DNA from: Corynebacterium pseudopelargi
GTDB lineage: Bacteria > Actinomycetota > Actinomycetes > Mycobacteriales > Mycobacteriaceae
Direction of reading: 5' to 3'
Assembly (NCBI RefSeq): GCF_003814005.1
Contig: NZ_CP033898.1
Span: 310,001-374,000 of the forward strand
DNA: 64,000 nucleotides
Below, piece after piece: positions 1 to 64,000 of the stretch (position 1 is its first letter; every line of letters starts with the position of its first letter). The notes beneath the pieces are model-generated. The model ran no database searches. It was not told where the DNA came from and was given only the letters and a program-made list of their open reading frames with translations. Both the position numbers and the translations under genes were made by a program.

Positions 1-53
1 TTGGCCACTACGGCCGCGAGGAGCGCTGCGAGAAGGGAAATGATGTAGGTCAC
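1..53 (-). CDS. N-terminus of an unidentified membrane protein (partial)
   Basis: Reading leftward from a GTG at 53, the frame stays open to the window edge and gives 17 residues, MTYIISLLAALLAAVVA, a typical start of a transmembrane helix. A TATCTT box (62-67, minus strand) sits at leaderless distance from the GTG, which is why I chose it; a TTG at 62 is an alternative. The gene lies downstream of and in the same direction as the dipeptidase. Too little is visible to name a family, and the call rests only on the hydrophobic start and promoter-like box. Confidence 0.4.
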   Translation of the reverse strand, partial: MTYIISLLAALLAAVVA

Positions 54-103
54 GGAATTCAAGATAGAAAATGACCCACGCCACTGCAAGTGTGTGGCGC
101 GAG

Positions 104-122
104 TCACCCCCTGTGCGGGGGT
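104..122. terminator. GC hairpin after the dipeptidase gene (weak)
   Basis: ACCCCC and GGGGGT arms enclose a short loop directly downstream of the dipeptidase stop. There is no clear T-run on the minus strand, so it is a hairpin that might terminate weakly rather than a confident intrinsic terminator. Confidence 0.3.
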
Positions 123-123
123 A

Positions 124-1455
124 TTAGAGATGACGCAGGAAGGCCGCCTCGGCGGTGGCGATGTGCAGAATCTCGTTGGGATCCACCGACTCATTGGGGG
201 AGTGGATCTTGCACAAGGGTTCCTCCACTCCATACAGCGCCAATTCGGCGCTGGGGTTGACGTCGATAAGCTCCGAACACAGCGGAATCGAGCCACCGGA
301 ACCGACAACCGTGGTCTTTTCGGCGCCATAGGCGGCGCGCAAGCACTTGCTCAGCAGGGTTAGCGCCGGGCCGGAAATATCGGTGGAGAAGGGATTATTT
401 ACATCGGCAATCTCGCACTCAATGCGCGCATGCCAAGGCACATGAGCCTGCAGGTGCTCCACCACCTTCTCGGCCGCATCGCGGGCATCCATTCCCGGAG
501 GCACACGCAGATTCAGGCGGGCCTGAGCTGTAGCGGGCACGGCATTGACGGCCTCGGCAACGGGAGTGGAGCTAAAGCCGGTAATGCTAATCGCAGGGCG
601 CGCCCATACCAGGTCAGCGGGGTTATCGCTGCCAAGCAGATCCACCCCATCTAGCACGCCGGCATCTGCGCGGAAGGTCTCGGGATCATAGGAAGCGCCC
701 TCAAAGTGCTGGGTGGTATCGAGCCCATCCACCTGGATGGCGCCCGAGGCATCCTTGAGCGAATCGAGCGTGCGGATCAGCGCTGCGGTGGCATCAGGAG
801 CCGCACCGCCAAAGCTGCCCGAGTGGACCGGGGCTTGGAGGGTGTCGACCTTGACGGTGATCTGCGCGCCGCCGCGAAGCGAGGTGGTAAGCGTTGGCTC
901 TCCCACCTCAGCATTGCCGGAATCGGCAATGAGGATCACGTCGGCCTTAAACAACTCCGGCTGCGATTGGATCAGCGCTGAAAGCTCCTCGCCACCCATT
1001 TCCTCTGAACCTTCCACCAGGAAGGTGATGCCCAGATCGGTATCGCCAACCTCTCGCAGGGCGGCTAGGTGCATGACCAGGTTGCCCTTGCAATCCGCTG
1101 CGCCGCGGGCATACCAGCGGCCATCGCGCTCAGTGAGCTCGGTAGCGGGCGTGATCCAGGCCTTGGGATCGCCCGCAGGAACCACGTCGTAGTGGCTATA
1201 GAGCAAAACGGTAGGCGCGCCATTTTTGGCCTCCTTGCGGCCAATGACGGTGGGGGCGTTGCTGGGGTAGACGGTGACGTCCAGGCCTGCCTCAGTAAGG
1301 GCATCGCGCACCCACTCGCAGGCGTGGGCATGATCTTCGGCATCGGCAGGGCTGGAATGTACAGAGTGATAGGAAGTGAGCTGTCGTAGCTGCTCGAATA
1401 CGCGCTCGCGCTGAGCAAAGATGGCGTCTTTGATTGTTTCGATTGAATGGCTCAT
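124..1455 (-). CDS. M20-family metallodipeptidase
   Basis: Cytoplasmic zinc peptidase of the M20/M25/M40 (DapE/CNDP-like) family, 443 residues, expected to split dipeptides. The metal-binding signature SHYDVVP is at residues 87-93 (His88, Asp90), the bridging aspartate is in ADCKGN (Asp121), and the catalytic Glu pair is in EGSEEMGG (Glu151/152). A late HSPNES histidine provides the last ligand. I start at ATG 1455 rather than the longer frame because the protein then begins at family length, and a TACACT -10-like box (1463-1468, minus strand) lies 7 bases upstream, suggesting a leaderless mRNA. It is divergent from groEL2. The substrate cannot be told from sequence. Confidence 0.9.
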   Translation of the reverse strand: MSHSIETIKDAIFAQRERVFEQLRQLTSYHSVHSSPADAEDHAHACEWVRDALTEAGLDVTVYPSNAPTVIGRKEAKNGAPTVLLYSHYDVVPAGDPKAWITPATELTERDGRWYARGAADCKGNLVMHLAALREVGDTDLGITFLVEGSEEMGGEELSALIQSQPELFKADVILIADSGNAEVGEPTLTTSLRGGAQITVKVDTLQAPVHSGSFGGAAPDATAALIRTLDSLKDASGAIQVDGLDTTQHFEGASYDPETFRADAGVLDGVDLLGSDNPADLVWARPAISITGFSSTPVAEAVNAVPATAQARLNLRVPPGMDARDAAEKVVEHLQAHVPWHARIECEIADVNNPFSTDISGPALTLLSKCLRAAYGAEKTTVVGSGGSIPLCSELIDVNPSAELALYGVEEPLCKIHSPNESVDPNEILHIATAEAAFLRHL

Positions 1456-1529
1456 GGTGGCCAGTGTAGGTCGTGTCTGCTGCCAGCGAACGTTGCTTGC
1501 ACTCAAGGGGTGCGACTGCTAGAACGGAT

Positions 1530-1556
1530 TTAGCACTTGGGTTAGCCGAGTGCCAA
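1530..1556 (+). promoter_or_regulatory. CIRCE element (HrcA operator) of groEL2
   Basis: TTAGCACTT, nine bases, GAGTGCCAA. This matches the CIRCE consensus TTAGCACTC-N9-GAGTGCTAA with one mismatch in each arm. It lies 114 bases upstream of the groEL start. HrcA binding to CIRCE is the standard heat-shock control of groE genes in Gram-positive bacteria; binding here is inferred from the match. Confidence 0.85.
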
Positions 1557-1616
1557 CAACTACGAGTGAGGTTGGCGCACACTCAGCCAGCCGACGCCGT
1601 CGCGGGCGCTACGTAG

Positions 1617-3311
<1,695 letters not shown>

Positions 3312-3335
3312 GCCCAGCAAGCCCAGCAAGCCAGC

Positions 3336-3364
3336 ACTCCCCGGCACTCGCCGGGGAGTTTTTG
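3336..3364 (+). terminator. Intrinsic terminator of groEL2
   Basis: A 10-bp perfect stem (ACTCCCCGGC / GCCGGGGAGT) with a four-base loop is followed by TTTTT, 24 bases after the groEL2 stop codon. Confidence 0.9.
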
Positions 3365-3463
3365 GGTTTGGGGGTGCCTACGGGGGCAGGGGAGGGTGCG
3401 CTGGGGCGAAAATACCCCGGTTTTAGGGAAAAGAGGCTGGGCTAAGGCGCTATTATCGGGGGT

Positions 3464-4360
3464 ATGAGCGAAGACAGTGGCGAGCTTCCAGTCATCGATC
3501 TTGCGGCCACGGAGGGTTATACCGTGGACGATACCGATGAGGACGATCCGGTTCTCTTGGCCCCCGATGGGCGCCCGGTCGAGACGTGGAAAGAAAATTA
3601 TCCGTATCAAGAGCGCATGACGCGCGATGAGTACGAACATGTGAAGCGCGCGCTGCAAATCGAGCTGCTGAAGTGGCAGAACTGGACCAAAGACACCGGC
3701 CAGCGCCACATCATCTTGTTCGAAGGCCGCGATGCTGCCGGCAAGGGTGGCACCATTAAGCGCTTCAATGAGCACCTCAACCCCCGTGGTGCCCGTACCG
3801 TGGCGCTAGAAAAGCCCTCGCCGCGCGAGTCCACCTCCTGGTACTTCCAGCGCTATATCCAGCACTTCCCGGCAGCAGGAGAGATCGTCTTTTTCGACCG
3901 CTCCTGGTACAACCGCTCAGGTGTGGAGCGCGTGATGGGTTTTTGCACCGAATCCCAGCACGCAGAATTCCTGCGTGAGGTGCCCATGCTGGAGAACATG
4001 ATCTTGGGTTCTGGCATTTCGCTGACCAAGTTCTGGTTCTCTGTGAGCCAGAAGGAACAGCGCACCCGCTTTGCCATCCGCCAGGTGGATCCAGTGCGCC
4101 AGTGGAAACTTTCGCCCATGGATATTGCCTCTTTGGATAAGTGGGATGATTACACCCGCGCCAAGGAAGAACAGTTCCGTTACACCGACACCGATGAGTC
4201 GCCCTGGATCACGATCCGCTCCAACGATAAGAAGCGCGCCCGCATTAATGCCATGCGCTACATCTTGAACAAGTTCGACTACACCAACAAAGACTATGAC
4301 TTGGTTGGCGAGCCGGACCCCAATATCGTGATGCGCGGCCGAGATCAGATCGGCGACTAA
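3464..4360 (+). CDS. ppk2: Polyphosphate kinase 2
   Basis: PPK2-family kinase, 298 residues, transferring phosphate between polyphosphate and nucleoside diphosphates. The Walker A motif GRDAAGKGGT is at residues 88-97 and the Walker B/lid region IVFFDRSWYNR at 141-151, both diagnostic of single-domain PPK2. A TATTAT -10 box (3451-3456) lies 7 bases before the ATG, so the transcript is probably leaderless. It sits directly after the groEL2 terminator, the same pairing known from C. glutamicum, and ends at a strong bidirectional terminator. Direction (GTP/ATP synthesis or polyphosphate formation) cannot be told from sequence. Confidence 0.95.
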   Translation: MSEDSGELPVIDLAATEGYTVDDTDEDDPVLLAPDGRPVETWKENYPYQERMTRDEYEHVKRALQIELLKWQNWTKDTGQRHIILFEGRDAAGKGGTIKRFNEHLNPRGARTVALEKPSPRESTSWYFQRYIQHFPAAGEIVFFDRSWYNRSGVERVMGFCTESQHAEFLREVPMLENMILGSGISLTKFWFSVSQKEQRTRFAIRQVDPVRQWKLSPMDIASLDKWDDYTRAKEEQFRYTDTDESPWITIRSNDKKRARINAMRYILNKFDYTNKDYDLVGEPDPNIVMRGRDQIGD

Positions 4361-4363
4361 TGG

Positions 4364-4394
4364 AAAAAAACCCGCCTTCCGGCGGGTTTTTTTT
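4364..4394. terminator. Bidirectional terminator between ppk2 and the rhodanese gene
   Basis: AAAAAAACCCGCC, TTCC loop, GGCGGGTTTTTTTT. The A and T runs flank a GC stem, so it can stop transcription of ppk2 (plus) and of the convergent ppa-rhodanese pair (minus). It overlaps the rhodanese stop codon. Confidence 0.92.
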
Positions 4395-4680
4395 AGGCCG
4401 TGGGTAGCCCTGCGGCGATCCAGGCGTCGGTGCCGCCTGCAACGTTGATGGCTTCAATATCGCGCGCTGCGAGGTATTCGATCACGCGGGCGCTGCGGCC
4501 ACCTGCCTTGCAGATGACGTAGATATCGCGGCTTTGATCAAGTTCCTCCACGTGCGAGGTGAACTCGCTCATGGGGATGTTCTTGGCCTGCTTGGCATGC
4601 ACCTCGGCAAACTCATCTACCTCGCGGCAGTCGATGAGCTGAGCATCCTCAGGAACTTCTTCAACGGAAACTTCGCGCAT
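4393..4680 (-). CDS. Single-domain rhodanese-like protein
   Basis: Small cytoplasmic sulfurtransferase-fold protein of 95 residues. The active-site loop CKAGGR is at 57-62 with Cys57 as the persulfide nucleophile, preceded by the rhodanese start LIDCRE (15-20) and followed by NVAGGTDAW near the end. I start at ATG 4680 because the upstream extension is only antisense or ppa sequence. It begins one base after the ppa stop and is surely cotranscribed with it. The physiological sulfur acceptor is unknown. Confidence 0.88.
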   Translation of the reverse strand: MREVSVEEVPEDAQLIDCREVDEFAEVHAKQAKNIPMSEFTSHVEELDQSRDIYVICKAGGRSARVIEYLAARDIEAINVAGGTDAWIAAGLPTA

Positions 4681-4681
4681 C

Positions 4682-5158
4682 TTAGGCACCGAACCGTTCA
4701 ATAGCTTCCTGGTGGATCTTTTCTGCCTCTTCCTTGTTGCCCCAGCCGGAACCGGTGACTTCCTTATTGGGCTCCAGATCCTTGTAGTGCACGAAGAAGT
4801 GCTCAACCTCATCGCGCAGGAATGCGGAAACATCGTCGATGTCCTGGAGGTGGTCGTAGCGAGGATCGTCGATCACGCAGAGCAACTTATCGTCGCCGCC
4901 GGCCTCATCGGTCATCTTGAACACGCCAAGGGGGCGAGCCTTGACAATCACACCGGGGAACACGGGCTCAGGCAGGATCACCAGGGCGTCGAGCGGATCG
5001 CCGTCCTCGCCGAGGGTGTGGTCGATAAAGCCATAGTCTAGGGGATAGGCCATCGGGGTAAAGAGGTAACGGTCCAGGTACACCTTGCCCGTCTCGTGGT
5101 CCACTTCGTACTTGTTGCGTGAACCCTTAGGGATCTCGATGGTGACTTCGACGCTCAT
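4682..5158 (-). CDS. ppa: Inorganic pyrophosphatase (family I)
   Basis: Soluble Mg-dependent pyrophosphatase of 158 residues, hydrolysing PPi to pull biosynthetic reactions forward. The family signature DGDPLD (residues 52-57) carries the metal-binding aspartates, and YPLDYGFI precedes it. Start at ATG 5158 follows an AAGGAG site; an in-frame upstream ATG would add 15 unconserved residues. It heads a two-gene unit with the rhodanese and is divergent from dacB. Confidence 0.96.
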
Positions 5159-5230
5159 GAGCGCTCCTTTTTCCTTGATCGTCATACAAAATGCTCCAAC
5201 CATTGTAGCCGAGCGCTAAGGTGTTATCCG

Positions 5231-6472
5231 ATGAAGAAAGCTCAGTGGTGGACGTCCTTGCTCACAGCAGGCGTAGTGGTGGCCTTAACGGCAGGTGCAG
5301 GGCTGTGGATTAGCCAGCAAAACGCCCTGCAAGTAGACCCTCCCGCACAGATCGCCGCACCCCAAGCCGCGATGGAAACACTGGGCAGCCCAGCAGAGCT
5401 CAACCTCAATAGCCAGGTGGCCAAATTGGCTCAAGACTCAGCGCTTGGCAGCTTTGGGCTGAGCATCGTCGATGTCAGCACCGGCGAGGTGCTCTTTGAA
5501 TCCAATGCCCAAGAAGCGATGGTGCCGGCATCTTCAACCAAAATGCTCACCGCGGCGGCAGCCTTGCTCAAGCTGGGCCCGGATGATGTGATCGAAACCA
5601 AGGTGCTGAAAACCGGCGAAGATTCCATCGTGATCGAAGGCAGCGGCGATGTGTGGTTCAACACCGAGCGCATCGTTGCACTAGCCACACAAATCCAGCA
5701 GCAGATGCCCACAGTGAATTCGGTGCTGGTAGATACTTCCGCCTGGCCGGGCGAGAAAATTTTGCCCGGCTGGAACCCCGAGGATATCGACGGCGGCTAC
5801 GTGGCACCCTTGGAGTCACTGATGATTAACCAAGGTCGCGTCGGTGCAAGCAGCGGTGATGTGCCTCGCAGCCACAACCCTGCCTTAGACGTGGCCAAGA
5901 CTCTGGCGCAAACCTTAGGCGCAGGCACCTTCGGCTACACCGACGCAGCCGAAGGCGAAGTGATCGCCACCAGCCAATCGCCGGCCTTAGACACCCGCAT
6001 CAGTGCGATGATGGAAGATTCCGACAACGTGATGGCAGAGGCCATTGCCAGGGAACTCGATCCGGCAGCACCCCAGGCTGCAACGCTGGAGGTGCTCAGC
6101 GAGGCGGGGATGGATATCTCCGGGGTGCAATTAGTGGATAACTGCGGTTTGAGCCTTGATAATCGCATCCCCGCGCGTCTGCTTTCTCAGATCGCCACCG
6201 AAGCCGCAGGCGGTGAGCAACTACGCCCATTGCTTGCCACCTTGCCCATCGCCGGGGCTAATGGCACCCTTGCCGATCGTTTTGGTGGACTCGACGGCCG
6301 AGGCTGGGTGCGTGCCAAAACCGGCACCTTAACCAAAGTGGCCGCCCTTGCCGGCGTGGTGCCAAGCGAAAGTGGCCACATGATCAGCTTCGGCATGATC
6401 TCCAATGGCGCAGACGTTGATGGGGCGCGCCGCAAGATGGATGAGATCGCCAGCGCCCTGCGTGATTCCTAA
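5231..6472 (+). CDS. dacB: D-alanyl-D-alanine carboxypeptidase/endopeptidase (PBP4, S13)
   Basis: Secreted penicillin-binding protein of 413 residues that trims peptidoglycan stem peptides or crosslinks. Residues 1-30 form a signal peptide or N-terminal anchor. The three active-site motifs are SSTK (101-104), SDN (264-266) and KTG (363-365), in the order and spacing of peptidase family S13. It is shorter than the longest S13 enzymes but has all catalytic parts. It overlaps tilS by one base, and the dacB-tilS-hpt-ftsH order is the usual corynebacterial one. Confidence 0.93.
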   Translation: MKKAQWWTSLLTAGVVVALTAGAGLWISQQNALQVDPPAQIAAPQAAMETLGSPAELNLNSQVAKLAQDSALGSFGLSIVDVSTGEVLFESNAQEAMVPASSTKMLTAAAALLKLGPDDVIETKVLKTGEDSIVIEGSGDVWFNTERIVALATQIQQQMPTVNSVLVDTSAWPGEKILPGWNPEDIDGGYVAPLESLMINQGRVGASSGDVPRSHNPALDVAKTLAQTLGAGTFGYTDAAEGEVIATSQSPALDTRISAMMEDSDNVMAEAIARELDPAAPQAATLEVLSEAGMDISGVQLVDNCGLSLDNRIPARLLSQIATEAAGGEQLRPLLATLPIAGANGTLADRFGGLDGRGWVRAKTGTLTKVAALAGVVPSESGHMISFGMISNGADVDGARRKMDEIASALRDS

Positions 6473-7371
6473 TGTTCTGGCCAGATCACAGCCCCCACTT
6501 TTTAGCTTGTCGACGCGCCACGCGCCCCACACCCAAACGCGTTGCCGTGGGCCTTTCCGGAGGCCCAGATTCCCTTGCCCTCGTGGCAGCGCTTCGCGCA
6601 GAAGGTGCAGAAGTAACAGCCCTGTGCGTGGATCACCAACTCCACCCCGATTCAACCGCCGTGGCCAAAAGGGCAGCCGAACAAGCCGCTGCTCTGGGGG
6701 CAACACCCAGGATCTTGCAGGTGGAAGTAGCAAAAGGTAAAGGCCTTGAAGCCCAGGCGCGAAAGGCGCGCTATGAGGCTTTAGAAAAAGCCAGCCGCGA
6801 TAGTGGGGTGCTCGCAGTAGGCCATAGCCGCGATGATCAAGCAGAAACGCTGCTGCTGAGTGCACTTCGTGGCAAGGCCGTGGGCATGCCCGAGTGGAGA
6901 ACCCTTGGCCAGGTGCGCCTCTGGCGGCCCTTTTTGGCGTTAAGCAGGGCCGATACCGTAGGTGCCTGCATAGAACTGGATTTGCCCTTTTGGAATGACC
7001 CCTTAAATAACGCCAGCACCTCGCGCCGGGTAGCCATCCGCGAAGAGGTGATGCCGGCACTATCGGCACTCATCGGGGGCGATGCGGTGGCCGCTTTGGC
7101 TGCCGCGGCCGCAGAGCAGGCCCGAGATGAGCAAGCGCTTACGCAGTGGGCGCAAAAGGTAGATGAGCTCCAAACAGTCCCCAGCGCAGTGCGCAGGCGG
7201 GCGATCGCCTCGATGTTATTGCAGGCTGGTGTGGAGGTGAAGAAAGCCCATCTGGACGCTGCCGAGGATTTATTGTGCAATTGGCACGGTCAGGGGGCGG
7301 TGAACGTGGGAAATAGGTTGGCGTTAGTGCGCAAAGATGGCACACTTTGGTTGGAAAGATCAGAAAGGTAA
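6472..7371 (+). CDS. tilS: tRNA(Ile)-lysidine synthase
   Basis: ATP-dependent enzyme of 299 residues that converts the wobble cytidine of tRNA-Ile(CAU) to lysidine, allowing AUA decoding. The N-type PP-loop SGGPDS is at residues 29-34, followed by a second conserved segment [10 protein letters not shown]. The start codon shares its A with the dacB stop (TAATG), so translation is coupled. hpt follows two bases after the stop. Confidence 0.94.
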
Positions 7372-7373
7372 TC

Positions 7374-7958
7374 ATGCACGACACGATGGACTTCGATGTC
7401 CCCGATAACCCCTACGGCGATGATGTCGAAGCCGTGTTGGTCAGTGAAGAGCAACTCAAGGCACGGATCCAAGAGATGGCCGATGCGATCTCGGATCGCT
7501 ACCAGGACGAGGAAGAAGACCTCATCTTGGTTGGCGTGCTCAAGGGCGCGGTATTTTTCATCACCGACCTAGCACGTGCTCTTCGCATCCCCTCCCAGGT
7601 GGAATTCATGGCCGTGAGTTCTTATGGCAATGCTTCTTCCTCCTCGGGTGTGGTGCGCATCCTCAAAGACCTCGATCGCGATATCGAAGGCCGCAACGTG
7701 CTCGTGGTAGAAGACGTGATCGATTCCGGGCTCACCTTGTCTTGGCTGATGCGCAACCTTAAAGGCCGCAGGCCAAAGAGCCTCGAAGTGATCTCACTGC
7801 TGAGAAAGCCCGAGGCCGTCAAGGCCCGCGTGGATTTCATGGATATCGGTTTTGACCTACCCAATGAATTCCTCATTGGCTACGGGCTGGACTTTGCAGA
7901 GCGCTACCGCGATTTGCCCTTCGTGGGCAGCTTGCGCCGCAGCGTATATGAACCCTAA
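7374..7958 (+). CDS. hpt: Hypoxanthine phosphoribosyltransferase
   Basis: Purine salvage enzyme of 194 residues, making IMP/GMP from hypoxanthine/guanine and PRPP. The PRPP-binding loop is [13 protein letters not shown], and [14 protein letters not shown] is the conserved base-pocket segment. ATG 7374 is preferred over an earlier in-frame start at 7347 because an AGAAAGG site precedes it and the earlier start lies inside tilS. tilS-hpt-ftsH is a conserved actinobacterial order. Confidence 0.95.
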
Positions 7959-8054
7959 ACACCCGGAACACTTCGGCCCATTGAGGCGTTAGATTCAGTG
8001 TCGAAGTAACTACACCCAAGAAAGGGCCGACGCATGCGTGCGCGTCGGTAGTGC

Positions 8055-10424
8055 ATGAAAAACAAGAAGATCCTGCAGTACGGCTTGGTGGCCGCGGCGG
8101 TGCTCATGGCACTGTACGTTTTTGCCCTGCTTGGCAATGACGCGCGCGGTTATCAGCCCGTTGATACCTCTGTAGCTATTCGCCAACTCGATGATCACAA
8201 CGTCAAAGACGTAGAGATCGACGACCGCGAACAGCGTCTCCGCATCACCTTGGATAAGCCAATCGAGGTAGATGGCAAGCAAGACGTCGAGCAGATCATG
8301 ACCAAGTATCCGGCGCGTACAGCACCGGAGATCTTTAGCAAGGTCGAAGGCTCAGAGGCAGAAAAATACAGCACCAACGTCACCCAGGAATCCTTCCTGC
8401 TTTCGATGGCTGGCTATATCCTGCCCATGCTCATCGTCTTTGGTCTGCTGATGTTCATGTTCTCTCGCATGCAGGGCAGCGGCATGGGCATGTTTGGTAT
8501 GGGTAATTCTCGTGCCAAAGAGCTCAATAAAGACATGCCCACCAACACCTTCGCCGATGTTGCAGGTGCAGAAGAGGCAGTAGATGAGCTGCACGAGATC
8601 AAGGACTTCCTCCAAGATCCCTCCCGCTATGAAGAACTGGGCGCCAAAATTCCTCGCGGCGTTTTGCTCTACGGCCCGCCCGGTACCGGTAAGACGCTGC
8701 TTGCACGCGCAGTTGCCGGTGAAGCCGGAGTGCCCTTCTATTCCATCTCTGGTTCCGACTTTGTAGAGATGTTCGTTGGTGTGGGCGCCTCGCGTGTGCG
8801 CGACCTGTTCAAGCAGGCTCGCGAGAATTCCCCCTGCATCATCTTCGTGGATGAAATTGATGCCGTGGGCCGCCAGCGTGGCTCCGGCATGGGTGGTGGC
8901 CACGACGAGCGCGAGCAGACCCTCAACCAATTGCTGGTAGAGATGGACGGCTTTGGTGATCGCGAAGGCGTGATCCTCATGGCCGCTACCAACCGCCCCG
9001 ATATTCTGGATCCCGCCTTGCTGCGCCCGGGCCGCTTCGACCGCCAGATCCCCGTTGGCAACCCGGACCTGAAAGGCCGCGAGCAGATTCTTAAAGTGCA
9101 CGCCAAGGGCAAGCCATTGGCTGCCGACGCCGACCTAACGGCCCTGGCTCGCCGTACCGCCGGCATGTCCGGTGCAGACCTGGCCAACGTACTAAACGAG
9201 GCAGCGCTGCTAACGGCGCGCATCGGTGGCAACGTCATTACCGCCGATGCTTTGGAAGAAGCTACCGACCGCGTGATCGGCGGGCCTCGTCGTAGCTCGA
9301 AGGTGATTTCCGAGAAGGAAAAGAAGGTCACTGCCTACCACGAGGGCGGCCACACGCTTGCCGCCTGGGCTCTGAAGAATATCGAGCGCGTGTACAAGGT
9401 CACCATCTTGGCCCGTGGTCGCACAGGCGGGCACGCCATGACTGCTGCCGAAGACGATAAGGGCATGTATAACCGCGATGAGCTCTTCGCCCGACTCGTC
9501 TTTGCCATGGGTGGCCGTGCGGCAGAAGAACTGGTCTTTGGCGAACCCACCACGGGTGCTTCGGCCGATATTGAGCAGGCCACCAAGATCGCCCGCGCAA
9601 TGGTGACCGAATATGGCATGTCACCTGCACTGGGCATGGTCAAGTACGGCGAGGAGCAGGGCGATCCCTTCTCTGGTCGCGGTAGCGGCGGTTCCTTGGA
9701 GTACTCGCCCGAGATGGCGGCCAAGATCGACGCAGAGATGCAGTATCTGCTGAATAAGGCCCATGAGCGTGCCTATGCCATTCTTGAGCGTCACCGCGAT
9801 CACCTGGATCGCCTGGCTGCGAAGCTGCTGGAAAAAGAAACGCTGCGCAGGCCTGATCTTGAGGCGCTCTTTGAAGATATTGAGCCTGAAGAGGTAGGCG
9901 AGGTCTTCCCCGGCCAAGACGTGCGCTTTAGCCGCCAGATCGGCCGCGAGCCGGTGAAGACCCCCACCGAGCTGGCTATCGAACGTGGCGAAGAGCCACC
10001 CAAGCCCTTCTCCCTGTTGGAGGCTTCGAAGGCGGCCAGGGCTCGTCGAGAAGCTGAATTGGCAGAAAAGAATAAGCAGGCCTCTCCTGTGGCACCGGCC
10101 CAAGGCCCGGCCGTGGCCGAGCAGCGCTATGGTGGCACCCCGCCTCCGGCAAATTGGCAGGCACCGGGATGGCCGCCGCAGCAACAAGAGCAGCCCAAGC
10201 CCTCGGAGCACCCTGGGATGAAGAACTATCCCCAGGCCGATGCCTCCCATCTGGGAGATATTCAGCGCCCCGAGCGCTACGAGCCGAAAGAAGAAATCGG
10301 CTTCCGTTTGCCTGAGCATGAGCGCCCCGATAATGAATCGGGACGTCACCGCGCGGTGGAGGAATCACCTGCCGATGACGCCACCGAAGTTATTGAGCTG
10401 CCCGAAGACAAAAAGGAGCAGTAA
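8055..10424 (+). CDS. ftsH: ATP-dependent zinc metalloprotease FtsH
   Basis: Membrane-anchored AAA+ protease of 789 residues that degrades damaged membrane and regulatory proteins. Transmembrane helices lie at about 8-25 and 118-138. Walker A GPPGTGKT is at 207-214, Walker B DEID at 266-269, and the zinc motif HEGGH at 429-433. From about residue 620 a Pro/Glu/Gln-rich tail of low complexity extends to the end, as in other Corynebacterium FtsH. folE starts directly at the stop codon. The 96-base gap upstream carries its own leader; no SD site stands out at ATG 8055. Confidence 0.96.
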
Positions 10425-10991
10425 TTGAGCATCGACCACGCCCGCGCCGAAGCTGCCGTGCGCGAATTGCTACTGGCTGTTGGCGAGGACCCAGACCGCG
10501 AAGGGCTGCAAGAAACCCCGGCTCGCGTGGCGCGAGCGTATGCGGAGATGTTTGCCGGACTGCACGTTGATCCCACCGAAGTCTTGTCTAAGACCTTCTC
10601 GGAGGATCACCGTGAGCTGGTGCTGGTGCGCGATATTCCCATCTATTCCACCTGCGAGCACCACCTCGTGCCCTTCTATGGAGTAGCGCACATTGGCTAT
10701 ATCCCCGGCGAGAGCGGCAAGGTCACTGGCCTTTCCAAGCTCGCCCGCTTGGTTGATCTCTACGCCAAGCGCCCCCAGGTACAAGAGCGGCTCACCTCCC
10801 AGGTTGCCGATGCGCTGGTAGAAAAACTCCAGGCGCACTCGGTGATCGTGGTGATCGAATGTGAGCACCTGTGCATGGCCATGCGTGGCATTAGAAAGCC
10901 AGGCGCTACCACCACCACCTCGGCGGTGCGCGGAGGCTTCCAACGCAATGCAGCTTCGCGCGCTGAGGCGCTGAGCCTGATCAAGGGGTAG
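10425..10991 (+). CDS. folE: GTP cyclohydrolase I
   Basis: First enzyme of tetrahydrofolate synthesis, 188 residues, converting GTP to dihydroneopterin triphosphate. Zinc ligands fit Cys77 and His80 in STCEHH and Cys150 in ECEHLC. The frame begins at a TTG abutting the ftsH stop, with an AAAGGAG site inside the ftsH end; this gives the conserved N-terminus. It heads folE-folP-folB-folK, all closely spaced or overlapping, so the four folate enzymes are made from one mRNA. Confidence 0.95.
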
Positions 10992-10996
10992 AGGCT

Positions 10997-11815
10997 ATGC
11001 GTTCGCAGGTGATGGGCATTGTTAACGTCACCGAGGATTCCTTCTCCGATGGTGGCCGCTACCTTGAGCCCGAAAAGGCAGTAGCGCACGCCCGAGCGCT
11101 TGTTGCCCAAGGCGCAGACATTATTGATGTTGGCGGCGAATCCACCCGCCCGGGGGCAAGCCGAGTAGATCCAGACCTAGAGCTTCGCCGCGTGGTGCCT
11201 GTGATCCAGGCGCTAAGCCAAGAAGGCATTGTCACCTCGGTAGATACCATGCGCGCAAGCGTTGCCGCGGCCGCGGTAGAAGCCGGTGTGAGCATGATTA
11301 ATGACGTATCCGGCGGCTTGGCTGATCCACACATGTTGGAAGTCATGGCCGAGGCTGGCGTGCCGGTGTGCCTGATGCACTGGAATACCTCTCGTTTTGG
11401 CGATGCCGCAGGCGCTGCCGATCACGGTGGCGATGTGGTGCGCGATGTACACCAACGCTTAGATGAGCGCATCGAAGCGGCACTGGCTGCCGGTGTGCGC
11501 AATGAAGATATTGTGCTCGATCCTGGGCTGGGCTTTGCCAAAACAGCGCAGGATAACTGGGCACTATTGCATGCGCTGCCGAGCTTTGTGGCCCGCGAAC
11601 ACCGCATCTTATTAGGGGCTTCTCGCAAGCGTTTCCTTGCGGCTATCCCTCAAGCACGCGGTTTGGAGCAAAATGCCGATCCTGCAACGGCGGCGGTCAC
11701 AGCGATTGCCGCCCACCACGGGGTGTGGTGCGTGCGCGTGCACGATGTTGCAATTTCTCGCGATGCGGTGGATGTTGCTGCCTGCTGGAATACCCAAGGA
11801 GGTCTCGGTGGCTGA
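10997..11815 (+). CDS. folP: Dihydropteroate synthase
   Basis: Joins p-aminobenzoate to hydroxymethyl-dihydropterin diphosphate; target of sulfonamides. The 272-residue TIM barrel shows the two family signatures, MGIVNVTEDSFSDGG near residue 6 and DVGGESTRPGA near 40, and the late GASRKRF segment. It starts five bases after folE and its last eight bases overlap the GTG start of folB. Confidence 0.96.
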   Translation: MRSQVMGIVNVTEDSFSDGGRYLEPEKAVAHARALVAQGADIIDVGGESTRPGASRVDPDLELRRVVPVIQALSQEGIVTSVDTMRASVAAAAVEAGVSMINDVSGGLADPHMLEVMAEAGVPVCLMHWNTSRFGDAAGAADHGGDVVRDVHQRLDERIEAALAAGVRNEDIVLDPGLGFAKTAQDNWALLHALPSFVAREHRILLGASRKRFLAAIPQARGLEQNADPATAAVTAIAAHHGVWCVRVHDVAISRDAVDVAACWNTQGGLGG

Positions 11816-12173
11816 TCGCATTGAGCTCACTGGTTTAGAGGCCTTTGGCTATCACGGCGTATTCGAGCACGAGCGCCGAGAAGGCCAGCGCTTTATTTGT
11901 GATATCACCTGCTGGCTCGATTGCCGCGAGGCCGCGGCTAAAGATGATCTCAACCTCACCGTGCACTATGGGCAGCTCGCAGAAATGGCCCACGCGGTGC
12001 TAAGTGGCACCCCTCGGGATTTGATCGAGACGGTGGCGGCAGAGATCGCCGATACAGCCATGGAGCGCTTTGGCATGCTCATGGCGTGTGAGGTGAAGAT
12101 CCATAAACCCCAGGCGCCGATCCCGCTGCAATTTGCCGATGTAGCCGTGGTGGCGCGGCGTTCAAGGAGGTAG
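11808..12173 (+). CDS. folB: Dihydroneopterin aldolase
   Basis: Small folate enzyme of 121 residues that cleaves dihydroneopterin to hydroxymethyl-dihydropterin. The N-terminal motif GLEAFGYHGVFEHE and the VHYG segment are conserved in FolB. I start at GTG 11808, which has a strong AAGGAGG site, instead of a long upstream extension that runs through folP. Overlap with folP suggests translational coupling. Confidence 0.93.
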   Translation: MADRIELTGLEAFGYHGVFEHERREGQRFICDITCWLDCREAAAKDDLNLTVHYGQLAEMAHAVLSGTPRDLIETVAAEIADTAMERFGMLMACEVKIHKPQAPIPLQFADVAVVARRSRR

Positions 12174-12179
12174 GTTGCC

Positions 12180-12662
12180 ATGGCCGAGGCACTGTTATCC
12201 ATCGGATCCAATATTGGCGATAGTCCCGCCTTGCTTCGCGGTGTGCGCGATGCCTTCGGCAACCAGGTGCTTGGCGCATCCTCGCTGTATCGCACCCCGC
12301 CTTGGGGTGTGGTGGATCAGCCAGACTTTTATAACGCCGCGCTGCTCATCAGCTTTAAGGGCAGCCCTGAGCAATTGCTGCAGCGCTGCCAGGACTTAGA
12401 AGCGCAGGCTCACCGTGTGCGTGAGCAGCGTTGGGGCCCGCGTACCCTCGATGTGGACATGATCCAGGTCCATGTTGATGGGGCAGAGGTGCGTCAAGAG
12501 GATCCTCACCTGATCCTGCCTCATCCGCGTGCGCACCTTCGGGCCTTCGTGCTGTTGCCCTGGCTTGAGATCCAACCGGATGCCACCCTTGCAGAGCAGC
12601 CCATTGCCAAGCTGCTCAAGCAGGTCGATGGTGCAGGCATTGAGCGGGTGGAGCCATTATGA
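12180..12662 (+). CDS. folK: 2-amino-4-hydroxy-6-hydroxymethyldihydropteridine pyrophosphokinase
   Basis: Activates the pterin for FolP by pyrophosphoryl transfer from ATP. The 160-residue protein begins with LSIGSNIGD, and carries the HPPK signature RWGPRTLDVDMI, whose two aspartates bind magnesium. It follows folB by six bases after an AAGGAGG site, and its stop codon overlaps the start of the next membrane protein. Confidence 0.95.
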   Translation: MAEALLSIGSNIGDSPALLRGVRDAFGNQVLGASSLYRTPPWGVVDQPDFYNAALLISFKGSPEQLLQRCQDLEAQAHRVREQRWGPRTLDVDMIQVHVDGAEVRQEDPHLILPHPRAHLRAFVLLPWLEIQPDATLAEQPIAKLLKQVDGAGIERVEPL

Positions 12663-13126
12663 AGCGCAGTAGTATCCCCGCCTTGATTGCCGTGGGCGTA
12701 TTCGCCGCGGTGGCCATGTGGATTTTGACCAAATTCTTCTATAGCTATATGCCCACGGTGCCGGCCTCGGTGGCCATGACCTTGTGGTTGCTTGCAGCGG
12801 TGGTGGGCTTTGCTGCCATTCGGGTGCGTCAGCGCGTGGAAGAAGATGCAGTGGGCCAGGATCGCTCTCAGCTCAATCCCGTCACCGCGGCGAAATTATT
12901 GGTGGTGGCAAAGGCTTCTGCGTGGACTGGGGCGCTATTTGGTGGCGCCTATATTGGCAGGGCTTTCTATGTGTTGCCCAAGGCCCAGGAATTGGTTGCC
13001 GCCGGCGAAGATGCCCCGCTCGTGGTGGCTGCCGCCCTCGGTGGTGTGGCGGTGAGCGCTGCGGGGGTGTGGTTGGAGCGTGCCTGTTCGGTGCCACCGC
13101 CGCCGCAGGGTGAGACTGTGCGGTAA
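12659..13126 (+). CDS. DUF3180 membrane protein
   Basis: Integral membrane protein of 155 residues with about four predicted helices (about 8-30, 36-56, 78-102 and 118-138), matching DUF3180 in size and position. The same gene follows folK in mycobacteria (Rv3605c), so its position is ancient. It overlaps folK by four bases. The function is unknown; its constant place between folate and pantothenate genes is the only clue. Confidence 0.85.
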   Translation: MKRSSIPALIAVGVFAAVAMWILTKFFYSYMPTVPASVAMTLWLLAAVVGFAAIRVRQRVEEDAVGQDRSQLNPVTAAKLLVVAKASAWTGALFGGAYIGRAFYVLPKAQELVAAGEDAPLVVAAALGGVAVSAAGVWLERACSVPPPPQGETVR

Positions 13127-13136
13127 CTTGGAGTGC

Positions 13137-13889
13137 ATGAATGAGAAGGACAACGGGCAAAAGGTTCTCATCGCCTTAGTGGTGCTGGCGCTCATTGCCA
13201 GCGTGGTGATGATGGTCACCGGCAACCTCAATGCGTTGAAGCTGGCGTTGCTGGCCGCGCTTTGGGCCGCTGCGCTGGGCTTATTGCTTGTTGTTCGTTA
13301 CCGTCAGCAGGCGATCGTGGCTCGCGAGGAGCTGGCGCGATCTCGGGCACAGTTTGAAGAGGAATTGGCCTATGAGCGCGAGCTCGAGCAGCACCGCGAA
13401 TACGAGTACTACGCCGAGATCCGCGCGCAGTTAGATGAGCTGCGTTTCCAATTAGAAGATCTCACCGGGCAGTTATTTGAAGAGCCCACCATGCTAGAAG
13501 CCCGCGCTACTCGCGTGCATGAGCTTGAACCTGCAGAAGAAGCAGCCGAGGATGAAGCAGAAGAAACACCCGGCTATCCCTCGCAGTGGGCAACGCACCC
13601 AAGTGGGCCGATTTCTTCTTTCCTCTTGCCGGAGGAAGAAACCCATGAGTTTGATGTAGCAGCGCTCAAAGAGCCCGAACCAGAGCCAGAGCCAGAACCA
13701 GAGCCGGAGCCTGAAACGCCTCACCACTTCGATACCGGTTCTTTCCACGCGGTGCCGTGGGTGCAGGTGCAGCAGGATCCTGAGCCTGAACCCGAGCCTG
13801 AGGCGCCGGTGCGCCATGGGCGTCGTCGTCGCGATGAGCATTCCGAGGCAATTTCTGTAGAAGAGTTGCTCAAGAGGCAGCGCCGGTGA
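13137..13889 (+). CDS. Membrane protein with coiled coil and Glu-Pro repeats (Rv3604c-like position)
   Basis: Protein of 250 residues with two predicted N-terminal helices (about 9-28 and 34-52), then a charged, probably coiled-coil stretch (about 60-115) and an acidic disordered tail. The tail contains a run of EP dipeptides and a second EPEPE block near residue 220, then an arginine-rich end. ATG 13137 follows a TTGGAG site; a frame start at 13080 would lie in the previous gene. It fits the position of mycobacterial Rv3604c. The last four bases overlap the next GTG start. Function unknown. Confidence 0.8.
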   Translation: MNEKDNGQKVLIALVVLALIASVVMMVTGNLNALKLALLAALWAAALGLLLVVRYRQQAIVAREELARSRAQFEEELAYERELEQHREYEYYAEIRAQLDELRFQLEDLTGQLFEEPTMLEARATRVHELEPAEEAAEDEAEETPGYPSQWATHPSGPISSFLLPEEETHEFDVAALKEPEPEPEPEPEPEPETPHHFDTGSFHAVPWVQVQQDPEPEPEPEAPVRHGRRRRDEHSEAISVEELLKRQRR

Positions 13890-14503
13890 ACGCACCCCGG
13901 ATGCGCATTGCCGGCCATGGTGAGCTTCTGCACCGCCTTGAGGCCGTAGGCCACCAGGTTGTGAGCTTAGAGCGCGCCGAGCTGGTGATTAACCCCGTGG
14001 TTCCGGTGCGGGCGGGGCAGATGGTGGCTTCGGAAGAGGTCGTAACGCTTGGCGATTTAGACGGCGTTGCTTCTTCGATGCGCTTCGTTCTGAGTGAGCT
14101 GACCTTGAACACCTTCGCGGTGAGCGCTTCTGATGAGGTCACCGCCACTGTGGCTGAGTTGCTCATCGCCGAAACGGGCGGCCAGGTGGTCTTTGTGCCG
14201 GATTCTCAGCGTGAGCGCCTGTTGGTGGCGCAGCAGTTTGCTGCCTATACCCAGGTGGTGGCCCAGGAGGCCAACGCAATTTTCACTGAGGCGCTGGGCA
14301 ATCCGGATTTGGCCTTGGAGGTGATGGAGCAATCGAGTGGTTTGCTTGCTCCTCCCGGCAGCGTGCAGGAGGTGCAGCGGGCGTTGAACTCTATTCAATC
14401 GCCTGAGCGTCGCCGTCTTTTTATTGAGCTGAGCAGGCGTAGTGCTGAGCTTTTTCGTAATCGTGAGATCGAGTTGTGGGCGATGAAGGCCCAGGGGGAG
14501 TAA
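13886..14503 (+). CDS. Rv3603c-like protein of the panC region
   Basis: A 205-residue protein at the place of mycobacterial Rv3603c, which is a DUF2520/Rossmann-like protein. The GTG start overlaps the upstream stop. The N-terminus MRIAGHGELLHRL vaguely recalls a short nucleotide-binding segment but lacks a clear GxGxxG, and the C-terminal half is helical (Gln/Glu/Arg-rich). It is clearly shorter than the mycobacterial protein. Role unknown; linkage to panC suggests a pantothenate connection only by context. Confidence 0.7.
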   Translation: MNAPRMRIAGHGELLHRLEAVGHQVVSLERAELVINPVVPVRAGQMVASEEVVTLGDLDGVASSMRFVLSELTLNTFAVSASDEVTATVAELLIAETGGQVVFVPDSQRERLLVAQQFAAYTQVVAQEANAIFTEALGNPDLALEVMEQSSGLLAPPGSVQEVQRALNSIQSPERRRLFIELSRRSAELFRNREIELWAMKAQGE

Positions 14504-14507
14504 CCCA

Positions 14508-15278
14508 GTGTTTGCTTTTGGCCAGGCCAAGCTTTTCGACGAAACCGAGATCGCTATGCTCGGCCGTGCCTTTGCCAAACAAGGCCGCCCGGTGGCATTG
14601 GTGCCCTTGGGTGCTGATATTCATGCAGGCCATGTGGCGTTGATTCGCGCTGCCAAGCGTCTGAATCGTGGCGTGGTTGTGGTGGTGGCTGATAAGCCCA
14701 ATGAGATTTTTGCTGCCGAGGGCGTAGATGCGGTGCTTTTAAGCCCTGAGCTTTCTACTCGCACGGTGTTAGATATCCAAGGCCTTGAACCAGATGTGGC
14801 AAGGGAAGTAACCAGGCGTATTCAGCTTGTGAATTTGGTTGGGCCAAGTGATGTCTTTTTTGGCGAAAAAGACTTCGAGGCCCTGGTTCGTACCCAGCAG
14901 GCCTTGACGGATCTGCGCATCAATGTGCGGGTGCATTCGGTGCCCACGGTGCGTATGCCTGATGGCGTGGCGGTGAGTTTGCGTAATGCCCAGGTTGCTC
15001 CTGAGTATCGCAGCCAAGCGCTGGCGCTTTCTGCAGCGCTGCTCGCTGGTGCCCATGCCGCAGAGGATGGCCCTGAGCGTGTGCTTGAGGCTGCAAGGGG
15101 TGTGCTCGATGCCGCTGGTGTGAGCCCGGAGTACGTGGAGCTTCGCAGCTTGAGCATGGGGCAGGCCCCAGATGAGGGAGACGCCAGGCTATTGATTGCC
15201 GCAGATTTTGGTGGTGTGCGGCTAATCGATAGCGCTGGCGTCCCGGTGGGTGTTGGTTTTAGAAACCTTGAGGCTTAG
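14508..15278 (+). CDS. panC: PanC-like pantoate-beta-alanine ligase, divergent
   Basis: A 256-residue protein of the nucleotidyl-transferase fold. The ATP-binding HxGH is present as HAGH in LVPLGADIHAGH, and FFGEKDFEAL and VPTVRMPDG match PanC. However, the usual NPxQF pantoate-binding segment is replaced by ADKPNEIF, roughly 18 residues around it are missing, and SSRN is SLRN. It is therefore short and may have lost or altered activity. Starts at GTG 14508, four bases after the previous stop. Its 3' end overlaps the convergent symporter by four bases. Confidence 0.75.
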   Translation: MFAFGQAKLFDETEIAMLGRAFAKQGRPVALVPLGADIHAGHVALIRAAKRLNRGVVVVVADKPNEIFAAEGVDAVLLSPELSTRTVLDIQGLEPDVAREVTRRIQLVNLVGPSDVFFGEKDFEALVRTQQALTDLRINVRVHSVPTVRMPDGVAVSLRNAQVAPEYRSQALALSAALLAGAHAAEDGPERVLEAARGVLDAAGVSPEYVELRSLSMGQAPDEGDARLLIAADFGGVRLIDSAGVPVGVGFRNLEA

Positions 15279-16552
15279 GCACTTACTGGTTCTACCTCGC
15301 GGTCGAATTGTTCTTGGTTGAGGATCTTTTCTCGCTTGGACACGATCACGGGCACCAGTGCCTGGCCGGTGACGTTGACGGCGGTGCGGCCCATGTCGAT
15401 GATCGGCTCGATGGCCAGCAGCAGGCCTACGCCTTCGAGGGGGAGGCCCAGGGTAGAGAGGGTGAGCGTGAGCATCACCGTTGCGCCGGTGGTGCCGGCG
15501 GTGGCGGCAGAGCCGAGCACCGATACGAGCACGATCAGGATGTAATCGAAAAAGCTCAGTGGCACGCCGTAGAACTGGGATACAAAGATCGCGGCCGCTG
15601 CCGGGTACACCGCTGCGCAACCGTCCATCTTGGTGGTGGCACCAAGGGGTACTGCGAAGGATGCATAGGACTGGGGCACGCCCATGCGCTCGGTGGTTTG
15701 CTCCGTTACTGGCATAACACCCATGGAGGAGCGGGTAACAAAGCCAAGCGAGGTCACAGGCCAGACCTTGCGGTAGAAGTGCATGACTGAGATGCCGTTG
15801 AACTTCAGTGCCAGGGGATAGATCACGCCTAGGACGATGGCGAGGCCAACGTAGATGGTGAGCACGAACTTGCCCAGTGCGCCCATGGCATCAAAGCCAT
15901 AGGTGGCAACGGCGGTACCGATCAGGGCTGCGGTGCCGATGGGGGCCAGGCGAATGATCCACCAGAGCACCTTCTGGATGATTTCGAGCAGTGATTTATT
16001 GAAGTTGATAAAGGGCTCTGCCTTCTCGCCCACTTTGATCGCTGCGATGCCAAGCGCGATGGAGATAACCAGCAGTTGCAGCACTGAGAAGCTCAAGCCG
16101 GTGCTTGCGGTGTCGTCGACAAGCTTGGTTTTTGCCTCGAGTCCAAGAATATTGCTGGGAACAATGCCGTTGATGAATGCCCACCAGGAGCCCACTGAGC
16201 TGGGGGCTTCGGGGTTGGCGTCGATGCCGCTGCTTAAGCCCGGTTTGAAGATCAGGCCCACGCCGATGCCCGCCAGCACTGAGAAGAAGGCGGTGATGGC
16301 AAACCAGATCAGTGTTTTTGCCGCAAGCCTTGCGGCGTTGGTGACCTGGCGCAGGTTCGAGATCGAGGTGATCACGGCGGTAATGACCAGTGGGGGAATA
16401 AGTAGCTTGAGAAGCTTGACGTAATCGCTGCCGATGGTGTCTAAGAGGGTGGCGAGCCAGTTGCCATCACCCATGTTCTTGGCAAAGATGCCGAGGATGA
16501 CGCCAACGATGAGGCCATAGATGACCTGTGCGCCGAAGCTGGTGAGCTTCAT
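15275..16552 (-). CDS. Dicarboxylate/amino acid:cation symporter (DAACS family)
   Basis: Integral membrane carrier of 425 residues, of the GltP/DctA/SstT family, coupling uptake of dicarboxylates or acidic amino acids to Na+ or H+. The conserved hairpin-loop motif ATTKMDGCA and the signature PIIDMGRTAVNVTG in transmembrane region 8 are present. Substrate (glutamate, C4-dicarboxylate or Ser/Thr) cannot be fixed by eye. A GGAGCG site precedes ATG 16552. It is divergent from lysS, sharing a 121-base region with a palindromic operator-like site. Confidence 0.9.
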   Translation of the reverse strand: MKLTSFGAQVIYGLIVGVILGIFAKNMGDGNWLATLLDTIGSDYVKLLKLLIPPLVITAVITSISNLRQVTNAARLAAKTLIWFAITAFFSVLAGIGVGLIFKPGLSSGIDANPEAPSSVGSWWAFINGIVPSNILGLEAKTKLVDDTASTGLSFSVLQLLVISIALGIAAIKVGEKAEPFINFNKSLLEIIQKVLWWIIRLAPIGTAALIGTAVATYGFDAMGALGKFVLTIYVGLAIVLGVIYPLALKFNGISVMHFYRKVWPVTSLGFVTRSSMGVMPVTEQTTERMGVPQSYASFAVPLGATTKMDGCAAVYPAAAAIFVSQFYGVPLSFFDYILIVLVSVLGSAATAGTTGATVMLTLTLSTLGLPLEGVGLLLAIEPIIDMGRTAVNVTGQALVPVIVSKREKILNQEQFDREVEPVSA

Positions 16553-16619
16553 ATTTCGCTCCTTGGAAAATGTTTGGTGTTAACCGTGCAAACACTAATA
16601 CAGCTACGTCTATTCCCAA

Positions 16620-16641
16620 AAGACCAACCAGTCTAGTTGGT
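16620..16641. promoter_or_regulatory. Palindromic operator-like site between symporter and lysS
   Basis: ACCAAC-N7-GTTGGT (16623-16641) is a perfect inverted repeat, overlapping a second one, AGAC-N6-GTCT. Such nested AGACC/GTCT palindromes resemble TetR-family (LmrA/YxaF-type) operators. No TetR gene is in the window, so the regulator, if any, is elsewhere. Confidence 0.45.
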
Positions 16642-16673
16642 AGGCGTTGTCGCATGCACTACCCTTAAACGCT

Positions 16674-18230
16674 GTGAGCCAGCAGAAAAACGACGTCCCA
16701 GAACAGCTAAGAATTCGCCGCGAGAAGCGCGAACGCCTCATCGAGCAGGGCAGCGATGCCTACCCGGTGGAGGTAGACCGCAGCACCTCCATCAAGGATC
16801 TGCGCGCTAAGTTCAAAATCCGCGAAGAAGGCGAAGCGCAGCTTGAGGGCGTTACCTACCTTGAAGCCGGCGATGAAACCGATGTAGAGGTAGCCATTGC
16901 CGGGCGCGTGATGTTTATCCGCAACACCGGCAAGCTGTGCTTTGCTGCGCTTCAAGAAGGCGACGGCACCTATATCCAAGCCATGCTTTCTCTCGCAGAG
17001 GTAGGCGAAGACGCCCTCGCCCAGTGGAAGCAACTGGTAGACCTTGGTGATATCGTCTCCATCCGCGGCCGAGTCATCGCCTCCAAGCGCGGCGAACTTT
17101 CTGTGATGGCGAAAAGCTGGCACATGGCCTCCAAGGCGCTGCGCCCGCTGCCCGTAGCCTTTGCCGATCTCAGCGAAGATACCCGCGTGCGCCAGCGCTA
17201 CACCGACCTGATCATGCGCGAACAGGCCCGCAACAACGCTATGACCCGCATCAAGGTCATGCGCGCGCTGCGCAAATTCCTCGAAAGCAAGGACTTCTAC
17301 GAGGTCGAGACCCCCATGCTGCAAACCCTGCACGGCGGTGCCGCGGCGCGTCCATTTATGACGCACTCCAATGCCCTCGATATCGACCTCTACCTGCGCA
17401 TCGCCCCCGAGCTTTACCTCAAGCGCTGCGTGGTTGGCGGCATGGAGCGCGTCTTCGAGGTCAACCGCAACTTCCGCAACGAGGGTGTAGATTCCTCCCA
17501 CTCGCCCGAATTTGCCATGCTGGAGACCTACCAAGCCTGGGGCACCTACGACGACGGCGCCAAGCTCTACCAGGACATGATCCAGTTCATTGCCAAGGAA
17601 GTCTTTGGCTCCACCACCGTCACGCTTGCCGACGGCACCGAGTACGACTTCGGCGGCGAGTGGAAGACCATGGAAATGTACCCCTCCTTAAACGAGGCGC
17701 TACAGCGCAAGCACCCCGGCCAGCCCGAGGTCACCGTGGAATCTTCCGTGGAAGAACTCAAAGGCATTGCCAAGGAAATCGGCCTGGAAGTACCCGAGAA
17801 GGGCGGCTGGGGCCACGGCAAGCTCGTCGAGGAGATCTGGGAGCACCTCTGCGCCGACCAGCTCTACGGCCCGGTATTCGTGCGCGACTTCCCCGTAGAA
17901 ACCTCGCCTTTGACCCGCCAGCACCGCTCCAAGCCAGGTGTGACCGAGAAGTGGGACCTGTACGTGCGCGGCTTCGAGCTCGCCACCGGCTACTCCGAGC
18001 TGGTAGATCCCGTGATCCAGCGCGAGCGCTTCGAAGATCAAGCACGCCTGGCCGCAGGCGGCGACGACGAGGCCATGGTGTTGGATGAAGACTTCCTCAG
18101 CGCCATGGAGCAGGGCATGCCGCCCACCTCCGGCTGCGGCATGGGCATCGACCGCCTGCTCATGGCCTTAACCGGCCTGGGTATTCGCGAGACAGTGCTG
18201 TTCCCGATGGTCAAGCCCGAGCAGCGCTAA
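16674..18230 (+). CDS. lysS: Lysine-tRNA ligase (class II)
   Basis: Charges tRNA-Lys; cytoplasmic dimer, 518 residues. An N-terminal OB-fold anticodon domain (about 60-165) precedes the class II core. Motif 2 is seen as [14 protein letters not shown] and motif 3 as [15 protein letters not shown] near the end. I start at GTG 16674, since a TACCCT box (16660-16665) lies at leaderless distance and the residues before it are unconserved. It follows the folate/panC cluster as in other corynebacteria. Confidence 0.95.
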
Positions 18231-18241
18231 GCCGGCAGCGC

Positions 18242-18572
18242 CTAGGCGTTACCTGCTTGCTGTTGAGCCTGGCGAACAAGTTTCAGATCAGCGCGAGTAA
18301 TGAGCTTTGCCTCGATCGCATGTTGGATCACCTTGATGCGGCGGTTTGATGCCGCAAGATCCTTCGCACCGACGGTGTTACCCACACCAAAAGAGGCAAA
18401 GTATTTACAGATGCCATCTAACTTGTGATCAAAGCGCTTCTTCGTCCAACCGAGCTGCTCTGCCACCTCTTGGTTTTTCAGCATCAAGCTATAGTCTTGA
18501 GTTCCCGACTCAAGAACCTCTTGGGCGATGGCTGCCAGGACGAGGCGTACATCCTCAGGGAGTGGCTTGGTC
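18242..18572 (-). pseudogene. 3' fragment of a winged-helix (FHA-protein-like) gene
   Basis: About 110 residues, beginning near KPLPEDVRLVLAA, resemble the C-terminal helix-turn-helix domain common in actinobacterial FHA-domain proteins (NQEVAEQLGWTKKRFDHKLD is the recognition region). The frame continues upstream to 18772, but there it is simply antisense to the Hsp70-like gene, so the true N-terminal part is gone. The break lies at about 18565-18575, exactly where the Hsp70-like fragment begins on the other strand. Family assignment is tentative; the truncation is clear. Confidence 0.65.
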
Positions 18573-19982
18573 AAGCGGGAGATGGGAACAGATAGGCGGT
18601 GGCAATTCCATGGCAAGGAATTCACTGCGGAGTCGATTTCTTCGCTTATTCTTCGCTCTCTAGTTGATCTTGTAGAAGACGGCCCTGGGAAAACCCCCGT
18701 GGTTATCACTGTGCCCGCGTACTTCGGTGCGAAGGAACGTGAAGCTACCCGGAATGCCGGTGAGATTGCCAACCTGGAGGTGCTGAATTTGGTGCCGGAG
18801 CCGGTTGCTGCTGCGCTGTTCTATGATGCTCAAGCTCCGCTTAAGGGGAAAAACCTGTTGGTGTATGACCTCGGTGGTGGCACCTTTGATGTCACTGCTG
18901 TTCGAGGTGAAGACAATGTATTCGACATTGTTGCTACCGATGGTGACGCTCGACTCGGTGGTGCCGATTGGGATCGGATGTTATCTGAATACCTGCTGGA
19001 TAGGTTCATAGAAGCAACATCTGATGAAGAAGCTGAGGCGGATGAGACGTTCCGGCTCAAGTTGCAGGAACAGGCTGTGGCCTGCAAAGAGGCACTCAGT
19101 GCAGCGCAGGCCTATACCGTGCGGCTTGCAAGCGATACCGGGAGCCGGGCGAAGATCAAGGTAACGCGCGAGGAATTCGAGCAATTAACCGCACCCTTGT
19201 TAGAGCGCACAGAACTGTGCATGGAGCGGTTGTTTAAGCAGTTTGAAGCAAAACAACCTGGATTTGAATTCGATGAAGTAATCCTCGTCGGTGGTTCTTC
19301 CAGGATGGCGGCAGTAGGTGACCTGGTGCAGCGAGCAACTGGCCTAATACCGCGGATCTTCGGGCCGGATTTAGCAATCGCGAAGGGGGCGGCGATTTCT
19401 GCGACCATCAGCCAATTGCAGGTGCTCGCAGGTAAGGGAGCCGATTCTGCAGAAGCCGCTGTTGCAGAATATGCCAGAGCATCGGGGATCGACGCCGCAC
19501 AATTGGCAGCACTTTCTACCAAGAAGGTATTGAATGTGATCCCGAAGGCGATCGGGTTCAAGGTGTATGACAGCAGCACCGGGGAGCCATTTATTGATCA
19601 TGTGATCGCACAGAACACGACCATCCCGCTTGTTCAGACGGCGTGCCGCCATTACCTCACGCTTGAGGATGATCAGCAGGCAGTGGAGCTGACCTTGTAC
19701 CAGCAAGCCAGTGATATTGCCTCAGAAGATCCGGCCTTAAACGAGGTGATTACTGGTTCAGAAGCACGGCTTCTTGGAATTCCTGCGCTGCCAAAAGGTC
19801 AACCAATCAAAATTGAAGTGGATGTGGCCGGAGATGGGTTGATCACCGTGCAGGGAACACACCTTCCTTCAGGAAAATCGATGACCTCGAATGTGCGAAT
19901 CGGAGTGATGTCCGAAGCTGAGATTGCCAAGGCCAAAGAAAGCCTGAAGGGAATGCGTGTGAGCACAGGAGATGCGTGTTAG
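18560..19982 (+). pseudogene. 5'-truncated Hsp70 (DnaK)-like gene
   Basis: Hsp70 homology begins at LVKREMGTD (18567) and runs to the stop. It includes VVITVPAYFG, the phosphate-2 motif YDLGGGTFDV, the adenosine motif ILVGGSSRM, and a beta-type substrate domain, ending without a helical lid. The first roughly 115 residues of the ATPase domain, with the phosphate-1 motif DLGTT, are missing, so ATP hydrolysis is unlikely. The preceding codons are antisense of the neighbouring truncated gene. An internal ATG at 18582 with GGGAG could still allow translation of a fragment. It is not the housekeeping dnaK, which would be longer and sit with grpE-dnaJ. Confidence 0.8.
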
Positions 19983-19989
19983 CAGCAGC

Positions 19990-20178
19990 TTATCGACGCC
20001 GCGTGCGCCGGTAGGTGAGGCCCTTGACTGGTGTATGGATGGTCTTGGTGCGTGAGCCGTTGGCATTGCGGGTGTATCGCACTGGCCCTAAGCGATAGGA
20101 GTAGCTAATGCCAGACCTGGACACGATAATTCTTGATCGGCTGGTGGGGCGAAGAATTTTACGGAAACTAAAAAACAC
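19990..20178 (-). CDS. Small basic DUF4236-like protein
   Basis: A 62-residue basic protein. The segment SFRKI...SRIIVSRSGISYS...GLTYRR fits the DUF4236 pattern (F-R-K-x, then S-K-S-G-x-S, ending in a G-L-x-Y motif). GTG 20178 is chosen because an AAGGAGG site ends 6 bases upstream. It is convergent with the truncated Hsp70-like gene. A second protein of the same pattern is at 34906-35076. Function of the family is unknown. Confidence 0.6.
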   Translation of the reverse strand: MFFSFRKILRPTSRSRIIVSRSGISYSYRLGPVRYTRNANGSRTKTIHTPVKGLTYRRTRRR

Positions 20179-20322
20179 TGTGTGCCTCCTTATCGAGTTC
20201 ACTTATTGAAAGTAACTGCGATCCTTCAAGCTGGCACCGGGAGTTCTCCCCTGTACATAGCATGGGGTGGTCGGGGCCTAGTATTCCTCCCCGGCACCGC
20301 CTTGAGCAGGAGTTTGGCGCAT

Positions 20323-20333
20323 TTGTCAGACAA
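20323..20333. promoter_or_regulatory. GntR/FadR-type operator candidate upstream of the PTS gene
   Basis: TTGTCAGACAA is a perfect 11-base palindrome, 121 bases before the PTS permease start. It fits the TNGTNNNACNA pattern bound by FadR-subfamily GntR regulators. No such regulator is in the window. The 276 bases between the DUF4236-like gene and the PTS gene hold nothing else I can support. Confidence 0.45.
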
Positions 20334-20454
20334 CTGATGTTTTTGGGCGCTAAACTGAGAAATACAAGCGCAAGGTTTCGGCGAGAGCGTCGCTTAAGTT
20401 TCTTGCCGCGTCCCGTCGAAAAGCTTGCATTTCCCCTCAACGAAAGGAAGTGCC

Positions 20455-22020
20455 ATGAAGACGGTGAGTGCGCAACTGCAGCGTCTAGGCAAAGCCTTGA
20501 TGGGCGCGGTGGCCGTGATGCCGGTGGCCGCGATCCTGCTTGGCCTTGGCTACTGGGTGGACCCCGCAGGCTGGGGCTCCGGCAACGTCGTATCCATGGT
20601 GTTGATCGCCTCCGGCAAAGCGGTGCTGGATAATCTGGGCTGGATCTTCGCCATCGCCATCGCCTTTGGCTGGGCAAAAGATTCCAACGGCGCCGCAGCA
20701 CTCTCAGGCTGGGTTGGCTTTGCCACAGTGACCACCTTGATCTCGCCCGATAACGTCGCCACCTTTAAAGGCCTAGGCGACCCAACAGAACTCACCGGTG
20801 ACGCAGCCCTCGACTGGGCCTCGCACGGATGGGACGCCATCAACGGCAAAAATGTGCTCATCGGTATCGCCGTGGGTATTTTGGCCGGCTGGACCTATAA
20901 CAAGTTCCACACCGTCAAACTCCCTCCCTACCTGGCGTTCTTCGGCGGCAGGCGCCTGGTGCCGATTCTGACCTCCGTCTTTTCCATCGTGCTCGCAGGC
21001 ATCCTCTTTATCGCCTGGCCGTACATCTACAATGTGTTGTTTAACTTCGGCGAATGGATCCAGGGCATGGGCGTGCTCGGCGCCGGCATCTATGGCTTTG
21101 CCAACCGCCTGCTCATCCCCACCGGCCTGCACCACGCACTGAACTCCATTTTCTGGTTCGACGTGATCGGCGTGAACGACATTGGCAAGTTCCTCGGCGG
21201 CGCAGAAACCATCGAGGCCGCACGCAACGCCACCGACGCCGCTTCCTGCCCAGGCCTGTGGGAAAACAACGTCTGCCAGGTAGAAGGCATTACCGGACGC
21301 TACCTCGCCGGCTTCTTCCCCGTGATGATGTTCGGCCTGCCCGGTGCAGCACTGGCCATGTACCTGCGCGCCGATGCCTCCCGCAAGAAGGTGGTGGGCT
21401 CCCTCATGCTCGCCGGTGCACTAACTTCCTTCCTCACCGGTGTGACCGAGCCGCTGGAATTCTCCTTCATGTTCCTCGCACCAGCCCTCTACGTGGTGCA
21501 CGCGCTGCTCACCGGCCTGTCCCTGGCCCTTGCCGCAGCCTTTGAGTGGACCTCGGGCTTCGCCTTCTCTGCAGGATTTATCGATATGGTGCTCCAAGCC
21601 CGCAACCCCTTGGCGCATCAATGGTGGATGCTCATCGTGCTCGGCGTGATCTACTTCGGCGTGTACTTCGGCATCTTCTACTTCCTCATTGGCAAGTTCA
21701 ACCTCTCCACACCCGGGCGCAATGAAGAAGTAGCAGGCGAACAAGAAGCCGAACTCCCAGCCGATGCCTCCACCGAGCAGATCGCATCGCAGATCCTCGC
21801 AGGCCTTGGCGGTGCAGAAAACATCAAGGTGCTCGACCACTGCGCCACACGCCTTCGCGTGAACGTAGAGGACTACACCAAGGTCGATGAACCCGCCATC
21901 AAGCGCGCCGGGGTAGTGGGCGTGATGCGCCCATCCCAAGACAACGTGCAAGTGGTGATCGGCCCCGATGTTGAATTCGTCTACGACGAAGTAGGCCGAC
22001 AGATGAAAACCCGCACCTAG
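20455..22020 (+). CDS. nagE: PTS sugar permease EIICB, N-acetylglucosamine/glucose type
   Basis: Membrane transporter of 521 residues that phosphorylates its sugar during uptake. An EIIC domain fills about 1-425, with GLHHALNSIFWF and VTEPLEFSFMF loops closer to the GlcNAc (NagE) type than to PtsG. After a linker, an EIIB domain has the phosphocysteine motif LDHCATRLR near residue 465. No EIIA domain is attached, so it must use a IIA from elsewhere. ATG 20455 has a GAAAGGAAG site. No nagA/nagB is next to it, so the sugar remains an inference. Its end overlaps the convergent hydrolase by four bases. Confidence 0.82.
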   Translation: MKTVSAQLQRLGKALMGAVAVMPVAAILLGLGYWVDPAGWGSGNVVSMVLIASGKAVLDNLGWIFAIAIAFGWAKDSNGAAALSGWVGFATVTTLISPDNVATFKGLGDPTELTGDAALDWASHGWDAINGKNVLIGIAVGILAGWTYNKFHTVKLPPYLAFFGGRRLVPILTSVFSIVLAGILFIAWPYIYNVLFNFGEWIQGMGVLGAGIYGFANRLLIPTGLHHALNSIFWFDVIGVNDIGKFLGGAETIEAARNATDAASCPGLWENNVCQVEGITGRYLAGFFPVMMFGLPGAALAMYLRADASRKKVVGSLMLAGALTSFLTGVTEPLEFSFMFLAPALYVVHALLTGLSLALAAAFEWTSGFAFSAGFIDMVLQARNPLAHQWWMLIVLGVIYFGVYFGIFYFLIGKFNLSTPGRNEEVAGEQEAELPADASTEQIASQILAGLGGAENIKVLDHCATRLRVNVEDYTKVDEPAIKRAGVVGVMRPSQDNVQVVIGPDVEFVYDEVGRQMKTRT

Positions 22021-22832
22021 AACTGCTGGGTAAACCTACGCAACCACCCCATGATCAGTGGGGTGGTTTCTGCGTCATAGGGTGCACCAAGCACCTCGTG
22101 GCGCCCACCGGCTACCTCGTAGTACTGCACGTCTACACCACGACGCTCTGCGCTTTTGACCAACTCGCGGGTGCCTTCTGGGTTCACAATCTCATCCGAG
22201 GTGCCCTGGATCGCAAGCAGTGGCACCCAAAGCGGCCACTGCTGCTTTTGTTCTAAGACCTTCTGGCCTTGGGCATACATCGTAGAAGCGCTCAGCAGTG
22301 GCACCTTGCCCACACAATTCAGCGGATCTTCAACATACTTGCGCTGCACGTCTTCATCGGAAGTTAATTGCTCCGGCGGAATCGCCGCAGTACCAAGCCT
22401 TGGTAGTACCCGCGCCACCTGGCGGGCAGCACGCATGACCGGCTTGGGCATGGCATTGCCCAGGCTAAGCGCAGGAGCAGAGAGAATAACCCCACCAATG
22501 CCGTGGGGGTGCTGCAGGGTAGAAGCTGCGGTAATGAGCCCACCCATGGAATGGCCAAGCAGAATCATGGTGGAGGTGCGCATCGTGGAGGCCACCTCAT
22601 TTCTGGCCTTGAGGTGGGTCTGTATCAATGCTTCTACATCAACACAGGCCTTATCTTTTTCGCGCTCAATATTGCTGCCGTGGTTGGCGTGATCGTAGCT
22701 GACCACGTCGAATCCATGATGGTTGAGTTGATGGATAAGCTGTGTGTAGCGGCCTTGATGTTCGGCAAAACCGTGAGCGATGAGAACGGTTGCGCCAGGC
22801 TCGTGTTGCGTGCGGTGAGACTGAAGGTGCAT
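22017..22832 (-). CDS. Alpha/beta hydrolase, monoacylglycerol-lipase-like
   Basis: Cytoplasmic serine hydrolase of 271 residues (Hydrolase_4/serine aminopeptidase S33 group). The oxyanion HGF (residues 20-22), the nucleophile elbow GHSMGG and the late Asp (GTSDEIV) and His (GGRHEVL) complete the triad. ATG 22832 is chosen for the conserved start; it is just downstream of a TACTAA box. Lysophospholipase or monoacylglycerol lipase activity is typical of the group. It is divergent from the nucleoside hydrolase. Confidence 0.85.
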   Translation of the reverse strand: MHLQSHRTQHEPGATVLIAHGFAEHQGRYTQLIHQLNHHGFDVVSYDHANHGSNIEREKDKACVDVEALIQTHLKARNEVASTMRTSTMILLGHSMGGLITAASTLQHPHGIGGVILSAPALSLGNAMPKPVMRAARQVARVLPRLGTAAIPPEQLTSDEDVQRKYVEDPLNCVGKVPLLSASTMYAQGQKVLEQKQQWPLWVPLLAIQGTSDEIVNPEGTRELVKSAERRGVDVQYYEVAGGRHEVLGAPYDAETTPLIMGWLRRFTQQF

Positions 22833-22899
22833 AGCCTTTAGTATGCCGTGGCGCAGCGAAGGCCGCGCGTTTTCCGCAAAACTTCGCGATTGGAGCATC

Positions 22900-23889
22900 A
22901 TGCCCAAGGTCATCTACGACTGCGACCCCGGCCACGACGACGCCGTAGCCCTCCTTTTGGCGTGGGGTAACCCCGATATCGAATTACTCGGTGTTAGCAC
23001 CGTTGCCGGTAATCAAACCCTAGAGAAGGTCACCAATAACGCCCGAGCCCTTGCCCGCGTGGCAGGAATCAGCGGGGTGCCTTTTGCCGCAGGAGCCGAT
23101 CGGCCTTTGCTTGGCCCGCAGCTTATCCCCGAAGAAATCCACGGTGATTCCGGGCTTGATGGCCCGCAACTGCCAGCACCTGGCGTAGAGCTTGACCCAC
23201 GCCACGCCGTGAACCTCATTGCCGACCTCGTGCGCGAGCACGCCCCGGGCGAGATCACGCTGGTGCCCACCGGTGCGCTTACGAATATCGCGCTGTTTGC
23301 GCGCATGTACCCGGAGCTAATCCAGCGCGTCGGCGGCATCACCTTGATGGGTGGAGGCCACCACAGCGGCAATATGACGCCGGCAGCCGAATTCAATATC
23401 TTGGCCGACCCGGAAGCCGCGCGCATCGTGTTTGAAGCTGCGTGGCCGATCACCATGGTTGGCCTCGATGTCACCCACCAGGTGCTCGCCGTGCCGGAGC
23501 GTCTAGCGCAGCTTCAAGGCGTTGGCACTGATGTATCCCAATTTGTAGCTGAGCTCATTGAGTTCTTTGGCCAGGCCTATATGCAAGAGCGTGGCTATCC
23601 CGGCCCGCCCATGCATGATCCGCTGGCCATGGCAGCGGTGGCAGACCCCAGCGTGCTGCGTACCGTGGCCGCAGATATTTATGTAGAAACCCAAGGCGAT
23701 TATGCCCGGGGCCAAACAATCGTCGATTTCCGCACCACCTGGGATGATGGTGAACCTGCAAGGCTTGGGGTTCGCGATGCCCAGGAAGGCACACCGCGCC
23801 ATCGTGTGGCAATGGATGTAGACCGCGAAAAATTCTGGACGCTGCTCGTGGACGCTCTTGAGCGCATCGGCAACACCAACTTCGCATAG
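22900..23889 (+). CDS. uriH: Nucleoside hydrolase (uridine-type)
   Basis: Splits a ribonucleoside into base and ribose. The 329-residue protein has the family signature DCDPGHDDA at residues 6-14, whose aspartates bind calcium, and the late MHDPLAM segment with the other metal ligand. ATG 22900 follows a GGAGCATC site. It is followed after 16 bases by an MFS transporter. In C. glutamicum uridine hydrolase uriH and the MFS transporter uriT are neighbours in one operon, which is why I suggest these names. The regulator uriR and ribokinase of that operon are absent here. Confidence 0.85.
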   Translation: MPKVIYDCDPGHDDAVALLLAWGNPDIELLGVSTVAGNQTLEKVTNNARALARVAGISGVPFAAGADRPLLGPQLIPEEIHGDSGLDGPQLPAPGVELDPRHAVNLIADLVREHAPGEITLVPTGALTNIALFARMYPELIQRVGGITLMGGGHHSGNMTPAAEFNILADPEAARIVFEAAWPITMVGLDVTHQVLAVPERLAQLQGVGTDVSQFVAELIEFFGQAYMQERGYPGPPMHDPLAMAAVADPSVLRTVAADIYVETQGDYARGQTIVDFRTTWDDGEPARLGVRDAQEGTPRHRVAMDVDREKFWTLLVDALERIGNTNFA

Positions 23890-23905
23890 AAAAGAAAGAC
23901 TGCTG

Positions 23906-25327
23906 ATGAAACATTCCGACCCAGTAGATACCCGCAAAGGCGGGTTGCCGCTGCTGATGTTCGTGCTGCTCAGCGCAGCCGTCGCATTCCAGCTCAATGC
24001 CTCGATGCTTTCGCCGGTGCTCAAGACCATGGCAGTAGAGCTCGACACCACCGAAGCCAAGGTGGGGCTAACCCAGACCGCCTTCTTTACCGCAGGTGCG
24101 ATGTGCGGACTTTTCTTGCCGCGCTTTTCCGATATCGCAGGCCGTAAGAAGGTGCTGAGCTTCATGCTCGCCGTGATGGCGCTAGGCGGTGTGCTCGCAG
24201 CGCTCGCACCGAATATTTGGGTGCTGCTCTTTGCCCGCGCACTGCAGGGCATTGCAGGCCCGACCATCCCCATGACGCTGATCATGCTGCGCAGCCAGGT
24301 TAAAGACGAAGTGCGCCTTGGCACCCTGCTTGGCCTGATCGCCGCTGTAAATGGCGGTATTGCCGGTATCGACGTGATCGTCGGCGGCTGGATGGCTGAG
24401 CACTACGGCTTCCGTTCGGTGTTCTGGCTGATCGCCATCATCGGCGCACTTGCTTGCCTGGTAGTGGTGAAGTGGGCACCTGAATCCAAGCCCTCTAATA
24501 GCGTTCGCATGGACTGGACTGGTGCTGCGATCCTCGTGGTTTCTGTCTTGGCCTTCACCCTGGCCGCAAATGAGGCTGGTAAGGCAGGAGCCGCGAACTG
24601 GATCTATGTGCTCGGCTTGATCATCCTCGGGCTGGTGGTTTTTGCCGTCTTCTGGAATTACGAAAACAAGCACACCCAACCACTGGTGGCGCCAAAGTAC
24701 CTCAAGCGCCGCGAAACTTGGGCACTGCTGCTTACCACCGTGCTCACCATGACCGGTGTGTTCGCCGCCGTCAACGGCGTGGCTATCTCGCTGGCCCAGA
24801 ACCCCGATGCGGGCTTTGATATGCGGCCTGACTTTGCCAGCCTGGTCATGCTCACCCCTTATGCGCTGGTGGGCTGGCTAGTAGGCCCGTTTGCTGGCCG
24901 CCTTGCACCAAAGATTGGCTACGGCCGACTTTTGCGCATGGGCAATATTGCCTCCGCACTGCTGTTATTAGTGCTTGCCTTTGTGGGCGTGCACTCGCAG
25001 TTCATGCTGGTGGCGCTGGTGATTCTGCTCGGTGTTACCTACGCAGGTATTGGCAATATCGTGCTCAATAACCTCGGTGTGGTGAATTCGCCTGCAGATA
25101 ATGAGGGCTTCTTGCCGGGCATGAACTCCGCGGCATTTAACCTCGGTGCCGGTATCTCCTTCGCGGTGCTGCCGGTATTCATGGTGGCTGGCTCGCCCGA
25201 GGGCTCGGATTCCACCGCCGGATACACCACCGCCTTTATTGCAGGTGCGGTGATCCTTGGTATCTCGGTTGCAACCAGCTTGTTCATCCCGAAGGTGCGC
25301 GGCGAGCGCGCAGCTCGGGTGCAATAG
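23906..25327 (+). CDS. uriT: MFS transporter, probably nucleoside (uridine) uptake
   Basis: Major facilitator of 473 residues with about 12-14 membrane helices; the loop motif LPRFSDIAGRKKV near residue 72 is the MFS motif A (G-x-x-D-x-x-G-R-x-x type). The first ATG with the right register is 23906, 16 bases after the nucleoside hydrolase; the longer frame lies inside that gene. Uridine transport is inferred only from pairing with the hydrolase; drug efflux is possible by family. It ends one base from the convergent hydrolase gene. Confidence 0.75.
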   Translation: MKHSDPVDTRKGGLPLLMFVLLSAAVAFQLNASMLSPVLKTMAVELDTTEAKVGLTQTAFFTAGAMCGLFLPRFSDIAGRKKVLSFMLAVMALGGVLAALAPNIWVLLFARALQGIAGPTIPMTLIMLRSQVKDEVRLGTLLGLIAAVNGGIAGIDVIVGGWMAEHYGFRSVFWLIAIIGALACLVVVKWAPESKPSNSVRMDWTGAAILVVSVLAFTLAANEAGKAGAANWIYVLGLIILGLVVFAVFWNYENKHTQPLVAPKYLKRRETWALLLTTVLTMTGVFAAVNGVAISLAQNPDAGFDMRPDFASLVMLTPYALVGWLVGPFAGRLAPKIGYGRLLRMGNIASALLLLVLAFVGVHSQFMLVALVILLGVTYAGIGNIVLNNLGVVNSPADNEGFLPGMNSAAFNLGAGISFAVLPVFMVAGSPEGSDSTAGYTTAFIAGAVILGISVATSLFIPKVRGERAARVQ

Positions 25328-25328
25328 C

Positions 25329-26090
25329 CTAGACCACGAAGTGGCGGCGAAGCAGGCGGTTGACGTCGCTCGCCGCCTCTACGTTGAGAATATGTGAGCC
25401 GGGGCTAATCACCTGCAGCATCGAAGGCCCGCCCACGTTATCGGCAATGGCCTCGAGTTCTGCAGGTGGGGTGCCTTCATCATTGGCACCGGCAATCGCC
25501 AGCACGGGGGCGCTAATGCTGCTGAGCTGATCGCTGAAATCAAAGTCGGCCAGGGCCTCGCAGCAGCGGATATAGCCAGTGTCATCGGTATTGGCCAGCA
25601 TCCGCCTAAACAGATCCACGGTGGCGAGGTGCTGCTCGGTGTAGTTGGGGGTAAACCAGCGGGCCACAATATCGTCTGCCAGCGCTTTCGTGCCGCGCTC
25701 CTTGGTGATCTTGATGCGCTTTGCCCACACTTCCGGGTCGGCGAAATTAGCCGAGGTACACATGAGCACGGAGCGGGTCACGCGCTCGGAATTGGCCGCA
25801 AGATATTGCGCCACGGCGCCGCCGAGAGAAAGCCCAACAACCCCGAAGTGGCGAACGCCGAGGGCATCGAGGGTATCGAGCACATCATTGGCCATGTCCT
25901 GGATGGTGCAGGGCTTATCAATGACCTTGGAGCCGCCGTGGCCACGGTGATCGAGGGCGATCACGTGGTGGGTGGGGGCGAAGGCATCGAGCTGTGGGGT
26001 CCACATGCGTGCGGTGGATCCGATGGAACCCAAAAATACGATGGTTTTTGGGTTGCCATAGCCAAATTGCAGGCTGTGAAGAATAGCCAT
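25329..26090 (-). CDS. Alpha/beta hydrolase, enol-lactonase (PcaD)-like
   Basis: A 253-residue hydrolase. The oxyanion region VFLGS, the nucleophile elbow GLSLGG near residue 95, a late Asp (GANDEG) and His (GSHILNVE) make the triad, and the family resembles 3-oxoadipate enol-lactonase PcaD. None of the other beta-ketoadipate genes is nearby, so I do not assign pcaD. ATG 26090 has an AGGAGGTTCCTC site. Convergent with the MFS gene. Confidence 0.82.
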   Translation of the reverse strand: MAILHSLQFGYGNPKTIVFLGSIGSTARMWTPQLDAFAPTHHVIALDHRGHGGSKVIDKPCTIQDMANDVLDTLDALGVRHFGVVGLSLGGAVAQYLAANSERVTRSVLMCTSANFADPEVWAKRIKITKERGTKALADDIVARWFTPNYTEQHLATVDLFRRMLANTDDTGYIRCCEALADFDFSDQLSSISAPVLAIAGANDEGTPPAELEAIADNVGGPSMLQVISPGSHILNVEAASDVNRLLRRHFVV

Positions 26091-26121
26091 GAGGAACCTC
26101 CTAGTGTGTTGCTAGGCAACC

Positions 26122-28038
26122 CTACACCGTCACCTGCGGCCTGAACTCCTGGTACTTGATCTGACGCTCGCGAGCAGCAGCGAAAGTGGAGCCGAGGAGG
26201 AAGAGCACCAGAATGCCAACGAGCACGGCAAGCGAGATCCACATGCGGTGATCCACCGAGAGGTCAGTTTCGAAGATCATCTGGCGCATCAGATTCACCG
26301 AGTAGGTCATGGGGTCGAAGGTGTGGAACCAGCGAAGCGGCGCCGGCTGGGTTTCTGCAGGGTAGAGGCCACCGGAGGAGACCATCTGCAGTGTCATCAG
26401 CGCCATGCCGAGGGTGCGGCCAAGGGCCACGCCGAATATGGCGTTGAGCCCCTGGGCAATGGCCATGGCTGTGATGGACCATAGGTACATGGCTGCCAGC
26501 AGCCCAAGGCCGCGATGCGCCTCAAGCCCGAGTGCGAAGTGCTGCACCAAGTACATCACGGTGGCTTGTGCCAGGCCGATGATCACGGTGGGCAAGAAGG
26601 AGGCCATCACCACCTTGAAGGGGGCAGCACCGGATTCGATCACGCGGCGCTGCAGGGGTCGAAACACCATGTAGGTGGTGGTTGCGCCAACAAAGAGGCC
26701 CATGGAGATGAAGATGGGTGCTAAGCCCATGCCGGAGAGGGGAAGGCCGGGGTTGGTGCTGGTGGCTTGTTCTGGTTTGTCGGCGTCGCCACCTGCTACC
26801 TGCAAGGCTAATTGGGAGCCATCGGTGCCTAATTCCACCAGGCCATCAGAGAGCATGGAGGCGGCCACCACCATGCGGTCGGTGCCTTCGGCGAGCTGCG
26901 TGGTGCCGTCGGCAAGCTGGCGGGTGCCTACGGTGAGTTGCTCGGAGGCGTCGAAAAGCTGCTGGGTGCCATTTTTCAGGCGATCGGTGCCGCCTTGGAC
27001 CTTGATTAAACCGCCGCGATAGTCTGCCTGGGGGTCAAGCAATTGGCGCTGCACCTCGGCGGCGCCGGCGGCAAGGAGCTGCAGTTTTTCCAAGGATTCG
27101 GGGTCTTGGCCTTCTTTGATGGCATCGATGAGCCCTTTGGTTTGATCGGCCAGCTTCATCGCCTCGGGCGTGCCAATCTCGCGCAAACCGGTGTCGATAT
27201 CCACCAGCGCGGAGGCAAGGAGCTTTTGTTTCCCGGCGAGCTGCTCGGCATTTTCCTGCACTTGGCGCACGCCATCGGCTACTTCACCTGCGCCGTCGCC
27301 GAGTTTGTCGGTGGCGCCCTGAAGCTGCTTGAGGCCATCGGCAAGCGCGCCTACGCCATCGTTGGCTTGTCCCACACCGTCTTTGAGCTGCTCGCTGCCA
27401 TCGGCAAGCTGATGCGCGCCATCGTCGAGTCGATCAATGCCTTCTGCAATCGACCAGGTGCCCTCGGCCGCAGAGGGATTTTCTGGCGGGGCGGCCGGGT
27501 CGGGCACCGTGGAATAGCCCACGAGCAGCCTGGCGGTGACTTGGGAACCAAGCAGGCTATCGATGTTTTTCACCACATTGCTCACAATGGTGTTGCCCAT
27601 GACGGCACCGAGATAACCATTGGCGTTATTAAATAACGCCGTGAGCGTGGTGCGATCAGGGGTGCCGGTTTCTTGAACGGTAGCCACCGCCTGCGAGAAA
27701 TCCTTGGGCACCTCGATGGCGAAGTAATAGGTGCCATCTTTCACGCCCTTGAGAGCAGCATCGGGATCGACCTGCTCAAATTCCACGCGCCCAGAATCGA
27801 TGAGGGTATCGACAACATTTTGGCCAACATTTACGTCTTGGCCATTAATCTTGGCGCCCTCATCGGAATTCACCAGCGCAACGGGCAGATCCTTCACCCT
27901 GGAAGCCGGATCCCAATAGGACCACACAAACAGGCCACCAAAGAGCAGGGGAATCAAAATGAGCACAAACACGGTGGCCAGGGGGAATTTACCCGTGCCA
28001 AAGCGGCGAAGCTCAGATCCGATATGAAAGAGGTTCAT
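26122..28038 (-). CDS. YhgE/Pip-type ABC-2-like membrane protein
   Basis: Large membrane protein of 638 residues. One helix at about 22-42 is followed by a long extracytoplasmic region with many turns of a L-x-D-G-x heptad-like repeat (about 200-400), then five to six C-terminal helices (about 450-620) of ABC-2 permease type. This is the YhgE/Pip family, related to phage infection protein and to exporters. The ATG overlaps the stop of the ATPase-like gene (ATGA), so the two are translated together. The substrate is unknown. Confidence 0.85.
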   Translation of the reverse strand: MNLFHIGSELRRFGTGKFPLATVFVLILIPLLFGGLFVWSYWDPASRVKDLPVALVNSDEGAKINGQDVNVGQNVVDTLIDSGRVEFEQVDPDAALKGVKDGTYYFAIEVPKDFSQAVATVQETGTPDRTTLTALFNNANGYLGAVMGNTIVSNVVKNIDSLLGSQVTARLLVGYSTVPDPAAPPENPSAAEGTWSIAEGIDRLDDGAHQLADGSEQLKDGVGQANDGVGALADGLKQLQGATDKLGDGAGEVADGVRQVQENAEQLAGKQKLLASALVDIDTGLREIGTPEAMKLADQTKGLIDAIKEGQDPESLEKLQLLAAGAAEVQRQLLDPQADYRGGLIKVQGGTDRLKNGTQQLFDASEQLTVGTRQLADGTTQLAEGTDRMVVAASMLSDGLVELGTDGSQLALQVAGGDADKPEQATSTNPGLPLSGMGLAPIFISMGLFVGATTTYMVFRPLQRRVIESGAAPFKVVMASFLPTVIIGLAQATVMYLVQHFALGLEAHRGLGLLAAMYLWSITAMAIAQGLNAIFGVALGRTLGMALMTLQMVSSGGLYPAETQPAPLRWFHTFDPMTYSVNLMRQMIFETDLSVDHRMWISLAVLVGILVLFLLGSTFAAARERQIKYQEFRPQVTV

Positions 28039-28976
28039 GTGCGTGGTCCATTAAATCTTGGAGGGAATTGGGGAGCTTGTCGACGCTTCGGTGGCGCAAC
28101 GATTTGCGGCTTGGGCTTTTGGAACTCGCCATCGCTTCTACGCCGCTGCGTTCCAGCGCGCCCATCACTGCGGCGGCGATAATCCAGGTGCGGCTTTTGA
28201 AAGCTCGGCACATCGATCTGCTTATTCGGCCGAGCTGGCTCCTTCGGAGCCTCGATTTGCGGCGGGGCTTGGAAAGCCTGGCCGAGAGGGTTGTTATCGA
28301 GGTCAATGAAGTGATGGCACAGCTCTTTATCAAGCGCATTGGTGCTTAACACCACTACCGCCATCTTTTCGGCCACGCCTTGCAGCCTTTGTAGCAGCTC
28401 GCGTCGGAGAGCAACATTGCGCACCCCGTCGATGTCATTGACCAATAACACCGAGGCTTCCGGGCGTGCGATCAGGGCTAAGACGATGCGAAGCTGAAAC
28501 GATTCCAGCGGATTAAGCGAAGCCGGTGCAGTGGTCTTGGCTTGATCATCGTCGAGGTGAAAATCTAAGAGCTTGGCGGCCTGCTGATAGCGGTCGATTT
28601 GGCTGAGCTCTTTGGGCACTTGCTGCCACCAATGCGAGGTCCACACCACCTGCTCGCGCACGATGCTGCGGATGGGTACTCGCGGCTCAATGGAATCAAC
28701 CTCCGGCACACCGGCTAGGGCAATGCTTTTTTGAATAACCTTCTTGTTACTCAGGCGCTTATGCCCACTGCGAACGAGCACCTCGCCGCTTTTGCTGGCC
28801 AGCCTGCCGCCAATGGTCATGGCAAGGGTGGCGGCATCGAGCAGGGGGTTGCAGTGCATAAGGGTTAAGCCCGGGAGGATATCGAGATCAGGCACCGTAT
28901 CGCCATTGACCAAGACGAGCTCGCGGGTTTGGAGGACTGCCTGCATCTTCGAGGTTGATGTGCGTTGTCGATCCAT
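28035..28976 (-). CDS. Degenerate ABC-ATPase-like partner of the YhgE/Pip protein
   Basis: A 313-residue protein with the shape of an ABC ATPase domain but worn motifs. Where a Walker A should be, residues about 41-57 read CNPLLDAATLAMTIGG with no G-x-G-K-S/T. The signature region reads LNPLESFQLRIVLAL and the Walker B VLLVNDID lacks the catalytic Glu. The last about 80 residues are Pro/Arg-rich with a repeated RRRSDG. ATG 28976 follows an AGAGGAA site. Coupling to the membrane protein suggests a structural or regulatory subunit. It could bind nucleotide weakly at best; this is inference. Confidence 0.7.
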   Translation of the reverse strand: MDRQRTSTSKMQAVLQTRELVLVNGDTVPDLDILPGLTLMHCNPLLDAATLAMTIGGRLASKSGEVLVRSGHKRLSNKKVIQKSIALAGVPEVDSIEPRVPIRSIVREQVVWTSHWWQQVPKELSQIDRYQQAAKLLDFHLDDDQAKTTAPASLNPLESFQLRIVLALIARPEASVLLVNDIDGVRNVALRRELLQRLQGVAEKMAVVVLSTNALDKELCHHFIDLDNNPLGQAFQAPPQIEAPKEPARPNKQIDVPSFQKPHLDYRRRSDGRAGTQRRRSDGEFQKPKPQIVAPPKRRQAPQFPPRFNGPRT

Positions 28977-29081
28977 AATTCCTCTCGAGAGGTCAAGGGC
29001 AGTGGTATCTGCTGACATGCTACTCGCCAACCCCCGATTATCAGAACTTCTAAGGTGCCCAAAAGCAATATTTTGGCAAGC

Positions 29082-29103
29082 AAAAGCCCCGCCGAAGCGG
29101 GGC
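29082..29103 (-). terminator. Terminator of mctBC
   Basis: GCCCCGC, TTCG loop, GCGGGGC followed by TTTTG on the minus strand, 44 bases after the mctC stop. Confidence 0.88.
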
Positions 29104-29146
29104 AGGTGCGCCAGGGTTGGTGTTGCTTAGCGCTTGCTGGTGCTGC

Positions 29147-30772
29147 TTAGTGCTGCACGGCCTTTTCCACACCAACGCCGGTAAGGGAACGGACCTGCAT
29201 CTCAGAGGCCTTGCCCTGGAAGTTATCGGGCTTGCCCACGAAGGTGCCAACGATGCCCAAGATAAAGCCCATGGGGATGGCGATGATCGAGGGGTTGGTC
29301 AGCGGGAACCAGGCAAAGTCGATGTTCTCGCCCAAGAAGGAAGTGGGAGTACCAGACACAGCAGGGGAGAAGATAATCAGAATCACGCTGGTAAGCAGAC
29401 CGCCATAGATGGAGAACACGGCACCGGTGGTGTTGAAGCGCTTCCAGTACAGCGAGTACAAGATGGTGGGCAGGTTGGCAGAGGCGGCGATGCCGAAGGC
29501 CAGTGCCACCAGGAAGGCAATGTTTTGGCCGATAGCGCCGATGCCCAGTACGATGGCGAGCACGCCGATGACCACCACGGTGATGCGCGAAACGCGAACC
29601 TGTTCTTCTTCTGTAGCTTCGCCATTGCGGATCACGGAGTTGTAAATATCGTGCGCCACCGAAGCCGAGGCGGTAATGGCCAGGCCTGCCACCACAGCAA
29701 GGATGGTGGCGAAGGCGATAGCAGAGATGCATGCCATGAAGATGGTGCCGCCCACTTCTGCAGAAAGCAGCAGCACAGCGGAGTTCACGCCACCTGGGGC
29801 ATTTTCAATGGCGTCGGTGCCAACGAGGGCTGCTGCGCCATAGCCCATGACCACGGTGAGCAGGAAGAACAGGGCCACAATGCCGATGGTCCAGGTAACT
29901 GAACGACGCGCCTCGCGCGCGGTGGGCACGGTGTAGAAGCGCATGAGTACGTGGGGAAGGCCAGAGGTACCGAACACCAGGGCCATGCCGAGGGAGATGA
30001 AGTCGAGCTTGGTCAGCTCATTCTTGCCGTATTTCAGGCCAGGGCCTAGGACGCGGTCGCCATCGGGGTGATTGGCCACAGCCTGCGAGAGCACCTCATT
30101 AAAGCCGCCGCGAACGGCGAAGAAGGTAAGCAGGGCAATCACGATGGACCCGCCCACCAGGAGCACGGCCTTAATCATCTGCACATAGGTGGTGCCCTTC
30201 ATGCCGCCGACGAGCACGTAGACGATCATGAGCACACCCACGATGGCCACCACGCCGGATTGTGCGGCGCGACCTTGAATACCAAGGAGCAGAGCCACCA
30301 GTCCGCCGGCGCCAGCCATCTGGGCGATCAGGTAGAACAGAGAGATCGAAAGCGTAGAGATGGCTGCTGCCATGCGCACGGGGCGCTGCTTGAGGCGGAA
30401 GGAGAGCACGTCGGCCATGGTGAAGCGGCCGGTGTTACGAAGCGGCTCTGCTACCAGCACCAAGGCCACGAGCAACGCGATGAGGAATCCAACGGAGTAG
30501 AGGAAGCCATCGTAGCCGTAGAGGGCAATAGCGCCGGTCACGCCCAAGAAGGCTGCCGCTGAGAGGTAGTCGCCGGAGATGGCGAGGCCGTTTTGCCAAC
30601 CGGAGAAGCTAGCGCCGCCGGTGTAGAAATCGGAGCCCTTCTGTGAGGTCTTCTTGGTGGCGCGCACCACCACCGTCATGGTGACGACGATGAAGAGGAC
30701 GAAGATGCCGATGTTGAGCAAGGGGTTGCCGGTATCGACGGTTTCTGAGGCCGCGAGATGAGCTGTATTCAT
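29147..30772 (-). CDS. mctC: Monocarboxylate/acetate cation symporter (SSS family)
   Basis: Integral membrane symporter of 541 residues with about 13 helices, importing acetate, propionate or pyruvate with a cation. It closely follows the ActP/MctC pattern: the N-terminal FYTGGASFSGWQNGLAISG segment, SFRLKQRPVRM, and AFGIAASANLPTILYSLYWK near the end. It lies three bases after a DUF485 gene, the same mctB-mctC pairing as in C. glutamicum. Confidence 0.92.
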   Translation of the reverse strand: MNTAHLAASETVDTGNPLLNIGIFVLFIVVTMTVVVRATKKTSQKGSDFYTGGASFSGWQNGLAISGDYLSAAAFLGVTGAIALYGYDGFLYSVGFLIALLVALVLVAEPLRNTGRFTMADVLSFRLKQRPVRMAAAISTLSISLFYLIAQMAGAGGLVALLLGIQGRAAQSGVVAIVGVLMIVYVLVGGMKGTTYVQMIKAVLLVGGSIVIALLTFFAVRGGFNEVLSQAVANHPDGDRVLGPGLKYGKNELTKLDFISLGMALVFGTSGLPHVLMRFYTVPTAREARRSVTWTIGIVALFFLLTVVMGYGAAALVGTDAIENAPGGVNSAVLLLSAEVGGTIFMACISAIAFATILAVVAGLAITASASVAHDIYNSVIRNGEATEEEQVRVSRITVVVIGVLAIVLGIGAIGQNIAFLVALAFGIAASANLPTILYSLYWKRFNTTGAVFSIYGGLLTSVILIIFSPAVSGTPTSFLGENIDFAWFPLTNPSIIAIPMGFILGIVGTFVGKPDNFQGKASEMQVRSLTGVGVEKAVQH

Positions 30773-30775
30773 GGC

Positions 30776-31120
30776 TTAGGCCTCCTGTTCCATCTGCTGG
30801 CGGATCTTGGCGGTTTCAGGATCGAGCTTGTTATCGGCGAATCGCACGTATGCCCAGGTGATCAGTCCGGCGGTTGCGAATTGTGCAAGGCCGAGGATCA
30901 TGCCGATGTTGATAACGCCGATGACGGGGGTGGTGACGAAGTCATAGGCGTAGGTGGCTACGACGATGTAGAAGAGGTACCAGGCCAAGAAGGCGACGGT
31001 AACGGGGAAAGCGAAGCCGCGGAAGGTCTTGCGGAGGTGCTGGAAGTCATCAGACTTTTCCACCGCAATGAATTCTGCTTCCGTGGGCACTCGCTTGCGG
31101 GAGTGAGATTGAGAGTTCAT
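30776..31120 (-). CDS. mctB: DUF485 membrane protein MctB
   Basis: Small membrane protein of 114 residues with two helices (about 38-60 and 72-95) typical of DUF485, always found beside SSS acetate symporters. It begins the mctBC unit; mctC follows after three bases. In C. glutamicum the partner is not proven essential for transport. Its promoter must lie in the 419-base region upstream. Confidence 0.9.
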   Translation of the reverse strand: MNSQSHSRKRVPTEAEFIAVEKSDDFQHLRKTFRGFAFPVTVAFLAWYLFYIVVATYAYDFVTTPVIGVINIGMILGLAQFATAGLITWAYVRFADNKLDPETAKIRQQMEQEA

Positions 31121-31489
31121 AGAAGGCTCGAGAGGTCAGTCGGCCCGCCGGGGCGGGGTTTGGTCAAAAGAGGTTGGCGGCTGACTTCAGTGGTCGAGGT
31201 TGAACCTGCGGCCAGCTGCTTGCAAAGAAACGTACTGAGCAAACGTCGAGCCCGCGGGAATTCTGTGAAACTAGGGTATTGCAAAATTAGCAAAACGCTG
31301 TGAGCAGCGGATTTGCTATATCAGTGTTACCCCCGTGGGTGTAACCTGAGGTAGTGATCTAGGGCACCTGGGAGGAGAAACTATCGCGCAAGCCACACAA
31401 AACTTGGTCTGAAAACGCACTTGGGTGTGACGCATGGGGCGCAAGGGGCTGGATTATTTTTATGCAGCGTTGTTGAAAGTGGCATGCAA
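31121..31489. promoter_or_regulatory. Upstream region of mctBC with regulator-site candidates
   Basis: No gene is seen. AGTGATCTAGGGCACC (31353-31368) matches the GlxR consensus TGTGANNTANNTCACA at 9 of 12 defined positions. GTTAC-N11-GTAAC at 31325-31345 is an inverted repeat. TTGCAAAATTAGCAAA (31279-31294) contains a RamB-like half-site. Carbon-source control of mctC in C. glutamicum makes these plausible; all are weak by eye. Confidence 0.4.
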
Positions 31490-31522
31490 AAAGCCGGGTA
31501 CGCACTGTGCGTACCCGGCTTT
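31490..31522. terminator. Strong 15-bp hairpin terminator
   Basis: AAAGCCGGGTACGCA, three-base loop, TGCGTACCCGGCTTT. On the minus strand TTTTTG follows, terminating the FGSS-repeat gene; A/T flanks make it usable from both sides. Confidence 0.9.
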
Positions 31523-31539
31523 GAGGCTTAAGGGGATTA

Positions 31540-31800
31540 CTAGTCCTTAATGCCGTTAACGCTCACCTCGGGGTGCAGGAATTCGGAGGAGCCGAATTCG
31601 TTGTGTCCGGAACCGAAGTCGGAGGAGCCGAAGTTGGCGTTATCGAAGGAGGAGCCGAAGTTCAGGTCGCCGACGGTCTCAGGGCCGTTGATGGTGAACA
31701 GGTTGGAAAGGTCAACGTCCGGGAGGGAGGTCTGGAGCTGAACAAGCAGATCCTTGATGGGGGCGTCGACGATCTGCTGAATTTGGAGGAGGAAATCCAT
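31540..31800 (-). CDS. Small acidic protein with FGSS repeats
   Basis: An 86-residue protein without a signal peptide. The first half is an amphipathic helix region (DFLLQIQQIVDAPIKDLLVQ), the second half has four FGS-type repeats (FGSS, FGSS, FGSG, FGSS) rich in Asn and Asp. The repeats are encoded by a recurring GGAGGAGCCGAA motif on the plus strand. It has its own terminator and an AT-rich upstream region. Size, acidity and lack of a signal recall corynebacterial porins (PorA/PorH), but there is no sequence match I can claim. Confidence 0.75.
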   Translation of the reverse strand: MDFLLQIQQIVDAPIKDLLVQLQTSLPDVDLSNLFTINGPETVGDLNFGSSFDNANFGSSDFGSGHNEFGSSEFLHPEVSVNGIKD

Positions 31801-32188
31801 GTGTTCTTCCTTCTATGAAGTGGACTTGTAACGTAAGGGACGCGTTGAGCGATATGCTCTCGCTGTTGCTTAAGTAAAGCGCACTTAAGCGCAATACGCA
31901 ACACTTCCTAGATGAATTTTTCTTTAAATAACCGTCTAATTATTTCAATTTTCCGGCAGATTATTGCCCTGGATTTTCCGCCTGACACCTCACGCTTGCG
32001 CAACTGGGCTGTTCGCTTATGGCGTACACGCCCAAAAATGCCCCTCTACCAGCAGCAATGGTGCGCTTATTGGGGTGGGTGCAGAAAATACGGGATTGCC
32101 AGGCCTACGACGGCGTTAGAGTGGGTAGACATTCACGCCCAAGGCCTATGGCAGGCCAATGGGGAAAGAAAAAATTAAGGGAGCAACC
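31801..32188. promoter_or_regulatory. Divergent control region of the FGSS gene and clpC
   Basis: This AT-rich region holds no supported gene. Left part: a perfect inverted repeat GCTTAAGT-N7-ACTTAAGC (31868-31890), lying about 70 bases upstream of the FGSS gene start, suits a repressor site. Right part: the ClgR box and the clpC leader. Confidence 0.55.
32014..32024 (+). promoter_or_regulatory. ClgR box of clpC
   Basis: CGCTTATGGCG matches the ClgR operator pattern CGCYNANRGCG at every defined position, with TT and TA on the outer flanks as expected. It lies 165 bases before clpC. ClgR is the known activator of clp genes in Corynebacterium and Streptomyces. Confidence 0.8.
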
Positions 32189-34816
32189 ATGTTCGAGCGG
32201 TTTACAGACCGAGCCAGGCGCGTGATCGTGCTCGCGCAAGAAGAAGCGCGAGGACTCAACCATAGCTATATCGGCACCGAGCACATCCTGCTCGGACTTA
32301 TCCACGAAGGCGAAGGCGTTGCCGCCAAGGCCCTAGAATCCATGGGCATTTCGCTTGAGGCCGTGCGCCAAGAGGTAGAAGAGATTATCGGTCACGGCAC
32401 CGAAGCCCCCGTTGGGCACATTCCCTTTACTCCGCGTGCAAAGAAGGTCCTTGAGCTTTCCTTGCGTGAGGGCCTGCAAATGGGCCACAAATATATCGGT
32501 ACCGAGTTCCTGCTGCTCGGCCTGATCCGCGAAGGCGATGGCGTGGCTGCCCAGGTGCTGGTCAAGCTCGGCGCAGACTTGCCGCGCGTGCGCCAGCAGG
32601 TTATTCAGCTTCTCTCCGGCTATGAGGGCGGCGAAAGCCCAGAGTCCGGTGGCCAAGGCGATGCCGTAGGTGCTGGTGCCACTGCCGCTGGCCGCGCATC
32701 GCGGGCGACCCAGGCCGCCGAGCGATCCAATTCGCTGGTATTAGATCAATTCGGACGCAACCTCACCCAAGCTGCCAAGGACGGCAAGCTGGATCCCGTT
32801 GTTGGCCGCGAGCAAGAAATCGAGCGCATCATGCAGGTGCTCTCGCGTCGCACCAAGAACAATCCTGTGCTCATTGGCGAGCCCGGCGTGGGTAAAACTG
32901 CCGTGGTTGAAGGCCTGGCCTTGGACATTGTCAATGGCAAGGTGCCCGAAACGCTCAAAGATAAGCAGCTTTATACCCTTGACCTCGGCTCCCTGGTAGC
33001 CGGTTCTCGCTACCGCGGCGATTTTGAGGAACGCCTGAAAAAGGTGCTCAAGGAGATTAACCAGCGCGGCGACATTATTTTGTTCATCGACGAGATCCAC
33101 ACCCTCGTCGGCGCCGGTGCTGCCGAAGGCGCTATCGACGCAGCCTCGCTATTAAAGCCGAAGCTTGCTCGCGGTGAGCTGCAGACCATCGGTGCTACCA
33201 CCTTGGACGAGTACCGTAAGCACATTGAAAAGGATGCGGCACTTGAGCGTCGTTTCCAGCCCGTGCAGGTGCCTGAGCCTTCGGTGGATATGACCATCGA
33301 GATCCTGAAAGGTCTGCGCGATCGCTACGAGGCGCACCACCGCGTCTCCATTACCGATGGCGCCCTGGCTGCTGCAGCGCAGCTTTCCGATCGCTACATC
33401 AATGACCGCTTCTTGCCCGATAAGGCCGTTGACCTTATCGACGAAGCCGGCGCTCGCATGCGTATTAAGCGGATGACGGCACCGGAATCTGTGCGCAAGG
33501 TCGATGACCGCATCGCGGAGGTTCGCCGCGAGAAGGAATCGGCTATCGATGCCCAAGACTTTGAGCTTGCCGCTTCCCTGCGCGATAAGGAACGCCAGCT
33601 CAACGAGGAACGCGCCGAGAAGGAACAGCAGTGGCGCTCCGGCGAATTGGTCGATATTGCAGAGGTAGGCGAAGAGCAGATCGCGGAGGTGCTCGGCAAC
33701 TGGACCGGCATTCCCGTGTTCAAGCTCACCGAGGAAGAATCCTCGCGTCTGCTGCGCATGGAAGATGAGCTGCACAAGCGCATCATTGGCCAAGACGATG
33801 CGGTCAAGAGCGTCTCGCGCGCCATCCGCCGTACCCGCGCCGGGCTGAAAGATCCCCGCCGTCCTTCCGGCTCCTTCATCTTCGCCGGACCTTCCGGTGT
33901 GGGTAAGACCGAGCTTTCCAAGGCGCTGGCCAACTTCCTCTTCGGCGACGATGATGCGCTCATCCAAATCGACATGGGTGAGTTCCATGATCGCTTCACC
34001 GCCTCGCGCCTGTTCGGTGCGCCTCCCGGCTACGTTGGCTATGAAGAAGGTGGCCAGCTCACCGAGAAGGTTCGCCGTAAGCCTTTCTCCGTGGTGCTTT
34101 TCGACGAAATCGAGAAGGCCCACAAGGAGATCTACAACACCTTGTTGCAGGTCCTTGAAGAGGGCAAGCTTACCGACGGCCAAGGCCGCGTGGTGGACTT
34201 TAAGAACACCGTGCTGATCTTCACCTCAAACCTCGGCACCCAGGACATTTCCAAGGCCGTGGGCATGGGCTTTAGCGCCTCCGGTGCTGATGATGAGGCC
34301 GGCCAGTATGAGCGCATGAAGCAGAAGGTCAACGATGAGCTCAAGAAGCACTTCCGACCTGAGTTCCTAAACCGTATCGACGATATTGTGGTCTTCCACC
34401 AGCTCACCCGCGAGCAGATCGTCGAGATGGTAGACCTGCTTGTCTCTCGTGTAGCTAAGGCACTGGCTCAAAAGGATATGGAAATTGAGCTCAGCGATAA
34501 GGCCAAGAACCTCCTGGCTACCCGCGGCTTCGACCCGGTGCTTGGTGCACGTCCTTTGCGTCGCACCATTCAGCGAGAGATCGAAGATACCTTGTCTGAG
34601 AAGATCCTCTTTGGCGAGGTTGCCGCAGGCGAAATCGTCTACGTCGATGTTGAGGGCTGGGATGGTGAATCGAAGGACACCGATAAGGCCAAGTTCACCT
34701 TCACCTCAAGCCCCAAGCCTCTTGACGATCTCGACCTCGAATCCGAGGAAGTGCTCGAGGCTCAGCAGGCAGTGATCGATGCTGCCGATGATCCAGAGGA
34801 CGTGCCCGAAAGCTAG
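32189..34816 (+). CDS. clpC: ATP-dependent Clp protease ATPase ClpC
   Basis: Hsp100 unfoldase of 875 residues that feeds proteins to ClpP. Two N-terminal Clp repeats (about 1-145) are followed by AAA+ domain 1 with Walker A GEPGVGKT near residue 231, a middle coiled-coil UVR-type segment (about 430-470), and AAA+ domain 2 with GPSGVGKT near 568. The C-terminus is acidic. ATG 32189 has an AAGGGAG site; an in-frame start at 32159 adds ten unconserved residues. The ClgR box gives stress-responsive activation. Confidence 0.97.
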
Positions 34817-34820
34817 CGAT

Positions 34821-34853
34821 AAAAAGGCCCAGGTTTTAACCTGGGTCTTTTTC
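34821..34853 (+). terminator. Terminator of clpC
   Basis: AAAAAGGCCCAGGTT pairs with AACCTGGGTCTTTTT around a TT loop, immediately after the clpC stop. Confidence 0.9.
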
Positions 34854-34905
34854 TATGCCCACAATGGTTGCGCCTAGGATATTGATCAATCAGAAAGGAT
34901 CGAAC

Positions 34906-35076
34906 GTGGGCATCTTTTTCCGCCAAAGAAAGAAAATTGGCAAAAATAGCTGGCTGAATGTATCCAAGTCGGGCACCTCTGCGAGCACCCGCATTGGGCC
35001 TGTCACGCTCAATAGCAGGGGCGGGGTGTATGTGAATCTCCCCGGCGGCCTGCACTATCGCGGGCGCTGGAAATAA
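34906..35076 (+). CDS. Small basic DUF4236-like protein
   Basis: A 56-residue basic protein: FFRQRKKIGKNSWLNVSKSG then STRIGP and GGLHYRG follow the DUF4236 pattern (F-R-x-R-K, N-x-S-K-S-G-x-S, G-L-x-Y). GTG 34906 follows AGAAAGGA. Its stop abuts the convergent bioN stop. A relative is at 19990-20178. Function unknown. Confidence 0.65.
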   Translation: MGIFFRQRKKIGKNSWLNVSKSGTSASTRIGPVTLNSRGGVYVNLPGGLHYRGRWK

Positions 35077-35691
35077 TTAATCCGCAGCACCCCTGGCGAT
35101 CAGGGCATCGGCGATGGCGCGGGCTCGTCGAATAGCTCGAATCAACACCGGTGTACCAATGGCGGTGATGGAGAAATTCACCCCGCGGGCCTTGCGGGCA
35201 TCAAGAACCTCAAACACGGTGCCGAACATCAAGGGGATCAAACGGATGGTCAAAGAAATGGCCAGCACGATCTGATCCACCGGCAGCCAGCGCTCGAAGG
35301 GGCGAAGGGAGCGCTCGAGCGCATCCATCATCGCCTCAAGCGGGGTGGTAAGCGTAAGCAAGGCGGCCAGCATCAACGCCGCCAAAAGCGCACCGGTGAC
35401 ACCGATGGCGCGATCCGGGCCATATTGCCACCACTGAAACGCACACAGCATGCCAAGCACCGGCAAGGTCATCCAGATCTGCGACCAAGCAATCCCGATC
35501 GGGATCCGCGCCACGGCATAGAGCAGCACCACAACGCCAATCACGGCCAAAGCCCAAGCAGCAGTGTGGACCCAAATGGCGGTGGTGATAACAAAGATCA
35601 CCAACGCTAGGAACTTCCATCCTGCGGGCATGCGGTGAATCGGCGTTGTGCCAGCAACATAAACGCCTAGGGGAAGGCGCTGCCTATTCAT
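35077..35691 (-). CDS. bioN: Biotin ECF transporter transmembrane protein BioN
   Basis: T-component of the energy-coupling-factor biotin importer, 204 residues with about five helices. The conserved cytoplasmic Ala-Arg-Gly coupling motif is seen as DARKARG, with ADALIARG near the end as the second. The start overlaps the bioM stop by eight bases. With BioM (ATPase) and BioY (biotin-binding) it forms the membrane complex. Confidence 0.93.
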   Translation of the reverse strand: MNRQRLPLGVYVAGTTPIHRMPAGWKFLALVIFVITTAIWVHTAAWALAVIGVVVLLYAVARIPIGIAWSQIWMTLPVLGMLCAFQWWQYGPDRAIGVTGALLAALMLAALLTLTTPLEAMMDALERSLRPFERWLPVDQIVLAISLTIRLIPLMFGTVFEVLDARKARGVNFSITAIGTPVLIRAIRRARAIADALIARGAAD

Positions 35692-36370
35692 GGCCAATAA
35701 ATTCCTTGTACTGGGCAATCACGTCTTTTGGGGGTCCATCGGCTGCAACTCGGTGGTTATGCAGGCAAATGGCGCGGTCGAAATCTTCAACAAATTCCAG
35801 GTCGTGGGTTACCACGATGAGCTGCTGATCAAGCGTGGAAAAGATCTGGCGAAGACGATCCCTATTGCGCAGATCCAACAAGGTGGTGGGCTCATCGGCC
35901 ACAATCAACTTCGGGTCAATCACCAGTACTGCGGCAAGCGCCAGGAGGTGCTTTTGCCCACCTGAGAGCACATGGGGCGATTGATCCTGGAGCTGCTCTA
36001 AGCCAAAACGGCGAAGAATCTCCTGCACGCGCTGCTTGCGCTGCTCTGCAGGCAGCTTAAATCTGCGCAAAGAGAAGGCAATATCGTCTGCCACCGTGGG
36101 CATCACAATCTGGTTTTCTGGATCAGAAAACACAAAGCCCACTTGCTTGCGCACCTGCTTTGCCTGCTTGGCTAGGTCGAGTCCATCAAACTCCACACGC
36201 CCGGAACTCGGTGCGCCAAGGCCATTAATCAAGCGCACCAAGGTCGATTTACCGCCACCATTTTCACCAATAATGGCGATGCGCTGTTCTTTAAGCTCCA
36301 AGGTGGTCGGCTCAAGGGCTGTGAACTCATCAAAGCGAACACAAGCCTGGTCAAAGCGGATTACTGGCAC
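35684..36370 (-). CDS. bioM: Biotin ECF transporter ATPase BioM
   Basis: ABC ATPase of 228 residues: Walker A GENGGGKST (about 35-43), Q-loop PENQIV, signature LSGGQKH near 137, Walker B LIVADEPT and H-loop VVTHDLEF. It starts three bases after bioY and overlaps bioN, so the three genes are one operon. Confidence 0.95.
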   Translation of the reverse strand: MPVIRFDQACVRFDEFTALEPTTLELKEQRIAIIGENGGGKSTLVRLINGLGAPSSGRVEFDGLDLAKQAKQVRKQVGFVFSDPENQIVMPTVADDIAFSLRRFKLPAEQRKQRVQEILRRFGLEQLQDQSPHVLSGGQKHLLALAAVLVIDPKLIVADEPTTLLDLRNRDRLRQIFSTLDQQLIVVTHDLEFVEDFDRAICLHNHRVAADGPPKDVIAQYKEFIGHE

Positions 36371-36373
36371 GTG

Positions 36374-36940
36374 TTAGGCCCTCTTACGCAGATCCGGGAA
36401 AGCCTTATGCACACCAGAAGCAATAGCCACCGCAGCAGCCATCTTGATCAAGTCGGGGATAATGAAAGGCCCATTGACTGCCAGGGCAGGGCCAAATGCC
36501 ATATCGGCGCGAAGCATCAAACCAACGCTGCCAAGAATGTATTGGATGGCCAAACCGCTTAGTGCCGCAATGGCGAGGGTGATGACAGCAGAAGCGCCCT
36601 TGCCCGCGCGGTAGGCAATAGCGCCTGCGACGAATGCCGCAAAGAGATAGCCCACCATATAGCCAATGGTTGGCCCGGCCATTGCCGAAAGCGTGGAGCG
36701 GCCACCGGCAAGCACCGGAATGCCAAGTAAGCCAATGGCAAGAAACAGTGCGGTGGCAAGCAGGCCGCGCTTAGGGCCAAGGATGAGCCCGGCTAGGATC
36801 ACGATGGCATTTTGCAGCACGATGGGCACACCGGCAGCACCCACGGGGATGGAAACGAAGGCAAAGACGATAATCAATGCGGCAAAGACCGCGCAGTAAG
36901 CAAGGTCTTGCATTGAGCTATTTGCAGATGAGGATTTCAC
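36374..36940 (-). CDS. bioY: Biotin-binding ECF S-component BioY
   Basis: Membrane protein of 188 residues with six helices and the BioY signature GPTIGYMVGYLFAAF. It captures biotin and docks on BioMN. It is first in bioYMN, and a BioQ-type operator lies ten bases upstream, so the operon is repressed when biotin is plentiful, as known in C. glutamicum. Confidence 0.95.
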   Translation of the reverse strand: MKSSSANSSMQDLAYCAVFAALIIVFAFVSIPVGAAGVPIVLQNAIVILAGLILGPKRGLLATALFLAIGLLGIPVLAGGRSTLSAMAGPTIGYMVGYLFAAFVAGAIAYRAGKGASAVITLAIAALSGLAIQYILGSVGLMLRADMAFGPALAVNGPFIIPDLIKMAAAVAIASGVHKAFPDLRKRA

Positions 36941-36949
36941 CCCAATAGC

Positions 36950-36962
36950 TTAACGTTGTTCA
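36950..36962 (-). promoter_or_regulatory. BioQ operator of bioYMN
   Basis: On the minus strand the site reads TGAAC-AAC-GTTAA, matching the 13-base BioQ palindrome TGAAC-N3-GTTAC of C. glutamicum with one difference. It lies directly before the bioY start codon. Confidence 0.8.
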
Positions 36963-37016
36963 GTTGCGTGGCACTAGCACCCAGCAGCAAACTTTCAGCG
37001 CGCAGCGCTGAGCTGG

Positions 37017-37895
37017 TTATTGCGGTAGCCGAAACGTTCCTTGCTCCGTTTGCTCAGCCAAGTGATCTTCGAGCAGCGAATAAAGCGCCCTTGAACGCTG
37101 CGCGGCATCAGGCCACACCACATCAATGTCTGCTTGGCTCAAGGGCCGATCTGCACTGCGAAGGGCATCCATAATCAAACCCCGCACCTGCCGATCGGTG
37201 CCCTGGAATTTTTGCTGCCTGCGCTTTTTAGCCGCCAATTCCTCATCGGTAGGCATGGGCTTGCCCAGGGCTTGCCATTGGCACTGCTGTATAACCGGGC
37301 ACTGTTGGCATAGAGGTTTAGGCGTACACACCAAAGCGCCGAGCTCCATCAGCCCCACCGAAAACACAGGCGCATCGTCTTCGGGCAATAAGGCTTCAAC
37401 CTCTTTGAGCTCACGCTTTGCGGCATTGCCTGCCAGAAAGCGGCCGTGGATCAGCCTGTTGAGCACCCTGCGCACATTGGTATCTACCACCGGCACGCGC
37501 TGGCCATAGGCAAAAGCGGCCACGGCACGGGCGGTGTAATCGCCGATGCCAGGTAGTGCTAAAAGCTCATCTACATCCTGCGGTACCTCGCCGCCATAGT
37601 CTTGGGTGATTATTCGGGCACACTCGTGCAGCCTGAGGGCGCGCCGGGGATAGCCGAGCTTGCCCCAGGCCCGCAAAATATCGGCCCTTGGTGCAGCAGC
37701 GAAGTCGGCGGGGGTAGGCCAGCGCTGCATCCAGGCCTGCCAGATTGGCTCTACGCGAGAGACTTGGGTTTGCTGGCTCATTACCTCGCTGAGCAGCACG
37801 CCCCAGGCACTGGTGTGGGGATTGCGCCACACAATGCTGCGGGCATTGTCGCGATACCAGGCGATAATCTTTGATTGCAGGGGTGCAAAATTCAC
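37017..37895 (-). CDS. mutY: A/G-specific adenine glycosylase
   Basis: Base-excision enzyme of 292 residues that removes adenine opposite 8-oxoguanine. The helix-hairpin-helix motif LPGIGDYTARAV with catalytic Asp in VDTNV, and Glu in LLSEVMSQQTQ, are intact. The iron-sulfur loop reads CTPKPLCQQCPVIQQC, giving C-x5-C-x2-C-x5-C, one residue shorter than the usual first spacing of six. It is divergent from the carbonic anhydrase, the same neighbours as in mycobacteria. Confidence 0.94.
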   Translation of the reverse strand: MNFAPLQSKIIAWYRDNARSIVWRNPHTSAWGVLLSEVMSQQTQVSRVEPIWQAWMQRWPTPADFAAAPRADILRAWGKLGYPRRALRLHECARIITQDYGGEVPQDVDELLALPGIGDYTARAVAAFAYGQRVPVVDTNVRRVLNRLIHGRFLAGNAAKRELKEVEALLPEDDAPVFSVGLMELGALVCTPKPLCQQCPVIQQCQWQALGKPMPTDEELAAKKRRQQKFQGTDRQVRGLIMDALRSADRPLSQADIDVVWPDAAQRSRALYSLLEDHLAEQTEQGTFRLPQ

Positions 37896-37960
37896 GGGAT
37901 TAGAAAGTTTTCCGGTTAAGTTTTAACAAGCAGGGTGCGTGAAGTGCCACAATACTTGGT

Positions 37961-38563
37961 ATGAGTGCGAATTCTTCTTCTACCCTCTGGAACACGATGT
38001 TGGAGGCCAATCAGCGCTTTGCTGAAGGCACACCTGCCCGCCCCAACCAGGATGAAGATCGCCGTGCAGCGCTGCAAGCCGGCCAAAATCCCTATGCGTG
38101 TGTCTTTACCTGCTCGGATTCCCGCGTTCCCGCGGAGCTCATCTTCGATGCAGGCCTCGGTGATCTCTTCGTGGTGCGTACCGCAGGCGAGGTGGTAGAT
38201 ATCGGCGTGATGGCCACCTTGGAATTCGCCGTGGCTGGCCTTGGCGTGGAGCTGCTGGTGATCATGGGCCACCAGAACTGCGGTGCGGTCAAAGCTACCG
38301 CCGAGGTGTATGAGGGTGCGGACCTTCCTCCTGCGCAGCAGCGGGTGTTGGTGGAGCAGATCCTGCCCAGCATTACCAAGGCCAAGCAGGCCGGGATGCA
38401 TGATCGCGAGGATTTCGAGCGCCAGCATGCCGCACGCATGGCAGAAAAGATTCTGTCTACCTCCTCGGTGATCCGTGAGGCAGTAGAAGCAGGCAGGCTC
38501 AATGTGGTTGCTGCTCGCTATAAGCTTGACGACGCCACCGTGGAAACAGTAGCGGCCTGGTAA
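37961..38563 (+). CDS. Beta-carbonic anhydrase
   Basis: Interconverts CO2 and bicarbonate, 200 residues, cytoplasmic. Zinc ligands are Cys and the Asp/Arg dyad in TCSDSRVP, and His and Cys in HQNCGAVK. It matches mycobacterial CanB (Rv3588c) in place. An AATACT box lies 7 bases before the ATG, so a leaderless transcript is possible. Confidence 0.95.
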   Translation: MSANSSSTLWNTMLEANQRFAEGTPARPNQDEDRRAALQAGQNPYACVFTCSDSRVPAELIFDAGLGDLFVVRTAGEVVDIGVMATLEFAVAGLGVELLVIMGHQNCGAVKATAEVYEGADLPPAQQRVLVEQILPSITKAKQAGMHDREDFERQHAARMAEKILSTSSVIREAVEAGRLNVVAARYKLDDATVETVAAW

Positions 38564-38628
38564 ATCCTCTTTGGCATGTCCGGGGTGTAAGCGTAGCCTG
38601 GCGCTAAAAAGTTCGTATTCTAAAGAAC

Positions 38629-39309
38629 GTGGATTCCCAAAACTTCGCCCCGGATCGCCTGCCAGAAAAGTATTACAAGCGCCGTCGCGCAGCCGCCGCG
38701 ATTGTGCTTGTGATCCTCGCGTTGCTCTTTGTGTGGCTCGTATCAAGCCTGCGTGGCAATGATGATAGCGAGCAGGTTGCGCAAAGCAGCAGCGTAACCG
38801 CCACGAGCACCACAACCACGACTACTTCCAGCGCTCAGGAAGAAGAAAGCACCGAAAGCGCGGAGTCGAGTCAGGAAAGCACGGAAGCTGCCTCTAGTGA
38901 GGCACCCGCCGAAGATGCCACCTGCCGGGTAGAAGATTTGCAGGTGATTGCCAAAACCAATCGTCCTGATTACCCAGCCGGTGAGCAGCCTGTGTTCTAT
39001 ATGACGGTGCGTAACCCCACCGAGGTTGATTGCGAGGTTGATTTAGATGAGCAACCCCTTCGCTTCGAGGTGTATGACTTAGGCACCAATCAGCGCGTGT
39101 GGTCGGATATCGACTGCAACAACCCGGTGGCGCAGGGCCGCCAGACCTTCAAAGCTGGCCAGGAGCGCAGCTTCGAGGCGGCTTGGTCGCGCACCCAAAG
39201 CGCACCGAATGAATGTGGGGATCGTCCCGAGGCCGCACCAGGCGGCTACTATCTGCACACCGTGATCGGGCAGAACCCCTCACAGCCAGTAACCTTTAAC
39301 CTGGCCTAG
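38629..39309 (+). CDS. Membrane-anchored extracytoplasmic protein (Rv3587c-like)
   Basis: A 226-residue protein with one N-terminal helix (about 24-42), a Ser/Thr/Glu-rich linker (about 48-95), then a beta-rich domain with four cysteines (in TCRVED, VDCEVD, IDCNN and NECGD) that could form two disulfides. GTG 38629 is the conserved-type start. It occupies the place of mycobacterial Rv3587c. In mycobacteria disA follows; here the gene runs straight into convergent radA with a four-base overlap. Function unknown. Confidence 0.82.
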   Translation: MDSQNFAPDRLPEKYYKRRRAAAAIVLVILALLFVWLVSSLRGNDDSEQVAQSSSVTATSTTTTTTSSAQEEESTESAESSQESTEAASSEAPAEDATCRVEDLQVIAKTNRPDYPAGEQPVFYMTVRNPTEVDCEVDLDEQPLRFEVYDLGTNQRVWSDIDCNNPVAQGRQTFKAGQERSFEAAWSRTQSAPNECGDRPEAAPGGYYLHTVIGQNPSQPVTFNLA

Positions 39310-40676
39310 GCCCCAAGCACCGCTAGCGCCTCAGCGATCGTTCCCACCTTCTGCAACTGCATCCCGGGTATATCCACATCGGCATTGGGAATGATCGCTT
39401 TGCCGTATCCAAGGCGGTGTGCTTCTTGGAGCCTTCGCTGCAAATTTGGCACTGCACGGATTTCTCCCGCCAAGCCCACCTCGCCTACAACCACCGTGCG
39501 CTTGGGCAAAGCACGCCCAGTCATCGCACTGGCGGTGGCCAGGGCAATGGCCAGGTCTACGGCAGGTTCGCCCACTTTCACCCCACCCACGGTTGCCACA
39601 TACACCTCTTTATCGTGCGTGCGCTTTTTCGCCCGCGCAGAAAGCACGGCCAACACCATGGGCACACGGGTGGCATCGAGCCCCGTAACGGCGCGCCGGG
39701 GATTTTTAGATTCAGTGGGCACCACGAGTGCTTGGACTTCCGCCAAGATGGGGCGCACCCCATCCATCGCCACTGTGACCGCTGTGCCGTCGGGGGTGGC
39801 ATCGCGGTGCGATAAAAACAGCCCAGAAGGATCGGGTACTTCGTGGATGCCATCGTGTTGTTGCTCAAAGCAGCCCACCTCATCGGTGGCACCGAAACGG
39901 TTTTTGATCCCGCGCAGCATTCTGAGTGTTGAGTGGCGATCGCCCTCAAAGTTCAGCACCACATCCACCAGGTGCTCTAGGGTGCGAGGGCCTGCGACAT
40001 TGCCGTCTTTGGTGACGTGGCCAACCAGCAGCACGGGGATGGCTGTTTCTTTGGCCAGGCTCGTAAGCGCTGCGGTAACGGCGCGTGATTGGGCCACGCC
40101 ACCCGACACACCTTCCACACCGCTTGCCTGCATGGTTTGCACAGAGTCCACGATGAGTAGTGAGGGCTTGATGGCCTCAACATGGCTAAATACCACGTCG
40201 AGTTGTGATTCGGCGGCCAGGTAAAGATTTTCCTGCAGTGCGCCGGTGCGCTCGGCGCGCATCCTTACCTGCCCGGCAGATTCCTCGGCGGTGATGTATA
40301 AGGCCTTGCGCTTTTGGCCATCGCTGCCTTCGCACTGCGCCCATTTGCTTGCTACCTCAAGCAGCAGGGTGGATTTCCCCACGCCGGGTTCACCGGCGAG
40401 CAAGATAACAGAGCCGGGCACAATGCCCTTGCCAAGCACGCGATCCAGCTCGCTGATCCCGGTGCTGCGCACGGTAGAAAGCGTGGGATCAATCTTGGTG
40501 ATGTTCAGCGCCGGGGCATTCGGGGCAATGCGCAGCGAAGATCGGGCACTTGCTGCAACGGGGGCGTGTTCTTCAAAAGAGCCCCATGCCCCGCATTCGG
40601 GGCATCGCCCTAGCCACTTGGGTGCCTCATATCCGCATTCAGAGCACACATGGGTGCTGCGCTTTGCTTTTGCCAT
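39306..40676 (-). CDS. radA: DNA repair protein RadA (Sms)
   Basis: RecA-like helicase that processes recombination branches, 456 residues. An N-terminal zinc finger (CSECG then CPECG) is followed by Walker A GEPGVGKST near residue 100, the RadA-specific KNRFG (GIKNRFGATDE), and a C-terminal Lon-like domain. ATG 40676 has a GTAGGAG site; the longer frame crosses the terminator region. Confidence 0.96.
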   Translation of the reverse strand: MAKAKRSTHVCSECGYEAPKWLGRCPECGAWGSFEEHAPVAASARSSLRIAPNAPALNITKIDPTLSTVRSTGISELDRVLGKGIVPGSVILLAGEPGVGKSTLLLEVASKWAQCEGSDGQKRKALYITAEESAGQVRMRAERTGALQENLYLAAESQLDVVFSHVEAIKPSLLIVDSVQTMQASGVEGVSGGVAQSRAVTAALTSLAKETAIPVLLVGHVTKDGNVAGPRTLEHLVDVVLNFEGDRHSTLRMLRGIKNRFGATDEVGCFEQQHDGIHEVPDPSGLFLSHRDATPDGTAVTVAMDGVRPILAEVQALVVPTESKNPRRAVTGLDATRVPMVLAVLSARAKKRTHDKEVYVATVGGVKVGEPAVDLAIALATASAMTGRALPKRTVVVGEVGLAGEIRAVPNLQRRLQEAHRLGYGKAIIPNADVDIPGMQLQKVGTIAEALAVLGA

Positions 40677-40721
40677 GGCTCCTACCTTAAAACACCACCC
40701 CCGATTTGCGTTCTGACATGC

Positions 40722-40752
40722 AAAAACGCGCAGCCGAAGCTGCGCGTTTTTT
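40722..40752. terminator. Bidirectional terminator after the lpqE-like gene
   Basis: AAAAACGCGCAGC, CGAA loop, GCTGCGCGTTTTTT. It separates the lpqE-like gene from radA on the same strand. Confidence 0.92.
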
Positions 40753-40764
40753 AGGAGGATGCTT

Positions 40765-41310
40765 TTAGTGCTTCTTCTCCGGTGCCTGGCGCTCAAGGGA
40801 GCCGGCCTCGGGCAGAGGCTCGGAGATGGTGGCTACAACGTTGACCTCTTGGCCGTCGTCGAATACGAACTTCACGTCGGTGTTGCCGCCGACGGGGAAG
40901 CCGGGGTTATCAACGGAAGTAGCTACCTTGTTCAGGCAGGCCTTGTTGGTAGAAGGGATGTTCTTCAATTCGCCTTCGAGGTCTGCCACGAGCGAGCAGC
41001 CGGGACCCATGCTCAGGTCGCCGTCGAGGGAGACGTCTTTGCCTTCAACGCTGACGCTCTTGAGGGTGTGCTCGCGATCGCCCTTATCCAGGTTGGAGGC
41101 GGTGAACTTCAAGCCAGCCTTGCCATTGTTTTTAACCTGGACGGTGACGTCGCGCAGGGAAACAAGGTTATCGGCGGTGTTAGCGGACGCGCCATCTACA
41201 GCCGCTACCTGGGTATCGGTCTGGGTGATCTGGCCTGCGCCGCAGGATGCGAGCACAAGGGCGCAGCAGGCGAGACCGGGTGCGAGTGCGGCCGACTTAA
41301 GGGACTTCAC
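40765..41310 (-). CDS. lpqE: LpqE-like lipoprotein
   Basis: Exported lipoprotein of 181 residues: a positively charged start (MKSLKS), a hydrophobic stretch and lipobox LASC (Cys about 23), then a beta-rich domain. Position between radA and divergent carD matches mycobacterial LpqE (Rv3584). GTG 41310 is chosen because GGAGGA lies seven bases before it. Function unknown. Confidence 0.85.
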   Translation of the reverse strand: MKSLKSAALAPGLACCALVLASCGAGQITQTDTQVAAVDGASANTADNLVSLRDVTVQVKNNGKAGLKFTASNLDKGDREHTLKSVSVEGKDVSLDGDLSMGPGCSLVADLEGELKNIPSTNKACLNKVATSVDNPGFPVGGNTDVKFVFDDGQEVNVVATISEPLPEAGSLERQAPEKKH

Positions 41311-41518
41311 GTGTACGTCCTCCATCGTGAAAACGGATAAGACAGTGGCGGATGCGTCGAAAAGCTCATCCGAAGCTGTCGCGAGCATTTTACTTCACCC
41401 CACTTTAGTGCTTTGTGGCCGGTGGTACACAGTCAGTGTGTGATTGATCAAGCCAAACGGGGTAAAACGAAAGGATTAGCATTTCTGCCCCTGCGAGCAG
41501 GGCGCCAGATGCAGCCAG

Positions 41519-41527
41519 TGATACAAT
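41519..41527 (+). promoter_or_regulatory. Extended -10 promoter of carD
   Basis: TGATACAAT fits the extended -10 form TGnTAnnnT, 39 bases before the carD ATG. No good -35 is seen, as is common for extended -10 promoters. Confidence 0.55.
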
Positions 41528-41566
41528 ACGGCAGTTACGCGTGCGTACAGCTTGAAGGAGAGTTCC

Positions 41567-42136
41567 ATGGATTTTAAGGTCGGCGACACCGTTGTGTACC
41601 CGCACCACGGCGCTGCTGTGGTGGCAGATATTGAGCATCGGGAAATGGGTGGGGAGACCTTAGAGTACCTAGTGCTGCAAATTCACCAGTCTGACCTGGT
41701 AGTTCGCGTGCCTTCTAAAAACGCCGAGCTTGTGGGCGTGCGCGATGTGGTCGACGATGCAGGGCTGAAGAAGGTGTTCGGTTTCCTGCGCGAGGCTGAT
41801 GTTGAAGAGGCCACCAACTGGTCGCGTCGCTTCAAGGCAAACCAGGAGCGCCTGGCATCAGGTGACGTGAATAAGGTGGCCGAGGTTGTTCGCGATCTCT
41901 GGCGCCGCGACCAGGGCAAGGGCCTATCTGCCGGCGAGAAGCGCATGTTGGCAAAGGCGCGTCAGGTGCTCGTGGGCGAGCTTTCTTTGGCCGAGGTCAA
42001 CGACGAGAAGAAGGCCGATGCGCTTCTGGCTGAGGTGGATGCCACCATCGAGCGTCACCGTTCGGCTGAGACGGCGCCGGAAGAGCCGATGAGCTTTGAC
42101 GATAAAGAAGTAGACCTCGACGAGCTCGCCTTCTAA
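41567..42136 (+). CDS. carD: RNA polymerase-binding transcription factor CarD
   Basis: CarD/CdnL-type regulator of 189 residues that stabilises open complexes at rRNA and other promoters. The N-terminal Tudor-like domain starts [17 protein letters not shown], and the helical DNA-binding domain has the [12 protein letters not shown] tryptophan segment. Start ATG 41567 has an AAGGAGAG site. ispD follows one base after the stop, as in mycobacteria. Confidence 0.95.
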
Positions 42137-42137
42137 T

Positions 42138-42872
42138 ATGGCACGCCCGGTCACCGCCATCATTGCGGCCGCGGGCGTGGGCAAAAGGCTTGGGGCTGAT
42201 ATGCCTAAGGCCTATGTTGAACTCCACGGGCGCAGCCTGCTGGAACGTTCAATCCAGGCGATGATTCGATCGGAAATCGTCGATCAAATCTTGGTCGTTA
42301 TCAGCCCAGCCATGCGGGCACATGCCCAATCCCTGCTGCACAAAGCAGGCCTTGATCGCGCCGAGGTGCCGATCGAGCTTGTCGACGGCGGCGCGGAACG
42401 ATTCGACAGCGTGTGGTGTGGCCTGCAGGCCATCGCCCAGGAGCAGGGCGTGGTGCTGATTCACGACGCAGCAAGGGCACTGACCCCTCCCGGGATGATC
42501 GCGCGTGTGAGTGCCGCGGTGCTTGAAGGTAACGCCGCCGTGATTCCGGTGCTGCCGGTATCCGACACCATCAAGCAGGTCGAGGGCCAATTCGTGCTGA
42601 ATACCCCGCAGCGTTCCTCGCTCATGGCGGTGCAAACGCCACAAGGTTTTGACCTGGAGGCATTGCGCAACGCCAACCGGCGCTATTTTGATTCGCCCTC
42701 AGACTTCCAGCCCACCGACGATGCCTCGCTTATGGAATGGGCTGGTTATCCGGTGCGCTGCGTACAAGGCGACCCAATGGCCTTTAAAGTAACCACTCCC
42801 ATGGACTTTGCCCTCGCCACCGTGGTGAGCGCCCAGGCAGAGAGCACAGAATTTGAGGTTCCCGGTGACTAA
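42138..42872 (+). CDS. ispD: 2-C-methyl-D-erythritol 4-phosphate cytidylyltransferase
   Basis: Third step of the MEP isoprenoid pathway, 244 residues. The CTP-binding loop [10 protein letters not shown], and [10 protein letters not shown] are diagnostic. It lies between carD and ispF; ispF starts inside its last codons. Confidence 0.95.
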
Positions 42873-43353
42873 TCACATCATCCCCCGCGTTGGTATCGGC
42901 ACCGATGCCCACCAGATCCAGGAGGGCAAAGCGTGCATGCTGGCCTGCCTTCGCTTTGAAAACGCGGATGGCTGCGAAGGCCACTCCGATGGCGACGTGG
43001 TAGCCCACGCCATCGTCGATGCGCTTCTAAGTGCCGCCGGCCTTGGAGATCTTGGCAGCTTTGTGGGCGTAGGCAGAAGCGAATACGACAATGTTTCAGG
43101 CGAGCGCTTGCTTAGAGAATGCCGCGAGTTGCTTGAGCGCGAAGGCTTCATCATTGGCAACGTGGCCGCACAGATGATTGGCCAAACCCCAAAGATGGGG
43201 CCGCGCCGCGAAGAGGCCCAAGCCCTTATCAGCGAAATTTTGGGCGCGCCGGCATCTATTGCCGCCACCAGCACCGATCACCTCGGTTTCACCGGCCGCG
43301 GTGAGGGGCGTGCTGCCGTGGCAACTGCCGTGGTGTGGCAGGGCGCTAGCTAA
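42865..43353 (+). CDS. ispF: 2-C-methyl-D-erythritol 2,4-cyclodiphosphate synthase
   Basis: MEP pathway enzyme of 162 residues forming a trimer with zinc. Metal ligands are in GTDAHQ (D-x-H) and the [11 protein letters not shown] segment (His). GTG 42865 overlaps the ispD stop by eight bases; a TTG at 42853 would add four residues without support. Confidence 0.94.
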
Positions 43354-43387
43354 AGCGCTGATCCGCGGCTTCGATACAATAAAGCCC

Positions 43388-44776
43388 GTGACCCTACAGA
43401 TCTTTGACACAGCCACCCGCAGCCTTCGCCCCTTCCAACCTTTGCGTGAGGGGCACGCATCCATTTATCTTTGCGGTGCTACACCCCAAACGCAGCCGCA
43501 TATTGGCCATGTGCGCTCCGGTGTGGCCTTCGATATCCTGCGCCGCTGGCTGCTTGCCCAAGGCTACGACGTAGCCTTCGTGCGCAATGTCACCGATATT
43601 GACGACAAGATCTTAAACAAAGCCGCAGAACACAACCGCCCCTGGTGGGAGTGGGTGAGCACCTATGAGCGCGAATTCACCCACGCCTACGATCTGCTCG
43701 GCGTGCTGCCTCCTTCAGTAGAACCGCGCGCAACAGGGCATGTGACCCAAATGGTGGAGTACATGCAGCGGCTTATTCAACGCGGCTACGCCTATGAGGC
43801 CGAAGGCTCCGTGTACTTCGATGTTGCAGCATGGGTCGCAGCCGAAGGCTCCGATTATGGCAGCCTTTCTGGCAACCGCGTTGAAGAAATGGAACAGGGC
43901 GAAAGCGATGTGCAGGGCAAACGTGGTGCCCACGACTTCGCACTGTGGAAGGCCGCAAAGCCCGGCGAACCATCCTGGCCTACCCCCTGGGGTTCCGGTA
44001 GGCCCGGCTGGCACCTCGAGTGCTCCGCCATGGCTACCTGGTATTTGGGTGAGTCTTTCGATATCCACTGCGGCGGGCTCGACCTGCAGTTCCCGCACCA
44101 CGAAAACGAAATTGCGCAGTCGCATGCCGCAGGCGATGGTTTTGCCCAGTACTGGATGCACAACCACTGGGTGACGATGAGCGGCGAGAAGATGAGTAAA
44201 TCCTTGGGCAATGTTTTAAGCGTGCCCAATATCCTCGAGCACGTGCGCCCGGTGGAACTGCGCTACTACCTAGGATCTGCGCACTATCGCTCCATGCTGG
44301 AATACTCCGAAGCTGCACTGCTGGAGGCAGCCCAAGGCTATCGACGCATCGAGGCGCTATTAGAAAAAGTCGGTGATGTACCGGTAGGCTCATGGACTCC
44401 CGCATTTGAAGCTGCCATGAATGAGGATCTGGCGGTGCCCAAGGCACTGGCAGAAATTCATGGGCAGGTACGCGCAGCAAACACTGCCCTTGCACAATCA
44501 GATGAGGCGAAAGCCCGCGAGATTGCGTCGCAGATCCGCGCCATGACGGCGGTGCTTGGCGTTGATCCTCAATCCGAGCAGTGGGCGAATGCTTCTGGCG
44601 ATAACGAGGCTGAACACCACGCACTTGACGTGCTGGTGCAAGCAGAACTGCAACGCCGCGCCGATGCCCGCGCCGCTAAGGATTGGGCTCAAGCAGATGA
44701 GGTGCGCGACCGCCTGAGCGCGGCCGGCATCAAGGTCACCGATACCGCTCAAGGCCCGCAGTGGGACCTGCAATAA
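43388..44776 (+). CDS. cysS: Cysteine-tRNA ligase
   Basis: Class I synthetase of 462 residues. The HIGH motif is HIGH in [10 protein letters not shown] near residue 40, the KMSKS motif [10 protein letters not shown] near 265, and zinc ligands are Cys in YLCGAT and in LECSAM with a following His pair. GTG 43388 is chosen because TACAAT (43374-43379) lies 8 bases before it, indicating a leaderless mRNA. Confidence 0.95.
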
Positions 44777-44797
44777 CAACGACTTAAAGGAAGCACT

Positions 44798-45727
44798 ATG
44801 GGTTCAAACAATCATCGCCCCGGTTTGCGCAAGACGGATAAGAAAGGCGCAACCAAGGGCTCTGGTGGGCAGCGTCGACGCGGCCTGCGCGGCAAAGGCC
44901 CAACGCCCAAGGCCGAGGACCGCGTTTATCACGCAGCGCATAAGCGCAAACTAGAGCGCCAACGCCGCGATTCCGGGCGCCACCAAAAAGAAACCCAAGA
45001 GCTGGTTGTAGGCCGCAATCCCGTGATCGAGTGCCTTAAGGCAAAGGTGCCTGCCACCGCCATGTACGTGGCAGAAGGCACCAAGAACGACAACCGCCTC
45101 AGCGAGGCAGTAGCCATTGCCCACTCCCGCAGCATCCCACTGATCGAGGTAGCGCGCCACGAGCTTGATCGCATGACCGGCAATGGCATGCACCAGGGCA
45201 TTGGGTTGCAGATCCCGCCCTTTGAGTACACCGATGTGCATTCGCTCATGGAATCGGCAGCAGGCCAGGCCGGCCTGGTGGTGGTAGCCGATAACATCAC
45301 CGATCCGCGCAACCTCGGCGCCATTATCCGCTCCGTGGCGGCCTTTGGTGGCCACGGCGTGGTGATTCCAGAACGCCGCTCCGCCTCTGTTACCGCCGTG
45401 ACCTGGCGTACCTCCGCAGGCACCGCGGCGCGCCTGCCTGTGGCCAAGGCAACCAATATCACCCGCACGCTCAAAGAATTCCAAAAGAATGGCTACCAGG
45501 TGGTAGGCCTAGACGCCGGCGGCGATCACACCCTCGATACTTACGACGGCCGAGGCCCGGTCGTTGTGGTGGTGGGATCCGAGGGCAAAGGTCTATCACG
45601 CCTGGTGGCAGAAACCTGCGACACCATCATGTCTATTCCCATGCAGGGCTGGGTGGAATCGCTCAACGCCTCGGTGGCTGCCGGTGTGGTGCTTAGTGAG
45701 TTCGCGCGGCAGCGTCGTCAAGGCTAA
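44798..45727 (+). CDS. rlmB: 23S rRNA 2'-O-ribose methyltransferase RlmB (SpoU/TrmH family)
   Basis: SAM-dependent knotted (SPOUT) methyltransferase for G2251-type positions, 309 residues. After a basic N-terminal tail (1-65), the substrate-binding domain starts [11 protein letters not shown], and the catalytic motifs [25 protein letters not shown] and [13 protein letters not shown] follow in order. It ends the carD-cysS run; its last 35 bases overlap the convergent esterase. Confidence 0.94.
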
Positions 45728-46502
45728 ACAAAAACTGCTCAAAGTGGACTGCGATATCCACCGTGCCCGAAGCAGGGCCTAAAAGCGGGGAGGTAACCGG
45801 GTGAAGCGAGGGAATCACATGCCCCTCACCGGGTAGCGCCCACGCCTCTAGAGGTGCTTGGCCTTCATAGCGCCGGGGTGTGCCACCGTGGATCAGGCGG
45901 GCGCGGTTGAGGCTTGCGAGTTTTTCGCAGGAGGCATCAAAGCCCAAAAGCTCGCCGCGATCCTGGCCCGGCATACCTGCGTTGCCACCGCCAAAAGGCA
46001 CGATCGAATCTTGCATACCGTGCTGGCAAAAAAGTGGCGTTGGTAGAAAGTCCTTGGCATCGCAGCGCCAATTATCCGCAGCCGGGTGGGTGGCTGAAAG
46101 CAAAGCGGCGGCATTGATTAAGCCGGGGCGGCGATACAGCAGGCTGAACACCATCATCGCGCCATTAGAAAAGCCCACAGCAGCAACGCGTTGGGGTTGA
46201 AGGTGCGCGATGAGCGCTTTGAGGAAGCCCACATCATCGGTGCCTAGTGTGCGGGTGCGCTCGTTGAGGTGGACGCGATCATCATTCCAGTGTTGAGCCA
46301 CAGCATCGGGGTAACAAATGGTCCAGCCAAGGGCTGCGAAGCGATCAAAGCTGCCAGCGCTAAACCTTTGAAATACCGATCCAGATTGCTTTGAGCCGTG
46401 AAGGGCCCGTAAAAGATCGCCACTGGGTGCGCCTGTGGGGCGAAGCAGGCGGTACTGCCGGTGGCCGAGACGGTGGCGCTCAAGCGGGGCTAGTGATGGC
46501 AT
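45693..46502 (-). CDS. LpqC/PHB-depolymerase-like esterase
   Basis: A 269-residue alpha/beta hydrolase with nucleophile motif GFSNGAM near 115, Asp in HGMQDSIVP and His in PGEGHVIPS. The family includes polyhydroxybutyrate depolymerase and mycobacterial LpqC, but no lipobox or signal peptide is visible here. Start ATG 46502 overlaps the end of the permease gene by 13 bases. Substrate unknown. Confidence 0.82.
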
Positions 46503-47362
46503 CCGGTTTGTCCAGGAGCAGCTTGGATCGAGGTATCTGGGGTTGCTCTGCGCGCTTTTTTCGCCCCCACCAAGCGGCATAGCAGATAGATAACGAAGCT
46601 AATGCTGGTAACAAAGACCGATACCGGCACACCTGGGGCAAGAGAGAGGATCAGACCACCCACGGCGGCGAGCTCGGCAAATAGCACCGAAAGCCCCAAG
46701 GCGGCAACGGGGGAGCGGGTGACTTCCACCGCTGCAGCGCCGGGGGTAATGAGCAACGCCATGACCAATAACGCGCCCACGATCTGCACCGATTGGGCGG
46801 CACTGAGGCCAACCAGCACAGCGAAGAAGATGGAATAACCGCGCACCGGCACGCCGGAGACCTTGGCCATGAGTGGATCAACTGAGGCAAAAAGCAGCGG
46901 GCGCCAACACACCGCCACGCTGATCACCACGATGAGGGTCACAATCGCGAGTAGCAGCAAAGAATCACTGCGAAGCCCCACGATCTGCCCGGTAAGCAGC
47001 GATAGCGCGGACTTGGAGTTACCGGGGTAGAGGTGGATAAACAGCACCGAGAGGCCGAGCCCAAAGCTCATCACCACGCCGACGGCACTATCTTGCTGCT
47101 TTGTGCCAAGAAGGGCTAACACAATGGCAGCCACGACCGCACCCACGACGGCGCCGATGCCAACGTTAAGCCCAAAAAGCAAGGCTGCCGATGCGCCCAT
47201 TAACGCCAATTCGCTGGTGCCGTGGACCGCAAAGGACATTCGCCGCAAAACGATCAGGGTGGTCATCACCCCAGAGAGCAAGCCGAGTAAGGCGCAGGCG
47301 ATGAGTGCCTGGATAACGAAGTCTTGGCTTAAAAGGTATTGGGTATCTGCCAGCCAGTTCAT
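46490..47362 (-). CDS. znuB: Zinc/manganese ABC transporter permease (ABC-3)
   Basis: Membrane permease of 290 residues with about eight helices; FAVHGTSELALMGA and LLITPGAAAVEVTRSP are conserved ABC-3 segments. It abuts the ATPase gene and belongs to the binding protein-ATPase-permease unit 46490-49018. The histidine-rich binding protein points to zinc. Confidence 0.92.
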   Translation of the reverse strand: MNWLADTQYLLSQDFVIQALIACALLGLLSGVMTTLIVLRRMSFAVHGTSELALMGASAALLFGLNVGIGAVVGAVVAAIVLALLGTKQQDSAVGVVMSFGLGLSVLFIHLYPGNSKSALSLLTGQIVGLRSDSLLLLAIVTLIVVISVAVCWRPLLFASVDPLMAKVSGVPVRGYSIFFAVLVGLSAAQSVQIVGALLVMALLITPGAAAVEVTRSPVAALGLSVLFAELAAVGGLILSLAPGVPVSVFVTSISFVIYLLCRLVGAKKARRATPDTSIQAAPGQTGCHH

Positions 47363-48055
47363 TTAGATCACCACAACCTTGCCGTTAATCCGCGTCACGG
47401 TCACCTCAGTTTGATACAGCTCGGATAGGGTCTGGCTATTCATAACCTCATCCACGCTGCCTAAAACATTGCCGTTATGCGTGATGTATAAGACCTTATC
47501 CACGTACTCGAGCACCGGGTTAATGCCGTGGGTTACCACCACGACGCCAGTGCCTTCCTGGCAGCGCTGGTGAAGTAATTTCACCACCTTTTGCTGCATG
47601 TGTACGTCCAGGCTGAGTAGGGGTTCGTCGCAAAGCAAAATATCGGGATCTTTGGCTAAAGCCTGTGCCTGGCGGATGAGCTGCTGTTGGCCGCCGGAAA
47701 GCGTGCTCACGCGGTGATCAGCAATGCCAAGCGCGCCTACTTGGGCAAGCAGGGCATCTACGCGCTTGGGATCGGGTTTGCGAAAAAGGCGATGCTCGAG
47801 TGCCAAAGAAACAAGATCGCGGGCGCGGATGGGCAAATGCTCCGGGAACATCCGCTGCTGGGGGATAAAACCCACCTTGCCTTCTACGCTGAGGCTGCCC
47901 GCAGTGAGGGGACGCATGCCCAAAACGGTGTTGAGCAGCGTGGATTTACCCACCCCATTAGGTCCTAGGATGGCGAGAAATTCGCCGCGGTCCAAGGTGA
48001 GATTGAGATCATCCCACAAAGGATCCACGGCGGCGTGGTCGAATCGAAGCAGCAC
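47363..48055 (-). CDS. znuC: Zinc ABC transporter ATPase
   Basis: ABC ATPase of 230 residues: Walker A GPNGVGKST near 32, signature LSGGQQQL near 120, Walker B ILLCDEPLLSLD and H-loop VVTHGIN. It lies between the permease and the binding protein genes. Confidence 0.93.
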   Translation of the reverse strand: MLLRFDHAAVDPLWDDLNLTLDRGEFLAILGPNGVGKSTLLNTVLGMRPLTAGSLSVEGKVGFIPQQRMFPEHLPIRARDLVSLALEHRLFRKPDPKRVDALLAQVGALGIADHRVSTLSGGQQQLIRQAQALAKDPDILLCDEPLLSLDVHMQQKVVKLLHQRCQEGTGVVVVTHGINPVLEYVDKVLYITHNGNVLGSVDEVMNSQTLSELYQTEVTVTRINGKVVVI

Positions 48056-48064
48056 GGTTACATG

Positions 48065-49018
48065 TTAGTTCTTTGTGGCATTAGCAAGGCCGTCCACTGC
48101 TTTAGAAAGGAAGTCGATATAGCCTTCGCCCTGCTCAGGGGTCTCGCGGATTTCTACAACGGGAATATCCTTATCCTCAGCAGCCTTGCGCAGTTGCTTG
48201 GTCATTTCATTTTCGGTCTGGGGGTTATACACCAGCACCTCAACCTCGCCGCTGTTAATGGCCTCAAGGAAGGCCGCAACGTCTGCGGCAGAAGGCTCGC
48301 TTTCATTCAACGTGGCCTGGCGATAGCCCTTGGGGGTGACCTCTTCTAGGTCAGAGGCCTCAATCAGGTAATCGGCAATGGGTTCAGTTTGTGCCACGCG
48401 CTTCTTCGGCAGCTTGTGTACCTGCTGGTGCAGGGATTCCAGGTCCTTCATAAAAGGCTCGGGATCGGTGGTGGCACCGGCTTCTTTGAGGCGCTTATTA
48501 ATCTCTTCGGCTACGTGCTCTACCACGTGCACGTCGTACCAAATGTGCTCATTTACCCCGCCGTGATGGTGGTGTTCGTGGCCATCGTGTTCTTCGTGCG
48601 CCTCGTGTTCTTCATGTGCGTCGTGATCGCCGTGATCCTCGTGGTCGCCGTGATCGTGGCCTTCATCCAAAGGCATGGCGGAGATGATCTTCTTTTGATC
48701 ATCAATGCCCTGATATGCCCAGGCATCGTAGCCGCCGCCGTTAACAACCACGAGGTCGGCCTCGTTGATCTTGGCCATATCGGCAGCCGAGGGCTCAAAG
48801 GTGTGCGGATCTACCGCACCGCCTTCGATGATGGTTTCTACCTGCACGTTCGGATCGTCCACGATGCCATCAACCACGCCACCCCACACATTGGTCGAGG
48901 CCGCTACTTTGATGGTGTTGTGGTCTTGTTCCTGCGCTGAGGAGCAAGCGCCCAAGGTGAGGGCGATGGTGGCAATAGGGGCGATGGTGGCGATGAGACG
49001 TTGCTGCATAGCACCCAC
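48065..49018 (-). CDS. znuA: Zinc-binding lipoprotein (ZnuA type)
   Basis: Solute-binding protein of 317 residues. Signal peptide with lipobox LGAC (Cys about 25). A charged loop with about 20 His alternating with Asp/Glu (about 118-155) is typical of zinc binders, and the His ligands in DPHTFEPS and NEHIWYD frame it. GTG 49018 or ATG 49009 could start. TTGTCAATTGAAAA (49040-49053) upstream is a possible Zur-type palindrome, weak. Confidence 0.93.
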   Translation of the reverse strand: MGAMQQRLIATIAPIATIALTLGACSSAQEQDHNTIKVAASTNVWGGVVDGIVDDPNVQVETIIEGGAVDPHTFEPSAADMAKINEADLVVVNGGGYDAWAYQGIDDQKKIISAMPLDEGHDHGDHEDHGDHDAHEEHEAHEEHDGHEHHHHGGVNEHIWYDVHVVEHVAEEINKRLKEAGATTDPEPFMKDLESLHQQVHKLPKKRVAQTEPIADYLIEASDLEEVTPKGYRQATLNESEPSAADVAAFLEAINSGEVEVLVYNPQTENEMTKQLRKAAEDKDIPVVEIRETPEQGEGYIDFLSKAVDGLANATKN

Positions 49019-49070
49019 GAAAGCACTAATTGGTAGTTATTGTCAATTGAAAAAGCATTGAAAACGCAAG

Positions 49071-49120
49071 GGGCTGGGTGGGGCTGGGTGAGGCAGAGTG
49101 AGGCAGAGCAAGGCTGAATC
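49071..49120. repeat. Degenerate 10-bp tandem repeat
   Basis: Five units: GGGCTGGGTG twice, AGGCAGAGTG, AGGCAGAGCA, AGGCTGAATC. It lies in the 126 bases between znuA and ipsA, one helical turn per unit. Confidence 0.7.
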
Positions 49121-49144
49121 TGGCCGTGGACTAAGTTAGAAACC

Positions 49145-50233
49145 ATGGCAGCCCGGAAAAAGAAGCGACTCTCGCTGGCCAGCGTGGCAGAAGAACTCGG
49201 TGTTTCACGCACCACCGTATCCAACGCCTATAACCACCCAGAGCAGCTCTCCGAGGCTTTGCGTGCCGATATCTTTGCCACCGCAGAAAGACTGGGCTAC
49301 CCAGGACCAGACCCCACCGCGCGATCCCTGCGCACCCGCTACACCGGCAGCATCGGCGTGCTGTTTACCGATCACCTCACCTACGCCTTTGAAGACGTAG
49401 CCTCACTCGACTTCATGGCCGGCATGGCAGAAGTAGCCTCCCAAGACAGCACCTCCATGACGCTAGTGCCAGTAGGGCCTGACTACACAGAAAAAGAAGA
49501 AGCCAGAAGCCGAGTAAATCAGGCAGGAGTCGATGGCTTTGTCGTGTACTCCGTAGCCCGCGAAGATCCCTTCCTCGAAGCCGTGGCTGCAAGGGGACTG
49601 CCCACCGTGGTGTGCGACCAGCCCAAGGACCCACGCCTGCCCTTCGTCGGCATCGACGATGCAGCAGCCATCGCCCCTGCTGCACAAGCCTTAGTGGCAG
49701 CAGGCCACCGCAACATCGGCATCCTATGTATCCGCCTTGATCCCGTGGCCAATAATGGGCCGGTAAGCGCCGAACGCCTCGCACTGGCTCGGCACGAAAC
49801 CCAAAGAAACCGCGTCAATGGTGCCCTTGAGGTATTTGAGCGCGCCGGGATCCCCCGCAATCAGGTGCCGGTGGTGGAACGCCACATCAACGATATGGCC
49901 AATAACGTCGATGCCGCCCGTGAATTGCTCAGCACCAACCCCGAGCTCACCGCCGTGCTGTGCACCACCGACACCATGGCGCTCGGCGTGCTGGATTATG
50001 CGGCAAGCCAAGGCATTGCCGTACCTGAAGATCTCTCCCTTACCGGCTTCGACGGCATTGCGCCGGCGTTAAGCAAAAACCTCAGCACGGTGTTGCAGCC
50101 GAATAGAGAAAAAGGCCGTGCCGCAGCCACCCTGCTTGCCAAAGCTATTGCAGATCCCACCTTGCCGCGGCGAACTACGTTATTGGCCACTACCTTCTAT
50201 CAAGGCTCCACGATTGCGCCGCCAAGGTCTTAG
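49145..50233 (+). CDS. ipsA: LacI-family regulator IpsA
   Basis: Transcription factor of 362 residues: N-terminal HTH (SLASVAEELGVSRTTVSNAYN, about 10-30) and a periplasmic-binding-protein-like sensor domain. Its position between a znu-type importer and otsB is that of C. glutamicum cg2910 (IpsA), which senses myo-inositol and activates ino1 for mycothiol and lipid synthesis. The name rests on this synteny. It has its own promoter region. Confidence 0.85.
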   Translation: MAARKKKRLSLASVAEELGVSRTTVSNAYNHPEQLSEALRADIFATAERLGYPGPDPTARSLRTRYTGSIGVLFTDHLTYAFEDVASLDFMAGMAEVASQDSTSMTLVPVGPDYTEKEEARSRVNQAGVDGFVVYSVAREDPFLEAVAARGLPTVVCDQPKDPRLPFVGIDDAAAIAPAAQALVAAGHRNIGILCIRLDPVANNGPVSAERLALARHETQRNRVNGALEVFERAGIPRNQVPVVERHINDMANNVDAARELLSTNPELTAVLCTTDTMALGVLDYAASQGIAVPEDLSLTGFDGIAPALSKNLSTVLQPNREKGRAAATLLAKAIADPTLPRRTTLLATTFYQGSTIAPPRS

Positions 50234-50253
50234 CCGAGGTCTTAGGCCAGGTC

Positions 50254-51015
50254 TTAGCCCAGGGCTGCTTTACGCGCCTTGGCCACCTGGCCAAGCAAGC
50301 TAGCTACCGCTGGCACATCGTCTACGCGGCGCTGCGCCAACGTATCGCCTTCGCCAACCTTCACGCCAAGATCTGCAGGGCCAAGAATCGCGAAGACGGT
50401 TTCATCGGTGGTGTCATCGCCTAAGAACATCACGGCATCAGCGCCGAGTTCTTCCTGGCGGTTTTGCACCCACGTGCCCTTATTAATATCCAGCACCGCA
50501 GCCTCTACTATATTTTTGCCCGGCTGCAAGAAAAGGCCATCAATTTCGGTGCTCAACGCCTTAGCCAAAAGCTGCTGGGCAAGCTCGCGATCTTCCACCT
50601 TGGCCACGTGCAGCACCCGGTGGAAGGGCTTATATTCCACAAAAGCGCCATCGACACCCTGGATGAGCTGCTCAAAAACCTCGCCTGCAGCCTCGAGGGT
50701 GCGCTGTTGAGCATCGCTCAGGTGGATCTGCGCACCGCTGCTTTCTGCACCATGAGAGCCCACCAGCGTGAACTCTTGGCCAAAGCCGCTGGCTTCGCGC
50801 AGGCCATCAACATGGCGGCCAGAAAGAATGGCCACCTCGGTGTGCTCAAGGGTGCTCAAGGTAGTCAAAGCGGCAACGGCGTCGCTATTGACGGGCACAT
50901 TGGCGGGATCGGTAGAAAACTCAGCCAGGGTGCCGTCGAAGTCGGATACGACCAGCAAGTGTTTGGCTGCTGCTATCTTGGCGATGTCTTGTTCGGTGGG
51001 CAACATCTGCATCAA
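50254..51015 (-). CDS. otsB: Trehalose-6-phosphate phosphatase
   Basis: HAD phosphatase of 253 residues; motif I SDFDGTLAEF at about 23-32 with the nucleophile Asp, motif III/IV FLGDDTTDE. Dephosphorylates OtsA product to trehalose, needed for osmoprotection and mycolate envelope. Five bases after the lipoprotein gene. Confidence 0.94.
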   Translation of the reverse strand: MMQMLPTEQDIAKIAAAKHLLVVSDFDGTLAEFSTDPANVPVNSDAVAALTTLSTLEHTEVAILSGRHVDGLREASGFGQEFTLVGSHGAESSGAQIHLSDAQQRTLEAAGEVFEQLIQGVDGAFVEYKPFHRVLHVAKVEDRELAQQLLAKALSTEIDGLFLQPGKNIVEAAVLDINKGTWVQNRQEELGADAVMFLGDDTTDETVFAILGPADLGVKVGEGDTLAQRRVDDVPAVASLLGQVAKARKAALG

Positions 51016-51020
51016 CTTTC

Positions 51021-51488
51021 TTATACCGTGGCGATTCTTAATCCAGGCCGCTGGAACTGATCGCTTTGCTTTAAAAGCACCTTGGCGCTGCTATTGGGCT
51101 CCGGGCGAATATCGAAGTGGCCATCATGGAGGATCTCCACCATGTGGTCGTGCACAAAGCGAGCGTGCCCGGTGCACTGCTTTTCATCGATGGGGTCAAA
51201 CTCGATCTCGCGCACCGTCATCTCTTTGGCTTCGGCGGGATCCTTCGTGTCATAATCCACCACTGCCTGCAAGCGGGCGCAGCCGGTATCGCCAGTCATG
51301 CTCGATGCGCCAAAGGTTAAGGTCACAGCCCCTGCAACGGCATCTGGCAGCTCACTTGGATATTCCGGGGTGGTGTAGAGGTTGGTTACTTGCCACTGCA
51401 CATTTTGTATCGGCTCTGGTTGCGCACACGCCCCCAGGCAAACGCTCAGGCAGGTGCCAATCACGAGCACGTTGGCTTTTTGCTTCAT
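51021..51488 (-). CDS. Small lipoprotein between otsA and otsB
   Basis: A 155-residue exported protein with lipobox LGAC (Cys about 21), then a beta-rich domain of about 130 residues with two further cysteines (GDTGCAR, EKQCTGH), spaced as in a META/HslJ-like fold. The ATG overlaps the otsA stop (ATGA). A gene of this type separates otsA and otsB in C. glutamicum too. Function unknown. Confidence 0.85.
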   Translation of the reverse strand: MKQKANVLVIGTCLSVCLGACAQPEPIQNVQWQVTNLYTTPEYPSELPDAVAGAVTLTFGASSMTGDTGCARLQAVVDYDTKDPAEAKEMTVREIEFDPIDEKQCTGHARFVHDHMVEILHDGHFDIRPEPNSSAKVLLKQSDQFQRPGLRIATV

Positions 51489-52825
51489 GGCGTACTCAAC
51501 AACTCCTCTAAGAAATTTTTTGCCCAGCGCTCAACATCGCAGTGCATCACCTGCTGGTACATCGCCTCCATGCGCTGTTGTGCCTCCGCGCTACCTTGAT
51601 CATTGATCGCGGCAAGCATCTGCGCTTTGATCGAGTCGATGTCGTGGGGATTGCACAAATAACTGGTGCGCAGCTCTTGAGCAGCACCGGCAAATTCACT
51701 AAGCACCAGCGCCCCGCGGCCATCGCTGTGGCTTGCCACATATTCCTTGGCCACTAAGTTCATGCCGTCCTTGAAGGGCGTGACCACCATGACGTCGGCG
51801 GCCTGGTACAGCTCGATCAATTCCGCGCGCTTGAGGGATTGATGGTGATAGCGCACCACCGAATGCCCGATTGAGCCGAAGCGCCCATTAATTCTTCCCA
51901 CGGCCTCTTCTACCTTGGAGCGTGTGAGGCGGTAGTGCTCTAAACGCTCACGCGAAGGGGTTGCTACCTGCACAAAGACGGTACGTTCTGCGTCGATAAG
52001 CCCTTGTTCTAGCAGCTCTTCAAAGGCCTCGAGGCGCTGCAAGATGCCCTTGGTGTAATCCAGGCGATCCACGCCAAGCAGGAGGGTATCGGGATTGCCA
52101 AAGCGGGCGCGGGTGCGCTGAATATCGGTGCTTTGCTGGAATGCGGCGGTGTCGATGGAGATGGGGAAGGCGTGGATGCGATCTGCGGCCTGCGGAGCCA
52201 AGGCCTGGAAATTCTTGGCACAGCTTGGCAATTGGAAGCCCAGCACGTCGGCACCCAACATGCCTTCGAGGATCTGCTCGCGCCAAGGCAGCTGCAAAAA
52301 TAGGCTCGGCGGCGGGAAAGGAATGTGCAAAAAGAGCCCGATTTTTAAATCCGGGCGCATGGCTTTGAGCATGCCCGGTACCAATTGCAGTTGATAATCC
52401 TGCACCCACACCACCGCGTTGGGTGCGGCTACCTCGGCGGTGCGTTGAGCAAAGCGAGCATTGACGCGCTCATAGGCCTGCCACCAGGGGCGATGATAGC
52501 GCGGGCGCATGATCACATCGTGGTAGAGCGGCCACAGCGTGGCATTAGAAAAGCCCTCGTAGAACTCTTCAAAATCGGCCTGGCTCAGCTCCACGGGGTG
52601 TAATTGAATACCACCCTCGGTGCTCATGGGCGCTGGTGTTTCACCCACGGTGCCGGGCCAGCCCACCCATCCGCCTTGGCGTTGCTCCAATACGGGCTGC
52701 AGCGCCGCAACTAAGCCACCTGGGCTGGGTTGGGCGCTGATCGTGCCATCGGCGTGATAGCTAATATCCACCGGCAAGCGATTGGCCACCACCACAAAAT
52801 CGTGGGGTTTGGCAGTGGCGGGCAT
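51485..52825 (-). CDS. otsA: Trehalose-6-phosphate synthase
   Basis: GT20 enzyme of 446 residues joining UDP-glucose and glucose-6-phosphate. [10 protein letters not shown] at the start, [17 protein letters not shown] and FKDGMNLV are diagnostic. Start ATG 52825; the frame upstream of it is antisense-like low complexity from the lysine-rich gene. Coupled to the lipoprotein and otsB. Confidence 0.95.
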
Positions 52826-52830
52826 GAGAC

Positions 52831-53193
52831 CTAGGCCTTCTTCGTCGTCTTCTTGGCGGCCTTCTTGGTGGTCTTCTTCGTGGTTTTCTTCGTTGCCTTC
52901 TTGGTGGTCTTCTTCGTCGTCTTCTTGGCAGCCTTCTTCGTGGTCTTCTTCGAAGTCTTCTTGGCGGCCTTCTTGGTGGTCTTCTTCGGCTGCGCCTCTT
53001 CGCGCTCCTCGGCGACCTTCTTGTAGCTCAAGCCTTCGGGTTCCACGCCCAGCATGCACATCAAGGTGACGCCATCGAAGAAGTCCTCGGCATAATTCGC
53101 CACCACGCGGCGTGCTGCGGCAGCGGTTTCGGCCTCAACGGCGTGCAGCGCCTCGGCTGAAGTATTGCGGGTATCGGTGACCTTAGGTGGCAA
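52831..53193 (-). CDS. Histone H1-like lysine-rich protein
   Basis: A 120-residue protein: a helical domain (1-65) and a tail (about 70-120) made of TTKK/AAKK repeats, like H1-type tails and the tail of mycobacterial HupB, which bind DNA. TTG 53193 is used because AAGGAC lies seven bases upstream. Five bases separate it from otsA. DNA binding is inferred from composition only. Confidence 0.75.
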   Translation of the reverse strand: MPPKVTDTRNTSAEALHAVEAETAAAARRVVANYAEDFFDGVTLMCMLGVEPEGLSYKKVAEEREEAQPKKTTKKAAKKTSKKTTKKAAKKTTKKTTKKATKKTTKKTTKKAAKKTTKKA

Positions 53194-53284
53194 GACGTGT
53201 CCTTCCTAGAAGCTTTGGTGGCACATTCCGGCGAGCGGATGCCAAAAGCAGCAACAACGGGCAGTGCAATCAATAAATTCTACG

Positions 53285-54808
53285 CTACTGCTTGCGATGG
53301 TGTCGCGGTGGTGTGTGTACGGGATGGTTGGTGGGCTGTTTTGGCACGCGCTTTGCAGGGCGCTTGGGCGCGATCACGGCAGTGGCGAGGCCTCGAGTGG
53401 CGCGGCCGGTGCGTCGAATAGCTGCATAGGCGTGGAATTTTTGGGGGCGGCGGATCTTGCGGGCCACCCACTCGCCAAAGACCACACCGGCAGCCAAACC
53501 GCAGGCAGTGGCCAATGCCACAGCCATGTTGCTAAAGCCGAGCAGGGTTTGATCATTCAACGCCGCATACATCGCCCGGTACATGGGCAAACCGGGCAGC
53601 ATCCACGCGATGCCCGAAAGGGCAGTAATTAGCGGCGGCACCAAGAAGCGGCGCGCCAGCAGGCCGCCGGCCAAACCGATGGCGGCGGCAGAAAGCGAAA
53701 GGCCAAACACCGGGCTAATACCTAAGGGCATGAGCACGAAGTAGAAGATCAAAGCGCCTGTGCCGCCGGTGAGCACCGAAACCACTGCCGAAGAAACCTC
53801 GGCAAAACAGGCCACGGCGAAAGCGCCCGCGGCCACGGCGGCGGCGATAACGCGCACGGTGAAGTCCACATAGCTGGTTTCTACAGCGGCCTCCAGCGGC
53901 GGCAGTGAAATGCCTACGACCTCTGCAAAGCGGATACCTGCGGCCACGCCGCCGATGATGGCGCCGGTGAGCAGGATTGTCTCGAAAAACCTCGCGCTCG
54001 CTGTCACAGGGGCGCCGGTGATGCCGTCTTGGATGGATTGCACCAGGGAAAGATTGGCCAACATCACCACGATCACACCGGCCACCACGTGGCTGGGGGT
54101 GAAGTCGATGCCCAGATAGGACGTCAGCGCGAACACCACCGCCGTAGGCGCGGTGGCCACGAAGCCGCCCATGGCGTTTTGGAAGAACACCGGCAGGCGC
54201 CTTTTGCCCAAAAGGATAGAGCCGGCTACCACCACAACCACCAGGAAGAAGCTCAGTGCTGCCGCCAAGAGGTTGCCGCCAAGCAGCACCGACACCGCAG
54301 CGCCGAGCGTGCCCCAGCCCAAAAGGGACGTGCCACGACCGTAGGAGGCTGGCCTTGAGGTGATGTCGCTGAGGATCTTTTCTGCCACATTGGGTGGGGT
54401 AGCGCCGGCCTGGATGGAGCGGATCAGGCGGTCTACCTCGATGAGCTTGGAAAAGTCCGTGGTCATGGTGCGCACCACGCGCAGCACCGTCACCGGCTGT
54501 TTGTGGGTGGTGCCGATGGTGCTAAAGACGGTGATGGTGTTAAAGGTGATATCTACGTGCGCCGAATACAGGCCGTAGGCCGAGGTCACCGCATGGATTT
54601 GCGCCTTGGTGTCGTGATTGGAGGTGCCGGAAGAAAGCAGAATTTCTCCCACGCGCGCCGCCAATTCCATCACCGCAGACACCTGCACCGGGTCGGTGAG
54701 GTCGATTGGCGCCAGTGGTGAAGGTGGTGGCGCGGCTTTGACGGCATCGATGGTGGCGATGCGTCCGCTTCGGTTGGACAGTGCCCGAAGCTTATTGGCA
54801 AAAGACAC
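53285..54808 (-). CDS. thrE: Threonine/serine exporter ThrE
   Basis: Inner-membrane exporter of 507 residues with a cytoplasmic N-terminal domain and about ten helices, of the ThrE family known from C. glutamicum. GTG 54808 follows AAAGGAG; the longer frame adds 15 residues. The C-terminal tail is basic. otsA-thrE synteny matches C. glutamicum. Confidence 0.92.
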   Translation of the reverse strand: MSFANKLRALSNRSGRIATIDAVKAAPPPSPLAPIDLTDPVQVSAVMELAARVGEILLSSGTSNHDTKAQIHAVTSAYGLYSAHVDITFNTITVFSTIGTTHKQPVTVLRVVRTMTTDFSKLIEVDRLIRSIQAGATPPNVAEKILSDITSRPASYGRGTSLLGWGTLGAAVSVLLGGNLLAAALSFFLVVVVVAGSILLGKRRLPVFFQNAMGGFVATAPTAVVFALTSYLGIDFTPSHVVAGVIVVMLANLSLVQSIQDGITGAPVTASARFFETILLTGAIIGGVAAGIRFAEVVGISLPPLEAAVETSYVDFTVRVIAAAVAAGAFAVACFAEVSSAVVSVLTGGTGALIFYFVLMPLGISPVFGLSLSAAAIGLAGGLLARRFLVPPLITALSGIAWMLPGLPMYRAMYAALNDQTLLGFSNMAVALATACGLAAGVVFGEWVARKIRRPQKFHAYAAIRRTGRATRGLATAVIAPKRPAKRVPKQPTNHPVHTPPRHHRKQ

Positions 54809-54935
54809 CTGCGCTGCTCCTTTCGCTTTTCGACGTCTCCCTGTGGCACACACCTTCGGCCTGGGTGACCCCTCGTGTTGTCAATTTATATGGTGTATCC
54901 GGTACTGTGTTGATTCGTGCCAAGCACTGGCACGT

Positions 54936-55008
54936 GCTGGAGTGGCGCAATCGGTAGCGCAACGGTCTTGTAAACCGTAGGTTGCGAGTTCAAGTCTCGT
55001 CTCCAGCT
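54936..55008 (+). tRNA. tRNA-Thr (anticodon TGT)
   Basis: A 73-base cloverleaf: acceptor stem GCTGGAG/CTCCAGC, anticodon stem ACGGT/ACCGT with loop CTTGTAA, anticodon TGT at 54969-54971, T-arm GCGAGTTCAAGTCTCGT. No CCA is encoded. Its 3' end is the likely attachment site of the element to its right. Confidence 0.95.
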
Positions 55009-55063
55009 CAAAAACACCAGGTCAAACACTATGAACACTGCCCGGATACTTGACCTCAACAGG

Positions 55064-55084
55064 AAAAGTGTCCAAAAAGTGTCC
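55064..55084 (+). repeat. Tandem AAAAGTGTCC repeats near attL
   Basis: AAAAGTGTCC occurs at 55064-55073 and 55075-55084, 11-base period, about 60 bases inside the tRNA end. Short, phased direct repeats at this distance resemble integrase arm-type sites; this is inference. Confidence 0.5.
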
Positions 55085-55229
55085 AAAAAATCACGTTGCA
55101 AACGCAACACCACGGCAACCATAGCTCACCACCGCATGGGGTGGCGAAACACCACCTCGCAAAACGGCAAGCCGAAAAAACGCGCCGATGAAAAAAGACC
55201 ACAGGGCGCTAAAACTTCCTCAGATACGC

Positions 55230-55251
55230 CGAAAACCCCGCCAAAGCGGGG
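55230..55251 (-). terminator. Terminator of the leftward satellite operon
   Basis: On the minus strand: CCCCGC, TTTG loop, GCGGGG, then TTTTC. It lies 111 bases after the last leftward gene. Confidence 0.88.
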
Positions 55252-55361
55252 CTATAAGGCCAAACCTCCAAACCCGTACAGAGTGCGCCCGGCAATGCCC
55301 CCCGCCGATGCCTTGCAGGAAATTCCGGGTGTTCCCCCACCCCCGGGGTGGCTTGTCGTGG

Positions 55362-55580
55362 CTAGTGGCTCGTGAATGGGTTTATGGTGTGGCCGCTGAG
55401 GTTGATGGTCACACCGTGGGGGCGTGCTTTATAGCCGTTGCGGCGTAGATGGTCGGGGGTGATGGGTTCGCCGTTGATGCCGACGCCACTATGTGGGGTT
55501 GTTGGTGGTTCGTGCTTGTTGTGGGCGGATAGGTCACGGAGCCAGGCGGTGAACTCCTTGGAGTTGCTAGGCGGTGTCAT
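55362..55580 (-). CDS. Small satellite cargo protein, unrecognised
   Basis: A 72-residue hydrophilic protein (starts MTPPSNSKEFTAWLRDLS). It overlaps the previous gene by 14 bases and is the last gene before the terminator. No motif recognised. Thr/Pro/His-rich composition matches its neighbours. Confidence 0.6.
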   Translation of the reverse strand: MTPPSNSKEFTAWLRDLSAHNKHEPPTTPHSGVGINGEPITPDHLRRNGYKARPHGVTINLSGHTINPFTSH

Positions 55581-56427
55581 TGTGGAACTCTTCGTGTGTG
55601 GTGAGCCAGTCGGGGTTGGTGGGGGTTCCGTCTAGGTTGTAGGTTGCGGTGTCTTTGTAGCGGGGGCTGATGGTGTACTTAGGGTTGAAGCGGGGTTTGG
55701 GTGTGGTGTATTTGCGGTCTTCGTCGTGCATGTTTTGTTCTACGTTTGCGAAGTAAGTGTTGAGCTTTTTGGTGATGTTTTCCAAGGTGTCAATTTCGTT
55801 GTTGTTGTTGGTGATCCACGCGATGGCACGCGTTGGCGCGTTTGGCGCGTGCGTTTTTCGTCCTCCTGAGAACAGTGCGTCGTGCAGGTTGATGAAGTGT
55901 GCTTCGTTGGAGGTTTTCCCCAAGATAATTTCCGCGAGTTTGGTGATGTTGGTGATGGTTTGTTGGTGTTGTGTGCGTTCTTTGTAGGCTTTGAGGCCTT
56001 TGGCGTCTGCGTGGGCAAGCACGGTGGCGGGGTCGGGGTCTCGGTCGCCGTATTGGGCTTCGAGTTGGTCGAGTGCTTGGTTGGCTTTTGCCCATGTTGG
56101 GCGGATGTCGTTAAGGATGTTGTTGAGGTTGTTGGGGTTGGATACCCATTGTTTGACGGCTGTGTGTAGGTAGTTGTCTTGGTTGGTGACGTAGTGTTCG
56201 AGGGCTTCGATGTGGTGGGCGCGTTGTTGCCAGGCGTGGGCGGCTTTGTTGAGGTTGTCGGGGGTTGCGGTGGTGTAGGGGTCGGGGGTGTTGTAGGCCT
56301 TGTTGAGTAGGGCGTGTGCGGTTTCGGCGGTGTTGAGTGCTTGGGTGAGTGGTTGGTAGGTGGTGGGTTTTACCCCGGCGGTGTTGAGTGCTTGGGTGAG
56401 TTTCTTTGCGTCTGCGGTGATGCCCAT
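55567..56427 (-). CDS. Helical satellite cargo protein with internal repeat, unrecognised
   Basis: The largest cargo gene, 286 residues, mostly helical and rich in Asn, Thr and Ala. The N-terminus carries the repeat LTQALNTA twice, 17 residues apart, encoded by a 26-base direct repeat (56325-56350 and 56376-56401). No signal peptide or membrane segment. The ATG 56427 has AAAAAGGACAC upstream. The size and helical character would fit a capsid- or scaffold-interacting protein, but no homology is seen, and this is a guess. Confidence 0.65.
   Translation of the reverse strand: MGITADAKKLTQALNTAGVKPTTYQPLTQALNTAETAHALLNKAYNTPDPYTTATPDNLNKAAHAWQQRAHHIEALEHYVTNQDNYLHTAVKQWVSNPNNLNNILNDIRPTWAKANQALDQLEAQYGDRDPDPATVLAHADAKGLKAYKERTQHQQTITNITKLAEIILGKTSNEAHFINLHDALFSGGRKTHAPNAPTRAIAWITNNNNEIDTLENITKKLNTYFANVEQNMHDEDRKYTTPKPRFNPKYTISPRYKDTATYNLDGTPTNPDWLTTHEEFHNDTA
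56325..56401. repeat. 26-base direct repeat inside the cargo gene
   Basis: CGGCGGTGTTGAGTGCTTGG plus six bases occurs twice, start to start 51 bases apart (17 codons), preserving the frame. It is a recent in-frame duplication. Confidence 0.85.
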
Positions 56428-56493
56428 GGTGTGTGTCCTTTTTGTTGGGGAGTGGTGTGCCCCCGGTGTTGGTTCCGGGGGCGGGGGTGTTGT

Positions 56494-56718
56494 TTACCAG
56501 TTGGTGGGGTAGGCGATTTCGTCTCGTGCTGCGAGGTGTGCGTTGTAGGCGGTGATGAGTTCGCGGTGCTTTTCGATGGGGAGGGTGGCGAACCAGTTGG
56601 CGACGGCTTCGGCGGCGTCATCGGGGGTGAGTGCTGCGAGTGCTTTGGTGATGGTGGTTTTGTCGATCGCGGTGGCGTTTTGGGTTTGTTCTTGTGGATC
56701 TTGGTTGGGTTGGTTCAT
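56494..56718 (-). CDS. Small satellite cargo protein, unrecognised
   Basis: A 74-residue acidic helical protein (MNQPNQDPQE... DEIAYPTNW). I start at ATG 56718, which has AGGAG seven bases before it and overlaps the upstream stop as ATGA, rather than at 56760. Function unknown. Confidence 0.65.
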   Translation of the reverse strand: MNQPNQDPQEQTQNATAIDKTTITKALAALTPDDAAEAVANWFATLPIEKHRELITAYNAHLAARDEIAYPTNW

Positions 56719-57086
56719 GGTTGTGCTCCTAGGTAGTCGAGGATGTGTGTTTTGTCCCATATGTATTCCCGGCCTTGTTTGGTGACGCCTATGTGTTTGG
56801 CGATGCGCCGTGCTTGTCGGGGTGATACGCCAAGCAGTTGGGCGGCTTCTTTTGTTGTGGTCGGGTCTGTAATGGGTTGGTTGTAGTGTGCCTGTTGTGG
56901 GGGTGTGGGGACGTCCGTGTGTCCTTTGGTGGCCATGTAAAGGTTGGAGAGTTCGGTTGTGATGCGTTGTTGGGTTGGGGTGATGGGGTGGCCGTTGCGC
57001 CGTAGGGCGTGGATGCCTGCGATGGCGAGGCGGTAGGCGGCGGGGGCGTCTTGGGTGGTGATGAGGATGCCGTGTTTGAGTTCCAT
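56715..57086 (-). CDS. Satellite protein with C-terminal HTH
   Basis: A 123-residue protein. Residues about 75-120 (TTKEAAQLLGVSPRQARRIA then a KQGREYIWDKTHILDYL wing) look like a MerR/excisionase-type helix-turn-helix that reads a binding-site orientation. ATG 57086 is preferred to the track of His-codon-rich upstream sequence. It may regulate the cargo genes or act at an attachment or packaging site. Confidence 0.7.
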   Translation of the reverse strand: MELKHGILITTQDAPAAYRLAIAGIHALRRNGHPITPTQQRITTELSNLYMATKGHTDVPTPPQQAHYNQPITDPTTTKEAAQLLGVSPRQARRIAKHIGVTKQGREYIWDKTHILDYLGAQP

Positions 57087-57091
57087 GGTGG

Positions 57092-57334
57092 TTAGCTTTC
57101 GAGGGTGTCCACGATGAGGTTGGTGAGGTTGTAGGCGTTGGCGGGTGTGAGTTCGAGGCGGGTGGTGGTGTCGCCGGTGATGGTGAGTGTGATGCGCCCG
57201 TGGTGTCCGTGGCGGGTGGCGCGGGCGGTGATGGTGGTGGTTGCCCATGGTTGGCGGGGCATCTTAAAGCGGGCTTTAATGGTTGTGTTGGTATTTGGTT
57301 GCGGGGGTGTGGAGGGGGTGGTGTTGTTGGTCAT
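57092..57334 (-). CDS. Small satellite protein, unrecognised
   Basis: An 80-residue Thr-rich basic protein (MTNNTTPSTPPQPN...), beta-rich in its middle. First gene after the iteron region; five bases before the HTH gene. GGAGCGCACACC lies upstream of the ATG. Function unknown. Confidence 0.6.
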   Translation of the reverse strand: MTNNTTPSTPPQPNTNTTIKARFKMPRQPWATTTITARATRHGHHGRITLTITGDTTTRLELTPANAYNLTNLIVDTLES

Positions 57335-57402
57335 GGTGTGCGCTCCTTGTCGGTGGTGCGTGTCGATTGTGGGTAAAAAAATCCTGTAGGAACTTCAAAA
57401 AG

Positions 57403-57475
57403 GTGTGTTACCGTGTTATCGCAGGTCAGGCTATGTTACTGGTGTGTTACTGGTGTGTTACGCCCTGTGTTACGC
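57403..57475. repeat. GTGTTAC iteron array, candidate replication origin
   Basis: Seven-base units GTGTTAC (with GTGTTAT and ATGTTAC variants) start at 57405, 57413, 57433, 57444, 57455 and 57467. The last four are 11, 11 and 12 bases apart, one per helical turn on the same face. The array lies directly after the SF3 helicase gene and touches its stop codon. In SaPIs the origin lies 3' of rep with similar iterons, so an origin is likely by analogy. Confidence 0.7.
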
Positions 57476-58960
57476 CGCTGTTTTTGGCAGGAATTCTGGC
57501 GCCCTAGCCCCTTGTTGCAAACGAATACCGCGAATAACGCGTGATCCGGTAGCTTTCACTTGGCCACGTTTCACACCCTCCAACGCCATCGCGTTCACCT
57601 CCACGCGGAACTTTGTCTTACTCAACTGTGAACGCCCAAAACCGTTTCGGGTGCACCAACGGGTGTAATCGTCGTATACGTCTGAATCATCGATGGAGTC
57701 CTCATCGTTGCCAGTCAGGGTGTAGGTTTCCTTGAAGAACGCCCGTAATGGCGACCCCAGTTCTTCCAAGTCCTCCAACACTTCTTGCTGTGTGTCGGGT
57801 GTGGTGAACCGCCCATTGTTGCGGTTCAGCCGGTCAAGACCCTCCAACGCCCAGTTGAAAATGCCCGGTAGCTCACGCTCCAACTTCCTCGGTAAGTCCT
57901 TATCGGGTGCACCTTGGAATGAGCGGGTGAGGTACACCGCCATGGCGCGGCGTTGCACAGCACTTGAAGCGTCAAGGAACTTTGGTACTTGGTTCGAAAT
58001 GATCGTGAAGCGGGTCGGTAGCTTGCCAGTCCACATAGGACGTCCCTTAATGTCCACGGATACCGCGCCCTCACCAGTGATGTTCTTCAACCGTTCCACC
58101 ACCACCTTGTTGTGTTCACCAGTGTCTGAGGCGTCACCGAAGATGGCCAACGGTTTGCCGCGTAGTTGGTCAAGGGTGAAGCGCCCACCAAAGTCAGCCA
58201 TCGACGGGTTGGCCACGTTCGCGGAACCACCCATCAGGGCTTCGAGGGTGCTAGCAATCACGCTTTTCCCGCCACCAGGCACACCGATGATGAGCAACAT
58301 TTTTTGCAGATCAAGCCGCCCGGAAATCAGGTAACCCGCCCACTCCTGCAACAGCAACGCCCCGGCCTTATCGTGCTCGAATACCTCACCTAGGAACTGT
58401 TCCCAACGCGTTGCTACGGCCTCAGGGTCATACTCAAACGGCAACGCCCAGGTGTTGAACCACTGAGGGGTGTGGGGGTGCAGTTCGCGGCGCCTATGGT
58501 CGAACAGGCCGTTGCGCATGGCAATCAACGCGGGCGCCGGTTGCTTACCACCACCAACCCACGTTGGGGCTTCTACACTCGCGGGGGTGAGCACACTCAA
58601 CCGGGTTGGTTCGAGCAGATCCGTAACTTTCGCCCGCGATGGTAACCACTGCTTGTGTTGCTCACCATCAGGGGTTTGCTTAACGTAGGTGACTTCGTTG
58701 AGGCGTTGCCAGATAGGCTTGCGTACCTCATCCTCATCAACTTCTTCCCAATGTGTGCCAACGTAGTGCCACCAGGCTTTTCGCCAATACTGCAAGGTTG
58801 GGTGGCCACCAGTAGAAAACAGTTCAGTCAGTAGCCGGTTTGACACTTCTGTGTGGCACCCCGGGGCGGGATAGGTGTCCCAACCATCGGGGGCTTCAAG
58901 CTCCCCAGCGGTCACGCGCTCCCACAAGGTGGGGGCAGGGGCTAAGTGATTGGCGCTCAT
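57470..58960 (-). CDS. SF3 replicative helicase (P4/D5-type)
   Basis: A 496-residue ATPase. The Walker A GVPGGGKS is at 226-233, the Walker B-type FGDAS at 274-278, sensor Asn in IISNQVP near 323, and the arginine-finger region SSAVQRRAM near 332-340. This is the D5/phage-plasmid primase C-terminal helicase family. A D5-N-like domain (about 150-215) precedes it and a winged C-terminal region follows. The start overlaps the primase stop (ATGA). Together they form a split primase-helicase, the satellite replicon. Confidence 0.88.
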   Translation of the reverse strand: MSANHLAPAPTLWERVTAGELEAPDGWDTYPAPGCHTEVSNRLLTELFSTGGHPTLQYWRKAWWHYVGTHWEEVDEDEVRKPIWQRLNEVTYVKQTPDGEQHKQWLPSRAKVTDLLEPTRLSVLTPASVEAPTWVGGGKQPAPALIAMRNGLFDHRRRELHPHTPQWFNTWALPFEYDPEAVATRWEQFLGEVFEHDKAGALLLQEWAGYLISGRLDLQKMLLIIGVPGGGKSVIASTLEALMGGSANVANPSMADFGGRFTLDQLRGKPLAIFGDASDTGEHNKVVVERLKNITGEGAVSVDIKGRPMWTGKLPTRFTIISNQVPKFLDASSAVQRRAMAVYLTRSFQGAPDKDLPRKLERELPGIFNWALEGLDRLNRNNGRFTTPDTQQEVLEDLEELGSPLRAFFKETYTLTGNDEDSIDDSDVYDDYTRWCTRNGFGRSQLSKTKFRVEVNAMALEGVKRGQVKATGSRVIRGIRLQQGARAPEFLPKTAA

Positions 58961-59724
58961 GCTGCCACCTCCCTTGCGGCTTTGATAGCGCTGTTGATTG
59001 TGGCCACCACCTCGGATTGGGCAAGGCCGTTGGATACCGCTGCCAGTTCGAGGTCTTGGAAACAGTCAATGTTTTTGCGTGCTGCCATAAACGCCGCCCG
59101 GTTCAGCGCGTTGTTTCGCCCACCCTTAGGTGCGGTCGCCACCATATCGATCAGATCATCGGCGCTATAACCCCGCCGATACTTAGGGGTGATCGTCGCC
59201 GGTGGTGGGTCAGCGCGAAACGTCGCCGGCCGCAACCACACGGGAACCTCAGGGATATCTTGCAACGGCATTAAGTTCACGAACTCGTATGTTCGCCCCG
59301 TGTCCGGGTGAACCGACGGGGGCATTACCAGGTAGCCGTTATGGGCTTTAATGTCCACCCCCGCCCCCAGGGTCTTATTCAGCCGTGCCCGATACGGCAA
59401 ACGATAGTAGTAGTGGTAGCCCCCGCCCCCAGTGGCCACGGTGATCGTAGGGGGTAGGGTGTGGCCGTCATTTACATCTTCCCAAGTGAAAAGGCCTCCG
59501 TTCCGTGGGTCGAGGTCGAATACCAGCACGTGCTCAGCGGGTCGAGCGCCAATGTTTGCATCGGGCATCTGCTGCCACCACCGGGCTATTGTGTTCATCT
59601 CCCGTGTTGCGGCTTTATGGCCACCACCGCCGCGGATAGCCGGTACTTTCCCGCGCAAGGGGAACACCTCAAACCCCAGGGCGGCGAGGTCAAGGGCGTG
59701 GTTCTGCATCGTAAGGGTAGGCAC
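58957..59724 (-). CDS. Prim-Pol (bifunctional DNA primase/polymerase)
   Basis: A 255-residue archaeo-eukaryotic-type Prim-Pol. The catalytic aspartates are in FDLDPRNGG (70-72 DLD) and the second motif is GGYHYYYR near 101-108. A C-terminal helical stretch follows. I start at GTG 59724, which has AAAAGGGGG and sits one base after the upstream stop; the longer frame lies in the zinc-ribbon gene. It primes DNA synthesis at the origin for the helicase. Confidence 0.87.
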   Translation of the reverse strand: MPTLTMQNHALDLAALGFEVFPLRGKVPAIRGGGGHKAATREMNTIARWWQQMPDANIGARPAEHVLVFDLDPRNGGLFTWEDVNDGHTLPPTITVATGGGGYHYYYRLPYRARLNKTLGAGVDIKAHNGYLVMPPSVHPDTGRTYEFVNLMPLQDIPEVPVWLRPATFRADPPPATITPKYRRGYSADDLIDMVATAPKGGRNNALNRAAFMAARKNIDCFQDLELAAVSNGLAQSEVVATINSAIKAAREVAA

Positions 59725-59725
59725 G

Positions 59726-59980
59726 TTACGCGCCCCCTTTTGGTGCAGTGGGGATGAACACGCTACGCAACAGCTCATAGCGCTTTCCATTAATCAAAAA
59801 CGTTGGTTGTGCGCTGTTCACTTCACCCTCAAGATGCTCAAGGCTTGTTTGGCACGTGGGGCACACGTAGCCTGCTACGCGCCCACGGACATAGCGCTCA
59901 CACCAACCACTGAAAGCGTTGCTACGCCTTAGGCGGCGTTTGCACCGTTCGCAACGAATCGTTTTCTTGCCGTGTGTCAT
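59726..59980 (-). CDS. Small zinc-ribbon protein
   Basis: An 84-residue basic protein with CERCKR (C-x2-C) and CPTC (C-x2-C) about 30 residues apart, typical of a zinc ribbon, with a third cysteine in WCERY. ATG 59980 follows AAGGAG. It precedes the primase by one base and may be a DNA-binding accessory factor. Confidence 0.7.
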   Translation of the reverse strand: MTHGKKTIRCERCKRRLRRSNAFSGWCERYVRGRVAGYVCPTCQTSLEHLEGEVNSAQPTFLINGKRYELLRSVFIPTAPKGGA

Positions 59981-60094
59981 TGTGAAAGTGTTCTCCTTAT
60001 CACTGCTTGCGGGTTGGAGGGGTCGAGCGCCTAGCCCGGGCGTTGCACCAACGGGCGGGGGCTAACAACCAAGTGGTTGTTTCCACCTAGGCCA

Positions 60095-60127
60095 ACAAGG
60101 GGTACTCATTCAGCGAGTGCCCCTTGT
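60095..60127. terminator. 13-bp hairpin between satellite genes
   Basis: ACAAGGGGTACTC / GAGTGCCCCTTGT with one G-T pair and a seven-base loop. It lies in the 188-base gap before the zinc-ribbon gene. Only the plus strand has a T-rich tail (TTTCG), so on the operon strand it is an attenuator or processing site rather than a clear terminator. A second inverted repeat (TCGTCAC/GTGACGA) is at 60129-60156. Confidence 0.5.
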
Positions 60128-60168
60128 TTCGTCACGACAAAAGTCATGAGTGACGAAATGGGGAATGG

Positions 60169-60828
60169 TTAAGGGTGGGAGGCTTTGTGTTCTTGGCTCT
60201 CACGGCCTGATACGGCTACACCTTTTGGTTGAGTAGTGGTGTTTTCTTGCTGCTCAGCGCCCATTAAGGCGGTTTCTGCCTTGTTGGCCAAACCACGGGC
60301 ATCAATGATGCTTTGGTTGGTGGCACGCCTGTACGCATGACGCTCAAGGAACACCCCAACCTCCAACAGCACATCCACCAGGCCGGCGCGCCGATGCCTA
60401 GTTAGGCCGGCAAGGGTGGTGAACAATCGGTCGCGGGCGTGTTCAAGGTTGTCAATGAGTCGCTCAAACTCGGTATCCAACGCCGCTTGCCGTTCCTCGG
60501 CTTCACGCTGCTCCCGTTCGAGCCGTTTGGCTTCACGTACCTCAGCACAATGCGCAACATCCGCTGCAATGCACTCAGGGCAAATCACCACGTTTTCGCC
60601 GCCACCAGCTTTCATGGCGCGCCGAAGTTCCTCCCGGTCGATCAACATAATGCGGGTGTGCTTCGTCCCGGCTTGCATTGCGTGTCCCGTAGCTGCAACC
60701 GCCCACATTCCTTTTGGTGCATCGCGCCATGGGGCGGCAAGGTGCAACACGCCAGGGGTGGTAGAATCAGTAGGTGCGTTATTGTTCACGGCAGTATCCG
60801 CGCCGTGATGGTGGGTGAATGTTTTCAT
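60169..60828 (-). CDS. Satellite protein with C-x2-C and coiled coil
   Basis: A 219-residue protein. A His-rich start is followed by a short globular part ending in ICPECI (C-x2-C), then a charged coiled coil of about 60 residues and a helical end. ATG 60828 overlaps the end of an upstream small ORF as ATGA. Not recognised; a DNA- or primase-associated factor is possible. Confidence 0.65.
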   Translation of the reverse strand: MKTFTHHHGADTAVNNNAPTDSTTPGVLHLAAPWRDAPKGMWAVAATGHAMQAGTKHTRIMLIDREELRRAMKAGGGENVVICPECIAADVAHCAEVREAKRLEREQREAEERQAALDTEFERLIDNLEHARDRLFTTLAGLTRHRRAGLVDVLLEVGVFLERHAYRRATNQSIIDARGLANKAETALMGAEQQENTTTQPKGVAVSGRESQEHKASHP

Positions 60829-61049
60829 GATGGAAAGCCCAATCCTTTCTTGACAATGATGAGGTGAATGATGGCGCGAAGTAGCGGGGGTATTGGCTCG
60901 TGTCGTGCCATACAACCCCAACAGCGGTAGGCGCTCATCTCCCTGCGAACCCAGGTGCCTACCGCTGTTGCTGTGCTTAGAGCACACAGGCGGGGCACTA
61001 GGTGGGGAATTAGTGGTGTGGGGGAGGGGCTGTTAGGCGGCCTCGCCAT
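60825..61049 (-). CDS. Possible small protein coupled to its neighbours
   Basis: A 74-codon frame that starts inside the end of the upstream gene (17-base overlap) and ends overlapping the next start as ATGA. It contains a CWGC pair and a hydrophobic end (LLRAIIHLIIVKKG). No clear ribosome site. The overlaps on both sides argue for a real gene; the composition argues only weakly. Confidence 0.4.
   Translation of the reverse strand: MARPPNSPSPTPLIPHLVPRLCALSTATAVGTWVRREMSAYRCWGCMARHEPIPPLLRAIIHLIIVKKGLGFPS
60919..60970. repeat. 14-bp inverted repeat within the satellite operon
   Basis: CAACAGCGGTAGGC at 60919-60932 and its perfect complement at 60957-60970, 24-base loop; followed by a TGTGCT-TAG-AGCACA hairpin (60971-60985). 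It lies inside the possible small ORF, so it could be an RNA structure or operator. Confidence 0.55.
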
Positions 61050-61410
61050 CGGCGATGCCAGTAGCCGCGGGGGTGGCCACGTTGGGAGTGTTCGCCGGGG
61101 TCTGCAATTGGTTGTGCATGATCGAAAGCGACAAGGAAATTTCGTTAATTTTGTCGCTCAGTTCCTCGAACACCAAAAGGGTGGCGGCTTGGTTCAGCGC
61201 CCGGATGAGTTCACCCCGGATACCGGCTTCGTCAATACACTCAAGGATCCACAAGGGCAGTTCCGCCACAAGAGCGGCGCCGGTGAGCTTGGAGTGTGCA
61301 ATTCGGTCAAGGTTCGCCGCATCATCGGCGCACGCGTCAAGCTGTAACTTGTCTGCAAGGCCGGTCAGGGCGTTGGTGGTGTTGTTGCGAAGTGGGGTAG
61401 TCTTACCCAT
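61033..61410 (-). CDS. Helical satellite protein, unrecognised
   Basis: A 125-residue protein, MGKTTPLRNNTTNALTGLAD..., largely helical with a probable coiled coil (about 75-105). ATG 61410 has GAGAGGAG seven bases upstream, so the much longer frame (to 61854) is not used. A structured 190-base leader precedes it. Function unknown. Confidence 0.7.
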   Translation of the reverse strand: MGKTTPLRNNTTNALTGLADKLQLDACADDAANLDRIAHSKLTGAALVAELPLWILECIDEAGIRGELIRALNQAATLLVFEELSDKINEISLSLSIMHNQLQTPANTPNVATPAATGIADGEAA

Positions 61411-61446
61411 GTCGAAACTCCTCTCGCGAGTTTTGGCCGTGCCTCC

Positions 61447-61531
61447 GGTAGTTGCCGCTACGCGGGGGCGTTGGTCGGTCATGAAAGACCGTGTTGTGTT
61501 CCCCTCCTCGTAGTTGCCGCTACGTGGGGGG
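61447..61531. repeat. Duplicated stem-loop in the leader of the 125-residue gene
   Basis: GTAGTTGCCGCTACG occurs twice (61448-61462 and 61510-61524), each a CGTAG-loop-CTACG stem with the same loop sequence and C-rich/G-rich flanks (GGAGG on the mRNA). It is 62 bases start to start. Conserved loop plus stem argues for RNA recognition. Confidence 0.6.
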
Positions 61532-61573
61532 TTTTCTTGTTGGTGGTCACCACTGTTGTGGTGATGCTTCAAA

Positions 61574-61598
61574 CATACCATAAAACTTTCATGGTATG
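61574..61598. promoter_or_regulatory. Inverted repeat CATACCAT-N9-ATGGTATG
   Basis: Perfect 8-base arms, in the gap between the 67-residue HTH-like gene and the structured leader. On the operon strand TTTG follows, so it may be a weak terminator or an operator for an internal promoter. Confidence 0.5.
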
Positions 61599-61604
61599 GA
61601 ACTT

Positions 61605-61808
61605 TTAGGCCTGACCTCGTGCAATCCTGCTTACCATGGACTCGTGCAAGTCGGTTGCTTCCGCAATCTCCCGGTTCTTGATCGCAGTGCGAGACGCCGC
61701 AAGAAACGCCTCCTGCCGCGCTTTCCGCAACGCCTGCACGCCCTCCACGTACTCCCGATGCGCAGCAACAGCAGCGTCCAACAGTTCCTGCTTCTCTTGA
61801 TCGTCCAT
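61605..61808 (-). CDS. Small HTH-like protein
   Basis: A 67-residue protein, helical throughout. NREIAEATDLHESMVSRIARG at the C-terminus has the spacing of a helix-turn-helix. ATG 61808 lies nine bases after AGGA that overlaps the upstream stop; a GTG at 61814 is too close. Possibly a satellite regulator. Confidence 0.65.
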   Translation of the reverse strand: MDDQEKQELLDAAVAAHREYVEGVQALRKARQEAFLAASRTAIKNREIAEATDLHESMVSRIARGQA

Positions 61809-61819
61809 AATCACCCATC

Positions 61820-62101
61820 CTAAGCGCCGCCCTCATCCTCAAACGCGGGAACACTCACAGGATCACCCAAATGAGCATCCTCCACACCTAGGCAGGAAAC
61901 AGGCCGGCGAAAAGGTGTAACCCGTACAAAATTGTTCAGCTCGTCAAGCCAATCCAATGCTTCTTCACGCGAGAACTGCAACACCATCGGGCGGGCGTGA
62001 TCGGGTTGGTGCAGCACCAGGTACAGGCACCCATCGGCCGTGAACTGATCGACCACGTGGGGTGCATGAGGGGTGATCCTCGTGGGGGTTGCGGTACTCA
62101 C
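61820..62101 (-). CDS. Small satellite protein, unrecognised
   Basis: A 93-residue protein with a mixed alpha/beta start (QFTADGCLYLVLHQPDHA) and an acidic end. ATGA overlap with the AlpA-like gene makes it the second gene of the leftward operon. Function unknown. Confidence 0.65.
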   Translation of the reverse strand: MSTATPTRITPHAPHVVDQFTADGCLYLVLHQPDHARPMVLQFSREEALDWLDELNNFVRVTPFRRPVSCLGVEDAHLGDPVSVPAFEDEGGA

Positions 62102-62313
62102 GCCGCCACCCCCAGTTGCTCATCATCGTCACCATCATCCGGCAACGCATCAATGCCAAGGAACTCCAATAGTGGCTTGGTGGGTACGACGTACCGCCCC
62201 CCAATCTTGGCCGCCGGAACGGGGAAATCTCCCTCACGAATCTGTCGATACGCCATCGCCGGGCTAATCCCTAGCAATGACGCGGCTACGGCGCCCGTAA
62301 CTGTCGTTTTCAC
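62098..62313 (-). CDS. AlpA/excisionase-like HTH protein
   Basis: A 71-residue protein with the helix-turn-helix of AlpA/Xis type (VAASLLGISPAMAYRQIREG then FPVPAAKIGGRYVVPTKPLL, the HTH_17 pattern). First gene of the leftward operon, GTG start with AGGAG nine bases before it. In PICIs such proteins control the operon or aid excision. It is divergent from the repressor. Confidence 0.82.
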   Translation of the reverse strand: MKTTVTGAVAASLLGISPAMAYRQIREGDFPVPAAKIGGRYVVPTKPLLEFLGIDALPDDGDDDEQLGVAA

Positions 62314-62361
62314 AACTCACGCTCCTATCAAAGCGTTAGGAATAAATCACTTACTGCCTGA

Positions 62362-62390
62362 AATATAACGCACTGTTAGAAAACCGTCAA
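62362..62390 (-). promoter_or_regulatory. Main leftward promoter of the satellite
   Basis: On the minus strand TTGACG, 17 bases, TATATT: near-consensus sigma-70-type boxes, about 50 bases before the AlpA-like start codon. Confidence 0.85.
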
Positions 62391-62413
62391 TAGTTGCAAA
62401 CATCTAAACAGTG
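62371..62413. promoter_or_regulatory. Operator pair in the satellite switch
   Basis: CACTGTTAGA (62371-62380) and TCTAAACAGTG (62403-62413) are inverted copies with one extra base. The left one lies within the spacer of the leftward promoter, the right one before the repressor gene, so one regulator could control both sides. Confidence 0.65.
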
Positions 62414-62466
62414 AGCGAAAATAGAGCAACATTAAACAACTGGCAAAAAGCACTACCATTCAAACC

Positions 62467-63003
62467 ATGGATAAATGGCAAAAAGACCTCACAGACACCA
62501 TCGGTGCAGAGGTGAAACGACTCAGAGAAAAAGAATCCCGATCAACAATGTGGCTCCAAGATGAAACCGAACGCCTAGGTTTTCGGGTATCCCGCTCAAG
62601 CATCAGCCAATTAGAGGCAGGCAACCGAACATCCATCAGCCTTGCCGAAGTGCTTGTACTAGCCGCCGCTCTCGACATTCCCCCGGCTTTGCTCATCTTT
62701 CCCTACTACCCAGACGGTGAAACCCATTATCTACCAGGGAAAATAGACAGCGCGTTCAATGCCGTGGAATGGGTAGCTGGCCAACGAACCCTTGAAAGCG
62801 ATGACATTGGTGTGTTCCCAGAGCCTCGCGTCATGCTCGCAACCGAACGCGATGACCTACTTTCCGACGCCCTCCGAAAAATAAAAACCGACCCCGGTAA
62901 CCCTATGGGGCATGTCAAGGCCATGAATGCCCGCGCTAAGGAAATAGCCACAGAACTCAAGAAGCTCACCCCCTACGTCGGAACCTCAGAGGATGAACAA
63001 TGA
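62467..63003 (+). CDS. XRE-family repressor (master regulator candidate)
   Basis: A 178-residue protein with N-terminal HTH (about 10-75; SRSSISQLEAGNRTSIS is the recognition part) and a C-terminal helical domain without a Ser/Lys autocleavage pair that I can see. It lies where PICIs have Stl. It is coupled to the integrase by an ATGA overlap. Derepression by a helper phage protein rather than by RecA cleavage would fit, but is inference. Confidence 0.8.
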   Translation: MDKWQKDLTDTIGAEVKRLREKESRSTMWLQDETERLGFRVSRSSISQLEAGNRTSISLAEVLVLAAALDIPPALLIFPYYPDGETHYLPGKIDSAFNAVEWVAGQRTLESDDIGVFPEPRVMLATERDDLLSDALRKIKTDPGNPMGHVKAMNARAKEIATELKKLTPYVGTSEDEQ

Positions 63004-64000
63004 GCAGGGGTAGACCCGCCACACCCCTCGGCACCATCGGCAAAATCAACATCACCAAAAAACCCAACGGCAAAGACCAAGCAGAAGCACGCTACCGAAC
63101 CACCACCGGCAAAACCCTCAGAGTCCGCGCCCAAGGCACCAGCAAAACCGCCGCCGAACGCAACCTCAAAACAAAATGCCGCGACAAAGACGCCACCACA
63201 AACACCACCCAAGGACTCAACAACACCACCGAACTCCACACCCTCATCACCTACTGGCTCGAACGCCACGACGTCACCAACACCACCAAAAACACCTACA
63301 ACAAAGCCATCCGACTCCACATCAAACCCCACCTTCGGCAACATCCGACTCAACGAACTCACCACACCCCAGATCCAAACATTCCTCGACACCCTCACCC
63401 CCGGAACCGCCAAAACAAGCCGCGCCGTACTCTCAGGCGCACTCGGCCAAGCCACCAGATGGGGGCTCATCACCTACAACCCCATCACCAACACCACCCT
63501 CCCCAAACGCGAAAAACAAGAAGTCGAAGCACTCACAGACGAACAAATACACGAATTTAGAACCACCATCCGCGATTGGTGTGGCATCAACCACCGTGGC
63601 CAACAGCGCGGCGACGGACTCCCAGAAATCATCGACGTACTCATTGGCACAGGCCTACGCCTCGGCGAATGCCTAGCCCTCCGCTGGCAAGACATAGACC
63701 TCACAGCAGGCACCATCACCATCACTGGCACCATCGACAAAAACACCAGCCAACGCGTCGAACGCACCAAAACTCTCAGCAGTAGGCGCACCATCCACGC
63801 CGCCCCAATCGCCCTCAACGCCCTCAAGAAACAACAGGCAAAAGAACTCCGCCAATACCTCGGTGAAATCGTATTCCCCAGCACGCGGGGCACGTGGCGC
63901 ACCGTAGACAACGTGAACCGGCAACTACGAACCGCCCGTCCCGATCACCTCGCATGGATACACCCCCACAGTTTCCGCAAAACCGTGGCCACCAGGATTG
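63000..64000 (+). pseudogene. int: Tyrosine integrase, frameshifted and cut by the window end
   Basis: Residues 1-110 (arm-binding and start of core-binding domain) read in the frame of the ATG at 63000. At CCCC (63327-63330) one base is extra; from 63331 the frame +1 continues with core-binding and catalytic domain: Arg in TGLRLGE, Lys in RTKTLSSRR, His-x-x-Arg in HPHSFRK. The Tyr lies beyond the window. Without the extra base the protein is continuous (about 330 residues so far). It may be a true mutation or a homopolymer error. Confidence 0.85.

Follow-up and report, generated by a model that had tools for sequence, protein, structure and literature searches.

The element at the end of the window analysed here (the whole stretch of 64,000 nucleotides, from a Corynebacterium chromosome) is probably a 10.05-kb integrative phage satellite of the PICI type, representing a capsid-less variant of a Corynebacterium family; the best reading of this family is that it is actinobacterial, PICI-like and akin to the candidate PICIs of mycobacteria. 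Its insertion into tRNA-Thr is site-specific. The attachment core is the 3' end of the tRNA gene, which itself is intact, and an exact 38-bp copy, attR, is found outside the window at 65,027-65,064, giving an element length of 10,054 bp. In the sister genome G007 the site is empty and both flanks join precisely, with a 38-bp overlap. The repeated AAAAGTGTCCA motif, which may provide arm-type sites for the integrase, occurs close to attL and again at about 64,855-64,898. An earlier note on this DNA had described a Corynebacterium element beside an intact tRNA-Thr and had predicted an attR beyond 64,000, as was then found; a specific attachment site with flanking repeats is a feature of PICIs.

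The gene order points in the same direction (Table 1). PICIs are defined by an integrase and a master repressor on one strand and a divergent xis-pri-rep-ori-cargo series (Fillol-Salom 2018, PMC6092414), and here the integrase and repressor genes share one strand, while the AlpA-like gene, the Prim-Pol, the SF3 helicase, the iterons and the cargo are divergent; the PICI layout proposed in the earlier note agrees with the definition given in that source. The Prim-Pol and helicase that it had named both have clear Pfam matches, and NCBIfam names the helicase 'phage/plasmid primase, P4 family' (TIGR01613). Its integrase, XRE repressor and AlpA-like gene were also recovered with Pfam, the AlpA family itself falling under the cut-off. 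The integrase is of the tyrosine type; its division over two frames, with a change near 63,330, had been overlooked, and it sits at the end of the element distal to the tRNA. An intact relative of 377 aa is found in locus L023. Since the frame is broken, the present copy may be immobile, though an assembly error could also account for the break; all other assigned genes have open frames.

Table 1. Features of the element and its target site within the window.
Feature	Position	Strand	Evidence or remark
tRNA-Thr (TGT), integration target	54936..55009	+	ARAGORN; Rfam RF00005, 72 bits
attL core, 38-bp direct repeat	54973..55010	+	exact partner is attR
Putative integrase arm-type sites, AAAAGTGTCCA repeated	55064..55089	+	role inferred
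Small ORF, 72 aa	55362..55580	-	no Pfam, PHROG or PADLOC match
Orphan cargo protein, 286 aa, predicted all-helical	55567..56427	-	no family above cut-off
Small ORF, 74 aa	56494..56718	-	weak PHROG tail assembly chaperone 0.0032 and Pfam MgtE_N 0.013, both disregarded
HTH_17 protein, 123 aa	56715..57086	-	PF12728 2.2e-6
Small ORF, 80 aa	57092..57334	-	tblastn relatives directly after helicase in L032, L033
Iteron array, origin signature TGACCTGC plus paired GTAACAC-type repeats	57406..57473	-	paired with inverted array
SF3 (D5/P4-type) replicative helicase, 496 aa	57470..58960	-	Pfam D5_N 4.5e-13, DUF5906 4e-14
Prim-Pol, 277 aa, ORF apart from helicase	58957..59790	-	PF09250 1.2e-32
Zinc-ribbon-like protein, 84 aa	59726..59980	-	weak Pfam DZR 0.0013; tblastn relatives in L023, L024
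Early-region protein, 219 aa	60169..60828	-	no family at <=0.001; weak PHROG head maturation protease 0.032
Early-region protein, 125 aa	61033..61410	-	no function assigned from Pfam/PHROG
Small HTH-like protein, 67 aa	61605..61808	-	Pfam DNA-binding below cut-off; PHROG transcriptional repressor 0.00048
Early-region protein, 93 aa	61820..62101	-	no function assigned from profile scans
AlpA/excisionase-like HTH_17 protein, 71 aa, divergent from repressor	62098..62313	-	PF12728 5.9e-8, PF05930 0.0016
XRE-type repressor, 178 aa	62467..63003	+	PF13560 2.2e-6, PF01381 2.6e-6
Tyrosine integrase, C-terminal part continuing to about 64,131	63000..64000	+	PF14659 and PF00589, two pieces searched separately

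Profile scans of the window part of the element, including Pfam and PHROG, gave no virion or lysis gene at a convincing score; the PHROG virion matches of the 74-aa ORF and the 219-aa protein are weak and were disregarded. From 64,000 to attR, apart from the end of the integrase, the only ORF of at least 90 aa is one that crosses attR, beginning within the last 70 bp of the element, and two shorter ORFs in this interval were included in a pooled PHROG scan. A full prophage extending past 64,000 was rejected, since what follows this position is the rest of the integrase gene, mostly non-coding DNA and attR. The absence of virion genes claimed in the earlier note holds, for recognised genes, on both sides of the window border; conjugation genes were likewise not recognised, no Tra/FtsK-like or relaxase family being detected with Pfam among the element ORFs. 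In the same ORFs neither Pfam nor PHROG matched a major capsid protein (MCP), portal or terminase, or recognised a terS, a role of packaging redirector that the small HTH proteins could still play; no sid/psu or other P4-specific family is among the Pfam, PHROG and NCBIfam matches, and comparison with phage DNA named no helper.

The iterons reported next to the helicase gene proved to be real: they pair with a second, inverted array near attR (about 64,685-64,752, outside the window), which had been missed, and 20 shuffles produced no such pair. Judged by sequence only, the element has an iteron origin adjoining rep, another PICI feature. The origin signature is present in 13 of 16 bounded elements (this one and 15 siblings), with 20 sites in 145.6 kb of elements against 1 in 159.5 kb of flanks, a comparison that is partly circular because the motif was derived from some of the same elements; controls gave 0 sites in the 54 kb of window chromosome and, over 30 shuffles, a mean of 0.37 and a maximum of 2. 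A looser pattern also has 6 scattered matches elsewhere in the elements and 1 in the 54 kb of chromosome. When the exact GGAACA form was searched in 242 genomes, 5 of them had one match each, and a reversed control had none. Four of the five matches belong to previously identified elements. The remaining one, L196, is situated in a genome of 53% completeness, 1.3 kb away from a tRNA-Ser, and the 3 kb inspected there gave no match to any element protein. Two matches in viral contigs look like chance, element proteins being without a match there.

Of 201 sampled Corynebacterium genomes, 16, own included, encode a helicase relative at E 1e-20, and the helicase searches defined 16 sibling loci. 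A tRNA or tmRNA is present at 15 of them, and at each of these its 3' end is repeated, over 25-51 bp in 11 cases and no more than 14-19 bp in 4. What follows the helicase is variable: a gene for the MCP is found there in 8 of the 16 loci, L025 has type I restriction-modification genes (HsdM and HsdS recognised by profile, HsdR by eye), and the window element has an orphan gene, so that the predicted family with varied cargo, several members of which share the same tRNA, does exist. Four loci (L024, L032, L033, L034) encode MCP, cement and protease/scaffold relatives, and portal, connectors and terminase are absent among the matches listed for the capsid-bearing siblings. These contents come from rough ORF calling, which missed the capsid module of L024, later recovered by tblastn, and from the pooled PHROG scan, which covered 136 ORFs, mostly out of 179, left out the integrase, helicase, Prim-Pol and some repressor/AlpA ORFs, and returned the best 25 of 92 families. 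The L034 capsid matched 84 phage records, all below 60% identity (35 Gordonia, 22 Mycobacterium, 19 Arthrobacter, 7 Corynebacterium, 1 Mycolicibacterium); that of L027 matched none.

The orphan occupies the region in which half of the siblings encode their capsid protein. It measures 286 aa here and 333 aa in one relative, is found in 2 of 242 Corynebacterium genomes, own included, and has only 3 members, itself among them, in a large protein database; Pfam, PHROG, PADLOC and NCBIfam gave no family above cut-off, and IMG/VR no relative. An AlphaFold2 model built on 3 sequences (mean pLDDT 71.3, pTM 0.62) is all-helical, and an undetected HK97 capsid protein, which differs in secondary structure, was rejected for this reason, although the confidence of the model is moderate. 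Fold comparison returned uninformative matches; capsid switchers are absent among the best 50 rows, which excludes nothing. Since half of the siblings encode a capsid, morphogenesis is a plausible job for this slot, a reasoning that proves nothing for the orphan itself.

Among known systems, SaPI-type PICIs share with the window element the strand layout, the specific attachment site and the lack of recognised virion genes; the latter differs in being actinobacterial, in encoding Prim-Pol and SF3 helicase by separate genes, in having a second origin module near attR, and in that a terS was not recognised. P4-type satellites have a fused primase-helicase, alpha, together with sid/psu genes and two separate iteron sites, ori and crr. 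The P4-family helicase domain and the two iteron sites are thus common to both, whereas the separate Prim-Pol, the PICI-like order and the lack of P4-specific matches set the window element apart. Candidate PICIs of Mycobacterium, including phiRv1/phiRv2 and some in tRNA genes, have been published (PMC10654092); they are likewise integrated islands with the same order, and half of the Corynebacterium loci resemble them in having a capsid gene. However, the criterion stated in that source is an integrase plus a major capsid protein, and the window element, lacking the latter, would fail it. Capsid-forming PICIs (cf-PICIs) have, in addition, genes for portal, connectors and terminase (PMC10690885), so that the four siblings with MCP, cement and protease/scaffold relatives share a part of their module, while the window element has not even the MCP.

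The satellite backbone could well carry another kind of cargo. That the orphan and its neighbours serve anti-phage defence, phage interference or host fitness, unrelated to capsids, is a serious contender, at somewhat less than an even chance: the restriction-modification genes of L025 favour it, and a title cited in PMC10023795 describes satellites as hotspots of antiviral systems. Against it, PADLOC gave no more than a weak generic HTH match for the orphan and its neighbours, and the neighbouring 123-aa HTH_17 protein resembles one beside the capsid gene of L028. In BLASTP, most of the 123-aa protein aligns with proteins of L023, which is capsid-less (3.8e-19), and L028, which bears a capsid (1.9e-6); matches in L037 and L032 are only weak.

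It is improbable that the element is a non-phage integrative plasmid, AICE-like or a Prim-Pol replicon of the pRN1 kind, replicating once excised and spreading otherwise. AICEs and conjugative elements have an FtsK-like Tra or a relaxase gene, neither of which Pfam detected here, and the capsid proteins of the siblings would have no obvious use for a plasmid. Nevertheless, the combination of a Prim-Pol, an SF3 helicase and an origin directly behind them is also plasmid-like, the pRN1 minimal replicon including 166 bp of downstream sequence (PMC4234260), and 187 plasmid records, of which 122 are from Streptomyces, contain helicase relatives. Slightly less credible still is the decay of a prophage or a capsid-bearing satellite into a remnant that has lost mobility, which would account for the broken integrase and for the missing capsid gene; the remaining open frames, the exact att repeats and the presence of both origin modules speak against decay, as does a second species with a capsid-less layout alike, an intact integrase, a helicase of 64% identity and an orphan 26% identical.

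If the element is a PICI-type satellite, a helper phage would lift its repression, the integrase and the AlpA-like protein would excise it as a circle, the iterons would serve as the site of helicase loading with copying primed by the Prim-Pol, and the helper would furnish the virion. The assembly of the helper capsid might then be redirected by the orphan, acting as a size switcher or scaffold like Rcm, CpmB and Sid (PMC12409344), not as a capsid-forming protein. This role is proposed tentatively and as a functional analogy, based on a predicted multi-helical protein in the region where siblings carry morphogenesis genes, the orphan having no sequence or demonstrated fold similarity to these switchers. 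A broader scheme is slightly more speculative: the family may have one interchangeable morphogenesis slot, holding either an own MCP without portal and terminase or a helper-reshaping orphan, and each element may have a TGACCWG-iteron origin, either in compact form or as two inverted modules, in which the iteron letters vary in concert within the element and are recognised by the helicase that it encodes.

The notion of an actinobacterial satellite family has precedents in the Mycobacterium candidates cited above and the predicted Actinomycetota PICIs mentioned in PMC10690885; in the sources cited, satellites of Actinomycetota are mostly predicted rather than tested. The present case offers an element whose borders are defined and checked against an empty site, relatives that combine a common backbone with exchanged cargo, a searchable origin signature and a single candidate gene for redirecting capsids, and poses a concrete question, namely whether the swap of a single slot can trade bringing one's own capsid for remodelling that of the helper.

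The island integrated in tRNA-Thr(TGT) is delimited by an exact 38-bp copy of the tRNA 3' end, located in the neighbouring DNA; from this copy the element bounds are derived, giving a length of 10,054 bp core to core, and the attR that an earlier note had predicted beyond position 64,000 is thus in place. The sister genome G007, whose flanks are about 90% identical to those of the window, contains the corresponding empty site: here the left flank, including the tRNA-Thr gene, is contiguous with the right flank, and their overlap is precisely the 38-bp core. Each flank of the attachment site holds a gene for a ThrE-family exporter (PF06738).

Coordinates of the element, its flanking genes and related features (window numbering, G000:C1:310001-374000, unless a locus is named; L002 is a stretch that reaches past 64,000)
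Feature	Position	Remark
ThrE-family gene, left flank	53285-54853	
Element	~54,973-65,064	
Integrase frame junction	near 63,330	
37-nt direct repeat	64,906-65,015	L002:10906-10942 and 10979-11015
38-bp copy of tRNA-Thr 3' end	65,027-65,064	
ThrE-family gene, right flank	L002:11062-12525	
Integrase region, L027	L027:13677-14817	element assigned to C. lactis
Extra tRNA-Leu 3' end, L032	L032:2451-2491	41 bp
Origin-like site, L196	G118:C13 ~168,392	

From the tRNA outward, the minus strand encodes a 72-aa ORF, a 286-aa orphan protein, a 74-aa ORF, a 123-aa HTH_17 protein and an 80-aa ORF, followed by the SF3 helicase (496 aa), a Prim-Pol (277 aa), a zinc-ribbon-like protein, ORFs of 219, 125, 67 and 93 aa and, last, the gene for an AlpA-like protein; the XRE repressor and the tyrosine integrase are on the plus strand. 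The PICI layout recognised in the earlier note is correct, and its statement on virion genes is borne out. None of the ORFs of the element matches a family for capsid, portal, terminase, tail or lysis functions, or a relaxase or FtsK-like family, at convincing score. The nearest virion-type matches are to PHROG families and are weak: a tail assembly chaperone for the 74-aa ORF (0.0032) and a head maturation protease for the 219-aa protein (0.032). As assembled, the integrase is split into two frames, through either a biological break or an assembly error; in the sibling locus L023 it is a single 377-aa ORF, with which the two pieces share 65% and 74% identity, and thus an intact relative exists. 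The integrase of L027 also seems spread over different frames.

The search in other Corynebacterium proposed by the same note retrieves helicase relatives (E 1e-20 or better) with varied cargo in 16 of 201 genomes, among them that of the window, and at 16 loci in addition to the window; named matches, putatively these loci, are among others Ca. Corynebacterium gallistercoris, C. pacaense, C. lactis, C. tuberculostearicum, C. lowii and C. sputi. A tRNA or tmRNA is present at 15 of the 16 sibling loci, and its 3' end is repeated at the opposite end of the element in all 15; the repeat measures 25-51 bp in 11 loci, and is weak (14-19 bp) in L030, L031, L034 and L038. The 11 well-bounded elements range from 7.4 to 11.5 kb. 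L023, L027 and L029 share the tRNA-Thr(TGT) target of the window element, and in L025 (G018:C16) a tRNA-Thr(TGT) att core is found near the contig end. L032 carries an extra copy of the tRNA-Leu 3' end, in a tRNA of uncertain type 2.7 kb from tRNA-Leu, perhaps marking a second element in tandem.

The slot 3' of the helicase is occupied by a major capsid gene in half of the sibling loci (L024, L026, L027, L028, L032, L033, L034 and L037), and by type I restriction-modification genes in L025; a protease/scaffold relative is present in 4 of the 16 and a cement relative in 6. Terminase, portal and tail families are absent from the 25 most-hit of the 92 PHROG families matched by 136 pooled ORFs. 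HTH proteins of about 110-240 aa are encoded upstream of most sibling capsid genes. The 123-aa HTH protein of the window element has clear relatives only in L023 (3.8e-19) and in the capsid-bearing L028 (1.9e-6); weaker matches in L037 (3.4e-4) and L032 (0.008) may reflect the HTH alone, since the window element's own AlpA-like protein is also matched, at 2.1e-4. With modest confidence, we regard the window element and L023 as relatives of the capsid-bearing branch, the orphan standing where L028 has its capsid gene.

The element ends carry AAAAGTGTCCA repeats, as expected for arm-type integrase sites. Between these and attR lies a direct repeat of 37 nt (84% identity), possibly representing excisionase sites. 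An iteron array with TGACCTGC and paired GTAACAC-type repeats lies 3' of the helicase, and an inverted copy of it about 0.3 kb before attR. The P4 satellite has two separate iteron sites, ori and crr, and the window element resembles it in this respect. A blind test for inverted pairs of 7-mer arrays was positive for 3 of the 16 elements (the window element, L027 and L028) and for none of 20 shuffles of each; L023 does not pass this test, but reading its sequence for the signature reveals the split arrangement there too. In L024, L026, L029, L031, L032 and L035 two outward-facing modules, 87-121 bp apart, directly follow the helicase. By eye, iteron letters agree within one element and vary from element to element. 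A stricter origin signature occurs at 20 sites in 13 of 16 elements (the window element and the 15 bounded siblings, together 145,633 bases), L036, L037 and L038 having none; the controls gave 0 in 54 kb of window chromosome, 1 in flanking DNA (159,496 bases), and a mean of 0.37 (maximum 2) in 30 shuffles. Because the motif was derived from some of the elements counted, this enrichment supports the signature but does not test it independently. Across the genus (242 genomes), one exact form of the pattern occurs 5 times, of which 4 fall within known elements; the reversed control gives no site. An origin-like iteron site in L196 (genome 53% complete), 1.3 kb from tRNA-Ser and with no match to element proteins in the 3 kb examined, is perhaps an element remnant. 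Similar TGACCTGC-plus-paired-repeat sites follow related helicases in L047, L048 and L097, from Dactylosporangium and an IMG/VR contig; this type of origin may therefore extend beyond Corynebacterium.

In the literature, small actinobacterial prophages are suggested to be satellites (PMC10023795), Mycobacterium candidate PICIs, phiRv1/2 among them, are defined as having both an integrase and a capsid gene (PMC10654092), and Streptomyces satellites are of another kind, Actinomycetota PICIs being mentioned as predictions (PMC10690885). A literature search with thin coverage of subscription journals found no description of the present Corynebacterium family. The window element is best read as a known kind of satellite, in a capsid-less variant with a slot protein without known family and a doubled inverted origin, and would depend on a helper phage.
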